From the NCBI RefSeq assembly GCF_003999255.1, contig NZ_CP034791.1, positions 2,644,501 through 2,708,500 on the forward strand: a DNA stretch of 64,000 bases. Reading direction: 5' to 3'. The position numbers and the translations under genes were made by a program. This document shows, one piece after another, positions 1-64,000 of this stretch. The notes under the pieces are model-generated. The model made no database searches, had not been told where the DNA came from, and saw only the letters and a program-made list of their open reading frames with translations. The stretch comes from Caldicellulosiruptor changbaiensis (GTDB lineage Bacteria; Bacillota; Thermoanaerobacteria; Caldicellulosiruptorales; Caldicellulosiruptoraceae). Position 1 is the first letter of the stretch, and every line of letters begins with the position of its first letter.

Positions 1-763
1 AAACTATTGAAAAAAGCATAACCGTAATTATTGCACCTGTTGCATTCGGAACCATTATTCTAATAAAGGTTGAAAATGGGCCACACCCGTCAATTTTTGC
101 TGCTTCTTCTAACTCAACAGGCATATTTCTGAAAAATTGCCTGAATACAAAGATGTACAAGCTTGATCTTATACCCATTCCGAAAAGATTTAAAATGTAA
201 AATGGCCAAGGGGTATCTAAAAGATTTACTGTAAGCGGCTTACCAGTTATAAAACCCAAAAGCTTCCCGATGTAAAGAAAATCAAAGTATCTGAATTTTA
301 CGTACAGCGGAACAATTATCGTCTGTAACGGTACTACAATAGTAAATAATAATATAGTAAAAAGTATTTCTCTTTCTGCAAATCTAAATCTCGCAAACCC
401 ATATCCCACCATCATACATATAAAAGTTTGAATAATAACTGATGGTATGAGCATAAGCAGTGTATTTTTTATTGCTGTTGGATATGATAGAAGTACATTA
501 GCATATTCAAAGTTGGAGAATGTAATATGTTTGGGTATCCAAATAACACTCGGATCAAACAAGTCTTCCTTCGACCTCAGTGCATTACTAATTAGAAACA
601 ATATTGGGTAAAGTAGTATGTAGCTCATACATATTACAAATGCATAGAGAAATACTTTTTTTAGCACAATGAATAAACGTTTCTTAGCTACTGATTTTGT
701 AACCTCATTTACATTTAATCTTTTACCAATATATGACATACTTAAACTTTTTACACTTTTCAT
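1..763 (-). CDS. Carbohydrate ABC transporter permease, MalG/LplC type (3' end outside window)
   Basis: Inner-membrane subunit of a carbohydrate importer. Translating the complement from the ATG at 763 gives MKSVKSLSMSYIGKRLNVNE, then a first membrane segment and the conserved loop EEAAKIDGCGPFSTFIRIMV, which contacts the ATPase in MalG/LplC (CUT1) permeases. The frame stays open to base 1, so about 254 codons are present and the C-terminus is missing. A GTGAGG ribosome site lies 11 nt upstream of the ATG. It follows the other permease (808-1728) by 44 nt, so the two probably form a heterodimer. It is the last visible gene of the operon starting near 10.9 kb. The substrate cannot be read from sequence. 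Confidence 0.85.
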   Translation of the reverse strand, partial: MKSVKSLSMSYIGKRLNVNEVTKSVAKKRLFIVLKKVFLYAFVICMSYILLYPILFLISNALRSKEDLFDPSVIWIPKHITFSNFEYANVLLSYPTAIKNTLLMLIPSVIIQTFICMMVGYGFARFRFAEREILFTILLFTIVVPLQTIIVPLYVKFRYFDFLYIGKLLGFITGKPLTVNLLDTPWPFYILNLFGMGIRSSLYIFVFRQFFRNMPVELEEAAKIDGCGPFSTFIRIMVPNATGAIITVMLFSIV

Positions 764-807
764 AACTCAGTTCGCCTCACTTTAAATTCAATTTTTTTGA
801 AAAACCA

Positions 808-1728
808 TTACGTCAAATATACCACTCGTTTTCCAATTACTCTGTTAACTATCAGTATAATAACCATAACCACTAAGAAATATATGATAGCAATGGTAGT
901 ACTATATTCAAACCGTCCTTTATTTGCTTCATCTACAACCATTCTCATTACTTGATTGCCATAATCGGTGAAATAATCAATGATTGAATATATGATTGCT
1001 ACATACACTGTGGGGGATATCATTGGAAATGTTATTTTCCAAAACTTCTCCCACTCTGTTGCACCTTCAATTATTGCAACTTCATAAAAGCTCTTCGGTA
1101 TGTTATGCAATGCTGCCAATATCAAGAGAATCTGTACCCCTGATCTCCAGGTTAAATCGAATATTTTATTTACGATATCTACGACATACATGCTAAACCA
1201 TCGGGGTATACCTGCATTTATTAACACAGCCCTTAAATTTTCTGCCTTAAAAATTGTTGTAGATGAGGCAACCATGTTAGAAGTACTTCCACCTAAAACA
1301 TTTTCCTTTAGTACCGTTATTACAACCCCAGAAGCAATTATCACAGGAAAGAAAAATATTGTTCTTGCAAAAGTTCTTCCCTTGAATTCATCCTTTAGTA
1401 GGTAAGCAACAAATATGCTAAATACTATTACAATTGGCACTTCATATAACATACTGGTAATTGAAGATGTAAGATTTTTGACATAATTCGGGTCTTTTGT
1501 GAACGCGTATATATAGTTTTCCCAACCAATGAATGAAAACTCCAATCCTTGGTCTCCTAAACTTAACTTCTGAAATGTATAGTAGACCGAATTTACAAAT
1601 GGTATTATGAAAAAGACAATCAATCCAATCACCCATGGAAGAACAAACAATCGACCATACATTGCCTCTTTCTGTTTCAATGTTAGTTTTCTTCTAAAAA
1701 TTTGTTTAAAAGGATTTGTTTTAATCAT
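808..1728 (-). CDS. Sugar ABC transporter permease, MalF/LplB type
   Basis: 306-aa integral membrane permease of a CUT1 carbohydrate importer. It starts with a basic N-terminus, then a first membrane span (GRLFVLPWVIGLIVFFIIPF) and further spans. The EAA loop near residue 220 reads YEVAIIEGATEWEKFWKITF. A GAGGTGA ribosome site precedes the ATG. It lies 15 nt downstream of the DUF5696-type gene and pairs with the partial permease below it. The operon also has a second complete permease pair (6154-7950), so this is either a second transporter with its binding protein outside the window or an unusual four-permease system. No ATPase is visible; CUT1 systems often share one encoded elsewhere. Confidence 0.9.
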   Translation of the reverse strand: MIKTNPFKQIFRRKLTLKQKEAMYGRLFVLPWVIGLIVFFIIPFVNSVYYTFQKLSLGDQGLEFSFIGWENYIYAFTKDPNYVKNLTSSITSMLYEVPIVIVFSIFVAYLLKDEFKGRTFARTIFFFPVIIASGVVITVLKENVLGGSTSNMVASSTTIFKAENLRAVLINAGIPRWFSMYVVDIVNKIFDLTWRSGVQILLILAALHNIPKSFYEVAIIEGATEWEKFWKITFPMISPTVYVAIIYSIIDYFTDYGNQVMRMVVDEANKGRFEYSTTIAIIYFLVVMVIILIVNRVIGKRVVYLT

Positions 1729-1743
1729 TAATCAATTCACCTC

Positions 1744-3942
1744 TTATTCTATCACTTTGAAGTTTCTTGCTTTAACCACTGTATTATATACCCTTTGGTC
1801 TGTTGATGTATAGTTAATTATTATCTCCGTCCCACCTTCAAATTTTACAAGTACTAATCCCTCTTTTAATAATCTGTGTTCTAAAAATTTCTTGTTCTTG
1901 ATTTTACTTAAAACTGGATAAAGTTCTTTGTAGACCTTTTTCAAATCATCAAGCCATAACTTGTAATTTGATGAATACAAATAATCGCATATGGTTTCTT
2001 TTAATTCATCTTCATTTCGAGCAGTCCAAGTAAACTTTATATATGAACCACTTTCCAATACTTTCAGCTTCCAAAGCCATTCGTTTGAATAGTCATTGAC
2101 TGATGGTGTTGAATATGGAATATAACCACGCAGTACCATCTGATAAAATGGTATTTCATAATCTTCTATTGCAAATTTGCTACTGTAAATGGGAATATCA
2201 ACAATTTCACTTGCGTTTGTAATAAGATAACCATTTGGTTCTGTAAGCAACAAATTATAATGTCTATTTTTTATATACCCAACAATTTGTTCAAATATCT
2301 TTTCTGTCTGTAACCTGTTTATTTGTCTTGTTCCAAAGTCTGAATATAGCATCTTTGAAATTGATGAAATAGAGATATTTTTTGTAAAATTAAGTTTATT
2401 AGGAATAGCACTTTTGACAAATCTACCAACATAATTAGGAGATAACATAAACAATACTGGATAATCGTCGTCTGGATAGCACGTTGCAGGTGAATATCTT
2501 ATAAGCTTTGTAGGAACTTTTTTCATTGACTTTGTTGCAACCACATTTATCGGGTAAAATAATGAACCTTTTCTGAAGGTTACAAAATCTACATCAAAGT
2601 ATACCTTCGTTCTATTTTGTGAAAAGTAGTTCAGCATTTTTTGAAGATCATTTCTACCACCCAAAACACCTTCAGGATCTAAATTTACTGGCAAATTGTA
2701 GAAAACACCGTTATTGTACCACCCTGTGTATTTTACAACTACATCTTTAATCCCCAGATTCTTGACCTTCTTGACAATTTCTTGAGCATCCTTAAAAGTT
2801 GTCAATGGAATTGTTATATTTCTTGGCACCCCTACAATATATTTAATTTTCTTGACCCCGCCATAGAGTTCAATATAAATTGGTAATTGATCCTGATTAT
2901 TTTTCTTGAGCCCTTTTTCTTTTATCAAATACTCCCTATATTTTTCTGCCATTGCAACATAATCAGACTTGTCTTTATCGAGTAAATAATATCTTATCGA
3001 ATATTTTGTCTGCGAGGGTATGTTATTTTCAAATATATTAAATGTCTCTTCATTCCATTGCTTTTCTTTAAAGGTTATACTATCTTGCTCTCTTACAATA
3101 AATTCACTAAAAACTTGATTGTATGAGGTTCTTGAACCACTTGTATACGCATTTATGATTGATTTTGAATCACCTTCAGTTATCACTGCTAAATATCCCA
3201 CATTCCCCTTTTTCAAGCCAAAGACTGGAAGTCTTGCATACTGTGTCACATAAACATTATGTTCTCGAACCAAGGCATAATCAGGACCATAAACACGCTG
3301 TGAATATTCTTCGTTGCCCTTCTTGTTATTAAAGTTTATAACAGCACCACACCCGTCTGGAACAACTATATATCCACTTTCTTTAATGCTTCCTGCACCG
3401 AAAAAAGGTAGAAGCTGGATTGAAACTAATCTATATTTGTCTTTTTTCAGTTCTTTTATTTGGTTTACCAAAATGTCAACATTGATATAGTCACTATTTA
3501 TGGTAACTGAAATGGGTATTATAAACCCTTCTTTTCTGAAAGTATATGTCGCAACAAATCCGTCTTTTATCTTTTTAATTTTTAATCCCTTTTTCATGGC
3601 AGACCCAGCATAACTGTTTACTGTTTGCACAGTGTAAGATTCCATGAATGCATACTTTAAAACCATCTGCGAAGCAAGTTGGGTTCGCATACTACCTGCC
3701 GCAATAGGATCATCACGCCAGTTTTCTGGATTGCTTAGCCAAACTGTGTTTGTCTTTTTGTCAAGTACTTTAATATATCCATATTTTTCATTTACATACA
3801 ATTCAAATCTGTTGTTAGATGCCATTTTTTTGTAAGTTATATTATTTGCCAAAGCAAATTGAGAAAATTGCACGTACCCCAGAAGAACTAAAACACTAAT
3901 TGATATATTTAAGATAATTTTAAGTCTTCTATGCAAAATCAA
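1744..3942 (-). CDS. Exported DUF5696-type protein of a carbohydrate-transport operon
   Basis: About 732 aa. I place the start at a TTG (3942) because AAGGAGG lies 8 nt upstream of it, whereas the longer frame starting at 3963 contains that ribosome site inside its own coding sequence. An N-terminal hydrophobic segment (residues ~8-28, ending near QFALANN) is a signal peptide or anchor. The rest is hydrophilic, with mixed beta/alpha character and a glycosidase-like feel around residues 340-560 (IKDVVVKYTGWYNNG, KVYFDVDFVTF), where TIM-barrel strands are plausible. The family assignment (DUF5696, known from sugar ABC operons of Paenibacillus-like bacteria) is from memory of such neighbourhoods. 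Function is unknown; a cell-surface carbohydrate-processing role is inference from context. Confidence 0.6.
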   Translation of the reverse strand: MILHRRLKIILNISISVLVLLGYVQFSQFALANNITYKKMASNNRFELYVNEKYGYIKVLDKKTNTVWLSNPENWRDDPIAAGSMRTQLASQMVLKYAFMESYTVQTVNSYAGSAMKKGLKIKKIKDGFVATYTFRKEGFIIPISVTINSDYINVDILVNQIKELKKDKYRLVSIQLLPFFGAGSIKESGYIVVPDGCGAVINFNNKKGNEEYSQRVYGPDYALVREHNVYVTQYARLPVFGLKKGNVGYLAVITEGDSKSIINAYTSGSRTSYNQVFSEFIVREQDSITFKEKQWNEETFNIFENNIPSQTKYSIRYYLLDKDKSDYVAMAEKYREYLIKEKGLKKNNQDQLPIYIELYGGVKKIKYIVGVPRNITIPLTTFKDAQEIVKKVKNLGIKDVVVKYTGWYNNGVFYNLPVNLDPEGVLGGRNDLQKMLNYFSQNRTKVYFDVDFVTFRKGSLFYPINVVATKSMKKVPTKLIRYSPATCYPDDDYPVLFMLSPNYVGRFVKSAIPNKLNFTKNISISSISKMLYSDFGTRQINRLQTEKIFEQIVGYIKNRHYNLLLTEPNGYLITNASEIVDIPIYSSKFAIEDYEIPFYQMVLRGYIPYSTPSVNDYSNEWLWKLKVLESGSYIKFTWTARNEDELKETICDYLYSSNYKLWLDDLKKVYKELYPVLSKIKNKKFLEHRLLKEGLVLVKFEGGTEIIINYTSTDQRVYNTVVKARNFKVIE

Positions 3943-3971
3943 TTTAAATGCCTCCTTTTTCAATACCTCGG

Positions 3972-6098
3972 CTATATCCTCAATAAAATCTCGCTGTAAA
4001 TATTCGAAATAAAATCTATTAACTGTCCAAAAAGCGTAAGCATCAAAACAAGTATGAAAAGTATAATTCCAACTCCAATTACGCTCAAAACCATTGTTCC
4101 AACAGTTTTTCCTGCCGAAAATTGATGCGCTGCTTTCATCGCATTAAACAAACACACAATTAACCACAAAACACCTATCATCCTTACAAAATTTATAAAC
4201 ATTGCTTCTTCTGCTATCAAGAATTGACTCATTATAACTGCCAATAATGTACAAATAATATATGGCACCAGTGAATATGCTGAGAATATCCACACTTCTC
4301 CAAATTTACCCTCACCTTCCATAAGTGTTGTCACCATCCAGTTAGAAAGAACCCAGAAGAAGAATATCCCAACAGTACTTGAGAAAAGGGATATTATATT
4401 GATTTTGTCTTGCCTGTACGGATTAAATATGAAACCTGTATACTGTCTGTTTATGACCATTGTAATAAAAAACAGAAATACTATTAAAATTGCTAATCCA
4501 ACAGAACCTTTTCTCTCTTCTTTCAATTCTTCGAAACCTCTAAATGGGTGTAACATTGTATGAATTGGATATTTGTATTTGTTTATTTTCTTTGTATATA
4601 TTTCTTGAGCCGAAACAGGCTTTTTGAATCGCTTTATTATAATGTACAAAGCTATTATCATTACTATCAAAATTGTTGCAAGTACTCCAAAGTTTCTTTT
4701 CAAAAACTCATTTCTGAGGTTCTCTTTTGCTTCTGAATAATCTTCTTTGTCATTTGCTAATCTAAAGTAATACATTGCATCTGAATATCTATCCATTCTC
4801 AAAAGTGCTTTGCCCAAACCAACCTGCGCAAGAGCAAAGTTGAAATCCATCTTGTGAACCTGTCTCCACAAATCTCTTGCCTCATCATACTTACCTTCGT
4901 TGTACAAAATAGTAGCTTTATGTACTAAGCTGCCAAGTTTGGTTTCTTCAAAAACAGTAATTGCTCCTTTCAACTTATCAAGTACAAGCAGAGCATTTCC
5001 TATACTATCAACTGCTACCGGGTCTCTAAATGTTCCTATCTGGTCACCCTTGCCGCCACATATAAATAGCAAATTAGCATTTTGGTCATACTGGAATACT
5101 CTTCCTCTCTCGTAGTCAAGAGCATTTATAAAGCCGTCGTTTGTTACATCGATATCTATAAAATATGTATCTTCAAGCTCCTTTCCTGAATATTTTGGAA
5201 TATCACCATAATCCCTTGTTTGACCTTTTTTCTTATACCAAAGAATATTTTCACCTAAGTAGTTTAGTTTTCTAATCTCACCTTCACTAATATCTGTAAG
5301 ATTTGATGTCGTATATATAAACCCGTCTTTCCCTATGTCAATACTCGTACATTCTGTTGGCAAGTATCGTACCATTGATGATTTTTGTTCTTTTGTAAGA
5401 ATACTTTTCCAAATCCTATCTACAAGGAGTTGCCAAGTTACAACAACTTTGTTGCTACCATAAAATCCTAAAAAGTTTCCATTTTGATCAAACATATAAG
5501 CACCCTCGAAGCTACCCAAGGAAAGCACATAAATAACCCCTGCATTGTCAACAACAACTTTGAACGGGACAAAATCTTTTTTTGCTGCTTTTAAATCTGT
5601 TATAGGTTTTTCTATAGTTTTTACTAATTTACCATCTTGATTTACTACTAAAACCACCTTTGCACCCTTGTCGCAAATGTAGATAAAACCGTCTTTATCA
5701 ACAAATATGCCTTCTGGCTCTACAAGCTGAATATCACCATTATTAGCAAGGAACTTATCAATTACTTTTATCAATTTGAAATTCTGGTCACAAATCACAA
5801 TTCTTTTATTCCCACTGTCCATTATATAAACATTTTTTTTACTATCTACATACATATCTGATGGATTTTTAAATGCTCCAACACCCAAATCTTCGCCTCT
5901 AACCCATTTACTAGGAAAATAACCTGCTGCACTTGGAATCTCGTGCAGATATACATCATAATTGTATTGATAATAAGGTACTTCTCGCATGTCTTCTATT
6001 ATATACGCATATACACTCATATTACCGAACCACTGAAATATTAAACCTACTAAAAATACAGTAATTAGTTTCGCATATACTCTCCTCTTTAGTTTCAC
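3972..6098 (-). CDS. Exported NHL-repeat / TPR protein with C-terminal Yip1-type membrane domain
   Basis: About 708 aa. I prefer the GTG at 6098, preceded by AAGGTGA; an upstream ATG at 6119 lacks a ribosome site. Order of parts: signal-like segment (~10-28); NHL beta-propeller repeats (~75-390) with the recurring pattern PSDMYVDSKKNVYIMDSGNK, PEGIFVDKDGFIYICDKG and DPVAVDSIGNALLVLD; a short TPR-like helical stretch (~395-460, YNEGKYDEARDLWRQVHKMD); one membrane span (~475); then a five-span Yip1-like domain (~535-708). The propeller should be outside the cell. It sits between the first permease pair and the DUF5696-type gene. Its role is unknown; a sensor or assembly factor for the transporter is possible. 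Confidence 0.7.
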   Translation of the reverse strand: MKLKRRVYAKLITVFLVGLIFQWFGNMSVYAYIIEDMREVPYYQYNYDVYLHEIPSAAGYFPSKWVRGEDLGVGAFKNPSDMYVDSKKNVYIMDSGNKRIVICDQNFKLIKVIDKFLANNGDIQLVEPEGIFVDKDGFIYICDKGAKVVLVVNQDGKLVKTIEKPITDLKAAKKDFVPFKVVVDNAGVIYVLSLGSFEGAYMFDQNGNFLGFYGSNKVVVTWQLLVDRIWKSILTKEQKSSMVRYLPTECTSIDIGKDGFIYTTSNLTDISEGEIRKLNYLGENILWYKKKGQTRDYGDIPKYSGKELEDTYFIDIDVTNDGFINALDYERGRVFQYDQNANLLFICGGKGDQIGTFRDPVAVDSIGNALLVLDKLKGAITVFEETKLGSLVHKATILYNEGKYDEARDLWRQVHKMDFNFALAQVGLGKALLRMDRYSDAMYYFRLANDKEDYSEAKENLRNEFLKRNFGVLATILIVMIIALYIIIKRFKKPVSAQEIYTKKINKYKYPIHTMLHPFRGFEELKEERKGSVGLAILIVFLFFITMVINRQYTGFIFNPYRQDKINIISLFSSTVGIFFFWVLSNWMVTTLMEGEGKFGEVWIFSAYSLVPYIICTLLAVIMSQFLIAEEAMFINFVRMIGVLWLIVCLFNAMKAAHQFSAGKTVGTMVLSVIGVGIILFILVLMLTLFGQLIDFISNIYSEILLRI

Positions 6099-6153
6099 TG
6101 TCCTCACCTTTACTTTCATAATTTAACATAGATTATTTAATAAGAAACACCTT

Positions 6154-7017
6154 TTACTTTATACCTGCATTCACCATTGTTTCCATAACACTGCTCTGGG
6201 AAATTATGAAAAGTATTATTGGTGGAATCATTAGAACCAATGCAACTGCTGCTCCAACTCCAGCACGTGCAATACCCGCTGCTGCTATCTGAGACATAAG
6301 TGTAGGTAATGGTTTGAGGCTCTCACTGAATATGAACGAACCGCCTGTTTGATTCCATAACTGCTGAAAAGACAAAATCATTAGAGTAAGCCATGCTGGT
6401 TTGACATTGGGCATAACTATTCGCCACCACGTTTTTAATTCACTTGCACCATCAATCTTAGCAGCTTCTAAAAGTGCATCTGGAATCTGCGTCATAAACT
6501 GCCTCATTAGAAAAAGCCCCAGCGTCATCTGCCAAGCAGGAAAAATCAAAGCACCATAAGTATCGATAAGTCTTAGATTCGACATTATAATGTAAAGAGG
6601 GATGTACGTAACCTGTGGCGTAAAAAGCAGCGCAAGTACGATTATCTCGTTTATAATTCTCTTCGCAGCAAACTGATGTTTAGCAAGCGGATAAGCAGCA
6701 AGTGAAGCTATTAAAATGTGTCCCACTGTCCCCACTACACAGATAAATAAACTGTTAAAAACATACCTTGAAAAAGGCACCCACATATTTGTCGCAAGTT
6801 GAAATAGCAAAACAAAGTTATCAAGCGTAGGACGTCTTACATAAAGTCGTGGTGGAAAGATGAAGATCTCATCAAATGGCTTGAATGCATTGACTATTGT
6901 ATAAATCAGCGGCAATGCCATAAAAACACCTAAAATTGCCAGGATAGCAAATATGACAAGATTACCAGCTAAACTTCTGTTTTGTTTTCTCCATGCCAAT
7001 GTTGCTTTTTTACTCAA
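6154..7017 (-). CDS. Carbohydrate ABC transporter permease, MalG type
   Basis: 287-aa permease with six predicted spans. The EAA loop near residue 185 reads LLEAAKIDGASELKTWWRIV, characteristic of CUT1 MalG-like subunits. The start is TTG (7017), supported by GGGTGA six bases upstream. The MalF-like partner (7057-7950) lies 39 nt upstream in the same operon, and together they should form the translocation pore used by the binding protein encoded at 8003-10858. The C-terminus ends with a hydrophobic span and MVNAGIK, as is usual for this family. Confidence 0.92.
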   Translation of the reverse strand: MSKKATLAWRKQNRSLAGNLVIFAILAILGVFMALPLIYTIVNAFKPFDEIFIFPPRLYVRRPTLDNFVLLFQLATNMWVPFSRYVFNSLFICVVGTVGHILIASLAAYPLAKHQFAAKRIINEIIVLALLFTPQVTYIPLYIIMSNLRLIDTYGALIFPAWQMTLGLFLMRQFMTQIPDALLEAAKIDGASELKTWWRIVMPNVKPAWLTLMILSFQQLWNQTGGSFIFSESLKPLPTLMSQIAAAGIARAGVGAAVALVLMIPPIILFIISQSSVMETMVNAGIK

Positions 7018-7056
7018 TTGATTTCACCCACTTTTTTTAAATATTTATATGATTGT

Positions 7057-7950
7057 TTAATCAAAAGAGTACCTTCTCAAAATCGATGCAATAACCTTGT
7101 TAGTCAAAAGCATTGCTATAAAGAGGATTACAGCAATTGCTGATGCATAACCCATTTCAAACCTCACAGTACCGTAGTCAATCAGATAAGTCACCACAGT
7201 ATCAGCACTGTATTCTCTTGTTGGAAGCCCTCCAAGAGCCATTACAACTGTGCTCACACCAAACGACGCACCTATCTGCATAACTGCACCAAACATAAGC
7301 TGCGGAGCCATCTGTGGTATTGTGATGTACCAGAGCTCCTGAAATCTATTTCTTATACCATCAATTGCTCCTGCCTCAAACAGCTCTCTGTCAAGGTTCT
7401 GAAACCCTGCAACAAAGGCTAAAAATCCCGCACCCATGCTAAGCCAAAGTTGAACTATTATGATAACCCACAGTATGTAGTTTGGATCCTGTAGCCAGTT
7501 AATGGGTTCATTTATGATACCAAGTTTCATTGCCCATCCATTTATCAACCCATATACATCACCACTGAAGATGAATGACCAGATGAAAAACACATTTCCA
7601 GCAAGCGATGGGGAGTAAAATACAAGGGTTAAAAAAGCTCTCAGTTTGGGATTAAATTCGCTTATAAACCATGCAAGGAAAAAAGACATAAAATAGCTAA
7701 GCGGTCCTGTTAAGAATGCAAATATTAGTGTATTTCTTAATACTTTTAGAAATATCTTGTCATTCAGAAACAATCTTATGTAATTTGCCCAGCCAACCCA
7801 TTTAGGTGGCTGAAGCATATTGTAGTTTGTAAAACTTAAAAATATTGAGCTGATAACCGGTATTAACGTAAATATTGTAAACAACAACATATAGGGTGCA
7901 ATCATTAGATAACTGGCTTTGTTCTTTTTTAAATCTTCAATTAACCCCAT
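7057..7950 (-). CDS. Sugar ABC transporter permease, MalF type
   Basis: 297-aa permease. The first span near residue 15 is followed by FTNYNMLQPPKWVGWANYIR, a typical MalF/UgpA-like periplasmic-side segment. The EAA loop near residue 190 reads LFEAGAIDGIRNRFQELWYI. The ATG at 7950 has a GGGAG ribosome site. It sits 52 nt after the binding-protein gene and 39 nt before the MalG-type gene. The order binding protein, MalF-type, MalG-type is standard for CUT1 importers. Confidence 0.92.
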   Translation of the reverse strand: MGLIEDLKKNKASYLMIAPYMLLFTIFTLIPVISSIFLSFTNYNMLQPPKWVGWANYIRLFLNDKIFLKVLRNTLIFAFLTGPLSYFMSFFLAWFISEFNPKLRAFLTLVFYSPSLAGNVFFIWSFIFSGDVYGLINGWAMKLGIINEPINWLQDPNYILWVIIIVQLWLSMGAGFLAFVAGFQNLDRELFEAGAIDGIRNRFQELWYITIPQMAPQLMFGAVMQIGASFGVSTVVMALGGLPTREYSADTVVTYLIDYGTVRFEMGYASAIAVILFIAMLLTNKVIASILRRYSFD

Positions 7951-8002
7951 TTCAAAATCTCCCTTCCTCGATTTATAAAACAGGCTTCAAAGAAACCATC
8001 TT

Positions 8003-10858
8003 TTATTGCTTGTACGAACTCAATTCAATCCTCTTTCTCTCAAGCTCATCGTTGATCTCTTTTGTATACTTCCACAGACTCTCTCTAGGATTTATACCTT
8101 GATAAACAACTGCTGAAAATGCGCTGTCTATACTTCTTGTAATATAATAGCTACCTGGAACTTCCTCTATTTCTTTTACATACTTCCACTGAGCCTCTAA
8201 ATTTTCCATCTCTTCTTTGTTCCATGGAAGTCTCTGAAAAGCTGTCAAATTTGCTGTGTTGTACCTTGCCGCTGTTCCCATTAGCATCTCAAGTTCTTTA
8301 CCAAACTGTGTTTGAGTCTCATCGGACGTCCACCATTTCAAAAACTCCCAGCAAGCCTCTTTATTCTTACTTTTCTTTAATATAATAGACGCCGTCCCAG
8401 ATGCACCTGTCGATCGGTCTATTTCACCGTTTGGCTTTCTAACACCTGGAATAGGTGCCATGCCCCATTCATTTCTGATCTCTGGTGCAGCTGTTGCCAG
8501 CAGATTATATGTTGTATATGGTGCAATACCCAGAGGCATTTCACCAGTTCTGAACCTGTTGTAAAAATCATAAATGAGTGGAAGGTTATATTTTGTATAA
8601 AAATCGGTCCAGGTCTTAAATGCTGCAACAGCTTCTGGCCTATCCAACAGTGTGCGTGTCTTTGTTTTGTCGTAGAAATTACCGCCAAATTGCAATAATA
8701 AAGTCGGAAATAGGTTCCTTGCTCCAAGACCTGCGTCAATAGCTTCTAACGCATCTATTCTTTGATAAGGCAAACCTACCTGAAGATTATATCTTTGTAG
8801 TTTTGCAATAACTCTGTACATATCATCCCATGTTTGTGGAAGATCTATATTCAGTTCCTCTAAGATATCTTTTCTGTAAAACATCATGTAAAAATCCTGT
8901 GTCACTGGCAGACCATAAACTCCACCATTATATGTGTACGGTACAAGCGCCGTAGGTGCAAATCTCTTCTTTACCTGTTCGAAATCTTTGAATTTGCTCA
9001 AATCAACAAGCGCTCCGCGAGCAGCTAAATTAACAGGCTGTCCTCTAGAAACAGTTAAAACCACATCAGGCCCTTTTCCAGCGAGTATAGCCTCAATCAA
9101 GCCTGCCTGTACTAAACTTACATTCACCTTTATCCCTGTCTGCGGTGTAAATGAATCATTTATTAAATCTCGTATAATTTGGGCCTGATCACGACCTCCA
9201 CCAACCCAAACTTTGATTACCTTTTGACCTTCATATACTTCTCCAATGTTGGTGTAGTCTTCTATAAAGGAGTATATAAAGGCTTTCAATGAATTTATGA
9301 ATTTGCTAGCCATTGATGGTGTAGGAGAGGGCAGTTTTGCTTCAGGTGAAGTAACAAGTATATAATCAATCTCCAATGGCTGATCTCTTCTATAAGCAAG
9401 CCAAGACGACAAACCGCTTAAATTATCTCTGAAATTTGAAATCCTGCTCGGTATGCTATCTGTATCTTCAGCCATGCTTCTCAGCTGAATAGCAACTCTT
9501 CGTAAGAATTCAGCTTCTCCACCCTTCTGTCCTGCTAATTTCTCAAACAGTGTTGCTTCTTCTTCTAGCTCATTGCTAAATTTCAACAAAGTTTTTACAA
9601 GCCCAGGTATCTGCTCTTCAAGGAAATAGTCTCTGTATAAATCAGGAGATGTTCCTGTAATCATTATAATTTTCCTGTAAAGGTCATTCAGTCCTATAGC
9701 TGTATTTTCGACTCTACTAAGTATTTCTGTAAATGAACCTAAGGTAGCTTCTAATTTGATTTCATGAACTCCTTTCGTCAGATAAACCAAGTATGGTTTG
9801 CCTTTCTGTCCTATAGTTTTCATATACCATCTTATACTATAAGGAAATTCAACATCTTCTGCCTCTTTAAACGGAACCTTCCCATCAATGTAAAGTTTTC
9901 TGTGAACGGACAAGCCACGAACAAAGTTCTGACGTGCCTTAATTGCTATTTTGTAATAGCCATCTTCTGGAACTTCAATCTTCCAGCTTATCCACATCCC
10001 AGGATATCGCCAGTTCCACTGGCCTATTGTATTTAATCTAATTTTTGATACATGGTAAGGTTCTGTTGCTGGATCTGTTCTGTCATATGTAGGATATAAA
10101 ATAGGATCAGATTTTAGATATGGATGCTCTCCTTGAACTTTGATAACAATGTCTTTTGAAACTTTATTTGTCGTGTTATTCTTTTTTATGTAATCAGCAT
10201 ATGAAGGCAACTCTTCTGGATTATAGATGATTAGTTGTTTTAACGCAAAAGGTTCTCTTATGCTTACAACTCTTATCGTATGCTCACCTTGAGTAAAATA
10301 GAAAGGCAATGACTTATTATAAAACCCCTCTGTATCAATGAAATCTACTTCCTGCCATCTCGGGTCTTCTTGACATTTCGGTCTCAAATCATTGTCTTTT
10401 TTATCTTTTCTTATCCCTGTTGTGTCTTTCCATACTCTGTAAAAAGTCACTTTCTGGGCTTCTTTGTATGGAATTTTACCGTCAATCATTACAGCAACTT
10501 CTATACCTAACCCCTTACCAGGCAACGGATAATATTGAAGAGCCATATTATACAGACCTGTTTCAGGAATATGTACCTTCCATTCTACCCAGCCACCTTC
10601 TTTTTCCCACAAAAGAACTTGCTTTATACCTTTAAATTCTTCTACTTTTTTTAGAGCAGCATTCTCTGAACGTACATAATTTATAGCTTCAATAACTATA
10701 GTTTCTTGTGGTCTATTTTTATTATCAACTTTTTTTAAATACTCTTGTAGCGTTGGAATTTTTTCAGCTCCAAGCGAAAAGGTTTCAAGTAACAGAGTTG
10801 TAACAACTATTACGAGAAATGTTCCTATTGCCTTCCATGTTCTTGAAAGGTTATTCAA
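8003..10858 (-). CDS. Large extracellular solute-binding protein fused to two carbohydrate-binding-like domains
   Basis: About 951 aa, roughly twice the size of a usual sugar-binding protein. I place the start at a TTG (10858) nine bases after GAAGGAG; the longer frame to 10963 has no ribosome site and would bury the signal peptide (WKAIGTFLVIVVTTLLLETF). Two related beta-rich domains follow (about residues 60-230 and 255-400). They share the patterns WVEWKVHIPETGLYNMAL / WISWKIEVPEDGYYKIAI and MIDGKIPYKEA / YIDGKVPFKEA, like CBM6/35 or malectin-like modules. A helical linker (~420-520) leads to a family-1-type binding protein (~595-951) with the periplasmic motif GKGPDVVLTVSRGQPVNLAARG. It is the first gene of the operon. 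Confidence 0.85.
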   Translation of the reverse strand: MNNLSRTWKAIGTFLVIVVTTLLLETFSLGAEKIPTLQEYLKKVDNKNRPQETIVIEAINYVRSENAALKKVEEFKGIKQVLLWEKEGGWVEWKVHIPETGLYNMALQYYPLPGKGLGIEVAVMIDGKIPYKEAQKVTFYRVWKDTTGIRKDKKDNDLRPKCQEDPRWQEVDFIDTEGFYNKSLPFYFTQGEHTIRVVSIREPFALKQLIIYNPEELPSYADYIKKNNTTNKVSKDIVIKVQGEHPYLKSDPILYPTYDRTDPATEPYHVSKIRLNTIGQWNWRYPGMWISWKIEVPEDGYYKIAIKARQNFVRGLSVHRKLYIDGKVPFKEAEDVEFPYSIRWYMKTIGQKGKPYLVYLTKGVHEIKLEATLGSFTEILSRVENTAIGLNDLYRKIIMITGTSPDLYRDYFLEEQIPGLVKTLLKFSNELEEEATLFEKLAGQKGGEAEFLRRVAIQLRSMAEDTDSIPSRISNFRDNLSGLSSWLAYRRDQPLEIDYILVTSPEAKLPSPTPSMASKFINSLKAFIYSFIEDYTNIGEVYEGQKVIKVWVGGGRDQAQIIRDLINDSFTPQTGIKVNVSLVQAGLIEAILAGKGPDVVLTVSRGQPVNLAARGALVDLSKFKDFEQVKKRFAPTALVPYTYNGGVYGLPVTQDFYMMFYRKDILEELNIDLPQTWDDMYRVIAKLQRYNLQVGLPYQRIDALEAIDAGLGARNLFPTLLLQFGGNFYDKTKTRTLLDRPEAVAAFKTWTDFYTKYNLPLIYDFYNRFRTGEMPLGIAPYTTYNLLATAAPEIRNEWGMAPIPGVRKPNGEIDRSTGASGTASIILKKSKNKEACWEFLKWWTSDETQTQFGKELEMLMGTAARYNTANLTAFQRLPWNKEEMENLEAQWKYVKEIEEVPGSYYITRSIDSAFSAVVYQGINPRESLWKYTKEINDELERKRIELSSYKQ

Positions 10859-11000
10859 TATTATCAACTCCTTCTCATATTCTATTCTGTCTTCGCAAAT
10901 TAATGTTTTATTCATTTTAACTAAAATTTTTATTATTATTTCTACTTCTGAAACCCTTTTCAAATTGAATTGAAAAAATTATCTGACTTCTTTTGTTTAT

Positions 11001-11029
11001 ATGTTACACTAAGTGATTTGAAAAGTCAA
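11001..11029 (-). promoter_or_regulatory. Sigma-A promoter of the carbohydrate ABC operon
   Basis: On the complement a TTGACT -35 box (11024-11029) and a TAACAT -10 box (11001-11006) are separated by exactly 17 nt. Transcription would begin near 10994, giving a leader of about 135 nt before the TTG start of the binding-protein gene. An ACTTGTAC/ACAAGT-type dyad lies just upstream around 11058-11068 and might be an operator; that part is weak. Confidence 0.6.
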
Positions 11030-11155
11030 TACTTTTGTTAATTTAATCTTAAAAAAACTTGTACAAATACAACTTATAGTTTTCAAACAGTTCACAGTTT
11101 CAAAAGTATATTATTGAAATTATTGTATAAACATTAATTTCTACCAGTATAAATA

Positions 11156-11172
11156 TGTCGAATTTTGTCGAA
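11156..11172 (+). promoter_or_regulatory. Tandem Spo0A-type boxes
   Basis: TGTCGAA occurs twice, at 11156-11162 and 11166-11172, exactly 10 bp apart, so both would lie on the same face of the helix. This is the core of the Bacillus/Clostridium Spo0A box. The pair lies in the 500-bp divergent region between the ABC operon and abrB, about 230 bp upstream of the abrB promoter and 130 bp upstream of the operon's -35. Apart from these boxes and the two promoters I see no gene in 10964-11388. Confidence 0.5.
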
Positions 11173-11388
11173 AATATAGAAGTTATCTGTTTTGATAATT
11201 TTACAGTAGATATAATCCTGATGTTACAATTATTTTCTCCAAGTAAATTAAGAACTAAACTATTAATTTTTAGATGAAACACTTTTAGTACTTGAAAATT
11301 CTTTAAGACTACATACTTATTCACATAAACCCTACAAAAGAGATTGTTTGCTTGAATAAAATTTATTGTAAAAAGACTTAAAAAATTC

Positions 11389-11417
11389 TTGACATAAAAT
11401 TGCAACGATGGTATAAT
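11389..11417 (+). promoter_or_regulatory. Consensus sigma-A promoter of abrB
   Basis: A perfect TTGACA (11389-11394) and a perfect TATAAT (11412-11417) are spaced by 17 nt. The start point should be near 11424, giving a leader of about 43 nt before the abrB ATG. A fully consensus promoter fits a gene that is strongly expressed unless repressed. Confidence 0.85.
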
Positions 11418-11433
11418 AGCAGTGTAAGAAAAA

Positions 11434-11440
11434 TGTCGAA
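11434..11440 (+). promoter_or_regulatory. Spo0A-type box just downstream of the abrB promoter
   Basis: TGTCGAA begins about 10 bp after the expected start point of the consensus abrB promoter. In Bacillus subtilis Spo0A~P represses abrB by binding downstream of its promoters, so the position fits the same logic. The match is to the core motif only. Confidence 0.55.
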
Positions 11441-11466
11441 ATTTGTAGGAAGGAGGTATATGAAAA

Positions 11467-11709
11467 ATGAAATCAACAGGTGTTGTAAGAAAGGTTGACG
11501 AGCTTGGCAGAATAGTTCTTCCTATCGAGCTCAGAAGAACACTTGACATTGCTGAAAAGGACGCTTTAGAAATCTTTGTTGACGGTGACAAGATTATTTT
11601 AAGAAAGTATGAACCAGCTTGCATTTTCTGCGGCAATGCAAAGGATGTTATCTACTACAAGGGCAAGAACATCTGTAAAGATTGTATGGAAGAACTCAAA
11701 AAGAGCTAA
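11467..11709 (+). CDS. abrB: AbrB-family transition-state regulator
   Basis: 80-aa DNA-binding protein. Residues 1-48 form the swapped-hairpin AbrB/MazE/SpoVT fold (MKSTGVVRKVDELGRIVLPI, then RRTLDI and DALEIFVDGDKIIL). The C-terminal part has two CxxC pairs (CIFCG and CKDC), a zinc-ribbon-like tail often seen in clostridial AbrB-like proteins. The chosen ATG is 11 nt downstream of GGAGG; an ATG at 11460 is out of frame. AbrB proteins act as dimers or tetramers that repress stationary-phase genes. Upstream Spo0A-type boxes imply control by Spo0A. It is monocistronic, ending at the terminator at 11738. Confidence 0.93.
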   Translation: MKSTGVVRKVDELGRIVLPIELRRTLDIAEKDALEIFVDGDKIILRKYEPACIFCGNAKDVIYYKGKNICKDCMEELKKS

Positions 11710-11737
11710 TCTGACAGCGGGAAAATATTTTTAAGTG

Positions 11738-11774
11738 AAAGGGTAGGGCTCTTTAAAAAAGAGCCCTACCCTTT
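11738..11774. terminator. Bidirectional terminator between abrB and rsmI
   Basis: The arms AAAGGGTAGGGCTC (11738-11751) and GAGCCCTACCCTTT (11761-11774) are perfectly complementary around a 9-nt loop. T-rich sequence follows on the plus strand, and the A-rich stretch before the stem gives a weaker U-tract for the minus strand. The right arm overlaps the rsmI stop codon. Confidence 0.85.
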
Positions 11775-12633
11775 ATTCTTTTTTACTAAAATCTTCAATT
11801 TCAAGTGCAATTTTGTAAACTATGTTTTTGGCAACCTTCAACTCCTCAGCTACAATTTTAACAGCTTCTTTTTTGGTCAACCCTTGAGCTATCTTTTCTT
11901 TTAAACGCTTCTTAATAGATTCTACATCAAATTTTTTATTCTTTTCTTTTGCATTCTCTTCAAATCCTCTTACAACAAGGACATATTCACCTTTGGGGGA
12001 AGTTTTCTCAAAAAAATCTATAGCCTCACGTAAGGTCGTGATCATCACACTTTCATGCACTTTTGTAATCTCTTTTACTATGCTAATTTCTCTGTCTTCA
12101 CCAAAAACAGCTGCCATCTGTGAAAGTGTATCCAAAAGCTTGTGAGGTGCCTCGTAAAATATCATTGTCCTCTTTTCAAATTTAAGACTTTCAAGTTTTT
12201 CTTTTTTTGCTCGCTTATTTTTGGGCAAAAAACCTTCAAACACAAAATTTTGAGTATTCTGCCCCGATATTACCAAAGCACATACAAAGGCACAAGGCCC
12301 GGGAATTACTGTTACTTCAATTCCTTCTTTTAGACACCTTCTTACAAGTTCATATCCAGGGTCTGAGATAAGCGGCATTCCTGCATCTGAAACCAGAGCA
12401 ACCTTTTTGCCATTTTTAAGCTCTTGTATTATTCTATCTTCTTTCTCTTCTGGGCTAAACTCATGGTAAGAAACAAGCCTTTTTTTAATTCCAAAGTAGT
12501 TCAAAAGCTTTATTGTAACTCTTGTATCCTCGCAAGTTATAAAGTCTACCATATTTAGAGTATCTAATGCTCTTTTTGATATATCATCAAGGTTCCCAAT
12601 TGGTGTTCCAACAATAAATAGCTTTCCACTCAC
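11773..12633 (-). CDS. rsmI: 16S rRNA (cytidine-1402 2'-O)-methyltransferase RsmI
   Basis: 286-aa SAM-dependent tetrapyrrole-methylase-fold enzyme that 2'-O-methylates C1402 of 16S rRNA. The N-terminus GKLFIVGTPIGNLDDISKRA and the segments FITCEDTRVT, SDAGMPLISDPGYELVRR and VIPGPCAFVCAL are family hallmarks. Length is normal. The GTG start at 12633 lies just after the TrmN6-like gene stop (12640) with GGAGTGAG as the ribosome site, so the two are translationally coupled. The C-terminal ~50 residues form a lysine-rich helical tail common in Gram-positive RsmI. Confidence 0.95.
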   Translation of the reverse strand: MSGKLFIVGTPIGNLDDISKRALDTLNMVDFITCEDTRVTIKLLNYFGIKKRLVSYHEFSPEEKEDRIIQELKNGKKVALVSDAGMPLISDPGYELVRRCLKEGIEVTVIPGPCAFVCALVISGQNTQNFVFEGFLPKNKRAKKEKLESLKFEKRTMIFYEAPHKLLDTLSQMAAVFGEDREISIVKEITKVHESVMITTLREAIDFFEKTSPKGEYVLVVRGFEENAKEKNKKFDVESIKKRLKEKIAQGLTKKEAVKIVAEELKVAKNIVYKIALEIEDFSKKE

Positions 12634-12639
12634 TACTGC

Positions 12640-13353
12640 TCACTCCGCATCTTCTTTTTGAAGTTCACCATAATACTCCATCTCATCCACAAAAAGCGGT
12701 TTGTCCACCTTAAGTGTGCACTGTTTGCCCTTTTTTGCCTCAATCAAAACAAGCGAAGACTCTTTATCCTTATTTTGATGCACAAATCTTATAAGGCTTG
12801 GTTCTAACTTGTAAAGTCTCAAATAATAAAGAGCATCAGTTAACCTCTCACTCCTGTAGACCATATAAAACCTTCCACCAAATTTTAGAATCTGCATAGC
12901 ACTTTTTACAACATCTTCAATTGTACACATAATCTCATGGCGAGCTATGGCTTTTTTAATATTTGGATTGATTGTACCGCTGTTCACTTTTCTATAAGGT
13001 GGATTTGTAAACACAACATTGGCAAACTCTGAACCAAAGATTTTTAGTGCATCTTTCAGGTCTGCATTTATCACCTCAATCTTGTCTTGAAGATTGTTGA
13101 TATTTCTGTTGAGAATTGCAAGCTCACATACCTCTTTTTGAATCTCTAAAGCGTACAGTTTTTTGAACTTTTTGTTCTTTGCCCAAAGTAGAATAGGAAT
13201 TATCAAGTTACCCGTCCCAAACTCAACCACAATGTCATTTTTCTTTACTTCAATAAAATCACTGAGTACTACCGCATCAGTTCCATATAGGAAAAAATCT
13301 GTATCTTGATATATTGAAAAGTTGCCTATCTTTAAATTTTCCTTTCTAAGCAT
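12640..13353 (-). CDS. tRNA1(Val) A37 N6-methyltransferase-like protein
   Basis: 237-aa Rossmann-fold methyltransferase. It has a SAM-binding motif (VVEFGTGNLIIPILL, residues ~43-57) and the N6-adenine/N5-glutamine catalytic motif NPPY within VVFTNPPYRK (~115-124), as in TrmN6/YfiC and Bacillus YabB. In Bacillus yabB neighbours the rsmI homologue, which matches the gene order here. The ATG at 13353 has GAGGTAAGG upstream. The tRNA substrate is inferred from family membership; related enzymes also methylate other targets. Confidence 0.85.
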   Translation of the reverse strand: MLRKENLKIGNFSIYQDTDFFLYGTDAVVLSDFIEVKKNDIVVEFGTGNLIIPILLWAKNKKFKKLYALEIQKEVCELAILNRNINNLQDKIEVINADLKDALKIFGSEFANVVFTNPPYRKVNSGTINPNIKKAIARHEIMCTIEDVVKSAMQILKFGGRFYMVYRSERLTDALYYLRLYKLEPSLIRFVHQNKDKESSLVLIEAKKGKQCTLKVDKPLFVDEMEYYGELQKEDAE

Positions 13354-13428
13354 AGCCTTACCTCTTTGTACTAAAACTTCTTTAATTTACAGTCTTGATT
13401 TTTTCTCTAAAATTCTATATGAACAGTG

Positions 13429-13456
13429 TTGTTTTTTTCTGCAAAAGCATTATAAT
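13429..13456 (+). promoter_or_regulatory. Probable promoter of the receiver-domain gene
   Basis: TATAAT at 13451-13456 with a partial -35 (TTGTTT, 13429-13434) 16 nt upstream. The region is the divergent gap between the methyltransferase gene and the receiver gene. Confidence 0.45.
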
Positions 13457-13507
13457 ATATTATAGTGTCCTTGAAAATATTTGACAATGTCAAAGAGGAG
13501 ATTTGTT

Positions 13508-13894
13508 ATGAAGATTTGTATTGTAGATGATGCCCAATTTATAAGGCAAATTCTAAAAGACATATTCATATCACTAGGGCATCAGGTTATTGCAGAATTT
13601 TCATCAGCTTCACAGCTTATCGAAAATGTTGAGGACCTAAAACCTGATATTGTCACACTTGATATCACAATGCCTGATATGGACGGGCTCACCGCAACTC
13701 GCATCTTAAAAAATATCATTCCTGATGTTAAGGTTATTATAATCTCTGCAATATCTCAGCCAGATATTGAAAAAGAAGCCAAGAAATGTGGAGCATATGA
13801 GTTTGTGCGAAAGCCATTTTCAAAACTTGCAATTGAGCATATAATAAAACAAATAGAAGATGAACAAAACAGCAAAAACGGGGCTATAAAATAA
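13508..13894 (+). CDS. Stand-alone CheY-like response regulator
   Basis: 128-aa single receiver domain without an output domain. The acidic pair is in CIVDDAQFIR, the phospho-acceptor Asp in DIVTLDITMPDMDG (~residue 52), the conserved Ser in IIISAIS and the Lys in FVRKPF (~residue 102). The start is the ATG at 13508, with AGAGGAG 9 nt upstream; longer in-frame starts lie before the ribosome site. Such proteins act as CheY-type motor effectors or phosphorelay intermediates. No histidine kinase or chemotaxis gene lies nearby, so its partner is unknown. Confidence 0.9.
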   Translation: MKICIVDDAQFIRQILKDIFISLGHQVIAEFSSASQLIENVEDLKPDIVTLDITMPDMDGLTATRILKNIIPDVKVIIISAISQPDIEKEAKKCGAYEFVRKPFSKLAIEHIIKQIEDEQNSKNGAIK

Positions 13895-13908
13895 AATAGC
13901 CCCATTAT
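13880..13908. terminator. Terminator between receiver gene and hydG
   Basis: The stem GGGGCTAT (13880-13887) / ATAGCCCC (13896-13903) overlaps the receiver stop codon. On the minus strand the stem is followed by GTTTTT, so it also serves as the hydG terminator. Confidence 0.75.
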
Positions 13909-13941
13909 GGTTTTTACTGGTCTTTTGTTTTTGTATAATGC

Positions 13942-15393
13942 TCAAAAATACAAATCCCTGTCACCTTGTCGTATCATCTCAAGCCTTTTTTCTGTTTCTT
14001 TTCTCATCTTTTCATCTTTTATTTGATTTAAGCTATCATATATTAATTTCCTCCCAATTTCCTTAGTTTTCTCAGAACCATAGTCCTCTAAGTATTCCAT
14101 AAAAGTCAAAAGCGCATTTGGAGTGCAAAAGTCTTGAATATCACCTGTCTTTGCATATTGCATAAACAAATCCCCAGTTCTTCCTCTTCTGTAGCAAGCT
14201 GTACAGTAGCTTGGAATATAACCTGCCTCACAAAGAGTTCTTATGACCTCATCAGGACTTCTTTTGTCCTCAACTTCAAACTGTGCAAGGTCTTCATCTA
14301 AATCACCAGTCGATTTTCCTTGGTACTCAAGTGTATATCCACCAACACCTGTACAAGACCCAGCGCTAATTTGAGAAATTCCAAGGTCAATTACCTCTTC
14401 CCTAAACCCTGGTCTTTCTCTTGTTGATAAAATCATACCAGTGTAGGGCACAGCAAGTCGAATTATTGCAACAATCTTTTTGAACTCGTCATCAGATACT
14501 AAATATGGATATTTCTCTTTTGTCACCTCAACACCTTCGGCAGGTCTAATCCTTGGCACAGAAATTGTATGCGGTCCAACACCAAACCTTTCTTCTAAAT
14601 GCTTTGCATGTAAAATCAATCCTACAACCTCAAACTTGTAATCATAAAGCCCAAACAAAACCCCTAAACCAACATCGTCAATTCCGCCTTGCATTGCTCT
14701 GTCCATTGCCATTGTATGCCAGTCGTAATCTGATTTTGGTCCTTCGGGGTGCATGTATTCATAGGTTGGGCGATGATATGTCTCTTGGAAAAGCACATAT
14801 GTGCCTATTTTTGCTTCTTTTAGCATTCTATATTCTTCAATTGTTGTTGCTGCAATGTTTACATTCACTCTTCTGATATTGCCTTTTTCCTTGTAAACAG
14901 AGTATATAGTGTTTATGGCATCTATAACATATTCAATTGGAGCTTCTTTGGGGTCTTCGCCAAGCTCAAGAGCAATTCTTTTGTGCCCAAGAGATTCAAT
15001 TATCTCAACTTCTTTTCGTATCTCATCCATCGTAAGTTTTCTTCTTTTCATCTTAGTATTTGACCTGTGATAACCACAGTAGCGGCAGTTGTTTACGCAA
15101 AAGTTGCTGATATAAAGTGGTGCAAAAAGCACAATTCTCTTGCCATAAATCATCTCTTTTACTTGCTTTGCCGCCTTAAAAAGCTTTTCCAAAAGGTCTT
15201 TGTCATCTATATAAAGAAGTGTTGCAACCTCATGAGGCTCAAGTCCATTTAGCTGCAAAGCTTTTTCAATTATTTCTTCTGCTCTGTCAACATTTTTGCT
15301 TCCCTCTTCAAGGATATCAAAAATCATCTGGCCATTTATAAACTCAGCTCTTTCCCACTCATCTTTTCTAAACATCTCAAAATCACACTCCAT
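13942..15393 (-). CDS. hydG: [FeFe]-hydrogenase H-cluster maturase HydG
   Basis: 483-aa radical-SAM enzyme that cleaves tyrosine to supply CO and cyanide for the hydrogenase H-cluster. The radical-SAM CX3CX2C cluster motif is seen as CVNNCRYCGY (~residues 100-109). The C-terminal auxiliary cluster ligands are in CTACYRRGRTGD and DFC. Segments such as VGLGVLFGLYDYKFE and STRERPGFREEVI match HydG. The ATG at 15393 has no clear ribosome site; an in-frame ATG at 15375 with GGAGTGTG upstream may be the real start. It follows the TM1266-type gene by 3 nt and is read from the attenuator-like leader at 15672-15813. The hydrogenase itself is outside the window. Confidence 0.95.
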   Translation of the reverse strand: MECDFEMFRKDEWERAEFINGQMIFDILEEGSKNVDRAEEIIEKALQLNGLEPHEVATLLYIDDKDLLEKLFKAAKQVKEMIYGKRIVLFAPLYISNFCVNNCRYCGYHRSNTKMKRRKLTMDEIRKEVEIIESLGHKRIALELGEDPKEAPIEYVIDAINTIYSVYKEKGNIRRVNVNIAATTIEEYRMLKEAKIGTYVLFQETYHRPTYEYMHPEGPKSDYDWHTMAMDRAMQGGIDDVGLGVLFGLYDYKFEVVGLILHAKHLEERFGVGPHTISVPRIRPAEGVEVTKEKYPYLVSDDEFKKIVAIIRLAVPYTGMILSTRERPGFREEVIDLGISQISAGSCTGVGGYTLEYQGKSTGDLDEDLAQFEVEDKRSPDEVIRTLCEAGYIPSYCTACYRRGRTGDLFMQYAKTGDIQDFCTPNALLTFMEYLEDYGSEKTKEIGRKLIYDSLNQIKDEKMRKETEKRLEMIRQGDRDLYF

Positions 15394-15396
15394 TTT

Positions 15397-15642
15397 TTAT
15401 TTAGTAAGAGCACTTTTTACCTTAACACTCTTCAGAGCACCAAGCTTTCCTGTGAGCGCACCAATCTCATCAGTTGTCCCATCAACTATGAGCGAGATTA
15501 CACAAAGCCCTCTTTCTTTGTATGGTATACCCATCCTTCCAACAATAATATCGCCATGGTCACTTAGGATTTTGTTGAGCTTATCTGACACCTCTTTCCT
15601 GTTCTCAACCACAATTCCAATAACACCAATCCTTCTTTCCAA
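15397..15642 (-). CDS. TM1266-family putative iron-only hydrogenase system regulator
   Basis: 81-aa ACT-like/ferredoxin-fold protein (RRIGVIGIVVENRKEVSDKL, then GDIIVGRMGIPY and IDEIGALTGKL-like segments). The small family is named for Thermotoga TM1266 and usually sits beside hydE/hydF/hydG. It lacks a DNA-binding motif, so the regulator label is based on neighbourhood. The start is TTG at 15642, preceded by GGTGAAGTGGA. It is the first gene of the two-gene hydG operon. Confidence 0.85.
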   Translation of the reverse strand: MERRIGVIGIVVENRKEVSDKLNKILSDHGDIIVGRMGIPYKERGLCVISLIVDGTTDEIGALTGKLGALKSVKVKSALTK

Positions 15643-15671
15643 TCCACTTCACCGTTCCCTCTTTTTAGAAA

Positions 15672-15813
15672 AAATAAAACCACCTCTCCTGACATTTTGC
15701 TTTCATCAAAAGCTTCGCTTTAGCCAAAAGAGGTGGATATCTTTCTCTTCATTTTCACATCCCCTCCTTATCAGGCCACGATGCCCTCTAAGTCAGGAGC
15801 AAATGTTTTGTTT
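15672..15813 (-). promoter_or_regulatory. Attenuator-like leader RNA of the TM1266-hydG operon
   Basis: A TATAAT box (complement of 15820-15825) would start an RNA near 15813, about 170 nt before the first gene. Three parts stand out. A terminator-type stem CCACCTCT (complement of 15729-15736) pairs with AGAGGTGG (15680-15687) and runs into TTTTATTTTTT. An early segment CTCCTGAC (complement of 15792-15799) is perfectly complementary to GTCAGGAG (15686-15693), which overlaps the terminator's 3' arm by two bases; the pairings compete. A 10-codon reading frame lies between them. The layout looks like a riboswitch or translation-sensing attenuator. I do not recognise a known class. Confidence 0.55.
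15720..15752 (-). CDS. Ten-residue leader peptide candidate in the hydG leader
   Basis: ATG at 15752 followed by KRKISTSFG and TAA. AAGGAGGGG lies 8 nt upstream, a stronger ribosome site than that of most genes here. The last codons lie in the 5' arm of the terminator-type stem, so a ribosome on this frame would melt the stem. The peptide has no run of one amino acid, unlike classical amino-acid attenuators. Confidence 0.4.
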   Translation of the reverse strand: MKRKISTSFG

Positions 15814-15853
15814 GTTAATATTATAACATACTTTTTGAGTTTTTGAAAGTATT

Positions 15854-16927
15854 CTAATAGAAATACTTTTCTATATCCATACTTAAAAGCCCTGTTTTCA
15901 TCACCAATCTCCTTAAAACAGGATTGTACATTACGACTGACTTTATATTCTTAAACAGTATACTTTTCTTAAGCGTTTTTACATTCTCTTTGTAACGTTT
16001 ATCATATCCATCTATGCCACTTTCAAGTGCTTTTGCAAGAGCCAAAGCACTCCTAAAAGCAAAACTTAAACCCTCAGCTGAACTTGGACTAATAAAACCT
16101 GCAGCTTCTCCAATTAATGCTATTTTGTCGTTCCCTGTTATAATATGTCTTACTGATGTAGGACGGAATATATAAGCACTACATCTTTTTGTCATTTTCT
16201 CAATTTTAAATCCATATATTTTTAACTTTTCCTTTAACAGTTCAAATTTTTTTAAAGCATCTTTATTAGGCACTAATGCTGTTCCTATTATTAAATGATT
16301 CTCTTTGGGAATTGTCCATGAATAAAAATCTGTTATTTCTCTATCAAATATTGCTCCATAATAGTCTAAATTAAAACTGGTTTCAAACCACTCTTGAATA
16401 GCAATATATAATTTGGGGCTGAGAAAGTTATTAAAATTTTGTCTTCTCACTTTAGAAAAAGCTCCATCTGCGCCAACCAGTAATTTGCATTCTTCTTTAT
16501 ACTCTTTACCGTTCCAATTGAATTTAACTTTTATGTTTTTGTTCCCAACTATTTCTAAAGATTTATAAATTGAATTTGTAAGAACATCAACCTGTGAAGG
16601 AATACTTCTGATTAACCACTTATCAAATTCTTCTCTATCAATATTTATGTAATGCCTCTGATAATACCTCTCTATCGAGTTATCAAAATCAATAGCTCTT
16701 ACAGCAAACAATTGAGGAGTTTGCAAAACTTCTTTTGGAACACCCAAGCCAAACTTTGCAAGCATCAACTGTGCGTCAGGCGCAATAAGACCTCCACAGC
16801 ACTTTGTCCTAATATCCGATTTTTCAAAAGACCTTTTCTCCAAAAGTAAAATATTATAGTTTCTGCTGAGCAACCTTGCCAAAGTGGAACCTGCAGGCCC
16901 TCCACCCACAATGATTATATCATACAT
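15854..16927 (-). CDS. Geranylgeranyl-reductase-family FAD-dependent oxidoreductase
   Basis: 357 aa. The N-terminal dinucleotide-binding motif is YDIIIVGGGPAGSTLARLLS, the second FAD motif is LLVGADGAFSKVRR (~150) and the third is KIALIGEAAGFISPSSAEGL (~270). The CCGGLIAP segment (~45) is typical of geranylgeranyl/digeranylgeranyl reductases and relatives, which reduce isoprenoid double bonds. The start is the ATG at 16927 with AAGGTGAA four bases upstream; the frame also opens at a GTG (16936) inside that site. It is divergent from the glycosyltransferase/PlsY pair, hinting at a shared lipid pathway. The substrate is not determined. Confidence 0.75.
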   Translation of the reverse strand: MYDIIIVGGGPAGSTLARLLSRNYNILLLEKRSFEKSDIRTKCCGGLIAPDAQLMLAKFGLGVPKEVLQTPQLFAVRAIDFDNSIERYYQRHYINIDREEFDKWLIRSIPSQVDVLTNSIYKSLEIVGNKNIKVKFNWNGKEYKEECKLLVGADGAFSKVRRQNFNNFLSPKLYIAIQEWFETSFNLDYYGAIFDREITDFYSWTIPKENHLIIGTALVPNKDALKKFELLKEKLKIYGFKIEKMTKRCSAYIFRPTSVRHIITGNDKIALIGEAAGFISPSSAEGLSFAFRSALALAKALESGIDGYDKRYKENVKTLKKSILFKNIKSVVMYNPVLRRLVMKTGLLSMDIEKYFY

Positions 16928-17149
16928 AAAGTTCACCTTCTTATCTTGATTTTATACTGTCCAAACAACTAACAAAGTTTTCTTTTGTCTTATATTATCT
17001 CTATAGTACATCAAAAATTCAAGTATTACTTGAATTTAGCAAAAATTTTTTGAATATATGTTGCATTCAAATAATAGCACAAATGATGTATAATATAGTA
17101 AATATAATTGGCTAACATTCTGTATTTCCAAAAAGGAGCTGATTTTTTT

Positions 17150-18247
17150 ATGATGCTTCTTACTCTTTTCATTCTGGGCATAGCTTCAGGATTTCTCCTT
17201 TTCTCAAAAATTTTTCTGGCAGACACTAAGGACGATTCTCTTGAACTAAATCAGAAGATTTCAGTAATAATACCTGCTCGGAATGAAGAGAAAAATCTGC
17301 CCTATCTGCTCAAAAGTCTTTTTAGCCAAACTACTGTTCCCGATGAAATAATAGTTGTAGATGATTTTTCTGAAGATAATACTTCTAAGATTGCCAGAGA
17401 ATTTGGCGTTAAATTAATTAAGAACCCTCCTTTGCCTCCAGGCTGGACAGGTAAAAATTGGGCTCTTTGGAACGGGTATTTAAACTCAACAGGTGATATA
17501 CTGATATTTTTAGATGCTGATGTGAGATTATCCAAAGATGGTATAGAAAGAGTTGTAAAGACACTCTTTTCAACAAATGGGGCAATTTCGGTTATACCAT
17601 ATCACAAGACAGAGCAGTTTTATGAAAGATTGTGCTTAATTGTTAATATTCTTGGTGTGTTCGCTTTTATGTCACCTTATGAAAGAAAGAGTAGTAGCAA
17701 AGGAATGTATGGTTCATGTATAGCAGTTTTTAGAAAAGATTACGAAAAGGTTGGCGGACATAAATGTATACGCGACAGAGTAACGGATGATTTAAGTCTT
17801 GGGAAACTATTTTGCGAAAATGGAATAAAAGTCGAAAATTTTTTAGGACTCGGTGCTGTAACATTTAGAATGTATCCAAATGGAATGAAAAGCCAACTTG
17901 AGGGAATTGCAAAAAGTGCAGCTCTTAGTATGCAGCTTTTAAATCACAAAACAATCTTTTTAATTGCTCTATGGGTTATAGGACTTGTCTTAACAGGCTT
18001 TCTCACACCTGTTTTATTTTTTATCCATCATCCTTTAGCAACTCAGTTTTTAATAGGCTATATTCTTTATGTTATTCAGATATTATACCTTCAAATATAT
18101 ATAGGCAATTTTGGCATTTTAATGCCCATACTGTACTTTATTCCTACTGCATATTTCTTACTAATGCTTTTGTATTCTTTTTATCAAGTAAAGTTTATTA
18201 GAAGTGTTTACTGGAAAGGAAGACAAATTAAAGTAGGGGGTAAATGA
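17150..18247 (+). CDS. Family 2 glycosyltransferase, membrane bound (CrtQ-like)
   Basis: 365 aa. An N-terminal span is followed by a GT-A domain: ISVIIPARNEEKNLPYLLKS, the acidic motif IVVDDFSEDNT, the metal-binding DxD-like FLDADVRL and the acceptor-side Asp in RVTDDLSLGKLF. Three hydrophobic spans close the protein (~275-355). The layout resembles glycosyltransferases annotated as 4,4'-diaponeurosporenoate glycosyltransferase. The ATG at 17150 has AGGAG 11 nt upstream. Its stop overlaps the PlsY-like start (ATGA), so glycosylation and acylation of one lipid is a reasonable inference. Confidence 0.8.
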   Translation: MMLLTLFILGIASGFLLFSKIFLADTKDDSLELNQKISVIIPARNEEKNLPYLLKSLFSQTTVPDEIIVVDDFSEDNTSKIAREFGVKLIKNPPLPPGWTGKNWALWNGYLNSTGDILIFLDADVRLSKDGIERVVKTLFSTNGAISVIPYHKTEQFYERLCLIVNILGVFAFMSPYERKSSSKGMYGSCIAVFRKDYEKVGGHKCIRDRVTDDLSLGKLFCENGIKVENFLGLGAVTFRMYPNGMKSQLEGIAKSAALSMQLLNHKTIFLIALWVIGLVLTGFLTPVLFFIHHPLATQFLIGYILYVIQILYLQIYIGNFGILMPILYFIPTAYFLLMLLYSFYQVKFIRSVYWKGRQIKVGGK

Positions 18248-18876
18248 AAATGCTTGCTGCAATTACTCTTTTGGAATTTTTCTGCGGGTCGCTGATGTTC
18301 TCTTACTGGCTTGGAAAGCTTGTCAAAAAGGATATAACAGCAGTTGGCGACGGAAATCCAGGAGCTTTTAACTTAATTCAGGCAGCTGGAGTTAAAATTG
18401 GACTTTTGGGAGTATTCCTCGATTTTGCAAAAGGTTATTTTCCTCTTGTGTATTTTGTTGAAAAGGGATACCTGCCAAAGTCATATATTATCCCTGCTGC
18501 AATTGCACCCATCTTGGGACATGCATTTTCGCCTTTTTTGAGATTTAAAGGAGGAAAATCCATTGCAACTACATTTGGAGTGTGGAGTGCTACAACCAAG
18601 TTTAGAGTGTCTTTTTTCTATGCAATTGTTTTAGCAATTCTTTTTGTAATTGCAAAAAAGCTAAAGCACGGCGGCTCTACCACAACCGAAGAAGACGCTT
18701 TCATGGTTGTGTTAGGATTCTTGATCGTAGGTGCTTATCTTTATCTTCTCGATTTTTCTGTGTATCTTCTCACACTTTGGTTTTTGAATTTACTTGTGAT
18801 GATTTATAAGAATAAAGAAAAGCTTTCAACATTTTACATTGCTATTACAAATAAAGAGCACGAACTAAAGAAATAA
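18244..18876 (+). CDS. PlsY-like glycerol-3-phosphate acyltransferase (divergent subfamily)
   Basis: 210-aa multi-span membrane acyltransferase. The three PlsY motifs are recognisable: GSLMFSYWLGKL, GDGNPGAFNLI and GHAFSPFLRFKGGKSIATTFG. Canonical PlsY has GSGNIGATN and KFKGGKGVAT, so this is a divergent branch. PlsY uses acyl-phosphate to acylate glycerol-3-phosphate at the membrane. Translational coupling with a glycosyltransferase suggests it may instead acylate a glycolipid; a housekeeping plsY could be elsewhere. Confidence 0.8.
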   Translation: MKMLAAITLLEFFCGSLMFSYWLGKLVKKDITAVGDGNPGAFNLIQAAGVKIGLLGVFLDFAKGYFPLVYFVEKGYLPKSYIIPAAIAPILGHAFSPFLRFKGGKSIATTFGVWSATTKFRVSFFYAIVLAILFVIAKKLKHGGSTTTEEDAFMVVLGFLIVGAYLYLLDFSVYLLTLWFLNLLVMIYKNKEKLSTFYIAITNKEHELKK

Positions 18877-18970
18877 GCTATTAATAGCCAATTGTTCAAC
18901 GTTTAGTAACTTTTCCTCTGAAAATGTTTTATATTCTAAACAACGACTTCTGTTTTTGTAAATAATAAGG

Positions 18971-18976
18971 TATAAT
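18971..18976 (+). promoter_or_regulatory. -10 box of the oligo-1,6-glucosidase gene
   Basis: TATAAT 50 nt before the ATG. The matching -35 region (TTCTGT near 18948) is poor, so the promoter may need an activator. Confidence 0.4.
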
Positions 18977-19025
18977 TTTAAATAAGAGAATTCAACAGAT
19001 GCTAAGAAAGGAGAAAAGCAAACGT

Positions 19026-20696
19026 ATGCATAAAAAATGGTGGAAAGAAGCTGTTGTTTATCAAATCTACCCGAGAAGCTTTTATGACTCAAACGGTGAT
19101 GGAATAGGCGATTTGCCCGGAATCATCCAGAAGCTTGACTATTTAAAAGAGCTTGGGGTTGATGTAATCTGGTTAAATCCAATTTATAAATCTCCAAATG
19201 CCGACAATGGATATGACATCAGTAGCTACTATGATATTATGGATGAATTTGGTACAATGGAGGACTTTGACAAGCTTTTGCAAGAAGCTCATAAACGCGG
19301 AATAAAAATTGTAATGGATTTAGTAGTAAATCACACCTCTGATGAACACAAATGGTTTCAAGAGTCCAGAAAATCAAAAGACAATCCTTACAGAGATTTC
19401 TACTTCTGGCGACCTGGCAAAAATGGGGGACCTCCTAATAACTGGACATCCTTTTTCAGTGGTCCTGCTTGGGAATACGATGAGCTGACAGGAGAATATT
19501 ATCTTCACCTTTTTGCTGTAAAGCAACCAGACCTCAATTGGGACAATCCAAAAGTCAGACAAGAAATTTATAAAATGATGAAGTGGTGGCTTGACAAGGG
19601 CATAGATGGGTTTAGAATGGATGTAATAAACCTCATTTCAAAAGTTGAAGGGCTGCCAGATGATAAAGAAGGTGAAAAGCAAGGAGGTCTAATTGGCTTT
19701 AGATATTATGCCAACGGTCCGCACGTTCATGAATATCTTCAGGAAATGAACAGAGAAGTTCTTAGCAAATATGATATCATGACAGTTGGCGAAACCCCAT
19801 TTGTCACACCCGAAATTGCAAAGCTATATGTGGAGTATGACAGAAATGAGCTTAATATGCTCTTTCATTTTGAACATATGGATATGGACTGTAGCGGCAG
19901 CAAGTGGAATATAAAACCTTGGAAACTCACTGATTTGAAAAAGATAATGTACAAGTGGTACTTAGCTTTAAAAGACAAGGGCTGGAATTCACTTTATCTT
20001 AACAACCATGACCAGCCAAGAATGGTCTCACGTTTTGGCAATGATAAAGAATACAGGGTTGAATCTGCAAAGCTTTTAGCAACTTTGCTTCACACATGGC
20101 AGGGAACACCCTATATTTACCAAGGCGAAGAGATTGGTATGACAAACTGCAAGTTTGAAAGTATTGATGAGTTCAGAGACATTGAAACACTCAACTGGTA
20201 CAAAGAGATGAAAAAGCTTGGAAAATCAGATGAAGAGCTTTTAGAAATCTTAAACAAAAGAAGCAGAGACCATGCACGAACACCAATGCAGTGGGATGAT
20301 TCTGAAAACGCAGGATTTACAAAAGGCACCCCATGGATAAAGGTAAATCCAAATTATAAGGAAATAAATGTTAAAAAAGCTTTAGAAGATAAAAATTCGG
20401 TGTTTTATTACTATAAGAAATTGATTGAACTTAGAAAAAAGCATCCTGTTATTGTATATGGTGATGTACAGATGCTTTATGAAGACGATGAAAAGATTTT
20501 TGCATATACAAGAAATTATGAAGGTGAAAGGCTTCTTGTTGTCATGAACTTTTCCGAAGAAGAAAGTGAGTTTTTAGCACCAAAAGAAATATTTACTCAA
20601 AAACCTGAGCTTTTAATTAGCAACTATGAAGTAGATGATAACATTCAAGAAAAAATTGTTTTAAAACCCTATGAAGCAAGGGTATATAAAATATAA
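19026..20696 (+). CDS. GH13 oligo-1,6-glucosidase / alpha-glucosidase
   Basis: 556-aa cytoplasmic (no signal peptide) alpha-glucosidase of the GH13_31 type. Conserved regions: I DLVVNHTSDEH, V QPDLNWDNP, II GFRMDVINLIS (nucleophile Asp), III TVGETPF (acid/base Glu) and IV NNHDQPR (transition-state Asp). The Val after the nucleophile is typical of alpha-1,6-specific enzymes, whereas maltases usually have Thr. It hydrolyses isomaltose-type oligosaccharides after import. The ATG at 19026 follows AAGGAG; the frame's earlier ATG at 18999 lies before that site. The gene is monocistronic between its own -10 box and the terminator at 20712. Confidence 0.93.
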   Translation: MHKKWWKEAVVYQIYPRSFYDSNGDGIGDLPGIIQKLDYLKELGVDVIWLNPIYKSPNADNGYDISSYYDIMDEFGTMEDFDKLLQEAHKRGIKIVMDLVVNHTSDEHKWFQESRKSKDNPYRDFYFWRPGKNGGPPNNWTSFFSGPAWEYDELTGEYYLHLFAVKQPDLNWDNPKVRQEIYKMMKWWLDKGIDGFRMDVINLISKVEGLPDDKEGEKQGGLIGFRYYANGPHVHEYLQEMNREVLSKYDIMTVGETPFVTPEIAKLYVEYDRNELNMLFHFEHMDMDCSGSKWNIKPWKLTDLKKIMYKWYLALKDKGWNSLYLNNHDQPRMVSRFGNDKEYRVESAKLLATLLHTWQGTPYIYQGEEIGMTNCKFESIDEFRDIETLNWYKEMKKLGKSDEELLEILNKRSRDHARTPMQWDDSENAGFTKGTPWIKVNPNYKEINVKKALEDKNSVFYYYKKLIELRKKHPVIVYGDVQMLYEDDEKIFAYTRNYEGERLLVVMNFSEEESEFLAPKEIFTQKPELLISNYEVDDNIQEKIVLKPYEARVYKI

Positions 20697-20711
20697 GAGG
20701 GTGACTTTCAA

Positions 20712-20755
20712 AAGGGCTGTTTAAAAAGCTAATACGTCAAAACAGCCCTTTTTAC
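20712..20755 (+). terminator. Terminator after oligo-1,6-glucosidase gene
   Basis: The arms AAGGGCTGTTT (20712-20722) and AAACAGCCCTT (20740-20750) are followed by TTTACTTTT. Confidence 0.85.
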
Positions 20756-20783
20756 TTTTACAAAAATTTTTTTAAAATTTCTC

Positions 20784-20812
20784 TTGACAAATTTTAATAT
20801 TGAAAATATAAT
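20784..20812 (+). promoter_or_regulatory. Consensus promoter of perR-rbr
   Basis: TTGACA (20784-20789), 17 nt, TATAAT (20807-20812). Transcription should begin near 20819. Confidence 0.85.
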
Positions 20813-20822
20813 AAAATTGTAA

Positions 20823-20843
20823 TTAGTTCAATTTTGAATCTAA
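20823..20843 (+). promoter_or_regulatory. Candidate PerR/Fur-type operator
   Basis: An imperfect dyad, TTAGTTCAA on the left and TTGAATCTAA on the right (one extra base in the right arm), begins about four bases after the expected start point. PerR/Fur boxes are AT-rich dyads in this position, so autorepression is plausible. The sequence does not match the Bacillus PerR box closely. Confidence 0.35.
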
Positions 20844-20864
20844 GTTTGCAAGGGGGAAGTAAAA

Positions 20865-21284
20865 ATTTCTGATTTAACAAAGCTAAAAAGTCATTTAGAA
20901 CAAAAAGGTATAAAGCCATCCTTTATAAGGCTCAAGATTTATGAATATTTAGTAAACAATAGAACTCACCCAACAGCTGATGAGATTTACAACAGTTTGC
21001 TTCTTGAGATTCCTACACTTTCAAAAACATCTGTGTACAACACTTTAAGTTTATTTGTGGAAAAAGGGCTTGCGCAGATAATTACAATTGAAGAAAATAT
21101 TGCGCGCTTTGATGCTGATACGACTGTGCATGGGCATTTTCAATGCAAAACGTGCGGCAAAATTTATGATTTTTCAGTAAAACCAGATTCTATTCAATCT
21201 TCTCTTTCTTCTGAATTTATTGTTGATGAGATTTACGTCTACTATAAGGGCACCTGCCCTTATTGTAAGAATAAAAACAATTAA
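20865..21284 (+). CDS. perR: PerR-like Fur-family peroxide/metal regulator, apparently starting at ATT
   Basis: 139 aa when read from an ATT at 20865, the usual Fur/PerR length. The sequence runs [20 protein letters not shown], then the winged helix [12 protein letters not shown] and [13 protein letters not shown]. The regulatory metal site looks like PerR: His of [20 protein letters not shown] and YDF. The structural zinc site is CKTCG plus CPYC. No ATG, GTG or TTG lies in frame upstream of the recognisable helix; a TAA lies eight codons before the ATT. The first standard start, TTG at 20997, would delete half of the DNA-binding domain. AAGGGGG lies 8 nt upstream of the ATT. It is followed after 23 nt by rubrerythrin, a classic PerR target. 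Confidence 0.85.
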
Positions 21285-21307
21285 ATTTTGGGAGGTTGAA
21301 TTTTCAA

Positions 21308-21844
21308 ATGAAAGATTTAAAAGGAACACAAACTGAAAAAAACTTGTGGGCAGCATTTGCTGGCGAGTCTCAAGCAAGAAACAAGTATACTTATTTTGCA
21401 TCACAGGCAAGAAAAGAGGGCTACGAGCAGATTGCAGCAATCTTTGAAGAGACAGCTGAAAATGAAAAGGAACATGCAAAGCTATTTTTCAAGTTTTTAA
21501 ATGGAATTGGCAACACTCAAGAAAATCTTAAAACTGCTGCAGAAGGCGAACATTACGAATGGGCTGAGATGTACAAAGAGTTTGCAAGAGTTGCAAGAGA
21601 AGAGGGATTTGATGAGATTGCAACTGCATTTGAGTTTGTTGCAAAAGTTGAGGAAAAACATGAGGAAAGGTACAGAAAGCTTCTTGAAAATGTTGAAAAC
21701 GGCAAGGTATTCGTAAAAGATGATGTTGTCGTTTGGAAGTGCAGAAACTGCGGCTATGTACATGTTGGCAAAGAAGCTCCAAAGGTATGTCCAACTTGCA
21801 AACATCCACAGTCTTTCTTTGAGATTAGAGCTGAGAATTATTAA
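21308..21844 (+). CDS. rbr: Rubrerythrin
   Basis: 178-aa diiron peroxidase that protects anaerobes by reducing hydrogen peroxide. The N-terminal ferritin-like four-helix domain carries the diiron Glu/His ligands ([35 protein letters not shown]). The C-terminal rubredoxin-like iron site has CRNCGYVH and CPTCKHPQ. The ATG at 21308 is 12 nt after GGAGG. It is co-transcribed with the PerR-like regulator, which should derepress it under peroxide stress. Confidence 0.95.
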
Positions 21845-21871
21845 TGATAAGTAGTTGACCAAATTAATAAA

Positions 21872-21910
21872 TAGGCTGTCGCAGTAAAAATGTGCGACAG
21901 CCTAAAATTT
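21872..21910. terminator. Terminator after rubrerythrin
   Basis: Perfect 12-bp arms TAGGCTGTCGCA (21872-21883) and TGCGACAGCCTA (21893-21904), then AAATTTTG. It can also serve the convergent SHOCT gene. Confidence 0.8.
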
Positions 21911-21932
21911 TGTAAATTTTTGTTATTGTTTG

Positions 21933-22208
21933 CTATCTGTTTAAAATTATCTTTTTCTTTCTTTCATATTCTTCTTCAGATATCTCGCCATTTGCGAACT
22001 TTATATTTAAAATTCGCAATGCTTCATCATCTGCCTCTGATTTTGACAAAGTATCTCTTTTAGTCTGCAAATATATATGGCTTAATTTGTTGACAACATA
22101 AATTACCAAAGCAACAAAGACAATTAGAAAAAGTATACCCATTATCCACCCTCCAATCATATGAAATCCCCAAAGACCGTCAAAATCTCTATAGAAATGC
22201 CCCATCAT
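21933..22208 (-). CDS. Small membrane protein with SHOCT domain
   Basis: 91 aa from the ATG at 22208 (AAAGGAG 11 nt upstream; a GTG at 22229 precedes this site). One membrane span (~15-37) is followed by a C-terminal SHOCT motif, DDEALRILNIKFANGEISEE then EYERKKKIIL. SHOCT segments are short oligomerisation modules at the ends of many small bacterial proteins. Function is unknown. The N-terminal MMGHFYRDFDGLWGFHM is rich in His/Met and aromatic residues; metal contact is only a thought. Confidence 0.85.
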   Translation of the reverse strand: MMGHFYRDFDGLWGFHMIGGWIMGILFLIVFVALVIYVVNKLSHIYLQTKRDTLSKSEADDEALRILNIKFANGEISEEEYERKKKIILNR

Positions 22209-22429
22209 GTGATTTTCATCTCCTTTCACAATTTAGTTTTTTGATTTCAATATTATAATACCCCTTTAATGTGAAGAAAGTATGATTAAATTGTAAAGAA
22301 AGTGTAAAGAGATTTTTTGAAATTTAAATTAACAAATTATTCAAGATTTATTTATTCTTTATTCATTTTTATTTGCTATCATTTAAGGAAAAATAATAAA
22401 TACCAACTTTGGAGGTGTAAGTTCTTTAA

Positions 22430-24562
22430 ATGAAAAATATATTAGCCTTAAAATCTAAAATAGTAAGTTGGAGTAAAGAAAACTCCATTGTATTTCTACC
22501 CATGACAATTGGAACTTTTCTTTATACCTTTCTAATTGCAAAAGTCGGATATGGTAATGAATACTACGCTGCGGCTGTAAAAAGCATGATGCAAAATTTC
22601 AAAAACTTCTTTTTTGCTTCGTTTGACCCGGGCGGATTTGTAACAGTTGATAAACCTCCACTTGGCTTTTGGATTCAGACTTTATCTTGCCTTTTATTTG
22701 GTTACAGTGGTATAAGCCTTTTACTTCCTCAGATAATTGCAGCTGTGCTCAGCATCTTGCTTGTTTACATAATTGTAAAAAACCATTTTGGCAAAATGAG
22801 CGCTTTTTTCGCTTCACTATTTCTTTCAACAACGCCAATCTACACTGCAATTGCAAGAAATAACACCATTGACATGCTAATGATTTTATCTTGCATCTTA
22901 GCAATATATTTTGCTCTAAAAGCAATCGAAAAATCAAGTTTCAAACACTTTTTAATAAGTGTCTTTATAATTGGTTTAGGTTTTAATATTAAAATGCTTC
23001 AGGCGTGGATTGTGGCACCTGGAATATTCTTAGCTTATCTCTTGTTTACAGACAAGAGGCTTTTAAAGAGGTTTTCTCATCTTGTTTTAGCAGGTGTAAT
23101 ATTTTTGGTAAGTTCTCTCTGGTGGTGTATTGTTGTTGATCTGACACCTGCCGAAAAAAGACCTTATATGGGAAGTTCTCAAACAAACTCAGCTTTAGAG
23201 CTTGCTCTTTCATACAATGGCATCCAAAGATTTTTGCCATCAGGTGGAAGTTTTTCTACAATTATAAACTCCATCTTTGGCAAAAATTCTTCACAATCAA
23301 CAGGCTTTTCATCTACCTTTGGCCCAAGATTTAGCTTTGCACAGAACATAAACCCAATGGGTGCAAGAGAAGGTGGAGAGCCAGGAATTTTGAGGCTTTT
23401 TAATCAGAATATGGCTGGTCAAATCTCTTGGGTACTTGTCTTGGCAATAATAGCCTTTTTGGCTTTAATCATAATGAGCCTTGCTGTTAGAAAGAAAAAC
23501 AAAATGCTTGGTGCATTTACTACCATTTGGGGTACATGGTTTTTGCTACTCTTTGTATACTTTAGCTTCACACGAGGATTATTTCACATCTACTACTTAG
23601 CAACAATAGCACCTTCTGTGTCAGTTTTTGCTGGAGTAGGACTTGGAGCTCTGTTTGACAAGCTAAATGAATCAAAAACATGGATAAAACTTTTAGCTTT
23701 AATTCCGTTCGTGCTCACTGCAGCTTATCAGGTCTATAACGTATACAGATATCAAGACTCCAACAAATACTGGTATTTGTTTGCTATTGGTTTTGCCGTA
23801 ACAGCTTTAATAGCTTTGGCAATGATATTTTTGAAAAACCTCAAAGTTTTAAAATTTATAGCTATTTCTCTTATGGCAATTTCGCTTAGCATAATGCCTT
23901 TTTACTGGTCACTTACATGCAGCCTCTACCAAGGAAATGCAGTAATCCCTTCTGCAGGGAATCCTATAAACAGAACCTCGGCATTTGTCATGGGACCGGG
24001 ACTGAGACAAAATTTTGGTACTTTTGATGAAAGAACTTTTGACCAGAGAAATAATTATTTGCCACGTGACTTTGGATTTAATCCCCCATCAAACTCAAAC
24101 TCAGACATGCAGCCGCCGGTACTACCAGATTCTAATAGCTTTGCCTATAACAATAGACAAAGAAGAGACCTTAACAACTTCTCACCAAGGGGTTTTGGGG
24201 AGTCAAGCCTTGCAAGTGATGAGCTAACACAATATCTTCTTAAAAACAATACAGGTGAGAAATTTATTTTGGCAGTCATAAGAGCAACAGAAGCAGCACC
24301 GATAATAATCAAAACAGGAAAAGCTGTCATGGCAATGGGGGGATTTTCGGGCAATGACCCAATTCTCACAGTTGAAAAGCTCAAGAAAATGATTAAAAAT
24401 GGTGAGGTAAAGTTTTTCCAAATTGGAGGAATTGGTAGATTTAGAGGCGGACTCGGGTTTAATGAGGCTTCTAATGATATATATTCATGGATTTTAGAAA
24501 ATGGAGAACTTGTAAACAGCACATACAACATATATATGGTAGACAAAAGCAAAATCAAGTGA
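22430..24562 (+). CDS. ArnT/PMT-like membrane glycosyltransferase (GT39 family, YkcB-like)
   Basis: 710 aa with about 12 spans in residues 20-480 and a C-terminal extracytoplasmic part. The first outer loop has Glu (GNEYYAAAVKSM) and DPGGFVTVDKPPLGFW, a hallmark of GT-C enzymes that use polyprenyl-phosphate sugars. RNNTIDMLMIL near residue 140 is also typical. A Asn/Arg/Pro-rich linker (~530-590) leads to a soluble domain ending in NIYMVD. It resembles Bacillus YkcB in size and layout. GGAGGTG lies 12 nt before the ATG. It probably glycosylates a surface protein or polymer. Confidence 0.85.
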   Translation: MKNILALKSKIVSWSKENSIVFLPMTIGTFLYTFLIAKVGYGNEYYAAAVKSMMQNFKNFFFASFDPGGFVTVDKPPLGFWIQTLSCLLFGYSGISLLLPQIIAAVLSILLVYIIVKNHFGKMSAFFASLFLSTTPIYTAIARNNTIDMLMILSCILAIYFALKAIEKSSFKHFLISVFIIGLGFNIKMLQAWIVAPGIFLAYLLFTDKRLLKRFSHLVLAGVIFLVSSLWWCIVVDLTPAEKRPYMGSSQTNSALELALSYNGIQRFLPSGGSFSTIINSIFGKNSSQSTGFSSTFGPRFSFAQNINPMGAREGGEPGILRLFNQNMAGQISWVLVLAIIAFLALIIMSLAVRKKNKMLGAFTTIWGTWFLLLFVYFSFTRGLFHIYYLATIAPSVSVFAGVGLGALFDKLNESKTWIKLLALIPFVLTAAYQVYNVYRYQDSNKYWYLFAIGFAVTALIALAMIFLKNLKVLKFIAISLMAISLSIMPFYWSLTCSLYQGNAVIPSAGNPINRTSAFVMGPGLRQNFGTFDERTFDQRNNYLPRDFGFNPPSNSNSDMQPPVLPDSNSFAYNNRQRRDLNNFSPRGFGESSLASDELTQYLLKNNTGEKFILAVIRATEAAPIIIKTGKAVMAMGGFSGNDPILTVEKLKKMIKNGEVKFFQIGGIGRFRGGLGFNEASNDIYSWILENGELVNSTYNIYMVDKSKIK

Positions 24563-24607
24563 TTTAGAGAGGTATTCCACGGTTTTATTTGTTATTTCAA
24601 AAATTTC

Positions 24608-24647
24608 TTGACAGTTTAACTTCTATTGTATATACTTGACATATACA
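24608..24647 (+). promoter_or_regulatory. Promoter with overlapping operator-like dyad
   Basis: TTGACA (24608-24613), 17 nt, TATACT (24631-24636). A perfect inverted repeat TGTATAT (24627-24633) / ATATACA (24641-24647) overlaps the -10 box and start point. The same block recurs at 44846-44887 (see findings). Confidence 0.7.
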
Positions 24648-24684
24648 CAGTTTTTTAATCAAAATCTGCGAGGGGGTAAATGTT

Positions 24685-25836
24685 TTGAAAAGGAAAACCT
24701 TATTAAACGTAAGTATTGTATTTGTCTTGCTTTTGAGTTTACTTCTAAGCTGCGTCGCATATTCTCAAACGGTTTCTACTCCTCTTTTAAAAGCGGGCTT
24801 AGCTTATGCTCAGGCTCAGGGTAGCAAAACTATTGATGAAGAGTTCAGAATTGATTTGAGGTATTCTGCAGGAAACAATGCAACAGAGAATAGCAAAAAA
24901 TTAGAAGAGTTTTTCAAAAAGATGTACATCAAAGGCAGAGTTGTTTCAGATGTCTCAAAATACGAAAGTAGTATGCAAATTGCTCTTTATTACAATAATA
25001 AAGAACTTTTAAAAGGTTCAATTTATGTTAACAAAGAATATGTTGCGTATAACTTCCCACAAATTTATTCAAAGCCACTTTATGTGAAGCTAAGCGAAGC
25101 ATATGCCAATATGCCTGTACAGATTGATGTAAACAAGTATATAAAACTTTTCGATATTCAAAACAATCCTCAGCTTCAAGCACTGATTGCAAGCTACGCA
25201 GATGTTGTTTTACCAAAACTTGCATCTTGTGCAAAGCTTTCTGATAAAAAAGTTGAACTTACATTTAGCAATGGTAAAAAGGAAAGCTGTGATGAGATTA
25301 TTTTCGAATTCAATAAGAACTCTTCCATTGACCTTTTAAAAGCCATTTTGACAAAAGCAGCAGATGATAAGGCAACAAAAGAGTTTATTCTTAGCACTAC
25401 AAAGATGATTCTTGAAGATGCGCAATCTATTTTGAATGCTCAGCAGCTTGATAAAAGTACCACTTTAAACATTGACGAAATCATGAAGCAAGTCGAATCA
25501 AATTATTCGCAAATGGTAAAAGAAGCAGTTTACCAGATAGATAGCGTAGCTCCTCAAATTTCACCATTTACCTTGCAGTATAGAATGAGACTTGATAGCA
25601 AAAATAATCTCAAAGGTGAAAGGCTATATTTCTATTTAAAAGATTCTAACAATCTCAAAATCATGTTCAATTTAGATGGCGTCATTAATTCGTTAAATCG
25701 ACCGGTTAAGATAACAAAGATTGACATATCAAAGGGTATTGACTTGAACAAGCTTTCTGATAAAGATTTAGAAACAATCACCAAAAATCTTGAAAAGATA
25801 TTCAAAGCAGCCGGAATTTCTACTGGTATAAAATAA
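24685..25836 (+). CDS. Exported protein of unknown function
   Basis: 383 aa from a TTG at 24685; GAGGGGG lies 8 nt upstream and an ATG at 24680 is followed at once by a stop. The N-terminus is a signal peptide (TLLNVSIVFVLLLSLLLSC) with a possible lipobox LLSC or cleavage near AYAQA. The rest is hydrophilic and helical, with no motif I recognise. Pieces such as LKGERLYFYLKDSNNLKIMF suggest a beta-rich C-terminus. It has its own regulated promoter and is the last gene before the decayed IS. Confidence 0.7.
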   Translation: MKRKTLLNVSIVFVLLLSLLLSCVAYSQTVSTPLLKAGLAYAQAQGSKTIDEEFRIDLRYSAGNNATENSKKLEEFFKKMYIKGRVVSDVSKYESSMQIALYYNNKELLKGSIYVNKEYVAYNFPQIYSKPLYVKLSEAYANMPVQIDVNKYIKLFDIQNNPQLQALIASYADVVLPKLASCAKLSDKKVELTFSNGKKESCDEIIFEFNKNSSIDLLKAILTKAADDKATKEFILSTTKMILEDAQSILNAQQLDKSTTLNIDEIMKQVESNYSQMVKEAVYQIDSVAPQISPFTLQYRMRLDSKNNLKGERLYFYLKDSNNLKIMFNLDGVINSLNRPVKITKIDISKGIDLNKLSDKDLETITKNLEKIFKAAGISTGIK

Positions 25837-25943
25837 CATCCTTTGGAAACTGAAAATCAAAAGAGGGGCTGTCCCAAAACAATAATTTTTAATAACCAAA
25901 AAGGACATTTTGTGGTATTAAATACCAATATTAAGTTATAAAG

Positions 25944-25986
25944 CAAACAAAAAGAGGGCTGGGCAACAGTTTTACCCCAACCCTCT
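25944..25986 (-). terminator. Terminator of the IS1182-type transposase
   Basis: On the complement AGAGGGTTGGGG and CCCAGCCCTCT form a stem (25953-25986) followed by TTTTTGTTTG. Confidence 0.75.
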
Positions 25987-27559
25987 ATCATTATCTTTCC
26001 TAATTTTTCTATGTTATAGGCAATACAAACCAAACTCTACTTACGCTCTACACCCTTTAACCCTCTGAGCAGGAATCTCCTAAATCCTTTATTGTTCTTT
26101 ATTAATCCCAAAATACTGTCTCAACTTCTACCTTCTTTTTATTGTAAATCTCTTTTCCTTCTCTACTTAACAGCCTTTGCCTTACCTCTTCCTTCAATTT
26201 TTCTAACCTTGGTCTTACACTAAATCTCTTCTTCCATCTTCTACCTTTATAACATTTTTCTCTGTGTTCACAGCCATTGCAAATCTCCTCGCATTGATAT
26301 ACCTTCTCATAGCTTACAAATCCTCTCTCATTTACACTTATCTTCGGATATAAGTATTTCACCTTCTTACCAGCAGGACAAATATAGGCAACTTCTTCAG
26401 CTATGTACTCCCAGTTCTTTACATCAAAAATATCCTTCTTAAATCTTCTTGTCTGCTCCAAGTCAAATGTGTTATACTTAATATAGTTATTAATGCCACA
26501 TTCTTTCAGATGAAGGTAGTTTCCATCAAGCCCATAGCCACTGTCTGCTACAATGTTCTTGGGTGTGAATCCTGTCATCTTCTTCACAGCCTCAAGATGT
26601 TCTTTTAAGCAGACAGTATCTGTGGGACTTTGGTGGATGCTAAAACCTATCACAAATCGGTTCTGTGTGCCGATTTGAACATTATATCCAGGTTTTAGCA
26701 TCCCATTTTTGATATGGTCATCCTTCATCCTCTATGGCAGTGGCATCATTGTCTGTCTTAGAGAAACTGTTCCTCCCATTTAAAATTGTCTCATAATTCT
26801 CATACTTTTTAAGCCTGAAAACGCAATCATTTTTCAATACCTTTACCAACTTCTTTACTCTTTTTTCTTTTCTCTTACTTTTAAACTCAGCTTCCTCAAC
26901 TCTTTGATTTATTTGCTCAATTTTTTCTTCTAACTGCTTGCTATCATAGTCAGCTTCCAATTTTACATCTAAATCTCCCAATGCTTTATCTTCCTCTTCA
27001 TTTTATTCTTTCAATTTCTTCAAGAGTGTTTTTTACTTTTTCTCTCAATTTCTTTTCGAAAGTTTTTGTGCTTTTAGCCCTAACAAAAGAATACTTGTTC
27101 GCATTAGCTTCAACTTTTGTCCCATCAAGATAGTAATAGTCGCAGTTTACATATCTTAACTCTATAAGGAGTTTAACCAACTCGACAAAGATATTTTCAA
27201 TTGCATCCCCCAAAAATTCTTTTCTAAATCTGTTGATAGTTCTGAAATCAGGAGCTTGATATTTTGAGAGCCACATAAAAGTAAAGTTTTCACGTAAACC
27301 CCGAGCTATTTTTCCTGATGAATAAATACCTTGTATGTAAGCATAGATTAAAACTTTTAATAACATCAGTGGATGATAACTACTTGTACCACCACCTTTG
27401 TACTTTTCCATTATGGTTGATATATCTTATCTTATCAATGATTTTATCAATTACTCTGACCAAATGATTTTGAGGTATAAAAGCTTCTGGGTCGATAGGC
27501 ATTAAATATTGGTATGAGTTGTAATTTTTGAAGACAACTTTATCATGTTTACGAGCCAC
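25985..27559 (-). pseudogene. IS1182-family transposase, frameshifted
   Basis: The intact protein would start at a GTG (27559, GAGGTGA upstream) with ARKHDKVVFKNYNSYQYLMP. Reading order of fragments: frame 1 to about 27425; then MEKYKGGGTSSYHPLMLLKV to 26998; then DLDVKLEADYDSKQLEEKIE to about 26725, with SKTDNDATA; then MKDDHIKNGMLKPGYNVQIG to about 26110; then KNNKGFRRFLLRGLKGV. Each junction is explained by a single inserted or lost base: an extra A near 27425, a lost A near 26996, an extra A near 26733 and an extra T near 26112. With at least four frameshifts it is inactive. Confidence 0.85.
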
Positions 27560-27617
27560 TGGTATATCACCTCATATTATCATTTTTTATATATTATGTC
27601 AAAAATGTAAAATCAAA

Positions 27618-27655
27618 GAGGCTGTCCATTCGTCTTTTTGGACAGCCCCTCTTTA
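27618..27655. terminator. Bidirectional hairpin at IS right end / end of CPBP gene
   Basis: GGCTGTCC (27620-27627) pairs with GGACAGCC (27640-27647). T-rich sequence follows on the plus strand (CTTTATTTTTG) and on the minus strand (TTTGATTTTACATTTTT). It is likely the terminator of the CPBP protease gene. Confidence 0.7.
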
Positions 27656-27664
27656 TTTTTGATT

Positions 27665-28450
27665 TTAGTTTCTGACTTTCATTTTGTAAAAATATTTCAT
27701 AGGCAAGTACATCAAGGCAAGTCCCACTACTGACAGTACAGTACAAATAATAATGTCCTCTAAAAAGTTACTTTCCAAATTATTATCTTTAATCAATAAC
27801 ATTGCACTAAATCCGATAGCATTTACTGTGGTATGAAATATAATTGAGTTTAATATTGATTTTGTCCAGTACAACACAAGTGCTAAAAATATTCCACAGA
27901 AAAAAGCGAAAATTCCCTGATACAAATCAAGGTGAATCAATCCAAAAACTAATGCCTGAATTATTAATGCCAAATATAAATTCATTTGTTTTCTTAGCAT
28001 TATACCAAAAAGTAAACCTCTGAAAGTAATTTCTTCAAAAAATGGCGCTGCTATCACAATCGTAAAAAATACAAGGAATATGTTACTGTTCTTTAATTCT
28101 CTTAATATTGTATCTTCATAGTTTTTCCTAATTGGAGTTATAATATCGTCCAAACCCATTTCTAAAGCACCCAATATGCCATTGATTGCCATTTCAAATG
28201 ATATAGCCAGTATTACGGTAAAAATAACGTCTTTAACTGTTATCTTTCGAAAGTTACAAAGCTGAAAAATATTTATTTTTTTTCTTTTTGAGTATATTAC
28301 AGCAAAACACAAATATATCAAAAACATGCCAATATAAATTAAATTAGCATCGTCTTTTCCAGATATTAAACTTATAATTCCCATAATAATACTACTCAAG
28401 ATAAACAAACCTATGTAGTTGATAACATCTTTCAAAGCACTCAAAGTCAT
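27665..28450 (-). CDS. CPBP-family intramembrane glutamic protease
   Basis: 261-aa membrane protein with about eight spans. The three catalytic motifs of the CAAX/CPBP (ABI) family are visible: EEITFRG (~residue 137; EExxxR), FGLIHLD (~172; FxxxH) and a later H in IIFHTTVNAIG (~209). Members cleave CAAX proteins in eukaryotes; bacterial ones act in bacteriocin self-immunity or signalling. AAGGAGG precedes the ATG. It may have been the last gene of the ABC-exporter/Asp-box group before a transposase relic came between them. Confidence 0.9.
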   Translation of the reverse strand: MTLSALKDVINYIGLFILSSIIMGIISLISGKDDANLIYIGMFLIYLCFAVIYSKRKKINIFQLCNFRKITVKDVIFTVILAISFEMAINGILGALEMGLDDIITPIRKNYEDTILRELKNSNIFLVFFTIVIAAPFFEEITFRGLLFGIMLRKQMNLYLALIIQALVFGLIHLDLYQGIFAFFCGIFLALVLYWTKSILNSIIFHTTVNAIGFSAMLLIKDNNLESNFLEDIIICTVLSVVGLALMYLPMKYFYKMKVRN

Positions 28451-28499
28451 TTTTTAATCCTCCTTCCTAACTCTGTTTTAACCAACTATTTTAGTGAAC

Positions 28500-28785
28500 T
28501 TATTATTTTTTTATAACCTTGTAAAAACCTAAACTAACACATACTCCTACTTCTGCCTTTTTGCCATTCCTACAGCATCTTAAAGGTGAGGAATCTATTG
28601 TACAAACTTTTATCTAAGGCTCTATTTCTCTTACTAAAATCCTTGCTATTGTTTCTATATATCTGTCTTCAATTACTTTTGCCCATTTCAAGAAATGTGA
28701 ATAATCAGGGCTATTTTTATCCTTATTACCTTTTTAAATTCTTCATTCTCATTTATCTTGTATTCTACACAATTTCTCCATCAAA
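28500..28785 (-). pseudogene. Relic of a DDE transposase related to the intact copy at 34161
   Basis: In two shifted frames the complement encodes NCVEYKINENEEFKKVIRI, then SPDYSHFLKWAKVIEDRYIE, REIEP, an in-frame stop and CTIDSSPLRCC. This tracks residues ~60-145 of the transposase at 34161 (LEYRINQDTEF, SPDYSYFAKLSRKIEKEYM, KIEPD, IVDSTPLRSA). Identity is partial, so it derives from a related element. It begins at the stop codon of the Asp-box protein gene and fills the gap up to the CPBP gene. Confidence 0.75.
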
Positions 28786-30751
28786 AAACATTGAGTTCTT
28801 TCCATGACTTACCGCCATCTGTACTTTTAAATAGTCCCTTATGTGTTCCGGCATATACAGTTGCAGGATTGTGAGGGTCTATAACTATATCATATACTTC
28901 GCAATCTGTTAAACCACATTTTATCCATGTTTTTCCGCCATCTAAACTTTTTAATATCCCATTACCAAAAGTCCCTACATAAATTACAGAAGAATTTTTG
29001 GGATTTATTGCTAAAACCATTGCCCTCATATTTGTCAGTCCAGTGGGTTTCCACGTTTTACCGCCATCTGTGCTTTTATAAACTCCTGCATGAGTTGCAA
29101 TATAGATTTTTTGAAAATCCAAAGGATCAATTTGTAAATCAGAAATAAGATAAACCAAGAGATTATTTGATAATTTATAAGATGGAAGCCCCCTATTATT
29201 TAATTGCCATGTTTTACCTTCATTTATGCTTACATACACTCCTTCCTCTGTTGCAACATAGATGATAGATGGTTTAGTAGGCACAATATCTATTGCAAAA
29301 ACTTTTGATGTAATATAGCATTTATTCCATGTCTTACCGCCATCAATAGTTTTGTATAATCCGTCTTCTATATCTTCTGTCATTATATCTATGCAACCTC
29401 CATATAAGACATTGGAGTTGCTACTAGACATAACCATTTCAACTACTAGCTTCCCTGTCAAACCATTTTCAAAAGTTTGCCACGTTTTGCCACCATCCGT
29501 TGTTTTATATATACTATTTTCTGAGGCTAAATATACCTCATTAGAATTTTGAGGATTTATGAGTATATCTTTTATCCTATTTTGTGTTAAGCCTGTGTTA
29601 TAAAATGTTTTCCCACCATCAATACTTTTATAAATCCCATTGTACATTGTTCCTGCATAAACAATTGATGAATTTTTAGGATCTATTGCTATTGACTCAA
29701 TAGAACGACTGAAAAGCCCGTTATTAATTTGTTCCCAAGTCTTTCCACCATTTTTACTCTTATAAACTCCTCTATCTGTTCCTGCATAAATTATACTTGG
29801 ATACTTAAAATCCAAAATCAATGAATAAATTCTTCGTTCGGTCAACCCAACCGCTCTCCATGTTCTTCCTCCGTCTGTACTTTTATAAACTCCACCCTTT
29901 AAATTATCTATATCCCATGTTCCTGCATAAATTATATCAGGGTTCTTAGGGTCAATTACAATTGAAAAAACACCAAAATTGCTTAGCCCCAGACTCTTCC
30001 ATGTCTTGCCTCCATCAGAACTTTTGTATAATCCATCATGGAAAGTTCCTGCATATATTATTGAAGGTTTTTGAGAACATATTGTTATATTTACAACTTG
30101 ATCAGAAGTAAATTTAATATATTCCCATGACCTACCGCCATCTATGCTTTTGCAAATACCACTATCCACACCTGCATAAAGCACATAAGGATTTATAGGA
30201 TTCACTTCGAAGGCAAAAATGTGAATACCTTGCAAGTTTGTTATTTTCCATTTTCTCCCACCATCTGTACTTTTATATAACCTATTATTTGCAACCAAGT
30301 ACACTTTCGAAGGATCTTTATAATCCAGTGCTAAAGCTCCAATCCAATCATAAAAGTACGCAATGACTTTTTTAGTTTTTCCACCATCTGTAGTTTTGTA
30401 AAGTGTCCCTTCACCACCTATGTAAATAGTTGACGGATTTTTTGAATCTATTTCTAACTCTTTGATATCAATGTTAGGAATACCTGTAACATTCCATGTC
30501 TTACCACCATCTAAACTTTTGAACAAACCATATCCTGTTCCTGCATAGATTATTGAACTATTCCTTGAATCCATTCTTAATACACGAACAATAGGTGGTT
30601 TTGGTCTTTCTTTAGCATAAGCAAACTCTCTAACTGGGTTATTTTCTCTAAAAAAGCTAATAGGAGTTGTTATAAGCAACATCAACGATAGAGCAACTGC
30701 AAAAAATGAATTTTTACAAAGAATTTTTGAAACAAAAATCTTGCGAATCAT
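28781..30751 (-). CDS. Exported protein of fourteen Asp-box (BNR/Ycf48-like) repeats
   Basis: 656 aa from the ATG at 30751 (AGAAGGAGG seven bases upstream; an earlier frame start at 30817 lies before the site). A signal peptide (KNSFFAVALSLMLLITTPIS) is followed by 14 repeats of about 43 residues ending in the Asp-box pattern SxDGGKTW, for example FKSLDGGKTWNV, YKSTDGGRTWRA and FKSTDGGKSWKE, each preceded by NPxxIYAGT. This should form one or two beta-propellers of the sortilin/Ycf48/GH74 type. No catalytic residues are assigned. It lies 59 nt after the ABC-exporter membrane gene. The gene stops where the transposase relic begins, so the true C-terminus may be lost. Confidence 0.85.
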   Translation of the reverse strand: MIRKIFVSKILCKNSFFAVALSLMLLITTPISFFRENNPVREFAYAKERPKPPIVRVLRMDSRNSSIIYAGTGYGLFKSLDGGKTWNVTGIPNIDIKELEIDSKNPSTIYIGGEGTLYKTTDGGKTKKVIAYFYDWIGALALDYKDPSKVYLVANNRLYKSTDGGRKWKITNLQGIHIFAFEVNPINPYVLYAGVDSGICKSIDGGRSWEYIKFTSDQVVNITICSQKPSIIYAGTFHDGLYKSSDGGKTWKSLGLSNFGVFSIVIDPKNPDIIYAGTWDIDNLKGGVYKSTDGGRTWRAVGLTERRIYSLILDFKYPSIIYAGTDRGVYKSKNGGKTWEQINNGLFSRSIESIAIDPKNSSIVYAGTMYNGIYKSIDGGKTFYNTGLTQNRIKDILINPQNSNEVYLASENSIYKTTDGGKTWQTFENGLTGKLVVEMVMSSSNSNVLYGGCIDIMTEDIEDGLYKTIDGGKTWNKCYITSKVFAIDIVPTKPSIIYVATEEGVYVSINEGKTWQLNNRGLPSYKLSNNLLVYLISDLQIDPLDFQKIYIATHAGVYKSTDGGKTWKPTGLTNMRAMVLAINPKNSSVIYVGTFGNGILKSLDGGKTWIKCGLTDCEVYDIVIDPHNPATVYAGTHKGLFKSTDGGKSWKELNVF

Positions 30752-30810
30752 TTGACATCCTCCTTCTAACTTTGCTTTAATCATCACATTATGAAACCTA
30801 CTATTTGTTT

Positions 30811-32499
30811 CTACCACTTTCTATAAGGAAGGACGATTTTCTCACTATTCTTTTTGTGTTCTTCTTCCTCACAATCATTCATCATTTCAAATCTAACAAG
30901 CCACAAAATAACATCAACTATTATTAATCCTATTAAAAAATAGAGTTTATATTTTTTGAGCCAAAAATAGTGGACAAATCCTAAGCCAGTACCTAAAGCC
31001 ATATACACCAAATACCAAAGCCCTGTACCTCTTTTGCCCTGTTGCGGCTCTTGCACTGCCCTTGAAAAAGGCATTTGCTGGGTTGCAAGTGGAAATACTA
31101 AAAGAGAAAAGAACATCAATATAAAGAACATTGTCAAATAGTCAATTATTGAATTGTGGATTAAAATAAAAAGTATTATTGAAAGTATAATGAATAGTCT
31201 AACACCTATTGTAAAGACAAAAGCTAAATACGCTCCTTTTTTAATATCAAAAGGTTTTTTTATCGGTAAAACCTGATATATCCATGCAGCGTTTTTGTTG
31301 CTTGTTATCTGTACCATCTGAAATATCGAAATCATACCTGTTATAAAAACATACATTGAATAATAAAAGAAAAATTCTTTTGAAATAACATCAAGGACCG
31401 ATTTTTTCTGAAAAGCTTCTCTTATTACCGGCGCTATGGCAATTACCAAAAATGAGGCAAGGCTTGGATATATACTGCTTTTTAAGTACCTGTCTCTTTT
31501 TAGCTGAGCTTTTGCAAATATATATGAAGCTCTTTGGACCCCATTTCTTAACAAAACATTGCTTATAAATCCCACTTTGTAGATTTTTGGTTTTACTTCA
31601 ATTTCACCTGCGTTTAGTTTTACAAGATTTTTTTCTAAAATCTTGCCTGTATAAGAAATATGAAGATATACCAAAAACAGTGTAATTACTATTGCCATAA
31701 CTCCTAAGAATAGATTCAATAAACTTCTATTGCTTCCATATAAATACTCAAACAAGCTTGCAAACCATGAAGATGGTAAAATATACAGCCACCAAGAATG
31801 TACTTTTGAAAAATTGGCTTTTGCAACTGCTTCAAATATTTGCCCTGATAACTGGTAAAAAATAGTAAAAACAACCATTAAAGTAATCTGAAAACCCACT
31901 ATGACATCTCTTAGCTTTTCACCATCAAAATACACTAAAATACCTGCATATAAAAGGTTACATAAGCAGTATGAGAACAAAAGTACAAGCAGATAGACTA
32001 ACAACAATAGAATGAAGAATGCCAATTTATACTTTATAGCCCCCAAAATTAAAGAAAGAAGAAATATCAAAAATGTTCTTGAAAAAAGCATAACAACAAT
32101 AAAATATGTTTTCGCAAAAGCATATGTCTTATCATCAACCGGTTTTGTCAAAATAATATTCTTCTCTGTAATGTCTAATATAAACCACGAAAAGTCTGAA
32201 ATTATAGTTGAGACAACTAAAAAAAGCAAAATCACAATGTTTAGTGAAATTCTCACAAACATTGTACTGTTGATTAAAAGAAACACCGCAGGAATAAAAC
32301 CTATGAAAAATTGAAGAATGATATAGAAAATCTTCGACAATTTATCTGCAACAGAAGACTTCTGCAGGGTGGGCACACTTCTTTTTGCCACTAAAAATTT
32401 GTATCGCAAAAGAATTTTTAAAGTGGCATAATCAATACCTGCTTTTTTTATAAAAGGCAAAAACAAATCCAACAGTCTCACTGCAATACTATCTCTCAT
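30811..32499 (-). CDS. ABC exporter membrane protein (ABC-2 type, unassigned family)
   Basis: 562 aa with about 12-14 spans. I place the start at the ATG at 32499, five bases after GGTGA; it overlaps the upstream ATPase gene by 11 nt. Recognisable segments are few; a cytoplasmic loop (~295-335) ends in LKRDRYLKSSIYPSLASF, and the C-terminal tail is basic and hydrophilic. Position and overlap make it the membrane partner of the ATPase. The substrate is unknown; the Asp-box protein and protease downstream suggest an exported or surface-exposed product. Confidence 0.7.
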   Translation of the reverse strand: MRDSIAVRLLDLFLPFIKKAGIDYATLKILLRYKFLVAKRSVPTLQKSSVADKLSKIFYIILQFFIGFIPAVFLLINSTMFVRISLNIVILLFLVVSTIISDFSWFILDITEKNIILTKPVDDKTYAFAKTYFIVVMLFSRTFLIFLLSLILGAIKYKLAFFILLLLVYLLVLLFSYCLCNLLYAGILVYFDGEKLRDVIVGFQITLMVVFTIFYQLSGQIFEAVAKANFSKVHSWWLYILPSSWFASLFEYLYGSNRSLLNLFLGVMAIVITLFLVYLHISYTGKILEKNLVKLNAGEIEVKPKIYKVGFISNVLLRNGVQRASYIFAKAQLKRDRYLKSSIYPSLASFLVIAIAPVIREAFQKKSVLDVISKEFFFYYSMYVFITGMISIFQMVQITSNKNAAWIYQVLPIKKPFDIKKGAYLAFVFTIGVRLFIILSIILFILIHNSIIDYLTMFFILMFFSLLVFPLATQQMPFSRAVQEPQQGKRGTGLWYLVYMALGTGLGFVHYFWLKKYKLYFLIGLIIVDVILWLVRFEMMNDCEEEEHKKNSEKIVLPYRKW

Positions 32500-33274
32500 C
32501 TTTTTCACCCTTCATTACCTTTACAATTTCTTTTGCGATCTCCTGATGATTGGTAAAGCCTGTCAGCTCATTGAAAAGCTGTTCTAAGTTGTTTTGTTTA
32601 AGTTTCTGTGCAAGTTCTTCAAAAGGACCGTCTGCAACAATTGTACCTTTGTTTAAGAGAATAATCCTGTCGCTCACCTTCTCAACAACTTCCATAATAT
32701 GAGAAGAGTAAAAAATGGTTTTGCCCTCTTTCTTTAGTTCTTTCATAAGTTCTTTGAAGATTGTTGCTGAGTTTGCATCAAGACCTGTCAAGGGTTCATC
32801 AAAGAACAAAAGGTCAGGGTTGTGAATTAAACTTGAAATAATTGCAAGTTTTTGTTTCATACCTTTTGAGTATGTAGAAAGCCTTGAATTTATAGCATCT
32901 TTCAAATCAAAAATTTCAATGAGCTCTAACGATCTTTTTTTAACTGTCTCCTCATCAAGCCCATAAAGCTGCCCGACAAAATTTAAGTACTCCATTGCAG
33001 TAAGACTTTCATAAAGCTCAATTACCTCTGGAACATATCCTATTCTTTTTTTGTAAAGATACTTTCCTCTAATATCTTCACCAAAAATCTCAACCTTGCC
33101 TTTATAATTTGTAATAATCCCCAAAAAGATTTTAATTGTAGTGCTCTTGCCTGCTCCATTTGGTCCGATGTACCCTATAATCTGCCCAGCCTCAACTTCA
33201 AAGCTGATTCCATTTAGCACATTTCCCTGACCATAGTCCATGTAAAGCTCACTTACTGAAATGACTTTTTTCAT
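32489..33274 (-). CDS. ABC exporter ATP-binding protein
   Basis: 261-aa ATPase with Walker A GPNGAGKST (~residue 37), Q-loop GYVPEVIELYES, signature YSKGMKQKL (~137), Walker B LLFFDEPLTGLD (~157) and switch His in YSSHIMEV. The NatA/CcmA-like type drives ABC-2 exporters. AAGGGG precedes the ATG. It is the first gene of an operon with the membrane protein and Asp-box protein. Confidence 0.95.
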   Translation of the reverse strand: MKKVISVSELYMDYGQGNVLNGISFEVEAGQIIGYIGPNGAGKSTTIKIFLGIITNYKGKVEIFGEDIRGKYLYKKRIGYVPEVIELYESLTAMEYLNFVGQLYGLDEETVKKRSLELIEIFDLKDAINSRLSTYSKGMKQKLAIISSLIHNPDLLFFDEPLTGLDANSATIFKELMKELKKEGKTIFYSSHIMEVVEKVSDRIILLNKGTIVADGPFEELAQKLKQNNLEQLFNELTGFTNHQEIAKEIVKVMKGEKDER

Positions 33275-33417
33275 TTCTTTTTCCCCTTATAATGATATTT
33301 TAGGTCAAAAACTCCTTTGTATTTAATAATAGCAATTTGGTATTATAATTTCAATTATGCAACACTTACTATGCAACATTTTTTAAGTTTTGTTTTTTAA
33401 ATCCTAAAAAATAATTT

Positions 33418-33444
33418 TTCGACAAAATTCTTTATCTTTCGACA
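33418..33444 (+). promoter_or_regulatory. Two Spo0A-type boxes upstream of the DUF4234 gene
   Basis: TTCGACA (complement of TGTCGAA) occurs at 33418-33424 and 33438-33444, exactly 20 bp apart; each is followed by AAAA, so the inverse reads TTTTGTCGAA. A TATAAT box at 33456-33461 follows. I do not see a proper -35 box; the boxes occupy that position, which suits a Spo0A-activated promoter. Confidence 0.5.
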
Positions 33445-33505
33445 AAATAAAAGTGTATAATAATGTCATCCAAATTTAATACAATTAAAAAAGGAGGAGT
33501 TCTAA

Positions 33506-33879
33506 ATGCCCGGTAAGAAGAGGTCTGTGGTAGGTGTTCTACTTTTTTCCATAATAACACTTGGAATTTATTACTGGTACTGGATTTATGCAACCTCTAA
33601 GGAAGCCAACAGTACTTAGACAAAAAAACAACAAGTCCAGGTATAGAACTGTTATTAAATATTATCACATGCGGTCTCTACGGAATCTATTGGATATACA
33701 AATACAGCAAATTAGCCGTGGAATGTCAGCAAAAAGCAGGTTTACCAGCAGAAGATAACTCAATTGTAAATCTTATCCTTTACATTTTTGGTCTTGGGTT
33801 AATAAGCGCTATGATACTTCAATCAACTCTTAATAAAGTTATTTTTTTCTCCATAATAAATACGGGGCTGTTTACATAA
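33506..33879 (+). pseudogene. DUF4234-type membrane protein, frameshifted
   Basis: ATG at 33506 with AAGGAGGAG upstream encodes PGKKRSVVGVLLFSIITLGI, then YYWYWIYATSKEANS and a stop at TAG (33617). Shifting one base continues the protein: YLDKKTTSPGIELLLNIITC, GLYGIYWIYKYSKLA and IVNLILYIFGLGLISAMILQ, ending at 33879. The two halves are the duplicated hydrophobic units typical of DUF4234 proteins. A single-base change near 33610 explains the break. The strong ribosome site and regulated promoter suggest recent decay, programmed frameshifting or a sequencing error. Confidence 0.75.
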
Positions 33880-33900
33880 CAGGTGAACAGCCCTCTTTAC
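33865..33900 (+). terminator. Terminator after the DUF4234 gene
   Basis: GGGCTGTT (33865-33872) pairs with AACAGCCC (33886-33893), then TCTTTA. It overlaps the last codons. From here to the IS left end at 34041 I see no gene. Confidence 0.7.
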
Positions 33901-34026
33901 GCTAAATATCTTATAAATTTTCTTGGTATATGCCTAAATAACTTTTCAGTAACCATTGAAATTATCTTTAATTTAAATTTCCTGGTTAGCATCAGTTCTT
34001 AAAGCTTTTTCGTTTTCAATTCTCTT

Positions 34027-34040
34027 TTTAAAAACATTAT
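34027..34040 (+). repeat. Target-site duplication, left copy
   Basis: TTTAAAAACATTAT directly abutting the IS left end; identical to 35156-35169. Confidence 0.9.
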
Positions 34041-34099
34041 GAGGTTGTTGAATAAAAGAAATAACCATATAGAGTAAACATAGTAACAAAAGAAAAAAG

Positions 34100-34154
34100 C
34101 CCCCTTGTGTTATAATTTTAATTTAAGAGAAAACCACAACAAAACACAAGGGGG
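34100..34154 (+). promoter_or_regulatory. Hairpin sequestering the transposase ribosome site
   Basis: CCCCCTTGTGTT (34100-34111) and AACACAAGGGGG (34143-34154) are perfectly complementary over 12 bp. The right arm contains the ribosome site (AAGGGGG) of the transposase gene. A TATAAT box (34111-34116) lies just after the left arm, so RNA started there (near 34123) would lack the left arm. Only read-through RNA from outside would fold and hide the ribosome site. Confidence 0.7.
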
Positions 34155-34160
34155 AAAAAG

Positions 34161-35105
34161 ATGACTAAGAATATTAAAGCACAAAATAAGAAATTTTTAA
34201 AGCTGCTTTTTGTAATAAAAAAGGTTACTGAAGTTTTATCGAGGAAGATAAAGCAAAATAGAAGGGGACGACCGAGGAAATTTAATCTGTTTCAGATAAT
34301 AGCTTGTTTGGTTTATAAAGTTAAAAAGGGGATAAAGAGTTTCAGAGAATTAGAATATCGAATAAATCAAGACACAGAGTTTAAGCAAGTAGTAGGTATA
34401 GAAGAAAGTCCGGACTATTCATATTTTGCAAAGTTGTCAAGAAAAATAGAAAAAGAATACATGCAAGATATAAAAGACATATTAATAGCTAAGATAGAAC
34501 CTGATATGAGTATAGCGATAGTAGACTCTACGCCGCTGAGAAGTGCCAAAAATGATTCAGAAGCAAAAATAGGTATACATATTACAATAGGATTTTTCAG
34601 GGGATACAAATTACATCTTTTGTGTACAGGTAAAGAAGAAGTAATACCACTTTTCTGGATTTTAACAGGGGCAAATGAACATGACTCAAGACAAGAAGAG
34701 CTTTTGTATAGGGCATGGGGCTTTGGCTGTGAGATTGTATTAGCAGATGCGGGATACGATTGTAGCAGATGGTTTAATATAGCAAATGAGCTTAAAGTTA
34801 AATTTGTTGCTGGGATAAACAAAAGAAACATGAAAAATAAAAACAATGTTAGCAATAGTTTTAGAAGCAAGAACATAAGATTTTTAGAAACTGAAGAGGG
34901 TAAAAAGCTATACAAGCAGAGAACAAAGATTGAAAGACTATTTAGCAAATTAAAAGGTGAATATAATCTTGAGAATGTGAGGCTCAAGGGATTTAGAAAT
35001 TATAAAAGGTATATTGATTGGATACTAATTACTTTTCTATTTGAGCAACTTCTTAGAAAGTTAGAAGGTAAGAAGTTTTCTTTCGCTTATGAATGGAATC
35101 AATAA
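34161..35105 (+). CDS. Transposase, DDE type (IS4/IS5 superfamily)
   Basis: 314 aa. The DDE triad is visible as AIVDSTPLRSA (first Asp, ~residue 118), VLADAGYD (second Asp, ~200) and KQRTKIERLFSKLKGEYNL (Glu, ~260) with the YREK-like signature. The N-terminal ~60 residues are basic (KIKQNRRGRPRKF), suited to DNA binding. The ATG follows AAGGGGG by six bases. The frame is intact and the ends match, so the element should be functional. Confidence 0.93.
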   Translation: MTKNIKAQNKKFLKLLFVIKKVTEVLSRKIKQNRRGRPRKFNLFQIIACLVYKVKKGIKSFRELEYRINQDTEFKQVVGIEESPDYSYFAKLSRKIEKEYMQDIKDILIAKIEPDMSIAIVDSTPLRSAKNDSEAKIGIHITIGFFRGYKLHLLCTGKEEVIPLFWILTGANEHDSRQEELLYRAWGFGCEIVLADAGYDCSRWFNIANELKVKFVAGINKRNMKNKNNVSNSFRSKNIRFLETEEGKKLYKQRTKIERLFSKLKGEYNLENVRLKGFRNYKRYIDWILITFLFEQLLRKLEGKKFSFAYEWNQ

Positions 35106-35155
35106 CTTTTGTTTATTTTATGTATTGTTGGTAATATTTTTTATTCAACAACCTA

Positions 35156-35169
35156 TTTAAAAACATTAT
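35156..35169 (+). repeat. Target-site duplication, right copy
   Basis: TTTAAAAACATTAT directly abutting the IS right end; identical to 34027-34040. Confidence 0.9.
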
Positions 35170-35181
35170 TTTAAATATATA

Positions 35182-36111
35182 TTAGCCAACCACAAAATCG
35201 TTACTGTTATCTTCCTGACTCTCAACATTACTTTCCTTATTGATGACATCATTTAGCATGTTGTATGGAAGATATTGTATTATTACAAAATAAGGAAATG
35301 CAATAAAATAAAGGATAGCCGCTGCTAAACTCAAAATAATAAATAAAAAGCTTTCATGAAAAGAACCTGTTTTATCCAGTATTCCCACTATATAAAGTGG
35401 TATCTGAAAAATCATTGATGCAATAATGCTGTATAAAGCAGTGGCTATCACAAAGCCCATCTTCCCCTTGGTAAGCTTTAAGCTCTCTCTTATACTCTCT
35501 AAAATTCCTAAGTTCTTATCTATCAGAGCTGAATTTGCAAACATTAACCTCAAAAGTAAGTAAATTGCTAATACAAAACCAGCAATTCCAATTGCAAACA
35601 CAACAAACCGTGCCAAAACATCTATTATATCTGGCGCTCTAGCTACACAAACAATTCCTACAATAAGTACCGGCGCTACTATTAACATCAAAAGCAACCC
35701 TAAGCCAAACATCTTTAAAGCCATCAAAATATTTTTTTCTTTCATCTTTTCAAAGTAGATACTAAAAGGTCTTTTAACTACCTCCTTATCTCTTGATATT
35801 TCAATAAAGGTTTTTATGAGTGGATATTGTATAAAAGTTACTACTAAAAAAATCCATACAAGTGAAAGAATTACCATTAAAATTATGAAGAAAATAAGTT
35901 TATTACTTAAAAAAGGAAATATATCTTCCTCCTTTAAGAGTGACACCGTAGAGACATCCACACCCATAAACATAGCCAGTAAAATGCCAAGTATTAGTAG
36001 AATGACAAATGATAAAAATACTATAAGAGCTGAAATAACTATAAGACCAAATATGTAGCCATAGTATCTTTTAGTGTAGAAAAATGAATCCTGTAAAAAA
36101 TCTCTAAACAC
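35182..36111 (-). CDS. Multi-span membrane protein of unknown function
   Basis: 309 aa with six to seven spans and a short acidic cytoplasmic tail (NKESNVESQEDNSNDF). The pattern LRLMFANSALIDKNLGILES then IRESLKLTKGKMGF resembles the repeated cytoplasmic loops of the DUF975/glycerophosphodiesterase-membrane-domain superfamily. The start is GTG (36111), with GGAGGAAGG upstream. It may be the last gene of the polysaccharide cluster (96 nt after the 1407-aa protein). Confidence 0.65.
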   Translation of the reverse strand: MFRDFLQDSFFYTKRYYGYIFGLIVISALIVFLSFVILLILGILLAMFMGVDVSTVSLLKEEDIFPFLSNKLIFFIILMVILSLVWIFLVVTFIQYPLIKTFIEISRDKEVVKRPFSIYFEKMKEKNILMALKMFGLGLLLMLIVAPVLIVGIVCVARAPDIIDVLARFVVFAIGIAGFVLAIYLLLRLMFANSALIDKNLGILESIRESLKLTKGKMGFVIATALYSIIASMIFQIPLYIVGILDKTGSFHESFLFIILSLAAAILYFIAFPYFVIIQYLPYNMLNDVINKESNVESQEDNSNDFVVG

Positions 36112-36207
36112 CTAAAAATTCCTTCCTCCTTTTTTTGCAGAATAATTTATATATTCAAAAATACCACATTTTCAAATTTAAAAACAAGTGGTATTCTGAA
36201 AGTGTAT

Positions 36208-39200
36208 TCATTTTTTTCTTCTTAATAGTGCCCACAAATTCATTGCAATATAAATAATCGATACTAATAAACCGAACATATAAGCTATTTGTATTTTCGG
36301 CCCAAATATATATTTGGTGCTATGAGTGTAAAAACCATTTAAGAAAATGTTTACTTGTTTTGGCTTTTCAGCATTGTTTTCCCATAGCGGATTATAGGCT
36401 TCATTTAGTATGTTTAATTTGCTACCTTTTTGTATATTACTTGGTAAAATCACTACTGAGGAGAACTTGTTCATTTTGCTTATATCCATTAATTTAATTT
36501 GTTTTAACTCAAACATACCATCTTCTTTACCATTACTGCGTACAAAAAAAACTATCTGGACAAAACCATCCCTTCTGGGTGAAAATATGCTTTGTCCTTT
36601 ATTGCTTGATATATCAATAAATTGGCTATCGTAAAGAACTTTATTCTTGTCCATAAATAAAATCTTAGCACTAACTTCTGCCATTCCTTTTGTTTCAATA
36701 TCAAAGTCTACATAGTACAATTCGTTCTTTTTTGACTTTATCTGTTTTGTTCCATATATCAGCCAGTATTTTACTTTATCAGAATATATGTCTGAATACT
36801 TGCTGCTAAATATTTTATTTCCTTTTTTTTGAGTTGTCACAGATTCTTGGAGAATGTTTGAAATCAATATATAAAGAGTATCATCCACTTTTAAATTAAC
36901 CTTAACCTCTTCAGGATGCAAAACATGAATATCCTCCGGTTCTGTTAAAGATTGTATTCCATTTTCAAATTTTATCTCTAAGGTGTATTGTCCTTTTTTC
37001 AAAAAACCAAGGTCAATATAGTATAATTGTGAACTCCATTTTGGATTTTTTTCTTTTTCAATACTTAAAAAATATGAATAAGGTTTGTTCGAAACATAAA
37101 ATCTTATGCCATCAAAATTATTATTAATCGATTTAAAAAATTTCAAATACCCAAATTTTACAACTTTATTATCCTTGTCTTTCAACGCTATTGCTACTTT
37201 ACTTGTAATGTTCCCTACAAAATACAGTTTATAACTGTCATTTCTTAGTATATCTATTTTCTTAGTATAAATCCCACTACCTATTACATCCACCAGGTTG
37301 TCAACAAAATTTGGATGAACATAGTAATTCTCTAAACCTTTAACTTTAAAACCTTCTCTTAATGTAAATTCATTGCTAAACAATACCATCGCTTGTTTAC
37401 TCTTCAAATCCATGCTCTGAATTTTTTTATATAACCAATCAGGTAAAGCACAAAGAAGGTTTAACAGTACAAATCCCTCTTCTGGTTTTATAACAATCGT
37501 GTCTTTAGTATATTTACCAACATATAACCATTTAAACTGGTTCTCATCACCTTTTAAACTTATTTTGGTATCATTGATTTTGACCTTTCCACCATTCTCA
37601 TTTACCAGAGCTCTAACGTAAAGGTGGTACTTTCCTTTAATATATGAAGGAACTTTTATTCTCAGCTCATTAGATGAGATGCTTGAAAAAAATCTCAATT
37701 CAAAGTCATGAATCCAAAAGTACACCGGTGTTTTTTGGTCTTCAAGTAACCAAAGCTCTACTCTCATATACTTTGTTGCAGGGGGGACAACAGCATTGGT
37801 ATTTATAAGTGCTTTATTGAACTCAGCTACTTCTCCGGGAACACTCCCATAAACCACCCCCAATTCATTCATGTTTTCATTGAAGAATTTAAGCTTGAAA
37901 TGAACTTTTCCAGCATTTACACCTGAAACCACTGCCCGAAGACTTATAAATCCAGGTTTTATTGACATAAGTTTTGACCTTGCAATTTTCCAAAAAACAT
38001 TGCCAATAAACTTTTTTGGTGCAACCTCGGCTGCTAAGATGCTATTACCCATTACATCTTTTGTAATTTCAAGTTTAAAATTTGTTTCCTCTTTGTCAAT
38101 TTCAAAAAAATCTGTTTTTATAATATCGTTGGAGTTAAGTATAATCTCACCAACATTCTTATTTAATTTATATGGAGGAAGTCCCACTGTATAGGGTGTA
38201 TATGTGAATATAAACCCTTTACTATAATCATAATCCCATGGTAAACGATTTAAATTGTTCACCTTGTGAATCCAGAACCAGTCTGACTCTTTGCACATTG
38301 ACTTTGCCCAACCTATATATGGATTCCCTGTGTTTATTTTATCAAACAGTGATATTATGTATTTCTCAGGCACAATCTGTTGAAAAATATCAAACTTATT
38401 ATCACCTACCACTAAATTTACCTTGTTAAGATCAAACTTCTCCCTTTTACCCTGAGACCAGATCATATTATATCCTTTTGACCCCAATATATTTTCAAAG
38501 TCAAAGAGCTGAACAAAATGGTTCAATCCTTTGGTATTGTAAATGTCCACCTTAGCGTTATCAGAATTCTTCTTTACATCGTAAAGATAAATAAATCCTA
38601 ACTTCTTTCTTAACTTAACTTCTTTTTGCTTTTCCAGAATAAAAAGATTAAACTTTTGCCTTTCTTCTTGATTTTGGACATCTCTGTGATAAGCCACTTG
38701 ATTGAAACCTGTAAGCTCTAATAATCTGCCTATCTTGTCAGTACCACCTTTATCCAGTATATTCTGTAAATATGAATAAAAATATGAAATTGTCCCCACG
38801 TTATTTTCATGTTGAAATATTGTATTTTTAGAAGATGCATATACATGAAAATCTCCAACCGCTTTCATTGAACCAGGCATTTCCTTGTTTACATTCCAAC
38901 TATAAGCTGAAATTCCATTTGAGAGTACCATATTGTCCATAGTGGGTATCCATAATATTTTGCCATCTTTTGTGTAATATTTACTTATTTCTTTATATTC
39001 CTTAGGAATCGGCACACCTTTGTAATAATTATCGATGTAAAAAATTTTAACTGGTCTTTGATAGAAATAGAAGCAAACCAGCATAACAATAACAAAAGCT
39101 ACTGCAAATTTTCTGCCAAAACCTGCATTCAGCAAGAAAAACACTATTCTGTCTATTCCAAAACCCAAAATTATAGCCAAAAAACAAGCCAGTACACCTA

Positions 39201-40431
39201 CCAGTTTGTTAGGGTCTCTAAAGAGATGACCTATTACCGGAACATCTGTTACTACCTTAACATATACATCAGCAAAGGGGTCAACGTTTGTTCCTAAGGA
39301 AAGTAAGATTACTAAACTTGTTACTATAGTGAAAAGTCTTACATAAAAATGCCATCCAAAGCGATAAAATATTATGTACGCAATTATAAGTAGGAAGACT
39401 CCCCCCGCAAACCAAAACATTTTGTCTAAGAATATTTCTAAGTTAAAAAATGGAAGCCAGTAGGAAATTAAATAGAGAACATTTTGTACTGAACTATTTC
39501 GTGAAAATAATTGAAGTGTATCAACTACATTTACATTTTGAGGTTCAATATTGACAAATAACAGCGCTATTGAATATGTCAAAAACCAATAAAGATTCCC
39601 AACTATCATCAAAATAATCATTATAAAGTATTTTCTTAGGTAAAACAAAAGCACAGCCTTAGAATAGCCATTTAATTTCCATATCCTTAGTATAATGCCC
39701 ATAAATAGTATGGTAAGAAAAATAATATAAAAGAAAAAATAGTGGATAGCCGCAGAACCAATCATGGAGTACAAGACTATTTTGAAAAAGTCATTAAGAG
39801 CTATTTTTTCATTTATAGTAATGTGCTTTCTCTGAATTCTTCTTCTTTGTTGATATTCTTCAACTTCCTTCTGAAAGTTAAAAATTTTTATTTCAAACAA
39901 TTTCAAAAATTCCATTATTATAAGCGGGAATACACTGTACCCACTCAATAAAAATATATGCTGAATTCTGAATATAACCCAAGGATTTAATGCATAATAC
40001 ACAGCCGGTATAATTAATCCAAAATAATGCACATAATCAGGAAAACCTTTGAGAGTTTTTATCAATAGATATTCACATAATAAAAACATACCTACTCCAG
40101 ACATTAGTAAACAAAACAAAATTATCAACTTGAGCATTGCTTGATTGTAAAAAAACGATAGTAGAAAATTTAATACATAAAAAGGAATTATAAAAAATAA
40201 ACGAGATAAATTGAAGAAGTTGGCTGAAGAAAAGTGCGGATTGAAAATCCCCCATATTCTCTCAATGTACCTCTTATCGTTAATCCCACTAAAGTCAAGA
40301 TCACTGAAGATAATAAAGCCATTATTAAACCAAATATTCTTCGTATCTATCAGGATTATTGCTATCACAAGAATCAATGAAATAGCCTTTACCAATTTCC
40401 TCTGCTTTTCAAATACCTCTTCTTGTTTCAT
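36208..40431 (-). CDS. Very large GT-C-like membrane glycosyltransferase (AftD-like layout)
   Basis: 1407 aa. Residues ~15-460 hold about 12 spans, starting IILIDTKNIWFNNGFIIFSD. The first outer loop SDLDFSGINDKRYIERIWGI has the acidic residues expected of a GT-C enzyme, and FRDPNKLVGVLACFLAIILG (~410) recalls DUF3367/arabinofuranosyltransferase-like proteins. The remaining ~900 residues are extracellular and beta-rich, with at least two carbohydrate-binding-like modules (for example KSMKPGFISLRAVVSG-type and YHLYVRALVNENGGKVKIND). A last span near the C-terminus ends in RRKK. Size and layout match mycobacterial AftD, but the sequence link is only suggestive. GAGGG precedes the ATG. Confidence 0.65.
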   Translation of the reverse strand: MKQEEVFEKQRKLVKAISLILVIAIILIDTKNIWFNNGFIIFSDLDFSGINDKRYIERIWGIFNPHFSSANFFNLSRLFFIIPFYVLNFLLSFFYNQAMLKLIILFCLLMSGVGMFLLCEYLLIKTLKGFPDYVHYFGLIIPAVYYALNPWVIFRIQHIFLLSGYSVFPLIIMEFLKLFEIKIFNFQKEVEEYQQRRRIQRKHITINEKIALNDFFKIVLYSMIGSAAIHYFFFYIIFLTILFMGIILRIWKLNGYSKAVLLFYLRKYFIMIILMIVGNLYWFLTYSIALLFVNIEPQNVNVVDTLQLFSRNSSVQNVLYLISYWLPFFNLEIFLDKMFWFAGGVFLLIIAYIIFYRFGWHFYVRLFTIVTSLVILLSLGTNVDPFADVYVKVVTDVPVIGHLFRDPNKLVGVLACFLAIILGFGIDRIVFFLLNAGFGRKFAVAFVIVMLVCFYFYQRPVKIFYIDNYYKGVPIPKEYKEISKYYTKDGKILWIPTMDNMVLSNGISAYSWNVNKEMPGSMKAVGDFHVYASSKNTIFQHENNVGTISYFYSYLQNILDKGGTDKIGRLLELTGFNQVAYHRDVQNQEERQKFNLFILEKQKEVKLRKKLGFIYLYDVKKNSDNAKVDIYNTKGLNHFVQLFDFENILGSKGYNMIWSQGKREKFDLNKVNLVVGDNKFDIFQQIVPEKYIISLFDKINTGNPYIGWAKSMCKESDWFWIHKVNNLNRLPWDYDYSKGFIFTYTPYTVGLPPYKLNKNVGEIILNSNDIIKTDFFEIDKEETNFKLEITKDVMGNSILAAEVAPKKFIGNVFWKIARSKLMSIKPGFISLRAVVSGVNAGKVHFKLKFFNENMNELGVVYGSVPGEVAEFNKALINTNAVVPPATKYMRVELWLLEDQKTPVYFWIHDFELRFFSSISSNELRIKVPSYIKGKYHLYVRALVNENGGKVKINDTKISLKGDENQFKWLYVGKYTKDTIVIKPEEGFVLLNLLCALPDWLYKKIQSMDLKSKQAMVLFSNEFTLREGFKVKGLENYYVHPNFVDNLVDVIGSGIYTKKIDILRNDSYKLYFVGNITSKVAIALKDKDNKVVKFGYLKFFKSINNNFDGIRFYVSNKPYSYFLSIEKEKNPKWSSQLYYIDLGFLKKGQYTLEIKFENGIQSLTEPEDIHVLHPEEVKVNLKVDDTLYILISNILQESVTTQKKGNKIFSSKYSDIYSDKVKYWLIYGTKQIKSKKNELYYVDFDIETKGMAEVSAKILFMDKNKVLYDSQFIDISSNKGQSIFSPRRDGFVQIVFFVRSNGKEDGMFELKQIKLMDISKMNKFSSVVILPSNIQKGSKLNILNEAYNPLWENNAEKPKQVNIFLNGFYTHSTKYIFGPKIQIAYMFGLLVSIIYIAMNLWALLRRKK

Positions 40432-40473
40432 TTTATCTTATCCCTCGTTCATTTGCTTCTAAAAAAGCTAAGC

Positions 40474-40710
40474 TTATTTTTTTCGAGGATGTGATTTTTT
40501 AGGTGCATAAGGCTGAACACTATTTGAATCTTTTCCATAGTTATAGTCCATGTTTTCGATAACAATAGATTTAAACCAACTGCTTGATTTTACAACTGTA
40601 TGCCATCCTAATAAAATAAAACTCCCAATTATTATAGCAACTAAAAGTGTTTTTATCAAAAATTTTTTACGCTTTACTTTGTATAAAATGTTTCTCCCCC
40701 TTCTTCTCAT
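40474..40710 (-). CDS. Small single-span membrane protein
   Basis: 78 aa: a very basic N-terminus (MRRRGRNILYKVKRKKFLIK), one span (TLLVAIIIGSFILLGWHTVV), then a basic tail ending HPRKK. Its ATG overlaps the stop of the GT2 gene (ATGA), so translation is coupled. I do not recognise a family. It may be an accessory subunit of a polysaccharide enzyme. Confidence 0.7.
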   Translation of the reverse strand: MRRRGRNILYKVKRKKFLIKTLLVAIIIGSFILLGWHTVVKSSSWFKSIVIENMDYNYGKDSNSVQPYAPKKSHPRKK

Positions 40711-41561
40711 CTTTTCATCATTCCTTTTTTTTTATTTAAATTTCTTGATATACTCGTCCACATAAAATTCAATGTCAATACAAGGTACATAAACACAACT
40801 CCAATTGCTAAAATTGGATGTCTTATGTATTTCTTTAAATTTTCTTTATGGTAAAGATGGGGACGAAAGAAATAATACCTTTTTATTATATCCCATTTTG
40901 AACATTTATCTGAATCAAGCATATAACAGAAGTAGGTATTCTTTTTTCTCAATAAGTCTTTGAAGGTTACCTTCTTTTCGTCATGAAGAATAAAAATCTC
41001 CTGGGTTTTTATAATTTTTAAACCTTTTCTAATACCCATTATTGTTGGCTGAATTTCTTCAAATGCTTCCAAACCCTCAACAAACCCCGGAAAAGAAAGC
41101 ACTTTCCATAACCTGGCTGCCTCAATATTCCCACTTTCTCTACAATAATTTACTCTATATAAGTTTCTCTCAAAGACCTTAACTTTTGTCCAAAAATTAT
41201 TATAACTGCTAAAAGCCACTTCAGGAATAATAAAGGCATCACAATCATAATTTTCAACCACTGTTTTCAACTTTTTGAGAAAACCAGGAGGAAGGACCAT
41301 ATCACTATCTAAAAATAGGAAATGTGTACAATTTTCAGCTAAAATTTTTTTTAGTCCTTCAATCCTCGCATAACTTCTTCCACTGTGTCTAATTCTCAGA
41401 ATGTCAAAATGAGGATATGTAAGAGGTGAATCTGAACCATCATCAACGCATACAACATAAATTGGAAAATCTATTTCATCAAGTTGGTTATAGATAGAAT
41501 CTAAGCATCTTAAAATAATATCTCCATCATTATATGTCGTTATTAAAATTCCCAGCTTCAT
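40707..41561 (-). CDS. Family 2 glycosyltransferase
   Basis: 284-aa GT-A enzyme: LGILITTYNDGDIILRCLDS, YVVCVDDGSDSP, FLFLDSDMVLPPGFLKKL (DxD-like metal site). The C-terminal span (~250-272) anchors it to the membrane. It lies 15 nt after the GT4 gene and is coupled to the small membrane protein gene. It likely adds a sugar to the cluster's polysaccharide. Confidence 0.9.
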   Translation of the reverse strand: MKLGILITTYNDGDIILRCLDSIYNQLDEIDFPIYVVCVDDGSDSPLTYPHFDILRIRHSGRSYARIEGLKKILAENCTHFLFLDSDMVLPPGFLKKLKTVVENYDCDAFIIPEVAFSSYNNFWTKVKVFERNLYRVNYCRESGNIEAARLWKVLSFPGFVEGLEAFEEIQPTIMGIRKGLKIIKTQEIFILHDEKKVTFKDLLRKKNTYFCYMLDSDKCSKWDIIKRYYFFRPHLYHKENLKKYIRHPILAIGVVFMYLVLTLNFMWTSISRNLNKKKGMMKR

Positions 41562-41576
41562 AATTGCTCCAACCCT

Positions 41577-42656
41577 TTATGTATTTTCTATTATGGTTTG
41601 TATAACCCGCAGGAACTCCTCACACTGTTTATTATAGTTTAGCTGTGTAGCAAATTCAAATGCACAAATTCTCATCCTTTCATATTCCTCCCTATCAATA
41701 CTTAGAAACTTTTCTAATAAATAACACTTTCCTATTCCCTTTGTTACAAAACCAGCCTTCCCATAATTTGTTGCATCAAGACAACCAGAAACAGGATATA
41801 CCAAAGAAGGTGTCCCTAAGTTAGCTGCTTCGCTTATTACAAGCCCCCAACCTTCTCTAATAGATGGAAAAATGTGCATATAGGCTTTCTCTACTATTTC
41901 TTGTTTTTTCTCTTCAGAAATATATCCAGTGAAAATTACATCTGCTTTAATTCTCTTTGCATAATTTCTTAATTTTCTTTTATATCTCTCTTGTCCTTCT
42001 CCTATAATAAATATTTTTCTATTAAGTTTCTTTGCTAAATAAATTGCATCCTCAAATCTTTTATATGGAACTAATCTTCCTACACTAACAAGATAGTCTT
42101 CTTTCTCTGTATTCGGAAGTGAAGTATACTTGTGCTTTATTGAATTTTTTACAATCCATATAAATTCTTCTTTGAACCCAAACCTCTGCAGGTCCTCCTT
42201 AGTTGACTGGCTAACTGTTACCGCCATTCCAGATGATAGACGCCACAGGAGTTTTTCGAGTAATTTAAGTACTTTACCAATGTACTTCGGAAAATAATAT
42301 TCCCAAATTTCAAGTGCAAGCTGGTGAACAATTAGTAACCTCTTGTTTTTTGTAACATATAAAAAAGTGAAAAACTGATGTGTGTTTGTATGGTCAATAA
42401 CTAAATCAATATTTTCCCTATTTTTTTTATAATAAAACATTGCTTTGAATATCAGGCTGATTAAATTAGTTTTGAACCGAATAAATGTTATATTATCATA
42501 TATCTCATAATCTTTCTGACTACCATCATTTTGACACAAACACGTTATTTTGTAATGTTCACTCAAACCTTTCAGCACATTAAACAAGTATCTTTCCGCA
42601 CCACCAGCTTTTTTATGGAAAATATCCCTTTGAGTTAACACTAAAATATTCTTCAT
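41577..42656 (-). CDS. Family 4 glycosyltransferase (GT-B)
   Basis: 359 aa from the ATG at 42656 (GAGGGG five bases upstream; a TTG at 42671 lies before the site). The N-terminal domain opens KNILVLTQRDIFHKKAGGAE. The nucleotide-sugar domain has YLVSVGRLVPYKRFEDAI, KIFIIGEGQERYKRKL and the retaining-GT4 Ex7E motif SIREGWGLVISEAANLGTPS. It is probably cytoplasmic or membrane-associated and acts in polysaccharide assembly. Confidence 0.93.
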   Translation of the reverse strand: MKNILVLTQRDIFHKKAGGAERYLFNVLKGLSEHYKITCLCQNDGSQKDYEIYDNITFIRFKTNLISLIFKAMFYYKKNRENIDLVIDHTNTHQFFTFLYVTKNKRLLIVHQLALEIWEYYFPKYIGKVLKLLEKLLWRLSSGMAVTVSQSTKEDLQRFGFKEEFIWIVKNSIKHKYTSLPNTEKEDYLVSVGRLVPYKRFEDAIYLAKKLNRKIFIIGEGQERYKRKLRNYAKRIKADVIFTGYISEEKKQEIVEKAYMHIFPSIREGWGLVISEAANLGTPSLVYPVSGCLDATNYGKAGFVTKGIGKCYLLEKFLSIDREEYERMRICAFEFATQLNYNKQCEEFLRVIQTIIENT

Positions 42657-42674
42657 TGCTTCCCCTCGCAATAT

Positions 42675-43811
42675 TTAACTTGTTGTCTTATACTTTCCTT
42701 TGCAATTGTTATAGGTTGAATATAAAAAAGTCGCAAACATGTGAAAAATTATTAAAGATATTAAAATCAAAATTAATACCTCAAATTTCAATTCTCTCAA
42801 TAGTGAGACTTTATTTTTTAAGCCTCCTATCAACATAAATAAACACAATGGTTCAATTACTAACTGCTTCTTTTTTATGTAATTTGAGTAATTTATAAAC
42901 AATATTGTAGTCATTAAAAGGTAAAATAAAACTGGCGATACACTTAAATTAAATGAATGTGGAATTTTGAAAAGATAGTAATTTATGTACTTCCCCAGTA
43001 AAATATAACCAATGAAAATTCCAGCCCATGCCACGGTTAGATAAATCCAATAGGGATATGTTTTTTTATTAATCAAAACAAGATTTCCAATCGACACTGT
43101 AACAACATAAGCAACCATACCCCACGGCCTTGTCAAAACAAGAGAGTTATAAAAGTTCATTCCCTTTAATGCTAATAGATCAATATTCTGAATTATAAAA
43201 ATTATCATTACAAAAAGTAAATAATAAGCTCTTTTTCTAATTTCATCAATGTTTTTGTTTGCAAAGCTATTCTTATTTTCTCTTTTCAAAATCCATTTTA
43301 TCAAAGATGAATACGCTGCCAACACCAGCAAATACCCACCGACATTTGAAACAATCCATCTCGTCAAAAGACCATTTAAAGGAAACAATATTAATATCCC
43401 AAATCTACTTGTGTGCAATAGAAAATTAATTAAAGCCCCTTTTATGTAATTTTTCTCTCTCAACAAAGTTCCTCTGAGAAAAACTACAAAGCTGTCCATT
43501 AATAAAAGCACACTTATTGCCCATCCATAAGATGGATATAAGACATACAATATAATTCCTAAAATTAATGAAATTACACTTATTACTTTTACAGTTGTGT
43601 AAAAGCTGATATTGTATTCTATTTTGAGAAACATAACAATGTTAGAAACATAAAAAAATGTACTTAAAAGTGAATTAGCAAATACAACCTCTTTTAAACT
43701 TTCTAATTCAGTAACTCCCAATCTGTAAAGGTATGTAATATACAAAAATGGGACGGCAGCAATAAATAAGTCAAGAATAATATATACAATTTCTTTTTTT
43801 CGTTCGCTCAC
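42675..43811 (-). CDS. Multi-span membrane protein, possible polysaccharide flippase
   Basis: 378 aa with about eleven spans. The best start is GTG (43811), five bases after AGGTGGGG; the longer frame to 43835 overlaps the upstream gene. Position among glycosyltransferases and the even spacing of spans suggest a Wzx/MOP-like flippase, but no clear motif supports it and the protein is shorter than the usual 420-480 aa. A sensor or polymerase is an alternative. Confidence 0.55.
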   Translation of the reverse strand: MSERKKEIVYIILDLFIAAVPFLYITYLYRLGVTELESLKEVVFANSLLSTFFYVSNIVMFLKIEYNISFYTTVKVISVISLILGIILYVLYPSYGWAISVLLLMDSFVVFLRGTLLREKNYIKGALINFLLHTSRFGILILFPLNGLLTRWIVSNVGGYLLVLAAYSSLIKWILKRENKNSFANKNIDEIRKRAYYLLFVMIIFIIQNIDLLALKGMNFYNSLVLTRPWGMVAYVVTVSIGNLVLINKKTYPYWIYLTVAWAGIFIGYILLGKYINYYLFKIPHSFNLSVSPVLFYLLMTTILFINYSNYIKKKQLVIEPLCLFMLIGGLKNKVSLLRELKFEVLILILISLIIFHMFATFLYSTYNNCKGKYKTTS

Positions 43812-43831
43812 CTTATCCCCACCTATAAAGT

Positions 43832-44638
43832 TCAAATACTTGATGCTTTTACGCCTTTACTTTTATCATTTATCATAACTTTATCTGTACATTTTCTAAG
43901 TAATTTTGAACGCGTAAACAATATATACTTGCAAAACTTACAAGTAGTTTTTATTATCTCACCGACAGAAACAGAAGATTTGATTTTTCTTTCTACAACT
44001 TTTACATTTATTTCTTCAATTTGATACCCTGCATTTAACATCAAATCTGTTAATATCAGGTCAAATAAAAACCCATTCTCATTAACTTTTTGACAGCACT
44101 TTTTTGCTACATCTGCTCTAAACAATTTAAAACCTAATTGTGTATCACTTACAGGAAACTGTAAAAACAACTGTCTCAAAACAAAAAATATCAGTGAAAC
44201 AACACTTCTTACAAAACCTCTCTCTCTCCTGCATGTTTTTATAGCCAAGGCAGTGGCAAAAACTGCAGCAACCTTTTCATCTTTCCTTAGTAGTTCTAAC
44301 ATGGAAGGAAAATATTTTTTTATGTCCACAGGAAGGTCGGCATCACAAGTAAGTATGTATTGTCCTTTTGCAAAATATATACCTCTTCTTAAGCTATATC
44401 CCTTACCAAATTTTCTTTCATTCTCTAATACAATTGTTTTTTGGTTTTTTGACGAGTTTATTACTTCCAGAGTATTATCAGTACTTTTTTCAACTACAAC
44501 AATTACTTCATAGTTGGGTACAAACTTGTCGAAATATTTGTAAATTTCTTTTAGGGTTTGTTCAATATTTTGTGCTTCGTTATAGCAGGGAATTATAACA
44601 CTTATTAGCTCACCTATCGGAAATTTTTCTGCACTCAT
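43832..44638 (-). CDS. Family 2 glycosyltransferase (dolichol-phosphate-mannose-synthase-like)
   Basis: 268-aa GT-A enzyme: ISVIIPCYNEAQNIEQTLKE, YEVIVVVEKSTDNT, YSLRRGIYFAKGQYILTCDA (DAD metal site) and PVSDTQLGFKLFR. The last motif is typical of polyprenyl-phosphate glycosyltransferases. It is the first gene of the polysaccharide cluster. Such enzymes make the lipid-linked sugar donors used by GT-C proteins, fitting the 1407-aa protein downstream. Confidence 0.9.
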   Translation of the reverse strand: MSAEKFPIGELISVIIPCYNEAQNIEQTLKEIYKYFDKFVPNYEVIVVVEKSTDNTLEVINSSKNQKTIVLENERKFGKGYSLRRGIYFAKGQYILTCDADLPVDIKKYFPSMLELLRKDEKVAAVFATALAIKTCRRERGFVRSVVSLIFFVLRQLFLQFPVSDTQLGFKLFRADVAKKCCQKVNENGFLFDLILTDLMLNAGYQIEEINVKVVERKIKSSVSVGEIIKTTCKFCKYILFTRSKLLRKCTDKVMINDKSKGVKASSI

Positions 44639-44695
44639 GTTTTATCCCTTTAACTAATTTTCTTCTCCTAATTTATTAATACCCATTTTGTGGAT

Positions 44696-44702
44696 TGTCG
44701 AA
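44696..44702 (+). promoter_or_regulatory. Spo0A-type box upstream of the polysaccharide cluster
   Basis: TGTCGAA 58 bp upstream of the first glycosyltransferase gene. A partial second copy (TGTCAGA) begins 10 bp further at 44706. Confidence 0.4.
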
Positions 44703-44845
44703 ATTTGTCAGATTGATTTTAATTTTCTTTTGAATTTTTAAAAATCAACTTTAATTTTAAAACTTCAAAATAAAACTTTCAACCATTTTCTTTAAAAGCA
44801 ACAAGTTATCCTAAATTAGCATTTTATTTGATATTTTAAATATTT

Positions 44846-44887
44846 TTGACAGCTTAGCTTTTATTGTATAAACTTTACATATACACA
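44846..44887 (+). promoter_or_regulatory. Second copy of the 24.6-kb promoter/operator block
   Basis: TTGACAG (44846-44852) is followed by the same sequence framework as at 24608, including CTT, ATTGTATA, ACTT and ACATATACACA. The dyad TGTATA / ATATACA is largely kept; the -10 is weaker (TAAACT at 17 nt or TATAAA at 15 nt). No gene follows on the plus strand, only the ptsI terminator 45 bp on, so any transcript would be about 100 nt. Nothing else is seen in 44703-44926. Confidence 0.45.
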
Positions 44888-44926
44888 TTTTTTAAGTTTT
44901 TGTCTTAAAATTTTCTATAAAAACAA

Positions 44927-44982
44927 AAGGCTGCTATAGGCAATAGCAAAGCTACCTTAAAACCCAAGCCTATAACAGCCTT
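44927..44982 (-). terminator. Terminator of the fru/pts operon
   Basis: The arms AAGGCTGCTATAGGC (44927-44941) and GCCTATAACAGCCTT (44968-44982) pair with one mismatch around an inner small hairpin; on the minus strand TTGTTTTT follows. Confidence 0.85.
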
Positions 44983-44989
44983 ATTCTTT

Positions 44990-46654
44990 TTAGCTTATTT
45001 GCAAATACTCATTTACTTTGTTTTTTTCTGTACTATAATCAGTTTCTGTTATCTTCTTTTTAACACTTAAAACCTTTGCTGGATTTGCGCTAAGCTCATC
45101 AACACCAAGCCCAATCAATATTGGTACAATTTTTTCATCAGAAGCTATCTCTCCACAAACTCCAACTTCTTTTCCTTTTTTGTGCGCATTTTCAACTGTC
45201 ATTTTAATTAACCTCAAAACTGCAGGATTTAATGGGTCATACAAGTATGAGACCTTTTCATTTGTCCTGTCAATTGCAAGTGTATATTGAATAAGGTCAT
45301 TTGTGCCAATGCTGAAAAAGTCTACCTCATCGGCAAGAATGTCTGAAACAAGTGCTGCAGCAGGAGTTTCAATCATTATACCAATTTCTATTTTTTCTGA
45401 AAACTCAATTCCCTGTTTTTTCAATTCTTCTTTAGCTTCTTGCAAAATGCTTTTTGCCTCTTTTAATTCGCCAGCAGTGGTTATCATAGGGAACATTATT
45501 TTTAGATCCCCATAAACTGATGCTCTCAAAAGCGCTTTTAGCTGGGTTTTAAACAGTTCCCTATGACCTAAACAAAGCCTTATTGCTCTGTAACCTAAAA
45601 ATGGGTTGAGCTCATTTTCTATGTTCAAATACGGAATATTTTTGTCTCCCCCAACATCCAATGTTCTTATAATAACAGGCTTCCCTTCCATCTTCTCAAG
45701 CACAGCTTTGTATGCAGCAAACTGCTCATCTTCTGAAGGTGGTGAACTGCGGTTCATAAACAAAAACTCTGTTCTGAAAAGTCCAATTCCCTCTGCGCCA
45801 TTTTTTATCGCAATCTCAGCCTCATCAGGAAGAGCGATGTTGGCATACACCTTAATTCTTTTGCCATCCTTAGTTTTAACTTCTGTTGCAACAAATCTTT
45901 TTAGTTCTTCCTTTTTCTTTTTTTCCTCGTTCATTCTCTTTTCATATTCTTCAAGTGTCTGCTTATCAGGGTTGATTAAAACTGTGCCTTGATATCCATC
46001 TACAATTACAACATCACCATCTTTTATTTTCTCAAGAGCACCTTTTACACCTACTATTGCAGGAATCTCATATGTTCGGGCAATTATAGCTGTGTGAGAT
46101 GTCTTTCCACCCTGTTGAGTTACAAAACCAGCTACTCTTGTTTTATCCATCTGAGCAGTTTCAGAAGGTGTCAAATCCTCAGCCACAATAATACTGCCCT
46201 CAGCAAGATTTTTTAAACCTGCCTCTGAATGACTTTCATCACTAAGAATTCTGATAAGCCTTTTAGACACATCCTTAATATCGCTTGCCCTCTCTCTCAT
46301 ATACTCATCATCCAAGCTCAAGAGCAAGCTTTCATAAAACTTTGCTGACTCATCAACTGCCCACTCTGCATTTGTGCCTTGCTGTATCTTTTCTTTCACC
46401 ATTTTGACAAACTCAGGGTCATCAAGAATTAAAAGGTGTGCATCAAATATCATGGCTTTATCTGAACCGAGGTTTTGCTCTGCATGCTTTTTTATATCTG
46501 AAATCTCTTTTTTAGCTTTATCAATAGCCTCTATAAATCTTTCTATCTCTGTTTCGGTATTATCAACGCTGTAGCGTTTTATGCTATATTCTTTTTTGAC
46601 AATTACAGCTTTCCCAATTCCAATTCCTTCTGATACAGGTATTCCTGTGATCAT
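44990..46654 (-). CDS. ptsI: Phosphoenolpyruvate-protein phosphotransferase (enzyme I)
   Basis: 554-aa cytoplasmic enzyme I, which moves phosphate from PEP to HPr. The active-site His is in GGKTSHTAIIAR (~residue 187). The PEP-binding barrel has GIGLFRTEFLFMNR, RTLDVGGDK and the catalytic Cys in EVGVCGEIAS. Length is normal. GGAGG lies 11 nt before the ATG. It is the last gene of the fruR-fruK-fruB-fruA-ptsH-ptsI operon. Placement of general PTS genes inside a fru operon suggests fructose is the main or only PTS sugar. Confidence 0.97.
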   Translation of the reverse strand: MITGIPVSEGIGIGKAVIVKKEYSIKRYSVDNTETEIERFIEAIDKAKKEISDIKKHAEQNLGSDKAMIFDAHLLILDDPEFVKMVKEKIQQGTNAEWAVDESAKFYESLLLSLDDEYMRERASDIKDVSKRLIRILSDESHSEAGLKNLAEGSIIVAEDLTPSETAQMDKTRVAGFVTQQGGKTSHTAIIARTYEIPAIVGVKGALEKIKDGDVVIVDGYQGTVLINPDKQTLEEYEKRMNEEKKKKEELKRFVATEVKTKDGKRIKVYANIALPDEAEIAIKNGAEGIGLFRTEFLFMNRSSPPSEDEQFAAYKAVLEKMEGKPVIIRTLDVGGDKNIPYLNIENELNPFLGYRAIRLCLGHRELFKTQLKALLRASVYGDLKIMFPMITTAGELKEAKSILQEAKEELKKQGIEFSEKIEIGIMIETPAAALVSDILADEVDFFSIGTNDLIQYTLAIDRTNEKVSYLYDPLNPAVLRLIKMTVENAHKKGKEVGVCGEIASDEKIVPILIGLGVDELSANPAKVLSVKKKITETDYSTEKNKVNEYLQIS

Positions 46655-46678
46655 ATATATTTATACCTCCATTTTTTT

Positions 46679-46939
46679 CTACTCATTCAAACCTTCAAGA
46701 AGTTTTACTAAAGTATCTAAAGCCTCTTTTTCATCTTCACCAGCAATCTTTAAAGTAATCTCATCACCTTTTTTAGCTCCTATTGCCAAAATGTTTAATA
46801 TGCTTTTTGCATTCACTTCTTTGCCGTCTTTGACGATAAATATATCACTTTTAAATTTAGCCGCCTGTGTGACAAATATGCTAGCAGGTCTTGCATGAAG
46901 TCCTGTTGGATTTTGCAGAATAACTTTTGCCTCAACCAT
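46679..46939 (-). CDS. ptsH: Phosphocarrier protein HPr
   Basis: 86 aa. The phosphorylated His15 is in NPTGLHARPASIF and the regulatory Ser46 of Gram-positive HPr is in NAKSILNILAIGA, so HPr kinase control of catabolite repression is possible. GGAGG precedes the ATG. It sits between fruA and ptsI. Confidence 0.97.
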   Translation of the reverse strand: MVEAKVILQNPTGLHARPASIFVTQAAKFKSDIFIVKDGKEVNAKSILNILAIGAKKGDEITLKIAGEDEKEALDTLVKLLEGLNE

Positions 46940-47005
46940 TTTATTCCCTCCAAGGCATAAAATTTATTTTTACAAGAAGAAAAGGCAGGCTGCCCTGCCC
47001 TACCT

Positions 47006-48367
47006 TTATACCTTTTTAGGTTTCAAGGCCGAAACCATAAGTGCTGTCACAATGGTACCTATCAAAATTGCAACTGCATATAATGGCAAATTACCAACTG
47101 CATTTGGAATTGGCAAAACAAATATTCCACCATGAGGCACTGCTAATGTGGCTTTAAACAATATGCTCAAGGCAGAAGTCACAGCTGAACCTACCATAAT
47201 AGATGGAATAACTCTAAGTGGATCAGCTGCAGCAAACGGGATTGCTCCTTCAGTTATAAATGAAATTCCAAGGAAGAAAGCAGCCTTGCCTGCTTCTCTT
47301 TCTTCTGTGGTAAACTTATCTTTTGCAATTACTGTTGCAAGCGCAAGTCCAAGTGGAGGTGTCATGCCAGCTGCCATGACAGCCGCCATTATTGTTGATG
47401 GCTGACCTGCCGCCAAAGTTGATACCGCAAAAGTATATGCGGCTTTGTTAACAGGTCCTCCCATATCAAACGCCATCATAAGACCTAAAATAATTCCAAG
47501 TAAAACAGCACTGCCACTGCTCATGCTCTTGAGCCATTCAGTCATTGCCTTATTTAAAGCTGCAACAGGTTCGCCTACAACATATATCATACCCAAACCA
47601 ATAATCAATGTTGACAAAACAGGCAAGATTAATACCGGCATCAAACCTTCCATTGTCTTTGGCAGCTTTATAGTTTTCTTAAGCCATGCAACTAAGTATC
47701 CTGCAGCAAACCCTGCAACAATTCCTCCCAAAAATCCTGCACTAAGCTTATTTGCTAAAAGTCCGCCAATCATACCTGGTACAAGGCCAGGCCTGTCTGC
47801 AATTGAAAATGCTATAAAGCCAGCCAGTATTGGAACCATGAGATAAAATGCACTGCCACCGCCAATGTCCATGAGCGCTGCTGCAAGTGTTCCTTTTTGT
47901 TCAAAAGCCTTAATTCCAAATGCAAAAGATATCGCAATTAAAATACCACCTGCGACAACAAAAGGAATCATATAAGAAACACCCGTCATCAAGTGCTTGT
48001 ACACACCAGTTGCTTTTTCTTTTGCTTCTTTCTTTGCCTCAAATACTTTGTCAACATAATCTTTCTTTTCCATGCTCATTGCCTTTGTGATAAGCCCTTT
48101 GGGGTCTTTGATAGCATCCTTTACACTTGCCCGAACAATTGGAAGTCCTTGGAACCTGTCTTCATCAATCTTTGTGTCGCATGCAAGTATAACTGCATGT
48201 GCCTCTTTTAAGTCTTCCGGTGTTATCTCATTTTCTGCGCCAACAGACCCTCTTGTTTCGACCTTGATCTCAACCCCAAGCTCTTTTGCCGCCATTTGAA
48301 GTGCCTCTGCTGCCATGTACGTGTGAGCAATCCCAGTGGGGCAAGATGTTACTGCCACAATCTTCAT
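47006..48367 (-). CDS. fruA: PTS fructose transporter subunit IIBC
   Basis: 453 aa. The N-terminal IIB domain (~1-100) has the phosphorylated Cys in AVTSCPTGIAHTYMAAEAL. A linker is followed by the IIC channel domain (~125-453) with GVSYMIPFVVAGGILIAISF and FITEGAIPFAAADPLRVIPS, where the GxIP-like motif is the sugar site. It imports fructose as fructose-1-phosphate. IIA is separate (48385-48834). Confidence 0.96.
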   Translation of the reverse strand: MKIVAVTSCPTGIAHTYMAAEALQMAAKELGVEIKVETRGSVGAENEITPEDLKEAHAVILACDTKIDEDRFQGLPIVRASVKDAIKDPKGLITKAMSMEKKDYVDKVFEAKKEAKEKATGVYKHLMTGVSYMIPFVVAGGILIAISFAFGIKAFEQKGTLAAALMDIGGGSAFYLMVPILAGFIAFSIADRPGLVPGMIGGLLANKLSAGFLGGIVAGFAAGYLVAWLKKTIKLPKTMEGLMPVLILPVLSTLIIGLGMIYVVGEPVAALNKAMTEWLKSMSSGSAVLLGIILGLMMAFDMGGPVNKAAYTFAVSTLAAGQPSTIMAAVMAAGMTPPLGLALATVIAKDKFTTEEREAGKAAFFLGISFITEGAIPFAAADPLRVIPSIMVGSAVTSALSILFKATLAVPHGGIFVLPIPNAVGNLPLYAVAILIGTIVTALMVSALKPKKV

Positions 48368-48384
48368 TTTTTAATTCCTCCTTT

Positions 48385-48834
48385 TTAATTTTGCTCAAAA
48401 GCTTTAATAAGATCATCAAAAGACTTAGCGTTATATAGTTTTTCCCTAACATCTTCATGCATAAGTTTTCGTGAAATAAAGCTTAACACATGAAGATGTG
48501 TATCAGCAGCGTTATCAGGAACAGAAATCAAAAAGAAAATATGAGCAGGCTTTCCGTCCATAGAGTCAAAGTCCACTCCACTTTCGGATACACCAAAAGT
48601 TATACAAGGCTCTAAAACAGAACTATCCTTCCCATGTGGAATTGCTATTCCCATTCCTATTCCAGTTGAAAACTCTTCTTCTCTTTTCATTACAGCTTTT
48701 TTGAATTTTTCTTTATCTGTAAGTTTTCCATCGTTGTAAAGAATGTCAATTAATTCATCAATAACCTCTTCCTTTGTTTTAGCCTTTAAATCAAAACATA
48801 GTCGGTTTGGTGAAAACAACTCTTTTATATCCAT
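48385..48834 (-). CDS. fruB: PTS fructose IIA component
   Basis: 149-aa cytoplasmic IIA domain of the mannitol/fructose type. The phosphorylated His is in GIGMGIAIPHGKDSS (~residue 66). It passes phosphate from HPr to IIB. It starts 5 nt after fruK and ends 17 nt before fruA. Confidence 0.95.
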   Translation of the reverse strand: MDIKELFSPNRLCFDLKAKTKEEVIDELIDILYNDGKLTDKEKFKKAVMKREEEFSTGIGMGIAIPHGKDSSVLEPCITFGVSESGVDFDSMDGKPAHIFFLISVPDNAADTHLHVLSFISRKLMHEDVREKLYNAKSFDDLIKAFEQN

Positions 48835-48838
48835 AACA

Positions 48839-49771
48839 TCATCCCAACCTCTCTAATTCTATTTTTTTTAAATAGTAATCTACCTGGTTTTTCTCAGGTG
48901 CTCTAACACCTTCTTTTGATATCTTTGCCGCTGCGCAAGCACAGGCAAGCCTAAACATCTCTTTCTCAGACATCTTTTTAAAAATACCATAAGCTATTGC
49001 TGCAACCATTGAGTCACCAGCACCCACTGTACTTTTGACATCAACTTTGAAAGGTTTTGCATACAAGGCTGTACTTTCGCTTACAAAAATTGCTCCATTT
49101 GCACCCATTGAAACCAAAACAATTTTTAGCCCCATCTCAATTAGCTTTTTTGCTGATCCTATAACCGAATTTATATCGTTCTCATCTACATCAAAAAGAG
49201 TTTTAAACTCATGGATGTTAGGCTTTATGACATCTGGCCTTGCCTCAACACCACTTTTTAGAGCTTGCCCCTCTGCATCAAAGATTACAATTGCCCCTTT
49301 TTGCTTTAGCTTTTCAATCATCTCAAAATACATTTCTTCATCGGCATTTGCAGGAAGGCTTCCTGATAGAACAAAAATGTCATCTTTTTTAGCTGTATTT
49401 TCTATTTTTTCAAACAAGGACTGTTTATCATTTTCGGTTATCTCAAATCCGGGTTGATTCAAATCGGTGTACTCTTTAGTCTCTAATTCAACAATCTTTA
49501 TATTGGTGCGTGTAAGCCCCTTGACAAATATAAAGTCATTTTTTATTCCAAACCTTTGAAGGTACTTTAAAAACCACTCTTTATTCTCTTCACCAAGAAA
49601 GCCCAAAGCAATTGACTCTTCCCCTAAAGCCTTTATAACCTTAGACACGTTTATCCCTTTGCCGCCGGCATCAATCATATAGTGGTTGCTTCTATTTACC
49701 TGTCCTTTTTCAAGCCTATCGATGTATATTGTCATATCAACTGCAGGATTTAATGTAACAGTGTATATCAA
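48839..49771 (-). CDS. fruK: 1-phosphofructokinase
   Basis: 310-aa PfkB-family kinase that converts fructose-1-phosphate to fructose-1,6-bisphosphate. Motifs are DAGGKGINVSKVIKALGEES near residue 35 and the C-terminal catalytic GAGDSMVAAIAYG (Asp base, ~252). The start is TTG (49771) with AGGTGG upstream. It lies 25 nt after fruR. Confidence 0.96.
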   Translation of the reverse strand: MIYTVTLNPAVDMTIYIDRLEKGQVNRSNHYMIDAGGKGINVSKVIKALGEESIALGFLGEENKEWFLKYLQRFGIKNDFIFVKGLTRTNIKIVELETKEYTDLNQPGFEITENDKQSLFEKIENTAKKDDIFVLSGSLPANADEEMYFEMIEKLKQKGAIVIFDAEGQALKSGVEARPDVIKPNIHEFKTLFDVDENDINSVIGSAKKLIEMGLKIVLVSMGANGAIFVSESTALYAKPFKVDVKSTVGAGDSMVAAIAYGIFKKMSEKEMFRLACACAAAKISKEGVRAPEKNQVDYYLKKIELERLG

Positions 49772-49796
49772 TTTTATCTACCACCTTGCAAAATTT

Positions 49797-50552
49797 TTAC
49801 TCAGTAATAACCTCAACCCCAAGCGCCTTAAATTCCTGTTTTTGCTTTTCATCCATTTTGTCAGTAATAATATAATTTAATCTGTCAACTGGACAAATGA
49901 GAGCAAATGTGACTTGCCCAAATTTTGAGCTATCTGCAACTAAGAATACCTCTTTTGCATTTTCTATCATCGTTCTTTTTACAGCTGCCTCTAAATGAGT
50001 GGGAGTTGTAACACCAAACTCAATAGATACACCATTTGCAGCAATAAATGCCTTGTCGCATCTGAACTGCTTTAAAGTACTTTGAGTAATATCTCCAACC
50101 AAAGCTTTTGTCTTTGATCTTATCACCCCACCTGTAACAATTACTTCAATATCCTCTCTGTTTGAAAGTTCATTTGCTATATTAACCGAATTTGTTATTA
50201 CTATTACATTTTTTGCTGTTATATTCCTTGCTATGTATTGAGTTGTAGTTCCTGAATCTAAGATTATAGTATCTCCATCCTCAATATATTTTGCAGCAAG
50301 CTTTCCTATATATTCTTTTTCTTTTGCGAATCTGTCCTCTTTTTCAGCAAATGATAGCTCAAACGTAGTTGCAAAATTGTTTACTGCCCCACCATGAGTC
50401 CTTTTGACAATCCCAAGACTCTCAAGCTCATTCAAATCCCTTCTGATTGTTGACTCTGACACACCAAATAGTTTAGCCAGCTCATTTACTTTAACACTCT
50501 TTCCCTCTTTTATCATCTGGGCTATTTTGCTTTTTCTCTCTTCTGCAAACAT
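49797..50552 (-). CDS. fruR: DeoR-family repressor of the fructose operon
   Basis: 251 aa from the ATG at 50552 (AAGGTGAT upstream; the frame's TTG at 50570 precedes it). The N-terminal DeoR helix-turn-helix is RKSKIAQMIKEGKSVKVNEL then FGVSESTIRRDLNELESLGI. The effector domain (~75-251) is the ISOCOT fold with DSGTTTQYIARNI. In relatives fructose-1-phosphate releases the repressor. Direct repeats that could be its operators lie in its own leader (50572-50619). Confidence 0.93.
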   Translation of the reverse strand: MFAEERKSKIAQMIKEGKSVKVNELAKLFGVSESTIRRDLNELESLGIVKRTHGGAVNNFATTFELSFAEKEDRFAKEKEYIGKLAAKYIEDGDTIILDSGTTTQYIARNITAKNVIVITNSVNIANELSNREDIEVIVTGGVIRSKTKALVGDITQSTLKQFRCDKAFIAANGVSIEFGVTTPTHLEAAVKRTMIENAKEVFLVADSSKFGQVTFALICPVDRLNYIITDKMDEKQKQEFKALGVEVITE

Positions 50553-50571
50553 AGTATCACCTTTTCTCAAT

Positions 50572-50619
50572 TATGCTCATTTTTTATGATTATTTGTGAC
50601 TTAATATGCTCATTTGTGA
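50572..50619 (-). promoter_or_regulatory. Direct-repeat operators for FruR
   Basis: Three similar units on the plus strand: TATGCTCATTTTT (50572), TATGATTATTTGTGA (50585) and TATGCTCATTTGTGA (50605). They cover the expected start point and leader of the fru promoter. DeoR-family repressors commonly bind direct repeats. Only the third unit lies inside the duplicated 83-bp segment. Confidence 0.6.
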
Positions 50620-50678
50620 TTGATTTTATTATAGGATATGAAAGTTTTCTTGTCAAGCTATTTTAAACAAAAATTTTT
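50596..50678 (+). repeat. 83-bp target-site duplication, fru-proximal copy
   Basis: Begins GTGACTTAATATGCTCATTT and ends CAAAAATTTTT; identical base for base to 52660-52742. It directly abuts the IS1634-type element. Confidence 0.95.
50628..50656 (-). promoter_or_regulatory. Consensus promoter of the fru/pts operon
   Basis: On the complement TTGACA (50651-50656), 17 nt and TATAAT (50628-50633). It lies wholly inside the 83-bp duplication, 76 bp upstream of the fruR ATG, so the IS insertion left the operon with an intact promoter. Confidence 0.9.
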
Positions 50679-52659
50679 CTTGACTTTGTCAGTTTGAAAC
50701 TCAAAAAGCTTGGGAGGACTGGGATTGACAAAATATGGACCTCAATTTTGTCACTACATCATTTGCTAATACCAATAAATTCTAAGCCTTCCTCATATGT
50801 GATGAAATTTTTCGGCCCCTTTATCTTCATCACATTCAGTATATCTCCAGCTCCTTCTTCTGTCCTTTGCTTTATCAAATATTTCTTCCCTTTTATCTCT
50901 ATTTCAAAAAAGTTCATTGAATCTATTGCTTCCATTATCCTTTCACTACTTATTCCTTTACCTTTTTTCCTCAAAATATATTCCAATGTCCTCTGTAATA
51001 AAAATGCCAAAAAACATATCACAAAATGTCCTTTTATTCTGCTTTCTGTAAAGTGATATATCGGTCGTACTTCTAAACAGCTTTTCATTACTCTGAATGA
51101 CTGTTCTATCTTCCATAAATCGTGATATGCTCCTAAAACTTCTTCTACATCCATATCCTTTTTGCTCGTTTGTATTGCATAATAACCGTCAAACTTCTCA
51201 TCTCGTTTTATCGCTTCCTCATCCAGTACATATTCTTCTGACTTTGATTTCTTCTTCAAATATTTCCTCGCACCTTTTTTCTCTAAGGCTGTTATACTTC
51301 CTTTGTTCTCTAAAAGCTCTTTGGCTTTTGATACCAATCTCTCTCTGTCTTCTTTGTCTTTCTTAGCTCTCTTGCTTGAATACGTTATTATCAGTCTCTC
51401 TTCTATTTTAAACTCTTTACCCTCTTCATCCTTGATAACATTTGTTCTTTCCAATACCTTATATTTGAATTCATCCCCATAAATTTCTTCAGCATTCAAA
51501 CAACTTTTTCCATCAAGCCTTTTATATCCTTCTTGCTCAAATACTTCATCTAAAACTTCTTTACTTGCATTCTTTAATCTGCTTGCTACTATATAATCGT
51601 ATCCCGCTTCTTTTATCATCTTTAAATTTAATCTGCTGTTGAGCCCTTTGTCTGCTACTATCACTATCTTATCTATACTAAATTTTTCCTTCAGTTTCCT
51701 CAGTATCTTTACCATTGTCTTGCTATCTATTGTATTGCCAGGAAAAAGTTCATAACCTATCGGCCTGCCTTCTTTGTCTACCAAAAGCCCTAACACAACC
51801 TGTACTTCATTTATCTTGTTGTCTTTGCTAAAACCAAAATTTTTAAGTTCATCGGCTCTACAACTCTCAAAGTATATTGTCGTCACGTCATAAAAAACTA
51901 CATCAACTACCATCTTAAATAAATCCCTATTTTTCTGATACAGATACGTCTCTAAATCCTCTTTTATACTGTCAAGAAAATCTAAACACCTGTACAACTG
52001 ATTTAAATCTATATCCTCTTCAAATCCAAAATATTTATTTCTCTGATGATAAGTTCTTAGTTTGCTCATAGGTTCTATCAATCTCTGTATGGTCATTAAA
52101 AAACTTACTTTGTCTACATCAAATTTTATCTTTCTCCCTTTTGTTGCTTTCTCTTTTAAAAACTTATCTATTTCAAGTTCTTCCCATAACTTTCTGAATA
52201 CAATGTATCCCCAATTTTTTATAACTGCATCCGATACATCCTCTTCAGATTCAATAGTAACAGCTTCTGTATTCTTAGTAGTTGTTCTTTCAACAATATC
52301 AGATAGTTTTTTTACAATGTTTTTAAAAGCAGGATCACTTTTGAGAAGATCAAGTCTACCAAAATTAAATAACACTCTTTGTTTTACCTTGCCATTTTCA
52401 CGATAGTTTTCGACTAATCTAACATACTGGTAACAGCCAGCATTAGTTATTTTGACAAACATATGGTAACTCCTCAAAGGTATTTTGAGTAATTGTACCA
52501 CAAAATATTCAAAATGTCAAGTATTTATGGCATATTTCAGACTATAATTTGCCACTACAATTTTTAAAATTTTTTATTTTTCTATTCTCAAAACCCGCAT
52601 AAATTAAGACTTTGTTATTTTTTGTTAGCTCAAAAACCCCTCCTAACTGACAAAGTCAA
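50679..52659 (-). mobile_element. IS1634-family insertion sequence with 83-bp target duplication
   Basis: 1981 bp. The ends CTTGACTTTGTCAGTT (50679-50694) and AACTGACAAAGTCAAG (52644-52659) are perfect 16-bp inverted repeats. The element is bracketed by 83-bp perfect direct repeats. IS1634 elements are known for unusually long, variable target duplications, which fits. Confidence 0.93.
50759..52462 (-). CDS. IS1634-family transposase
   Basis: 567 aa from the ATG at 52462 (GAGGAG seven bases upstream; the frame to 52501 starts before the site). Residues ~190-220 hold the first catalytic Asp in VVFYDVTTIYFES. The second is in IVIVADKGLNSRLNLKMIKE (~295), and the Glu is in HDLWKIEQSFRVMKSCLEVR (~470). 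This spacing, with a long beta-rich insertion, is characteristic of IS1634/IS4-type transposases. The frame is intact. The second fru promoter copy at 52692-52720 points into this gene. Confidence 0.93.
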   Translation of the reverse strand: MFVKITNAGCYQYVRLVENYRENGKVKQRVLFNFGRLDLLKSDPAFKNIVKKLSDIVERTTTKNTEAVTIESEEDVSDAVIKNWGYIVFRKLWEELEIDKFLKEKATKGRKIKFDVDKVSFLMTIQRLIEPMSKLRTYHQRNKYFGFEEDIDLNQLYRCLDFLDSIKEDLETYLYQKNRDLFKMVVDVVFYDVTTIYFESCRADELKNFGFSKDNKINEVQVVLGLLVDKEGRPIGYELFPGNTIDSKTMVKILRKLKEKFSIDKIVIVADKGLNSRLNLKMIKEAGYDYIVASRLKNASKEVLDEVFEQEGYKRLDGKSCLNAEEIYGDEFKYKVLERTNVIKDEEGKEFKIEERLIITYSSKRAKKDKEDRERLVSKAKELLENKGSITALEKKGARKYLKKKSKSEEYVLDEEAIKRDEKFDGYYAIQTSKKDMDVEEVLGAYHDLWKIEQSFRVMKSCLEVRPIYHFTESRIKGHFVICFLAFLLQRTLEYILRKKGKGISSERIMEAIDSMNFFEIEIKGKKYLIKQRTEEGAGDILNVMKIKGPKNFITYEEGLEFIGISK

Positions 52660-52742
52660 GTGACTTAATATGCTCATTTGTGATTGATTTTATTATAGGA
52701 TATGAAAGTTTTCTTGTCAAGCTATTTTAAACAAAAATTTTT
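52660..52742 (+). repeat. 83-bp target-site duplication, distal copy
   Basis: Identical to 50596-50678. It carries a second TTGACA-17-TATAAT promoter (52692-52720, minus strand), about 230 nt upstream of the transposase ATG, plus one FruR-type repeat. Beyond it, 52743-53269 shows no gene; the only structure is a hairpin AGGACCGCT/AGCGGCCCT at 52856-52883. Confidence 0.95.
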
Positions 52743-53269
52743 GGCAGACTACATAGAGAAACGTAAAATTTGAACAAAATAAGCGAACTAATATTGTATA
52801 AGGTGTCTATCAAAAAAACTCTAAAGATAGAATAAATTAATTGTGCAAATTAAAAAGGACCGCTGTTCACGCTTAGCGGCCCTTGAATTTGTATTATTTC
52901 TGTATTAGGTCAACTTTCCATTAAATTATAATCTTGTCAATATTAAAAAACATATAAGAACATACTAACAAAAACCTCTTTTTATGTTAACTTATCCCTG
53001 GAAATTTCTATGCAAATTTTATCCTGTATTTTTAGAATGTCAAAATCGTTTTTTGATATATTATTTCGCCAATTTTCTGGCATAAACTATATTTTTCTTT
53101 AAATTGCCTAGATTTTCCCCAATTTTCTCGACTTATAATAAAACAGCTTTTTGCTCAATTAGAAGTTATATTAGAAAATATCTTAGTGTAAAATATTCGC
53201 AGGCTTCAAGACAAAAAAGTAGCCTCTTCCTCTTGGTAATAGAGAGACAATGAGTTAAATAGTAATAAT

Positions 53270-53975
53270 TTGAAAATCAGAAAAATATCCTTCCGCCCCT
53301 AATTCACTTAAAACTTTTCCAAGCTCGCTAAATTCATTTCCATTGTCTCTCGTCACACTCTTGAAAATTTCATTTAATTTGTCTTCCAATATTCCCCTGA
53401 AGCTTTATAAACAAATCTCCGACAAGAAAGCTTTCTTTGCTCGATATCACAAAAATCATTCTAAATCGTGTTTTCCTCCCTGTTAGAGTAACCAATGCAC
53501 TCTCTGAAGAACGCATGCCGACAAGAAGTATTCTTCTCCCAATGTCCAAACTCTTTCCTGTTATTTGCAGCTTCTTTCCTTTTTTCTATACTCTTGCCCC
53601 TGGGTTTGATTTTTGCTACTCTGGGTTTTGTTTTCCTTGGCTTCAATCTAACTTTAATTGGCAAATCTATGTTTCTTACTTTCAAAAGCCCTTTTCCTAT
53701 CCAGTTGTACAAAGTCTTTGTGCAAACCATCTCTTCTTTGCTAAGTCTAAGTTCCTGCCAACACTGTCCAACCACTGCATTCTCAGTACCGTATCTTCTT
53801 CAGTATCTTATCTACTGCAAATTTCAAAAATTTTCTATTTACAAAAGTTTACTTTTCCTGCCACACTTTGCCCTTTTTCTCATACACAACTTTAGCTGTC
53901 TGAGCAAAGTATTTTTCAAATGTACTCAGGTCGGTTCTAATCCTTTTTTAATTGTTTTTTGTAACAAAATCTATA
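53270..53975 (-). pseudogene. IS30-family transposase remnant
   Basis: Fragments across frames spell an IS30 transposase: RAKCGRKSKLL near 53880; then EEMVCTKTLYNWIGKGLLKV, RNIDLPIKVRLKPRKTKPR and NNRKEFGHWE between 53775 and 53530; then ESALVTLTGRKTRFRMIFV and ECDERQWK further on, with stops and frameshifts between them. Neither inverted repeats nor a complete C-terminus were found. Confidence 0.75.
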
Positions 53976-54093
53976 CGCCTTCTTTAAGTATAAAGTCTTA
54001 CCAAGCCAATTTTCTAATATGGTAAAGAGTAAAAAGTTTGTGGTATAATTATTAAAGAGAAAAGTTTGTGTTTTGAGCAAAGGTGGGTATAAG

Positions 54094-54669
54094 TTGGAAG
54101 TAAGTTTCCCCAATAAATATGAGTATTACACTTATGAAGAATTTTTGACCCTCCAAAAAGAGGAAACCCGATTTAAAATTGAATATGACAATGGTTTTAT
54201 CTTTTCTATGGCCCCTGCTCACCCAAACCATGATAGAGTAAAGAACAAAATTGCAACAGCGTTTATAAATCATCTTGGATTTGGTGGTATGTGTGAAGTT
54301 TTCACAAGTGATATTGCTGTTGTTTTTGAAAATCAAGATGAAATTTATGAATTTCAACCAGATATAATGGTATGTTGTAATCCCAAACTTTTTCATGGGC
54401 CTAAATACAAGGGAATTCCTCGCCTGGTTGTTGAAATACTTTCATATTCGACAGAGCATCGTGACAGAACTATTAAACTGTCTGTGTATGAGAAATTTCA
54501 AGTACCTGAGTACTGGATAGTTGACATTTCAAATGAGTGCATTGAAGTTTACAGCAACAATATTAATGGAAAGTATTGCTCTATAAATAAATTCAAAAAA
54601 GGTATGACAATAAAGGTATTTGATAGCCTTGTTTTGGATGTTAATGAAATATTTAGTGTGATAAAATAA
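54094..54669 (+). CDS. Uma2-family (DUF820) restriction-endonuclease-fold protein
   Basis: 191 aa from the TTG at 54094, six bases after AGGTGGG. The PD-(D/E)XK-type core is visible: YEEFLTLQKEETRFKIEYDN (N-terminal Glu region), HPNHDRVKNKIATAFINHL, FQPDIMVCCNP (catalytic Asp, ~90), GIPRLVVEILSYSTEHRDRT (E-x-loop, ~108) and YEKFQVPEYWIVDI. Uma2 proteins are widespread, often in many copies, and their function is not settled. It is a single gene with its own terminator. Confidence 0.88.
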   Translation: MEVSFPNKYEYYTYEEFLTLQKEETRFKIEYDNGFIFSMAPAHPNHDRVKNKIATAFINHLGFGGMCEVFTSDIAVVFENQDEIYEFQPDIMVCCNPKLFHGPKYKGIPRLVVEILSYSTEHRDRTIKLSVYEKFQVPEYWIVDISNECIEVYSNNINGKYCSINKFKKGMTIKVFDSLVLDVNEIFSVIK

Positions 54670-54687
54670 GATGTAAAAAAATGGAAT

Positions 54688-54741
54688 GGGACTTTCCTAA
54701 TTTAAGGTGCTATTCTATCTGGAAAGGAAAGTCCCTTTTGT
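54688..54741 (+). terminator. Terminator after the Uma2 gene
   Basis: GGGACTTTCC (54688-54697) pairs with GGAAAGTCCC (54726-54735), then TTTTGTTG. Confidence 0.8.
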
Positions 54742-54770
54742 TGCATTAATTTGCCTGCTCTCTTAAAATT

Positions 54771-54935
54771 TCAACCTTTCAAAAGTTTCATGAACTGTGA
54801 AAGTGCATCTTTGAAGTATGAAATGTCAAGCTCGAGGGTGGTCGTATTGGTTTCATTGAGTACTTTTTCAACCACAAATTTTTTCATGTAAAAGCTTGCA
54901 CCTTCCAAAAAAATGCCGATTATCAGAGAGTTCAC
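54771..54935 (-). pseudogene. Short reading frame, probably the 3' remnant of a lost gene
   Basis: 54 codons from a GTG (54935): NSLIIGIFLEGASFYMKKFV, then VEKVLNETNTTTLELDISYF and KDALSQFMKLLKG. The amino-acid composition is protein-like and the frame also stays open upstream of the GTG. The ribosome site is too close to the GTG. A TetR-like C-terminal domain is one possibility; I cannot assign it. Confidence 0.35.
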
Positions 54936-54943
54936 ATCCTCTC

Positions 54944-55516
54944 TTATAAAGTATTTTCAATTATAAAGTTGTATTTTTCTTTAATATCATCTTCAGAAAA
55001 CTTATTTTTCTTTATCTCTTTCACACCGCGGACAACCTCATTTTGAGTAGGAAGTTTGAAATAAAAATTTTGATAAGACTTTATATAATACAAAATAGTG
55101 GACAACAGCTCCAATTGCGTCGGCGTAAAGTCTTTCAGCTTGTTTATAATGCGATCAATTGTTTCCTTGTAATTCATAATATAGTCGTTATACTTCTTTA
55201 TCAAATATTCTGCACTCTCTGTTACTCTGTATACAGATTTTTCCTTTTTTTCTTTGCCTGAATATTGATCTCTAATAACTCCCTCTACTAATAATTCGTC
55301 CATCTTATCATAAAGTTCAATGGAAAATGGTCCATATGTATACAGTTCGTAGTTGAAATCAAATGGAACACCACTTTTTTTAAGAAAATAACATAATTTT
55401 TGAATAATTGTTCTCCCTAAGGGGATTTTAGACACCTCTGTCCATTTCTTTATGACATATGCCAGTAAAGCATCTTCTTTGTTGTCGCATAAATAAAGCT
55501 TATATTTTTTTTCCAT
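54944..55516 (-). CDS. YwgA-like winged-helix protein (SocA/Panacea-related), partner of the HD hydrolase
   Basis: 190 aa from the ATG at 55516 (GGAGG ten bases upstream). The core SKIPLGRTIIQKLCYFLKKS, VPFDFNYELYTYGPFSIELY and DKMDELLVEGVIRDQ matches the pattern of Bacillus YwgA and the wider SocA/Panacea (DUF4065) fold, in which many members neutralise toxins. A helical C-terminal half follows (~115-190). It overlaps the 3' end of the HD gene by 17 nt, so the two are made together. It could control or neutralise the hydrolase; that is inference. Confidence 0.65.
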   Translation of the reverse strand: MEKKYKLYLCDNKEDALLAYVIKKWTEVSKIPLGRTIIQKLCYFLKKSGVPFDFNYELYTYGPFSIELYDKMDELLVEGVIRDQYSGKEKKEKSVYRVTESAEYLIKKYNDYIMNYKETIDRIINKLKDFTPTQLELLSTILYYIKSYQNFYFKLPTQNEVVRGVKEIKKNKFSEDDIKEKYNFIIENTL

Positions 55517-56804
55517 TATCAAATGACCTCCTTATTTCCTCTGCCTTTTTTATCAACTTCCTTATTTCGCTTTCTTTCATTCTTTCATATTTCTTATCTT
55601 TGTAAGCCACGTATATTCTAGTGTTTAAAAAATTCTTAGGTATATTTCGGATAATAAGCGATTCATCAGTCAATATATAAGGTCGATTATTTCTTAACAC
55701 ATAGAATTTCTCACCCACGTTTTCTCTTTTCTGGGACTCTCTTACCAGGAAATTGTGAATTTTCCCTCTTGTTTCTCTTAAAATAAATTCATAATCTGAA
55801 AATTCTTCTTGTAAAGTGTCAAACACCTTCTTAGCATTTATTAGTTGAGGAAGATCGCAAAAATCAGACGTTTCAAATATTACTGAATGTTGCTTTCTAA
55901 ATTTTATCCTGTGAGCAAATTCATATAAGTGGTTATTTCCTTCTCTTACAGTATTCTCAATAAAGTTTAAAACAGATATATCATTGTATCTTGTAATATC
56001 GATCAAATTTTTTACAAATAGATTATACCATTCCCGCATAACGTGAGACAAATAATAGTCGTAGATTTTTCGTGTCTTGTGGCAATAAACTTGTGCAAAC
56101 ATATAAAATCGGGCAAGTATCATTGATTCAAGCGCATGAATACCACCATGTTCTATGCACAAATCATAACCGCCACTTTCTGATTCTATTATGTCTAGAC
56201 AATCTATTATTCTTTGCCAATCATATCGTCCATATTCAACCCCACAGTATATAGAGTCTCTTAACAAATAGTCCATTCTGTCTGCATCTAAAGAACCACT
56301 TATTATCCTTTTCAAAATTGTTAGGTTTTTCACTATCTCTTCCTTCGACAATATGTTTATTATAACCTCTGTGATACCTTCAAAAAACGTTTTATCCAAA
56401 ATTGGTTTCAAATATTTAATGATTTCAATTGTAACATGCTCATGCTTTACTCCTTCAGGTAATACTTCCTCACCAACATGAGAGAAAGGTAAATGTCCAA
56501 CATCATGAAGTAATGCCGAAAGTCTCAAGATTTGTTTAGCCTCTTTTATTGACAACCCAATTTGTAAAAAATTGCATCTTAAGATTTTCTTTCGCTTAAC
56601 GCACAACCTGTCAAATATGCGACTTGCAAGTTCCATTACTCCTAAGGAATGCTCAAACCTTGAATGAAGCGCCCCGGGATACACATAGTAGGTTAATGCA
56701 AGTTGTTTTACATATCTAAGCCTCTGAAATTCGTATAAATCAATAATCTTTCTTTCCTTTTCGTTTATTTCAATAAAACCTAAAACTGCATCCCTTATGT
56801 ACAT
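55500..56804 (-). CDS. SAMHD1-like HD-domain phosphohydrolase (YwfO/COG1078 type)
   Basis: 434 aa from the ATG at 56804; a good promoter (56836-56864) lies inside the longer frame, ruling out the upstream start. HD signature residues: His/Arg in HSRFEHSLGVMELASRIFD (~50), the His-Asp pair in LSALLHDVGHLPFSH (~98), and the third-ligand Asp in SLDADRMDYLLRDSIYCG (~185). This is the metal site and layout of deoxynucleoside-triphosphate triphosphohydrolases related to SAMHD1 and Enterococcus EF1143. Such enzymes deplete dNTPs and some limit phages. It is the first gene of a two-gene operon with the YwgA-like protein. Confidence 0.85.
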   Translation of the reverse strand: MYIRDAVLGFIEINEKERKIIDLYEFQRLRYVKQLALTYYVYPGALHSRFEHSLGVMELASRIFDRLCVKRKKILRCNFLQIGLSIKEAKQILRLSALLHDVGHLPFSHVGEEVLPEGVKHEHVTIEIIKYLKPILDKTFFEGITEVIINILSKEEIVKNLTILKRIISGSLDADRMDYLLRDSIYCGVEYGRYDWQRIIDCLDIIESESGGYDLCIEHGGIHALESMILARFYMFAQVYCHKTRKIYDYYLSHVMREWYNLFVKNLIDITRYNDISVLNFIENTVREGNNHLYEFAHRIKFRKQHSVIFETSDFCDLPQLINAKKVFDTLQEEFSDYEFILRETRGKIHNFLVRESQKRENVGEKFYVLRNNRPYILTDESLIIRNIPKNFLNTRIYVAYKDKKYERMKESEIRKLIKKAEEIRRSFDNGKKI

Positions 56805-56835
56805 CGTTATTACCGTTTCTTCGTGATATGAGATT

Positions 56836-56864
56836 ATTATAACCAAAAATATGTTTGCTGTAAA
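56836..56864 (-). promoter_or_regulatory. Promoter of the HD/YwgA-like operon
   Basis: On the complement TTTACA (56859-56864), 17 nt and TATAAT (56836-56841). The start point would be about 25 nt before the ATG at 56804, leaving a very short leader with only a weak ribosome site. Confidence 0.7.
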
Positions 56865-57017
56865 GACAAATTTTAGAATTCCCTTCTTATTTTTAAACAA
56901 TTCCAAATGTTAGAAGAAATAAAAACTCTTTGGTTATAAAAAGAGGGATATAAAAAGAATCTCTTCTATATTCTTTATACATTCCTAAATCATTCATCTA
57001 TAAACCACTTTCTATTT

Positions 57018-57150
57018 TTAATTTGCAATCTCTTTTCGAAGCTTTCTTATCTCATCAATTTTAAGCTCGGTACGCTCTGCTATTTCAACATCACTATAGC
57101 CTTTTTGATATATCATCCTTAGCTTTGTAAATTCTCTAATGATTCCTTTA
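57018..57150 (-). pseudogene. C-terminal remnant resembling a Rpn/PD-(D/E)XK protein tail
   Basis: The complement encodes IREFTKLRMIYQKGYSDVEI, then AERTELKIDEIRKLRKEIAN and a stop, without a start codon or upstream domain. Such tails (helix, then SDxEIAxxTxLxxxEIxxLR) end many recombination-promoting or Uma2-like nucleases. The rest of 56942-57258 shows no gene. Confidence 0.45.
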
Positions 57151-57258
57151 TTTAATCTTAAGTATTAAATTTTTTTATCTTTATTTCTATCAACAGTCTT
57201 TAAAACTTGAATCATACCTCATCATGTTCGGTTAATTCAATTCTTTTTTATCTCAAGT

Positions 57259-58062
57259 TTATTTAATAGATTGCCAGTTTTTTAGGTTATTGTAGTTTTT
57301 TACAACATCTATATAGGCACTAATCATTCTATCTATAGAGAAAAGAGTTGATATTAGTAAAAACATTATCTCTTTTAAATCTTTTGCACAAGCCAATTTA
57401 TATACTATGTATGCAATATTTACCAACGTTGCTGCAAACCACAAATAAAATTTCTTAAAATAAATATAGTATTGTGCTTCGATATCATTATAATACAAAA
57501 AACCGTAACTATCTTTGACTACCGTACTACTTAAAAACAAAAATATTATCCATACGCACAACATTGGATATGTATATTTTTCAATTGTTACCCTAATACC
57601 AAATGTAATTAATAATTGTATGCTTGTAATTACACCTAATATAACAATTATCAAAGCTAATAGAACCTTTCTTCTTAATTCTCTCAAAAGTATACCAATT
57701 TTCTTATCTATAAATATTTTAAAACCATAAAACAATGCACACAACTCATTAAGTAGAATTTTCAATGCATCTCCATTGGATATAAAGTCTCTCTTAAGAT
57801 AAACGTTTATAAACATCAGTGTTAAAGAAACAAAAAATATATCTATACATAAATCACTGATATTATTTATATAATGATTATTCGATAAGCCATTGATAAC
57901 AAATATTACAAATAAAATAAACATTCCTATTATAAAGAAAATTAAAAAGGTAATTAAGCTAAATATAATTAATTGCTTTATTCCCATTAAAAATTTTTCA
58001 ATGGAATTACGCAAAGAGCGTATTTTGCGGTAAAAAAAGTTTTTAAACCAACTTACAACCAT
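57259..58062 (-). CDS. Orphan membrane protein of unknown function
   Basis: 267 aa with about six spans (for example LIIFSLITFLIFFIIGMFIL, VLLALIIVILGVITSIQLLI, YPMLCVWIIFLFLSS). A basic N-terminus (YRKIRSLRNSIEKF) keeps it inside. No family is recognised. AGGTGG precedes the ATG. Its base composition is even more AT-rich than its neighbours', and it sits alone between gene fragments and a toxin-antitoxin pair, which suggests acquired DNA. Confidence 0.6.
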   Translation of the reverse strand: MVVSWFKNFFYRKIRSLRNSIEKFLMGIKQLIIFSLITFLIFFIIGMFILFVIFVINGLSNNHYINNISDLCIDIFFVSLTLMFINVYLKRDFISNGDALKILLNELCALFYGFKIFIDKKIGILLRELRRKVLLALIIVILGVITSIQLLITFGIRVTIEKYTYPMLCVWIIFLFLSSTVVKDSYGFLYYNDIEAQYYIYFKKFYLWFAATLVNIAYIVYKLACAKDLKEIMFLLISTLFSIDRMISAYIDVVKNYNNLKNWQSIK

Positions 58063-58499
58063 CAGGTAACCACCTCTTTTTCAGGTGACTTACATATGCC
58101 GAAAACTTTTTCCCAGAATTTGAGAACAGAAGATATATTACTATTGTAAGGTAGAGCTGAAAGTCTCTTTTTTTCCTTTTTAATTATTATCTAACAATAC
58201 CTTTTCAAAATTCTAAATAACTTACTTTATATATTTTTTGCTTAATTTATCAAGCAATTTATCCACTAACTTTGTGATACCCAAGAAATGTTCAGATCTT
58301 TGTGGTTTTCCGCAAGATTGACTTTCAAAAAGTTTCTTATTCTAATTTTTTATTAGAAAGTATCGAATAGAAAACAAACTTTATACTCTGTCTATCCAAC
58401 ATTGAATATATTGTACTTAATGTGATTTCATAATTTCTAATAATAACCATTATCAGGAACGTCTTATAATACGAACCCTCTGTTAAACATAGGTTATTT
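58063..58499. other. Intergenic region without a convincing gene
   Basis: 437 bp. The only protein-like piece is a startless minus-strand frame near 58226-58335 ending in HFLGITKLVDKLLDKLSKKY, perhaps a lost gene's tail. No promoter or terminator is clear. Confidence 0.4.
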
Positions 58500-58838
58500 T
58501 TACAGTCCCAATAGAATCTTTATCTTCTCCTCCAGTTCTCTTAACTTTTCATCAGACAATCTTCCTATTTTCTTTACAAGCCTTTCTTTTGAAATTGACC
58601 GTATATCTTCTGGTTTTGCAAATGACACTCTGTCAAGACCACTTTCTTTTGGTTGTATTTTTACATGCAGAGGTATATTCTTGTTTTTGGTCGTAATTGG
58701 CACAATAACCACTAAATCAGCAGGACAAGAATTGAACTCATCAACTGAAACTATTACCGCTGGCCGAACACCACTTTGCTCATGTCCCCGTGTTGGGTTT
58801 AAATCCACAAGCCATATTTCTCCTCTTCTTGCACTCAT
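58500..58838 (-). CDS. mazF: MazF/PemK-type endoribonuclease toxin
   Basis: 112 aa. Family motifs are RRGEIWLVDLNPTRGHEQSG, RPAVIVSVDEFN, VVIVPITTKNKN and SGLDRVSFAKPEDIRSISKE. Arg of VRPAVIV and Thr of PITT are the catalytic positions in relatives. MazF cuts mRNA at short sites until held by its antitoxin. Its ATG shares one base with the antitoxin's stop, the usual coupled arrangement. Confidence 0.93.
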   Translation of the reverse strand: MSARRGEIWLVDLNPTRGHEQSGVRPAVIVSVDEFNSCPADLVVIVPITTKNKNIPLHVKIQPKESGLDRVSFAKPEDIRSISKERLVKKIGRLSDEKLRELEEKIKILLGL

Positions 58839-59086
58839 TATTCAATCCCATCCTGCAATGTATTTTCCCACAGTTGTCTTTCTTCAACTTCTTCCTGCCA
58901 CAGCTTACTGTTTTCTTTAAGAACTGCAAAAGCTTCAGCAGTAGCTGAAAGTAAAATTTTCCTTTTGTATTCTGCAAGGGCTTCCTGAATTATTTTTTGC
59001 ATTGGTTGATTGAGCTGCTCTGAAAGTTTCTTTAAACTTTTATATGTTTCAACATCCACTCTTACTGTTGTCGTGTTATTTGCCAT
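58838..59086 (-). CDS. Antitoxin of the MazF toxin (ribbon-helix-helix type)
   Basis: 82 aa from the ATG at 59086 (AAGGTGAT upstream; earlier in-frame starts overlap that site). The N-terminal ribbon-helix-helix TTTVRVDVETYKSLKKLSEQ then PMQKIIQEALAEYKRKIL binds DNA for autoregulation. The acidic C-terminal tail with Trp residues (NSKLWQEEVEERQLWENTLQ) should wrap the toxin. The fold is CopG/MetJ-like rather than classical MazE. Confidence 0.88.
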   Translation of the reverse strand: MANNTTTVRVDVETYKSLKKLSEQLNQPMQKIIQEALAEYKRKILLSATAEAFAVLKENSKLWQEEVEERQLWENTLQDGIE

Positions 59087-59310
59087 AATCATCACCTTGT
59101 AGATTAATTTATCTACTTAATAGTATACTGAATTGAAAAAATTTTTTCAAACAAAAATATTAATCTTACTAAGATAATCAAACAGCAAGCTCAATTTTAC
59201 TGATCAAAATTTTATACTTCAAAAAACTAAGGGACTGACGTGAACTACCATCCATCTGAAAAATCGGTTATAAAAAAGGAATACATCAAGTTGTTGTATT
59301 TAACAAAAAT

Positions 59311-59350
59311 AAGGGACTGTGCCAAAAAATTTGGAACAGTCCCTTTTACC
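59311..59350. terminator. Terminator downstream of the SLH gene
   Basis: AAGGGACTGT (59311-59320) pairs with ACAGTCCCTT (59336-59345), flanked by T-rich sequence on both strands. It ends the minus-strand SLH transcript. In 59087-59310 I see nothing else. Confidence 0.75.
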
Positions 59351-59375
59351 ATAAGCCAATTAAATAAATATTTTT

Positions 59376-62300
59376 TTATGGATTTACCATGCTCACAACT
59401 TTGCCATCGTACCCTAAGATGAGGTACACTCTCTGACCAACTTTGAAGGTGTCAGAAAGAAGCACAGACGGGTCAAAATCTTCGCTCACCTCATACGTCC
59501 TGTCCACAAGCTTTCCTGTTGTCAGGTCTACTGCACTTACAACAATTGACTTTGGTGTGAACCTTGTTGGCTGGTAGCTCTTGATATAACATTCAACCCT
59601 GTCATCTACAACAAGTATGAACTTATTACCACCCCAGATGTCTGTCACAGCATAGACAACATCGTTTTTCTGAATATAGCTGTAATCCACAACATCCCCG
59701 TCTTTTATAACTTTACTGCTACCACTTATATCCAAATCACCTGCTTTTAAGGTCAGATATGTCTGCTCGTTTGCAAGGTATGGCTTGCTGTATACCGGGT
59801 CAAATACCACACAGTAGTCGTACCCTTTCTTTTGTGTTGATATCCCAAACACAAGCGATGTCGCTCTTTGCATCTTCTGAAGCACCTGTGAGTAATCAAT
59901 CTTTGTGCCGCTGTAGTAGTAGGTTATGTTCTGTGGCAGAGTCATCTCAACCTGTGTTCCGCCTTTATCAACTGTTACTTTGCTTCCAAGAGCATACACA
60001 ACTGTCATGCCATCTGTTGAGTTGAATTTTTTGAAGACAAGAGTTATTTGATTATCTGAATCAACATAAAGCCCATATTTTGCGCCAAGCTCCAAGTTTA
60101 TATTCTGGTTTGACGGCAGGGTCAAAATGCCCTTGTCTGTCAGAACTTCATTTTCTGCAAGACCTTTTGTTACCTTACTTGTGCCCATTACAATGACTTC
60201 CATGTATGTTCCATACTCATCATAGTATGGGTCCTGGATGATTGCATACTCATAAGAGCTTCCCGACTGGTTGTAGCCAAAATAGATTTTCTGACCTGTT
60301 TTGAGAATGCTCTTTAGCTGGTCATAGCTGAGCTTATTTCCATTGTAATAGTACGTAGGTTTTTGAGGAAGAAACATGGTATTTTCACTGCTTCCTTTTT
60401 TGAGCTTTACATTTGTATCACTAACCACTCCCGTGATCTCCGCTGACTCCACGTTGTTAAGCTTTTTCACAACCTTGGTGATTGTATCATCTTTGATGTA
60501 CACACCATACTTTGCACCAACAGAAAGCTTTCCTGCAGATCTTCCCACAACATATATGCCCTGGTCTGTTAGAACCTCGTTTGTTGCAAGCTTGCTCGAC
60601 GAAATGCTATCTGCCATCACTATGACCTCTGTATATGTGCCATACTCAAGAGAGTATGGGTCCTGAATTACAACGTATTCGTATGTCTTGCCATCCTTTG
60701 CAAAACCAAAATAGATTTTCTGACCCACTTTTAGCACATTCTTGAGCTCAAGGTAGTTTGTTTTTGCACCATTGTAATAATAAACCGGCTTTTGAGGCAG
60801 AATAATGTTCTCCTGCCCCTGAGTACCTTTTAGCTTGACGTTAGTATCACCTACAACATCTGTTACCTCATATTGCTGAGTATTATTCAACTTCCTTACA
60901 ACAAGGGTTATCTTATCGTTTTTAACATAAAGTCCGTACTTTGCACCTATTTCAAGCTTTGTCTCGGCAGATGGAAGGTAAAAGATGCCCTTGTCAGTCA
61001 TAACCTGGTTGTTCTCAAGGCTTGAGTTTAAAAGTGCATCCTGCAAAACTATTGCCTCAATATAATTCCCGTACTGTGTGCCGTATGGGTCTTGAATAAC
61101 ATACGCCATAACCTTGCCTGTGTCAGGGTCTTTTGATACATAGAGTATCTGGTCTTCTTTTAAAATGCTTGGCAGATTTTCATAGCTCTGTTTTGTGCCT
61201 TGATAGTAATATACAGGTTTGCTTGATAGCTGAATCTTCTGTGTCTTGCCGTTTTGCTCAACATCAAGTGTGTAATCATCTATATTTTTGATGGTAAACT
61301 TGTCAGATACCCATACCTTTTGCAAAGCTACTGTAATTGTATCATCTTTTATATACACTCCATACTTTGCTCCAATTTCAAGGTTTTCAGGTTTTATTGA
61401 AGATGCAACAAAGTATATTCCCTTGTCTGTCTGAACCTGGTTTGCCTCCAAAGATGATGATGTTTTAGGAGTTGCCAAAATCAGCACCTCATCGTAGTTT
61501 CCATAAACCTCTTGTGCATATATTTCTTTAATTACAACATAGTCCACTTTGCTCCTATCTTCAGAATATATAAAGCTTATTTTCTGGTTTGGTTTTAGCA
61601 CATTTTCTATTGCATCGTAGCTTTGCTTTGTCCCATTGTAATAGTATGTTGCTGAAGATGGCAAAGTGATTGATTTTGTCTTTCCACTTTCTTTGTAATA
61701 TATGGTCTTGCTGCTTACCTTTGTGCTGACAATCTGAAAAGAGTCAGCTTCAGTGCCAAACACTTTCGTGATTTTGTTGTCGTCAACTTGAAGCATGTAC
61801 TTTTTCCCAACTTCAAGTTGCGTTTTTGTTGTGTTCACAAGCACTCCGCTGTCTGTCAAAACCTCATTTGAAAGAAGCTTTGAAGAAGTTTTGCCGGTAT
61901 CAAGCACAACATACGATTTGTAAAGCCCAACATACTCAGAAAATTTTATGCCGCTGCTGTTTTGGGATGAAGCTGATACTCCACTTAAAGCTGACTGGCC
62001 AGATTGAGCTTGATTTCCACCGCTTTTGACCTCAGTGTCAAGAAGCCTTGATAACATCAGTGCTACAGCCCAGCGCGGAACCTTTTGCGAAGCAGAAAGG
62101 TTTATTCCTTTTATAAGCCCAAGCTCAGATGCTTTGTCAATGTAGTTTTGTGGCCAGATGCCAGAAAGATCTGAGTCAGAGTACCCAAGCATCCTAACAA
62201 TAGCAGTTGTCGCCTGGGCAAAGGTAATCGGGTCGTTTGGATGGAACTTATTGTCTGCCATTGGTGTCATGTATTTTTTCTTTACCGCCCAGTTGACATA

Positions 62301-62603
62301 TCCACAAAGCGCAGTAGCCGGCTTTATATCAGGATACTGTGAATACCCTTTCTGAAGGTTTGCCTCATCCTCTGCGTTTGAGATCTTGACAATCGCAGCT
62401 GCGAACTCACCGCGTAAGACAGCAGCATTTGGCTTGAAATAGTCCTTGTAAACAAGAATCCCAAGCTTATTTAACTTTTCTACTGCCTGCTTGTAACTTG
62501 CATTTGATGGAATGTCTTTGTATGCAGCAAAAGCAGAAGACAAACCAAAGTTTACAACCACAAAGCAAAGTAACAAAATGACTGCTAAAAACTTTTTTCT
62601 CAT
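59376..62603 (-). CDS. SLH-domain surface protein with tandem beta-rich repeats
   Basis: 1075 aa. A signal peptide (FLAVILLLCFVVVNFGLSSA) is followed by three S-layer homology units (~28-75, 88-140, 145-195; YKDIPSNASYKQAVEKLNKL, YPDIKPATALCGYVNWAVKK) that anchor to secondary cell-wall polymer. A Ser/Gln linker precedes five repeats of about 125-140 residues. Each opens with a NxVxTDxGI motif (NEVLTDSGV, NQVQTDKGI, NQVMTDKGI, NEVLTDQGI, NEVLTDKGI) and contains YYYNG or a close variant; a shorter last unit follows. The repeats have no known enzyme motif. GGAGGGG precedes the ATG. It lies 20 nt after the MacB-like permease gene and is probably co-transcribed. Confidence 0.85.
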   Translation of the reverse strand: MRKKFLAVILLLCFVVVNFGLSSAFAAYKDIPSNASYKQAVEKLNKLGILVYKDYFKPNAAVLRGEFAAAIVKISNAEDEANLQKGYSQYPDIKPATALCGYVNWAVKKKYMTPMADNKFHPNDPITFAQATTAIVRMLGYSDSDLSGIWPQNYIDKASELGLIKGINLSASQKVPRWAVALMLSRLLDTEVKSGGNQAQSGQSALSGVSASSQNSSGIKFSEYVGLYKSYVVLDTGKTSSKLLSNEVLTDSGVLVNTTKTQLEVGKKYMLQVDDNKITKVFGTEADSFQIVSTKVSSKTIYYKESGKTKSITLPSSATYYYNGTKQSYDAIENVLKPNQKISFIYSEDRSKVDYVVIKEIYAQEVYGNYDEVLILATPKTSSSLEANQVQTDKGIYFVASSIKPENLEIGAKYGVYIKDDTITVALQKVWVSDKFTIKNIDDYTLDVEQNGKTQKIQLSSKPVYYYQGTKQSYENLPSILKEDQILYVSKDPDTGKVMAYVIQDPYGTQYGNYIEAIVLQDALLNSSLENNQVMTDKGIFYLPSAETKLEIGAKYGLYVKNDKITLVVRKLNNTQQYEVTDVVGDTNVKLKGTQGQENIILPQKPVYYYNGAKTNYLELKNVLKVGQKIYFGFAKDGKTYEYVVIQDPYSLEYGTYTEVIVMADSISSSKLATNEVLTDQGIYVVGRSAGKLSVGAKYGVYIKDDTITKVVKKLNNVESAEITGVVSDTNVKLKKGSSENTMFLPQKPTYYYNGNKLSYDQLKSILKTGQKIYFGYNQSGSSYEYAIIQDPYYDEYGTYMEVIVMGTSKVTKGLAENEVLTDKGILTLPSNQNINLELGAKYGLYVDSDNQITLVFKKFNSTDGMTVVYALGSKVTVDKGGTQVEMTLPQNITYYYSGTKIDYSQVLQKMQRATSLVFGISTQKKGYDYCVVFDPVYSKPYLANEQTYLTLKAGDLDISGSSKVIKDGDVVDYSYIQKNDVVYAVTDIWGGNKFILVVDDRVECYIKSYQPTRFTPKSIVVSAVDLTTGKLVDRTYEVSEDFDPSVLLSDTFKVGQRVYLILGYDGKVVSMVNP

Positions 62604-62623
62604 CTTTCATATCCCCTCCAAGC

Positions 62624-63802
62624 TTATTCGTATCTTAGCGCTTCTATCGGGTTGAGGCGCGATGCTTTTGATGCCGGGAACAGTCCAAAGACTATCCCTA
62701 TAGCAAGTGAAATTGTAAATGCAAGAATGGCCCATGGTATTGAGAATATAGCTGTTGCAATATTAAGTTTTGACATTACTCTTATTGTCACAAATCCCAG
62801 AATTATACCTACCACTCCACCAAGTCCTGTCACAACAGATGCCTCTATCAAAAACTGAACAAGTATATTTCTTCTCTTTGCGCCGATTGCTTTTCTGATT
62901 CCAATCTCTCTTGTCCTCTCTGTCACAGACACAAGCATGATGTTCATAATGCCAATTCCACCGACAATGAGCGAAATTGCAGCAATTCCGGCAAGCATAA
63001 GCGTGAGTGTCTGGGTTACACTGTTTAAGGTGTCAAGTAGCTGGGCTGTGTTGAAAACTCTAAAAGCTGTAGAGTCGTTATAAATCTTCATGAGAAAATC
63101 GTTGAGATAGTTCATTACAGCTTCGCTTCTGTTGCCATCTGTGATTTTTATCGCAAAGTTTCGAATGATTGCGTTTCGTGTAAGCCTTTGCGCAACTGTT
63201 ACAGGGACTATCACCTGGTCATCGTCTGACTGCTCCTGCGAATTTGCACGCTCTTCTAAAACACCAACAACTGTGAATATCTGCCCGTTTATCTTTATCT
63301 TTTGCCCTATAGGGTTTTGCCCATTAAACAAATCCTTTACGATGTACGTCCCAACAAGCGCAACCTTTTGACGGTAGTCCACATCAATGGGCAAAATAAA
63401 CCTTCCGCTGCTGACGTTGACGTCTCTGACAGTGCTGTAGTCTGCTGTTGTTCCAACCAGGGTTGTATCGTGGGTGTTTGTCCCATACTTGAGCGTGACA
63501 GAGCTCGATACAGTTGGAGCTATTGCCTCAATATCGTCTTGGTGCTGCTCGGCAAACTGCTGAAGCTCTTCATATGTGACGTTCCTGTTACTGTTTCTTC
63601 CTGTGATGTTTATTTGAATGAGATTTGTTCCAAGCCTTTGAAGCCTGTCTGTTATGCTTTTGGTGCTTCCCTGGGCAAGCCCAACAACTGCAATCACCGC
63701 CCAGATACCGATGATGACACCAAGCATAGTAAGAAAAGACCTTAGCTTATTTGAAAGGATGCTCTTTATTGCCATCTTGAAAGCCAAAGCAAACTGAGCC
63801 AC
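62624..63802 (-). CDS. MacB-like ABC exporter permease
   Basis: 392 aa. The N-terminal span (SFLTMLGVIIGIWAVIAVVG) is followed by a large extracytoplasmic MacB-type domain (~50-260; NVSSGRFILPIDVDYRQKVA, GQNPIGQKIKINGQIFTVVG) and an FtsX domain with three spans (~270-392; GGIGIMNIMLVSVTERTREI, GIRKAIGAKRRNIL). The GTG at 63802 follows AGGAGGTGA and lies 3 nt after the ATPase stop. The pair uses ATP to extrude or present envelope substrates without a transport pore. Confidence 0.94.
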   Translation of the reverse strand: MAQFALAFKMAIKSILSNKLRSFLTMLGVIIGIWAVIAVVGLAQGSTKSITDRLQRLGTNLIQINITGRNSNRNVTYEELQQFAEQHQDDIEAIAPTVSSSVTLKYGTNTHDTTLVGTTADYSTVRDVNVSSGRFILPIDVDYRQKVALVGTYIVKDLFNGQNPIGQKIKINGQIFTVVGVLEERANSQEQSDDDQVIVPVTVAQRLTRNAIIRNFAIKITDGNRSEAVMNYLNDFLMKIYNDSTAFRVFNTAQLLDTLNSVTQTLTLMLAGIAAISLIVGGIGIMNIMLVSVTERTREIGIRKAIGAKRRNILVQFLIEASVVTGLGGVVGIILGFVTIRVMSKLNIATAIFSIPWAILAFTISLAIGIVFGLFPASKASRLNPIEALRYE

Positions 63803-63805
63803 CTG

Positions 63806-64000
63806 TCAGCTCACCTCCTTGTCCTCTATTATTTGACCGTCCTGAATCCGCACAATTCTTCTTGCCTGAGCTGCTATGTTGTTGTCGTGTGTGATTAAAA
63901 CAATTGTGCTACCCTGTGCATGAAGTTCCTTAAATATTTGAATTATCTCAGCACCTGACTTTGAGTCCAAGTTCCCTGTTGGCTCGTCAGCAAGAATTAT
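63806..64000 (-). CDS. ABC exporter ATP-binding protein, MacB/LolD type (5' part outside window)
   Basis: The last 64 codons are present: [20 protein letters not shown] (Walker B and D-loop), [20 protein letters not shown] (switch His) and a tail ending [11 protein letters not shown]. Walker A and the signature motif lie beyond base 64000. It is coupled to the MacB-like permease. Confidence 0.92.

Follow-up and report, generated by a model that had tools for sequence, protein, structure and literature searches.

The minus-strand leader of the TM1266-hydG operon of Caldicellulosiruptor changbaiensis is likely to be a cis-acting, riboswitch-type transcription attenuator of an undescribed RNA class that controls H-cluster maturation; no transcript ends have been mapped and no ligand is known. 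The leader lies within a window of 64,000 nt (the whole stretch of DNA that was analysed), and all coordinates are positions in this window. The assignment is supported by the conservation of a small hairpin core with compensatory changes, taken together with the genes found behind it and the terminators that follow it. The core, its covariation, its gene associations and the terminators were established by computation, as were competing folds, which are model predictions, in most terminator-bearing leaders. The operon and its promoter consist of the following features.

13942..15393, minus strand: hydG, radical-SAM H-cluster maturase (TIGR03955, 8.9e-198), second gene of the operon
15397..15642, minus strand: TM1266-family gene with a TTG start (PF21699, 5e-34; TIGR03959, 9.5e-35), first gene of the operon
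15847-15813, minus strand: promoter, with a -35-like TTCAAA (15847-15842), an extended -10 TG-T-TATAAT (15828-15820) and a predicted start at about 15813
15828-15813, minus strand: Rex-operator-like palindrome TGTTATAATATTAACA, overlapping the -10 of the TM1266-hydG promoter

The TM1266 product is a small NikR_C-like domain protein, annotated only as a putative [FeFe] hydrogenase regulator. A second, sub-threshold TM1266-like gene (33.7 bits) is present elsewhere in the same genome (L084, 1572989-1573216 of G000), and similarly weak paralogues occur in most related genomes. A 176-aa ORF on the plus strand (15296-15826), antisense to TM1266 and the leader, is almost certainly spurious.

In the leader alignment the extended -10 promoter and the Rex-type palindrome are kept in the congeners. 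Gel-shift evidence has been published for Rex binding to the orthologous C. bescii promoter, that of Athe_0168-hydG, where the operator is listed 181 bp before the Athe_0168 ATG (PMC6391272). With a conserved palindromic operator on the -10 and this gel shift, the promoter met the membership test for the Rex regulon. Orthology and promoter conservation together place the predicted transcription start near 15813, upstream of all leader elements. The site is slightly asymmetric and is used in both orientations, since one genome (G031) has the exact reverse complement GTTAATATTATAAC in place of the palindrome. Rex acts on DNA at initiation; the RNA element is situated further downstream, and the relevant passages of PMC6391272 say nothing of it. 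Loss of rex in C. bescii did not raise hydG (log2 -0.21 to -0.27), and the Hyd and Ech operons were not raised either (PMC6391272). With no increase in those other hydrogenase operons, the expression data speak neither for nor against control by the leader, and they were dropped as an argument for a second layer of control.

The entire leader was found in all 12 of the Caldicellulosiruptor genomes searched. It folds at -50.6 kcal/mol on the minus strand, compared with -33.4 kcal/mol for shuffled sequences (z = -4.5; 0 of 200 shuffles). The genus alignment contains two conserved blocks, [C/A]TCCTGACTTAGAGGG...CCTGATAAGGAGGGG and CCACCTCTTTTG...GTCAGGAGAGGTGG-U, separated by a spacer that varies freely. 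The first block holds the hairpin core, which was defined by covariance searches, pair counts and single-sequence folds and has the following parts.

15798-15761, minus strand: hairpin core, putative aptamer, 38 nt
15798-15795 with 15764-15761, minus strand: P1, UCCU with GGGG
15794-15793 and 15766-15765, minus strand: J1, GA and GA
15792-15789 with 15770-15767, minus strand: P2, CUUA with UAAG
15788-15787 and 15772-15771, minus strand: J2, GA and GA
15786-15783 with 15776-15773, minus strand: P3, GGGC with GCCU
15782-15777, minus strand: terminal loop of the core

The genus core thus reads UCCU-GA-CUUA-GA-GGGC-loop-GCCU-GA-UAAG-GA-GGGG. It is nearly invariant and present as a single copy in 12 of 12 congeners, and no second copy rose above noise in the C. 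changbaiensis genome. The general form, UCCU-GA-P2-GA-GGG-loop-CCU-GA-P2'-RA-GGGG, consists of three short helices and two symmetrical tandem-GA internal loops. Among core members J2 is mostly RA/GA and J1 mostly GN/RA. Since these loops are not complementary as DNA, their conservation points to an RNA.

Covariation was assessed on 44 distinct core sequences. Standard pairs filled 98% of cells, and double-sided changes were present in six of the ten pairs. The covariation score was 0.292, against 0.110 +/- 0.012 for shuffled alignments (0 of 500) and no more than 0.09 for slid structures. Pairing is retained in P2 variants as different as CUUA:UAAG, CGC:GCG, CCUG:CAGG, CCUA:UAGG, GUUU:AAAC, GUUU:GAAC and AUUU:GAAU, which together use CG, GC, UA, AU and wobble pairs. 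The alignment was fitted to the covariance model and therefore leans towards the structure; two checks are independent of it, a hand decomposition of 23 representatives and single-sequence folds of six divergent members, which gave the same hairpin. The membership test for a riboswitch-type covarying structure with conserved unpaired nucleotides was met. Free variation of P2 between conserved J1 and J2 loops is what would be expected of a binding site held in place by helices, for which there are no binding data.

The distribution of the core was determined by iterated covariance searches, with model R1 built from 13 sequences and models R2 and R3 rebuilt from accepted members. R1 located the core upstream of TM1266-hydE in two members of family f4 and upstream of hydE in family f25; R2 and R3 extended it to Thermosediminibacteria and further classes. 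The accepted members comprise 43 loci in at least 35 genomes, 12 families and six classes of the phylum, with the following genes behind them.

TM1266-hydG: 14 loci, of which L105 and L118 lie outside the genus
hydG: 14 loci (L088-L093, L095, L101-L104, L109, L110, L132)
ECF S-component: eight loci (L068, L087, L094, L097, L111-L114)
TM1266-ECF operons: three loci (L106, L128, L130)
TM1266-hydE: two loci (L043, L045)
hydE: one locus (L067)
hydF: one locus (L116)

Examples of HydE, HydF and HydG were confirmed as gene identities with NCBIfam. All 43 loci met the membership test for a riboswitch-type 5' leader of functionally related genes, and in a survey of 398 genomes of the phylum most R3 matches at E <= 0.01 lay ahead of hyd, TM1266 or ECF genes. 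Covariance matches contradicted by open coding frames or by context were rejected (L044, L046-L048, L059, L069-L071, L085, L086, L096, L098-L100, L107, L108, L115, L117, L129, L133). A pattern scan of genome contigs returned mostly chance matches in GC-rich genomes, the only real ones being L078 (Thermosediminibacter litoriperuensis) and L082.

Several leaders appear to carry the core in tandem. Second model matches were obtained at L128/L131 (one locus with two matches), L130, L094 and L104, and an apparent second copy was seen by eye in L132 and L106. In first copies J2 is less strictly conserved than P1 and the J1 GA pair, and the second GA loop is often missing from the upstream copy. Tandem arrangements have been described for known riboswitch classes (PMC9481103). 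At the hydE locus of G100 a Guanidine-I riboswitch-like match lies downstream (L067, 2872-2970, plus strand), below the gathering score (50.4 against 63 bits).

The ECF S-component (PF12822) forms an operon with TM1266 in three families (L106, L128, L130) and stands alone behind the core in two others (f41 and f116). The operon and core leader that it has in common with TM1266 in those three families link it to the hydrogenase system. Comparison with NCBIfam equivalogs and solved structures gave no match for it, and its substrate is unknown; it may import something needed for [FeFe] hydrogenase maturation. In the f41 ECF leaders the last strand of the core doubles as the ribosome-binding site, as with GCGAAGGGGGAATTTTTATG in L087.

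These gene associations also bear on a possible alternative, in which a regulatory protein, most obviously TM1266, would bind and stabilize the core and so cause termination, in the manner of PyrR or ribosomal-protein autoregulation. In seven families the first gene downstream of the core is TM1266; its product is NikR_C-like without a DNA-binding domain and has no annotation beyond that of a putative regulator, and the gene is present in 23 of 23 tested genomes, most of which have the core. A two-loop hairpin is a plausible protein site, and the sequence signature would be no different with a protein effector. As in PyrR, TRAP and ribosomal-protein leaders, stabilization of the core would favour the terminator, and TM1266 as first gene would allow autoregulation; unlike them, the leader matches no Rfam protein-binding leader and there is no evidence that TM1266 binds RNA. 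The TM1266 fold is not known to have an RNA-binding function. Against this alternative, TM1266 is also encoded in genomes without the core (G012, G232, G325), its loci L014-L018 and L020-L026 show no core, and in Thermosediminibacteria TM1266 genes elsewhere mostly lack it. Since TM1266 is equally present without the core, its co-occurrence with the core is uninformative. When TM1266 loci of other families were used as a negative control, no core was found apart from a weak candidate in G100. This GC-rich relative of the core (L124, 1229-1275, plus strand; E = 0.007) lies upstream of TM1266-hydF and keeps UCCU-GA and AA-GGGA around a different P2; G100 also has a core before hydE.

Downstream of the core the leader contains an intrinsic terminator, whose arms can pair with either strand of the core.

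15736-15669, minus strand: intrinsic terminator, 14-bp stem with a U-rich tail (15679-15669)
15736-15729, minus strand: terminator 5' arm CCACCTCT, extending to CCACCTCTTTTGGC (15736-15723)
15693-15680, minus strand: terminator 3' arm GTCAGGAGAGGTGG, forming the 14-bp stem with 15736-15723
15799-15792, minus strand: CTCCTGAC, 5' strand of the core (a1), with the 3' arm segment GTCAGGAG as alternative partner
15693-15686, minus strand: GTCAGGAG, within the terminator 3' arm, exact complement of CTCCTGAC
15759..15769, minus strand: AAGGAGGGGAU, 3' strand of the core (a2), which can pair as antiterminator with the terminator 5' arm AUCC-A-CCUCUUU (15738-15727)

The first-pass annotation had described an 8-nt segment, a stem with a U-rich tail and the complementarity between segment and terminator arm, and all of these were confirmed in their positions. 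Two 8-mer complementarities were observed where 0.21 were expected, a number reached by 46 of 1000 shuffles; alone they are only modestly unusual, and they become convincing through their conservation. All 12 congeneric genomes retain GTCAGGAGAGGTGG-U, combined with CTCCTGAC in seven and with ATCCTGAC, which still forms seven pairs, in five. The CTCCTGAC/GTCAGGAG pairing is thus kept throughout the congeners but is restricted to this genus. The annotation's two exclusive folds, one terminating and one reading through, hold as a prediction, with this version of the competition specific to the genus; the competing pairing of wider occurrence joins the core 3' strand to the 5' arm of the terminator. 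Most of CTCCTGAC lies in the two-loop hairpin core, a feature of greater importance that the annotation had overlooked, and covariance searches revealed compensatory changes in this core. Neither of the findings named as refutations was obtained: the leader is conserved in close relatives, and the predicted start, for which no mapped ends are available, is not downstream of 15680.

A terminator-like hairpin with a U-run was found within 300 nt after the core in 26 of the 27 leaders examined; its start usually lay 57-75 nt beyond the first base of the core. The finder accepts any hairpin with a U-run in this range, and its background rate in unrelated intergenic sequence was not calibrated. When genus leaders were folded with the 3' arm 6 nt short, the minimum free-energy structure at 37 C was the antiterminator in 11 of 12 species, and with the full terminator the fold switched to core plus terminator in those 11; at 70 C the antiterminator was retained even at full length in two species. 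In Thermosediminibacteria and several other families the terminator sequences are unrelated, yet their 5' arms can pair with the purine-rich 3' strand of the core. Outside the genus, competing folds were predicted in about half of the leaders with a terminator, and truncated transcripts of some families (L104, L105 and L116 among them) folded without the antiterminator. A platform mutually exclusive with the core is thus present as far as predicted folds can tell. The specificity of the pairing between core 3' strand and terminator 5' arm is the weakest link, as its base order was not significantly better than that of shuffled 5' arms in most leaders; shuffled arms do as well because both strands are low-complexity purine or pyrimidine tracts.

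The spacer and terminator 5' arm of C. changbaiensis also contain a short reading frame.

15752-15720, minus strand: mini-ORF MKRKISTSFG, ten codons, in four of 12 congeners (L001, L003, L004, L006) and no other family

Its ATG follows a plausible ribosome-binding site (GGAGGGG) and its codons run into the terminator 5' arm, so that leader-peptide attenuation could be envisaged, with translation of MKRKISTSFG* over this arm coupling ribosome position to termination. However, eight of 12 congeners and all other families, in which the spacer changes freely, lack the mini-ORF, and its residues match no obviously relevant amino acid. This lack of conservation rules against the mechanism, which is all but excluded, and the membership test for a leader-peptide attenuator (a conserved short ORF with regulatory codons) was not met.

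It could further be argued that only the Rex promoter matters, the leader having no regulatory role and serving as a weak, constitutive terminator or as a hairpin for RNA processing or stability. Binding of Rex to the orthologous C. bescii promoter (PMC6391272) is consistent with this, and intrinsic terminators in 5' leaders can simply lower expression. A constitutive terminator would, however, leave unexplained a core that covaries across six classes, its single functional gene set, the use of the ribosome-binding site in ECF leaders and the apparent tandem copies, and we consider this explanation very unlikely.

None of the 4227 families of Rfam 15 reached the gathering score in the window, and permissive searches of the leader (to E = 10) and of the core in 12 related loci (to E = 5) returned nothing related; membership of any Rfam riboswitch or leader family was therefore not met. 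The test for a T-box leader also failed, with no Rfam match and no aminoacyl-tRNA synthetase or amino-acid operon downstream. Such an RNA is not described in the open-access literature searched, a search that did not extend to subscription papers or supplementary tables. Like terminator-type riboswitches (purine, TPP, guanidine, NiCo/iron, Moco/Tuco), the element is a 5' leader having a conserved core with unpaired conserved nucleotides and covarying helices, an exclusive terminator and antiterminator, an alternative translational platform, tandem copies and a coherent regulon. Unlike the known classes, its core is very small (about 32-38 nt) with two stacked tandem-GA loops, and no ligand has been identified. 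By location, structure and platform the leader is thus probably riboswitch-like and outside every catalogued class, direct ligand binding being an inference. The first-pass annotation had likewise recognized no known riboswitch class, and its proposal that H-cluster maturation is controlled by premature termination is supported by the comparative evidence, without experiment.

In the attenuator model that we prefer, a transcript starting at the Rex-controlled promoter would form the two-loop hairpin core first. With an effector holding the core closed, the terminator hairpin would form and transcription would stop before TM1266-hydG. With the core empty, its strands would be free for the incoming terminator arms, the 3' strand pairing with the 5' arm and, in this genus, CTCCTGAC also with GTCAGGAG; the antiterminator would form before the 3' arm is complete and RNA polymerase would read into TM1266-hydG. 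Where the core precedes an ECF S-component gene in other bacteria, its closure would instead prevent translation by covering the ribosome-binding site. Since a closed core permits the terminator or covers the ribosome-binding site, both platforms are predicted to be OFF when the core is bound. Sequence alone is the basis for inferring that switching occurs in cells, that its direction is OFF and that the effector is a small molecule or an ion connected with H-cluster assembly.

The effector might be whatever the co-regulated ECF transporter imports, or a product derived from that compound. SAM, tyrosine, iron and redox state had been proposed as signals in the first-pass annotation; the first three remain only suggestions, the ligand being unidentified, and redox is not favoured. 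Because Rex already brings redox to the promoter (PMC6391272), the leader probably senses something else, for example the state of H-cluster assembly or the supply of a precursor. The compact conserved core, dual platforms, tandem copies and co-regulated importer favour a ligand model, without an identified effector or binding data. A bolder reading, which in our judgement falls a little short of probable, takes the core as the aptamer of a new class of riboswitch that responds to a ligand specific to the biogenesis of [FeFe] hydrogenase and gates hydE, hydF, hydG, TM1266 and the importer together. Its ligand could possibly be an H-cluster precursor, an assembly intermediate or the nutrient of the ECF S-component.

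Neither Rfam nor the literature searched yielded a regulatory RNA for the maturation of [FeFe] hydrogenase. The element described here appears to define an RNA regulon of all three maturases (HydE, HydF and HydG), the unexplained TM1266 and an ECF component that previously had no link to hydrogenases. An RNA of about 38 nt from a thermophile is suited to structural work and would be a handle for tuning hydrogen production in thermophiles. It offers a testable route to the signal that tells cells to build the H-cluster, together with a likely functional assignment for the ECF component.
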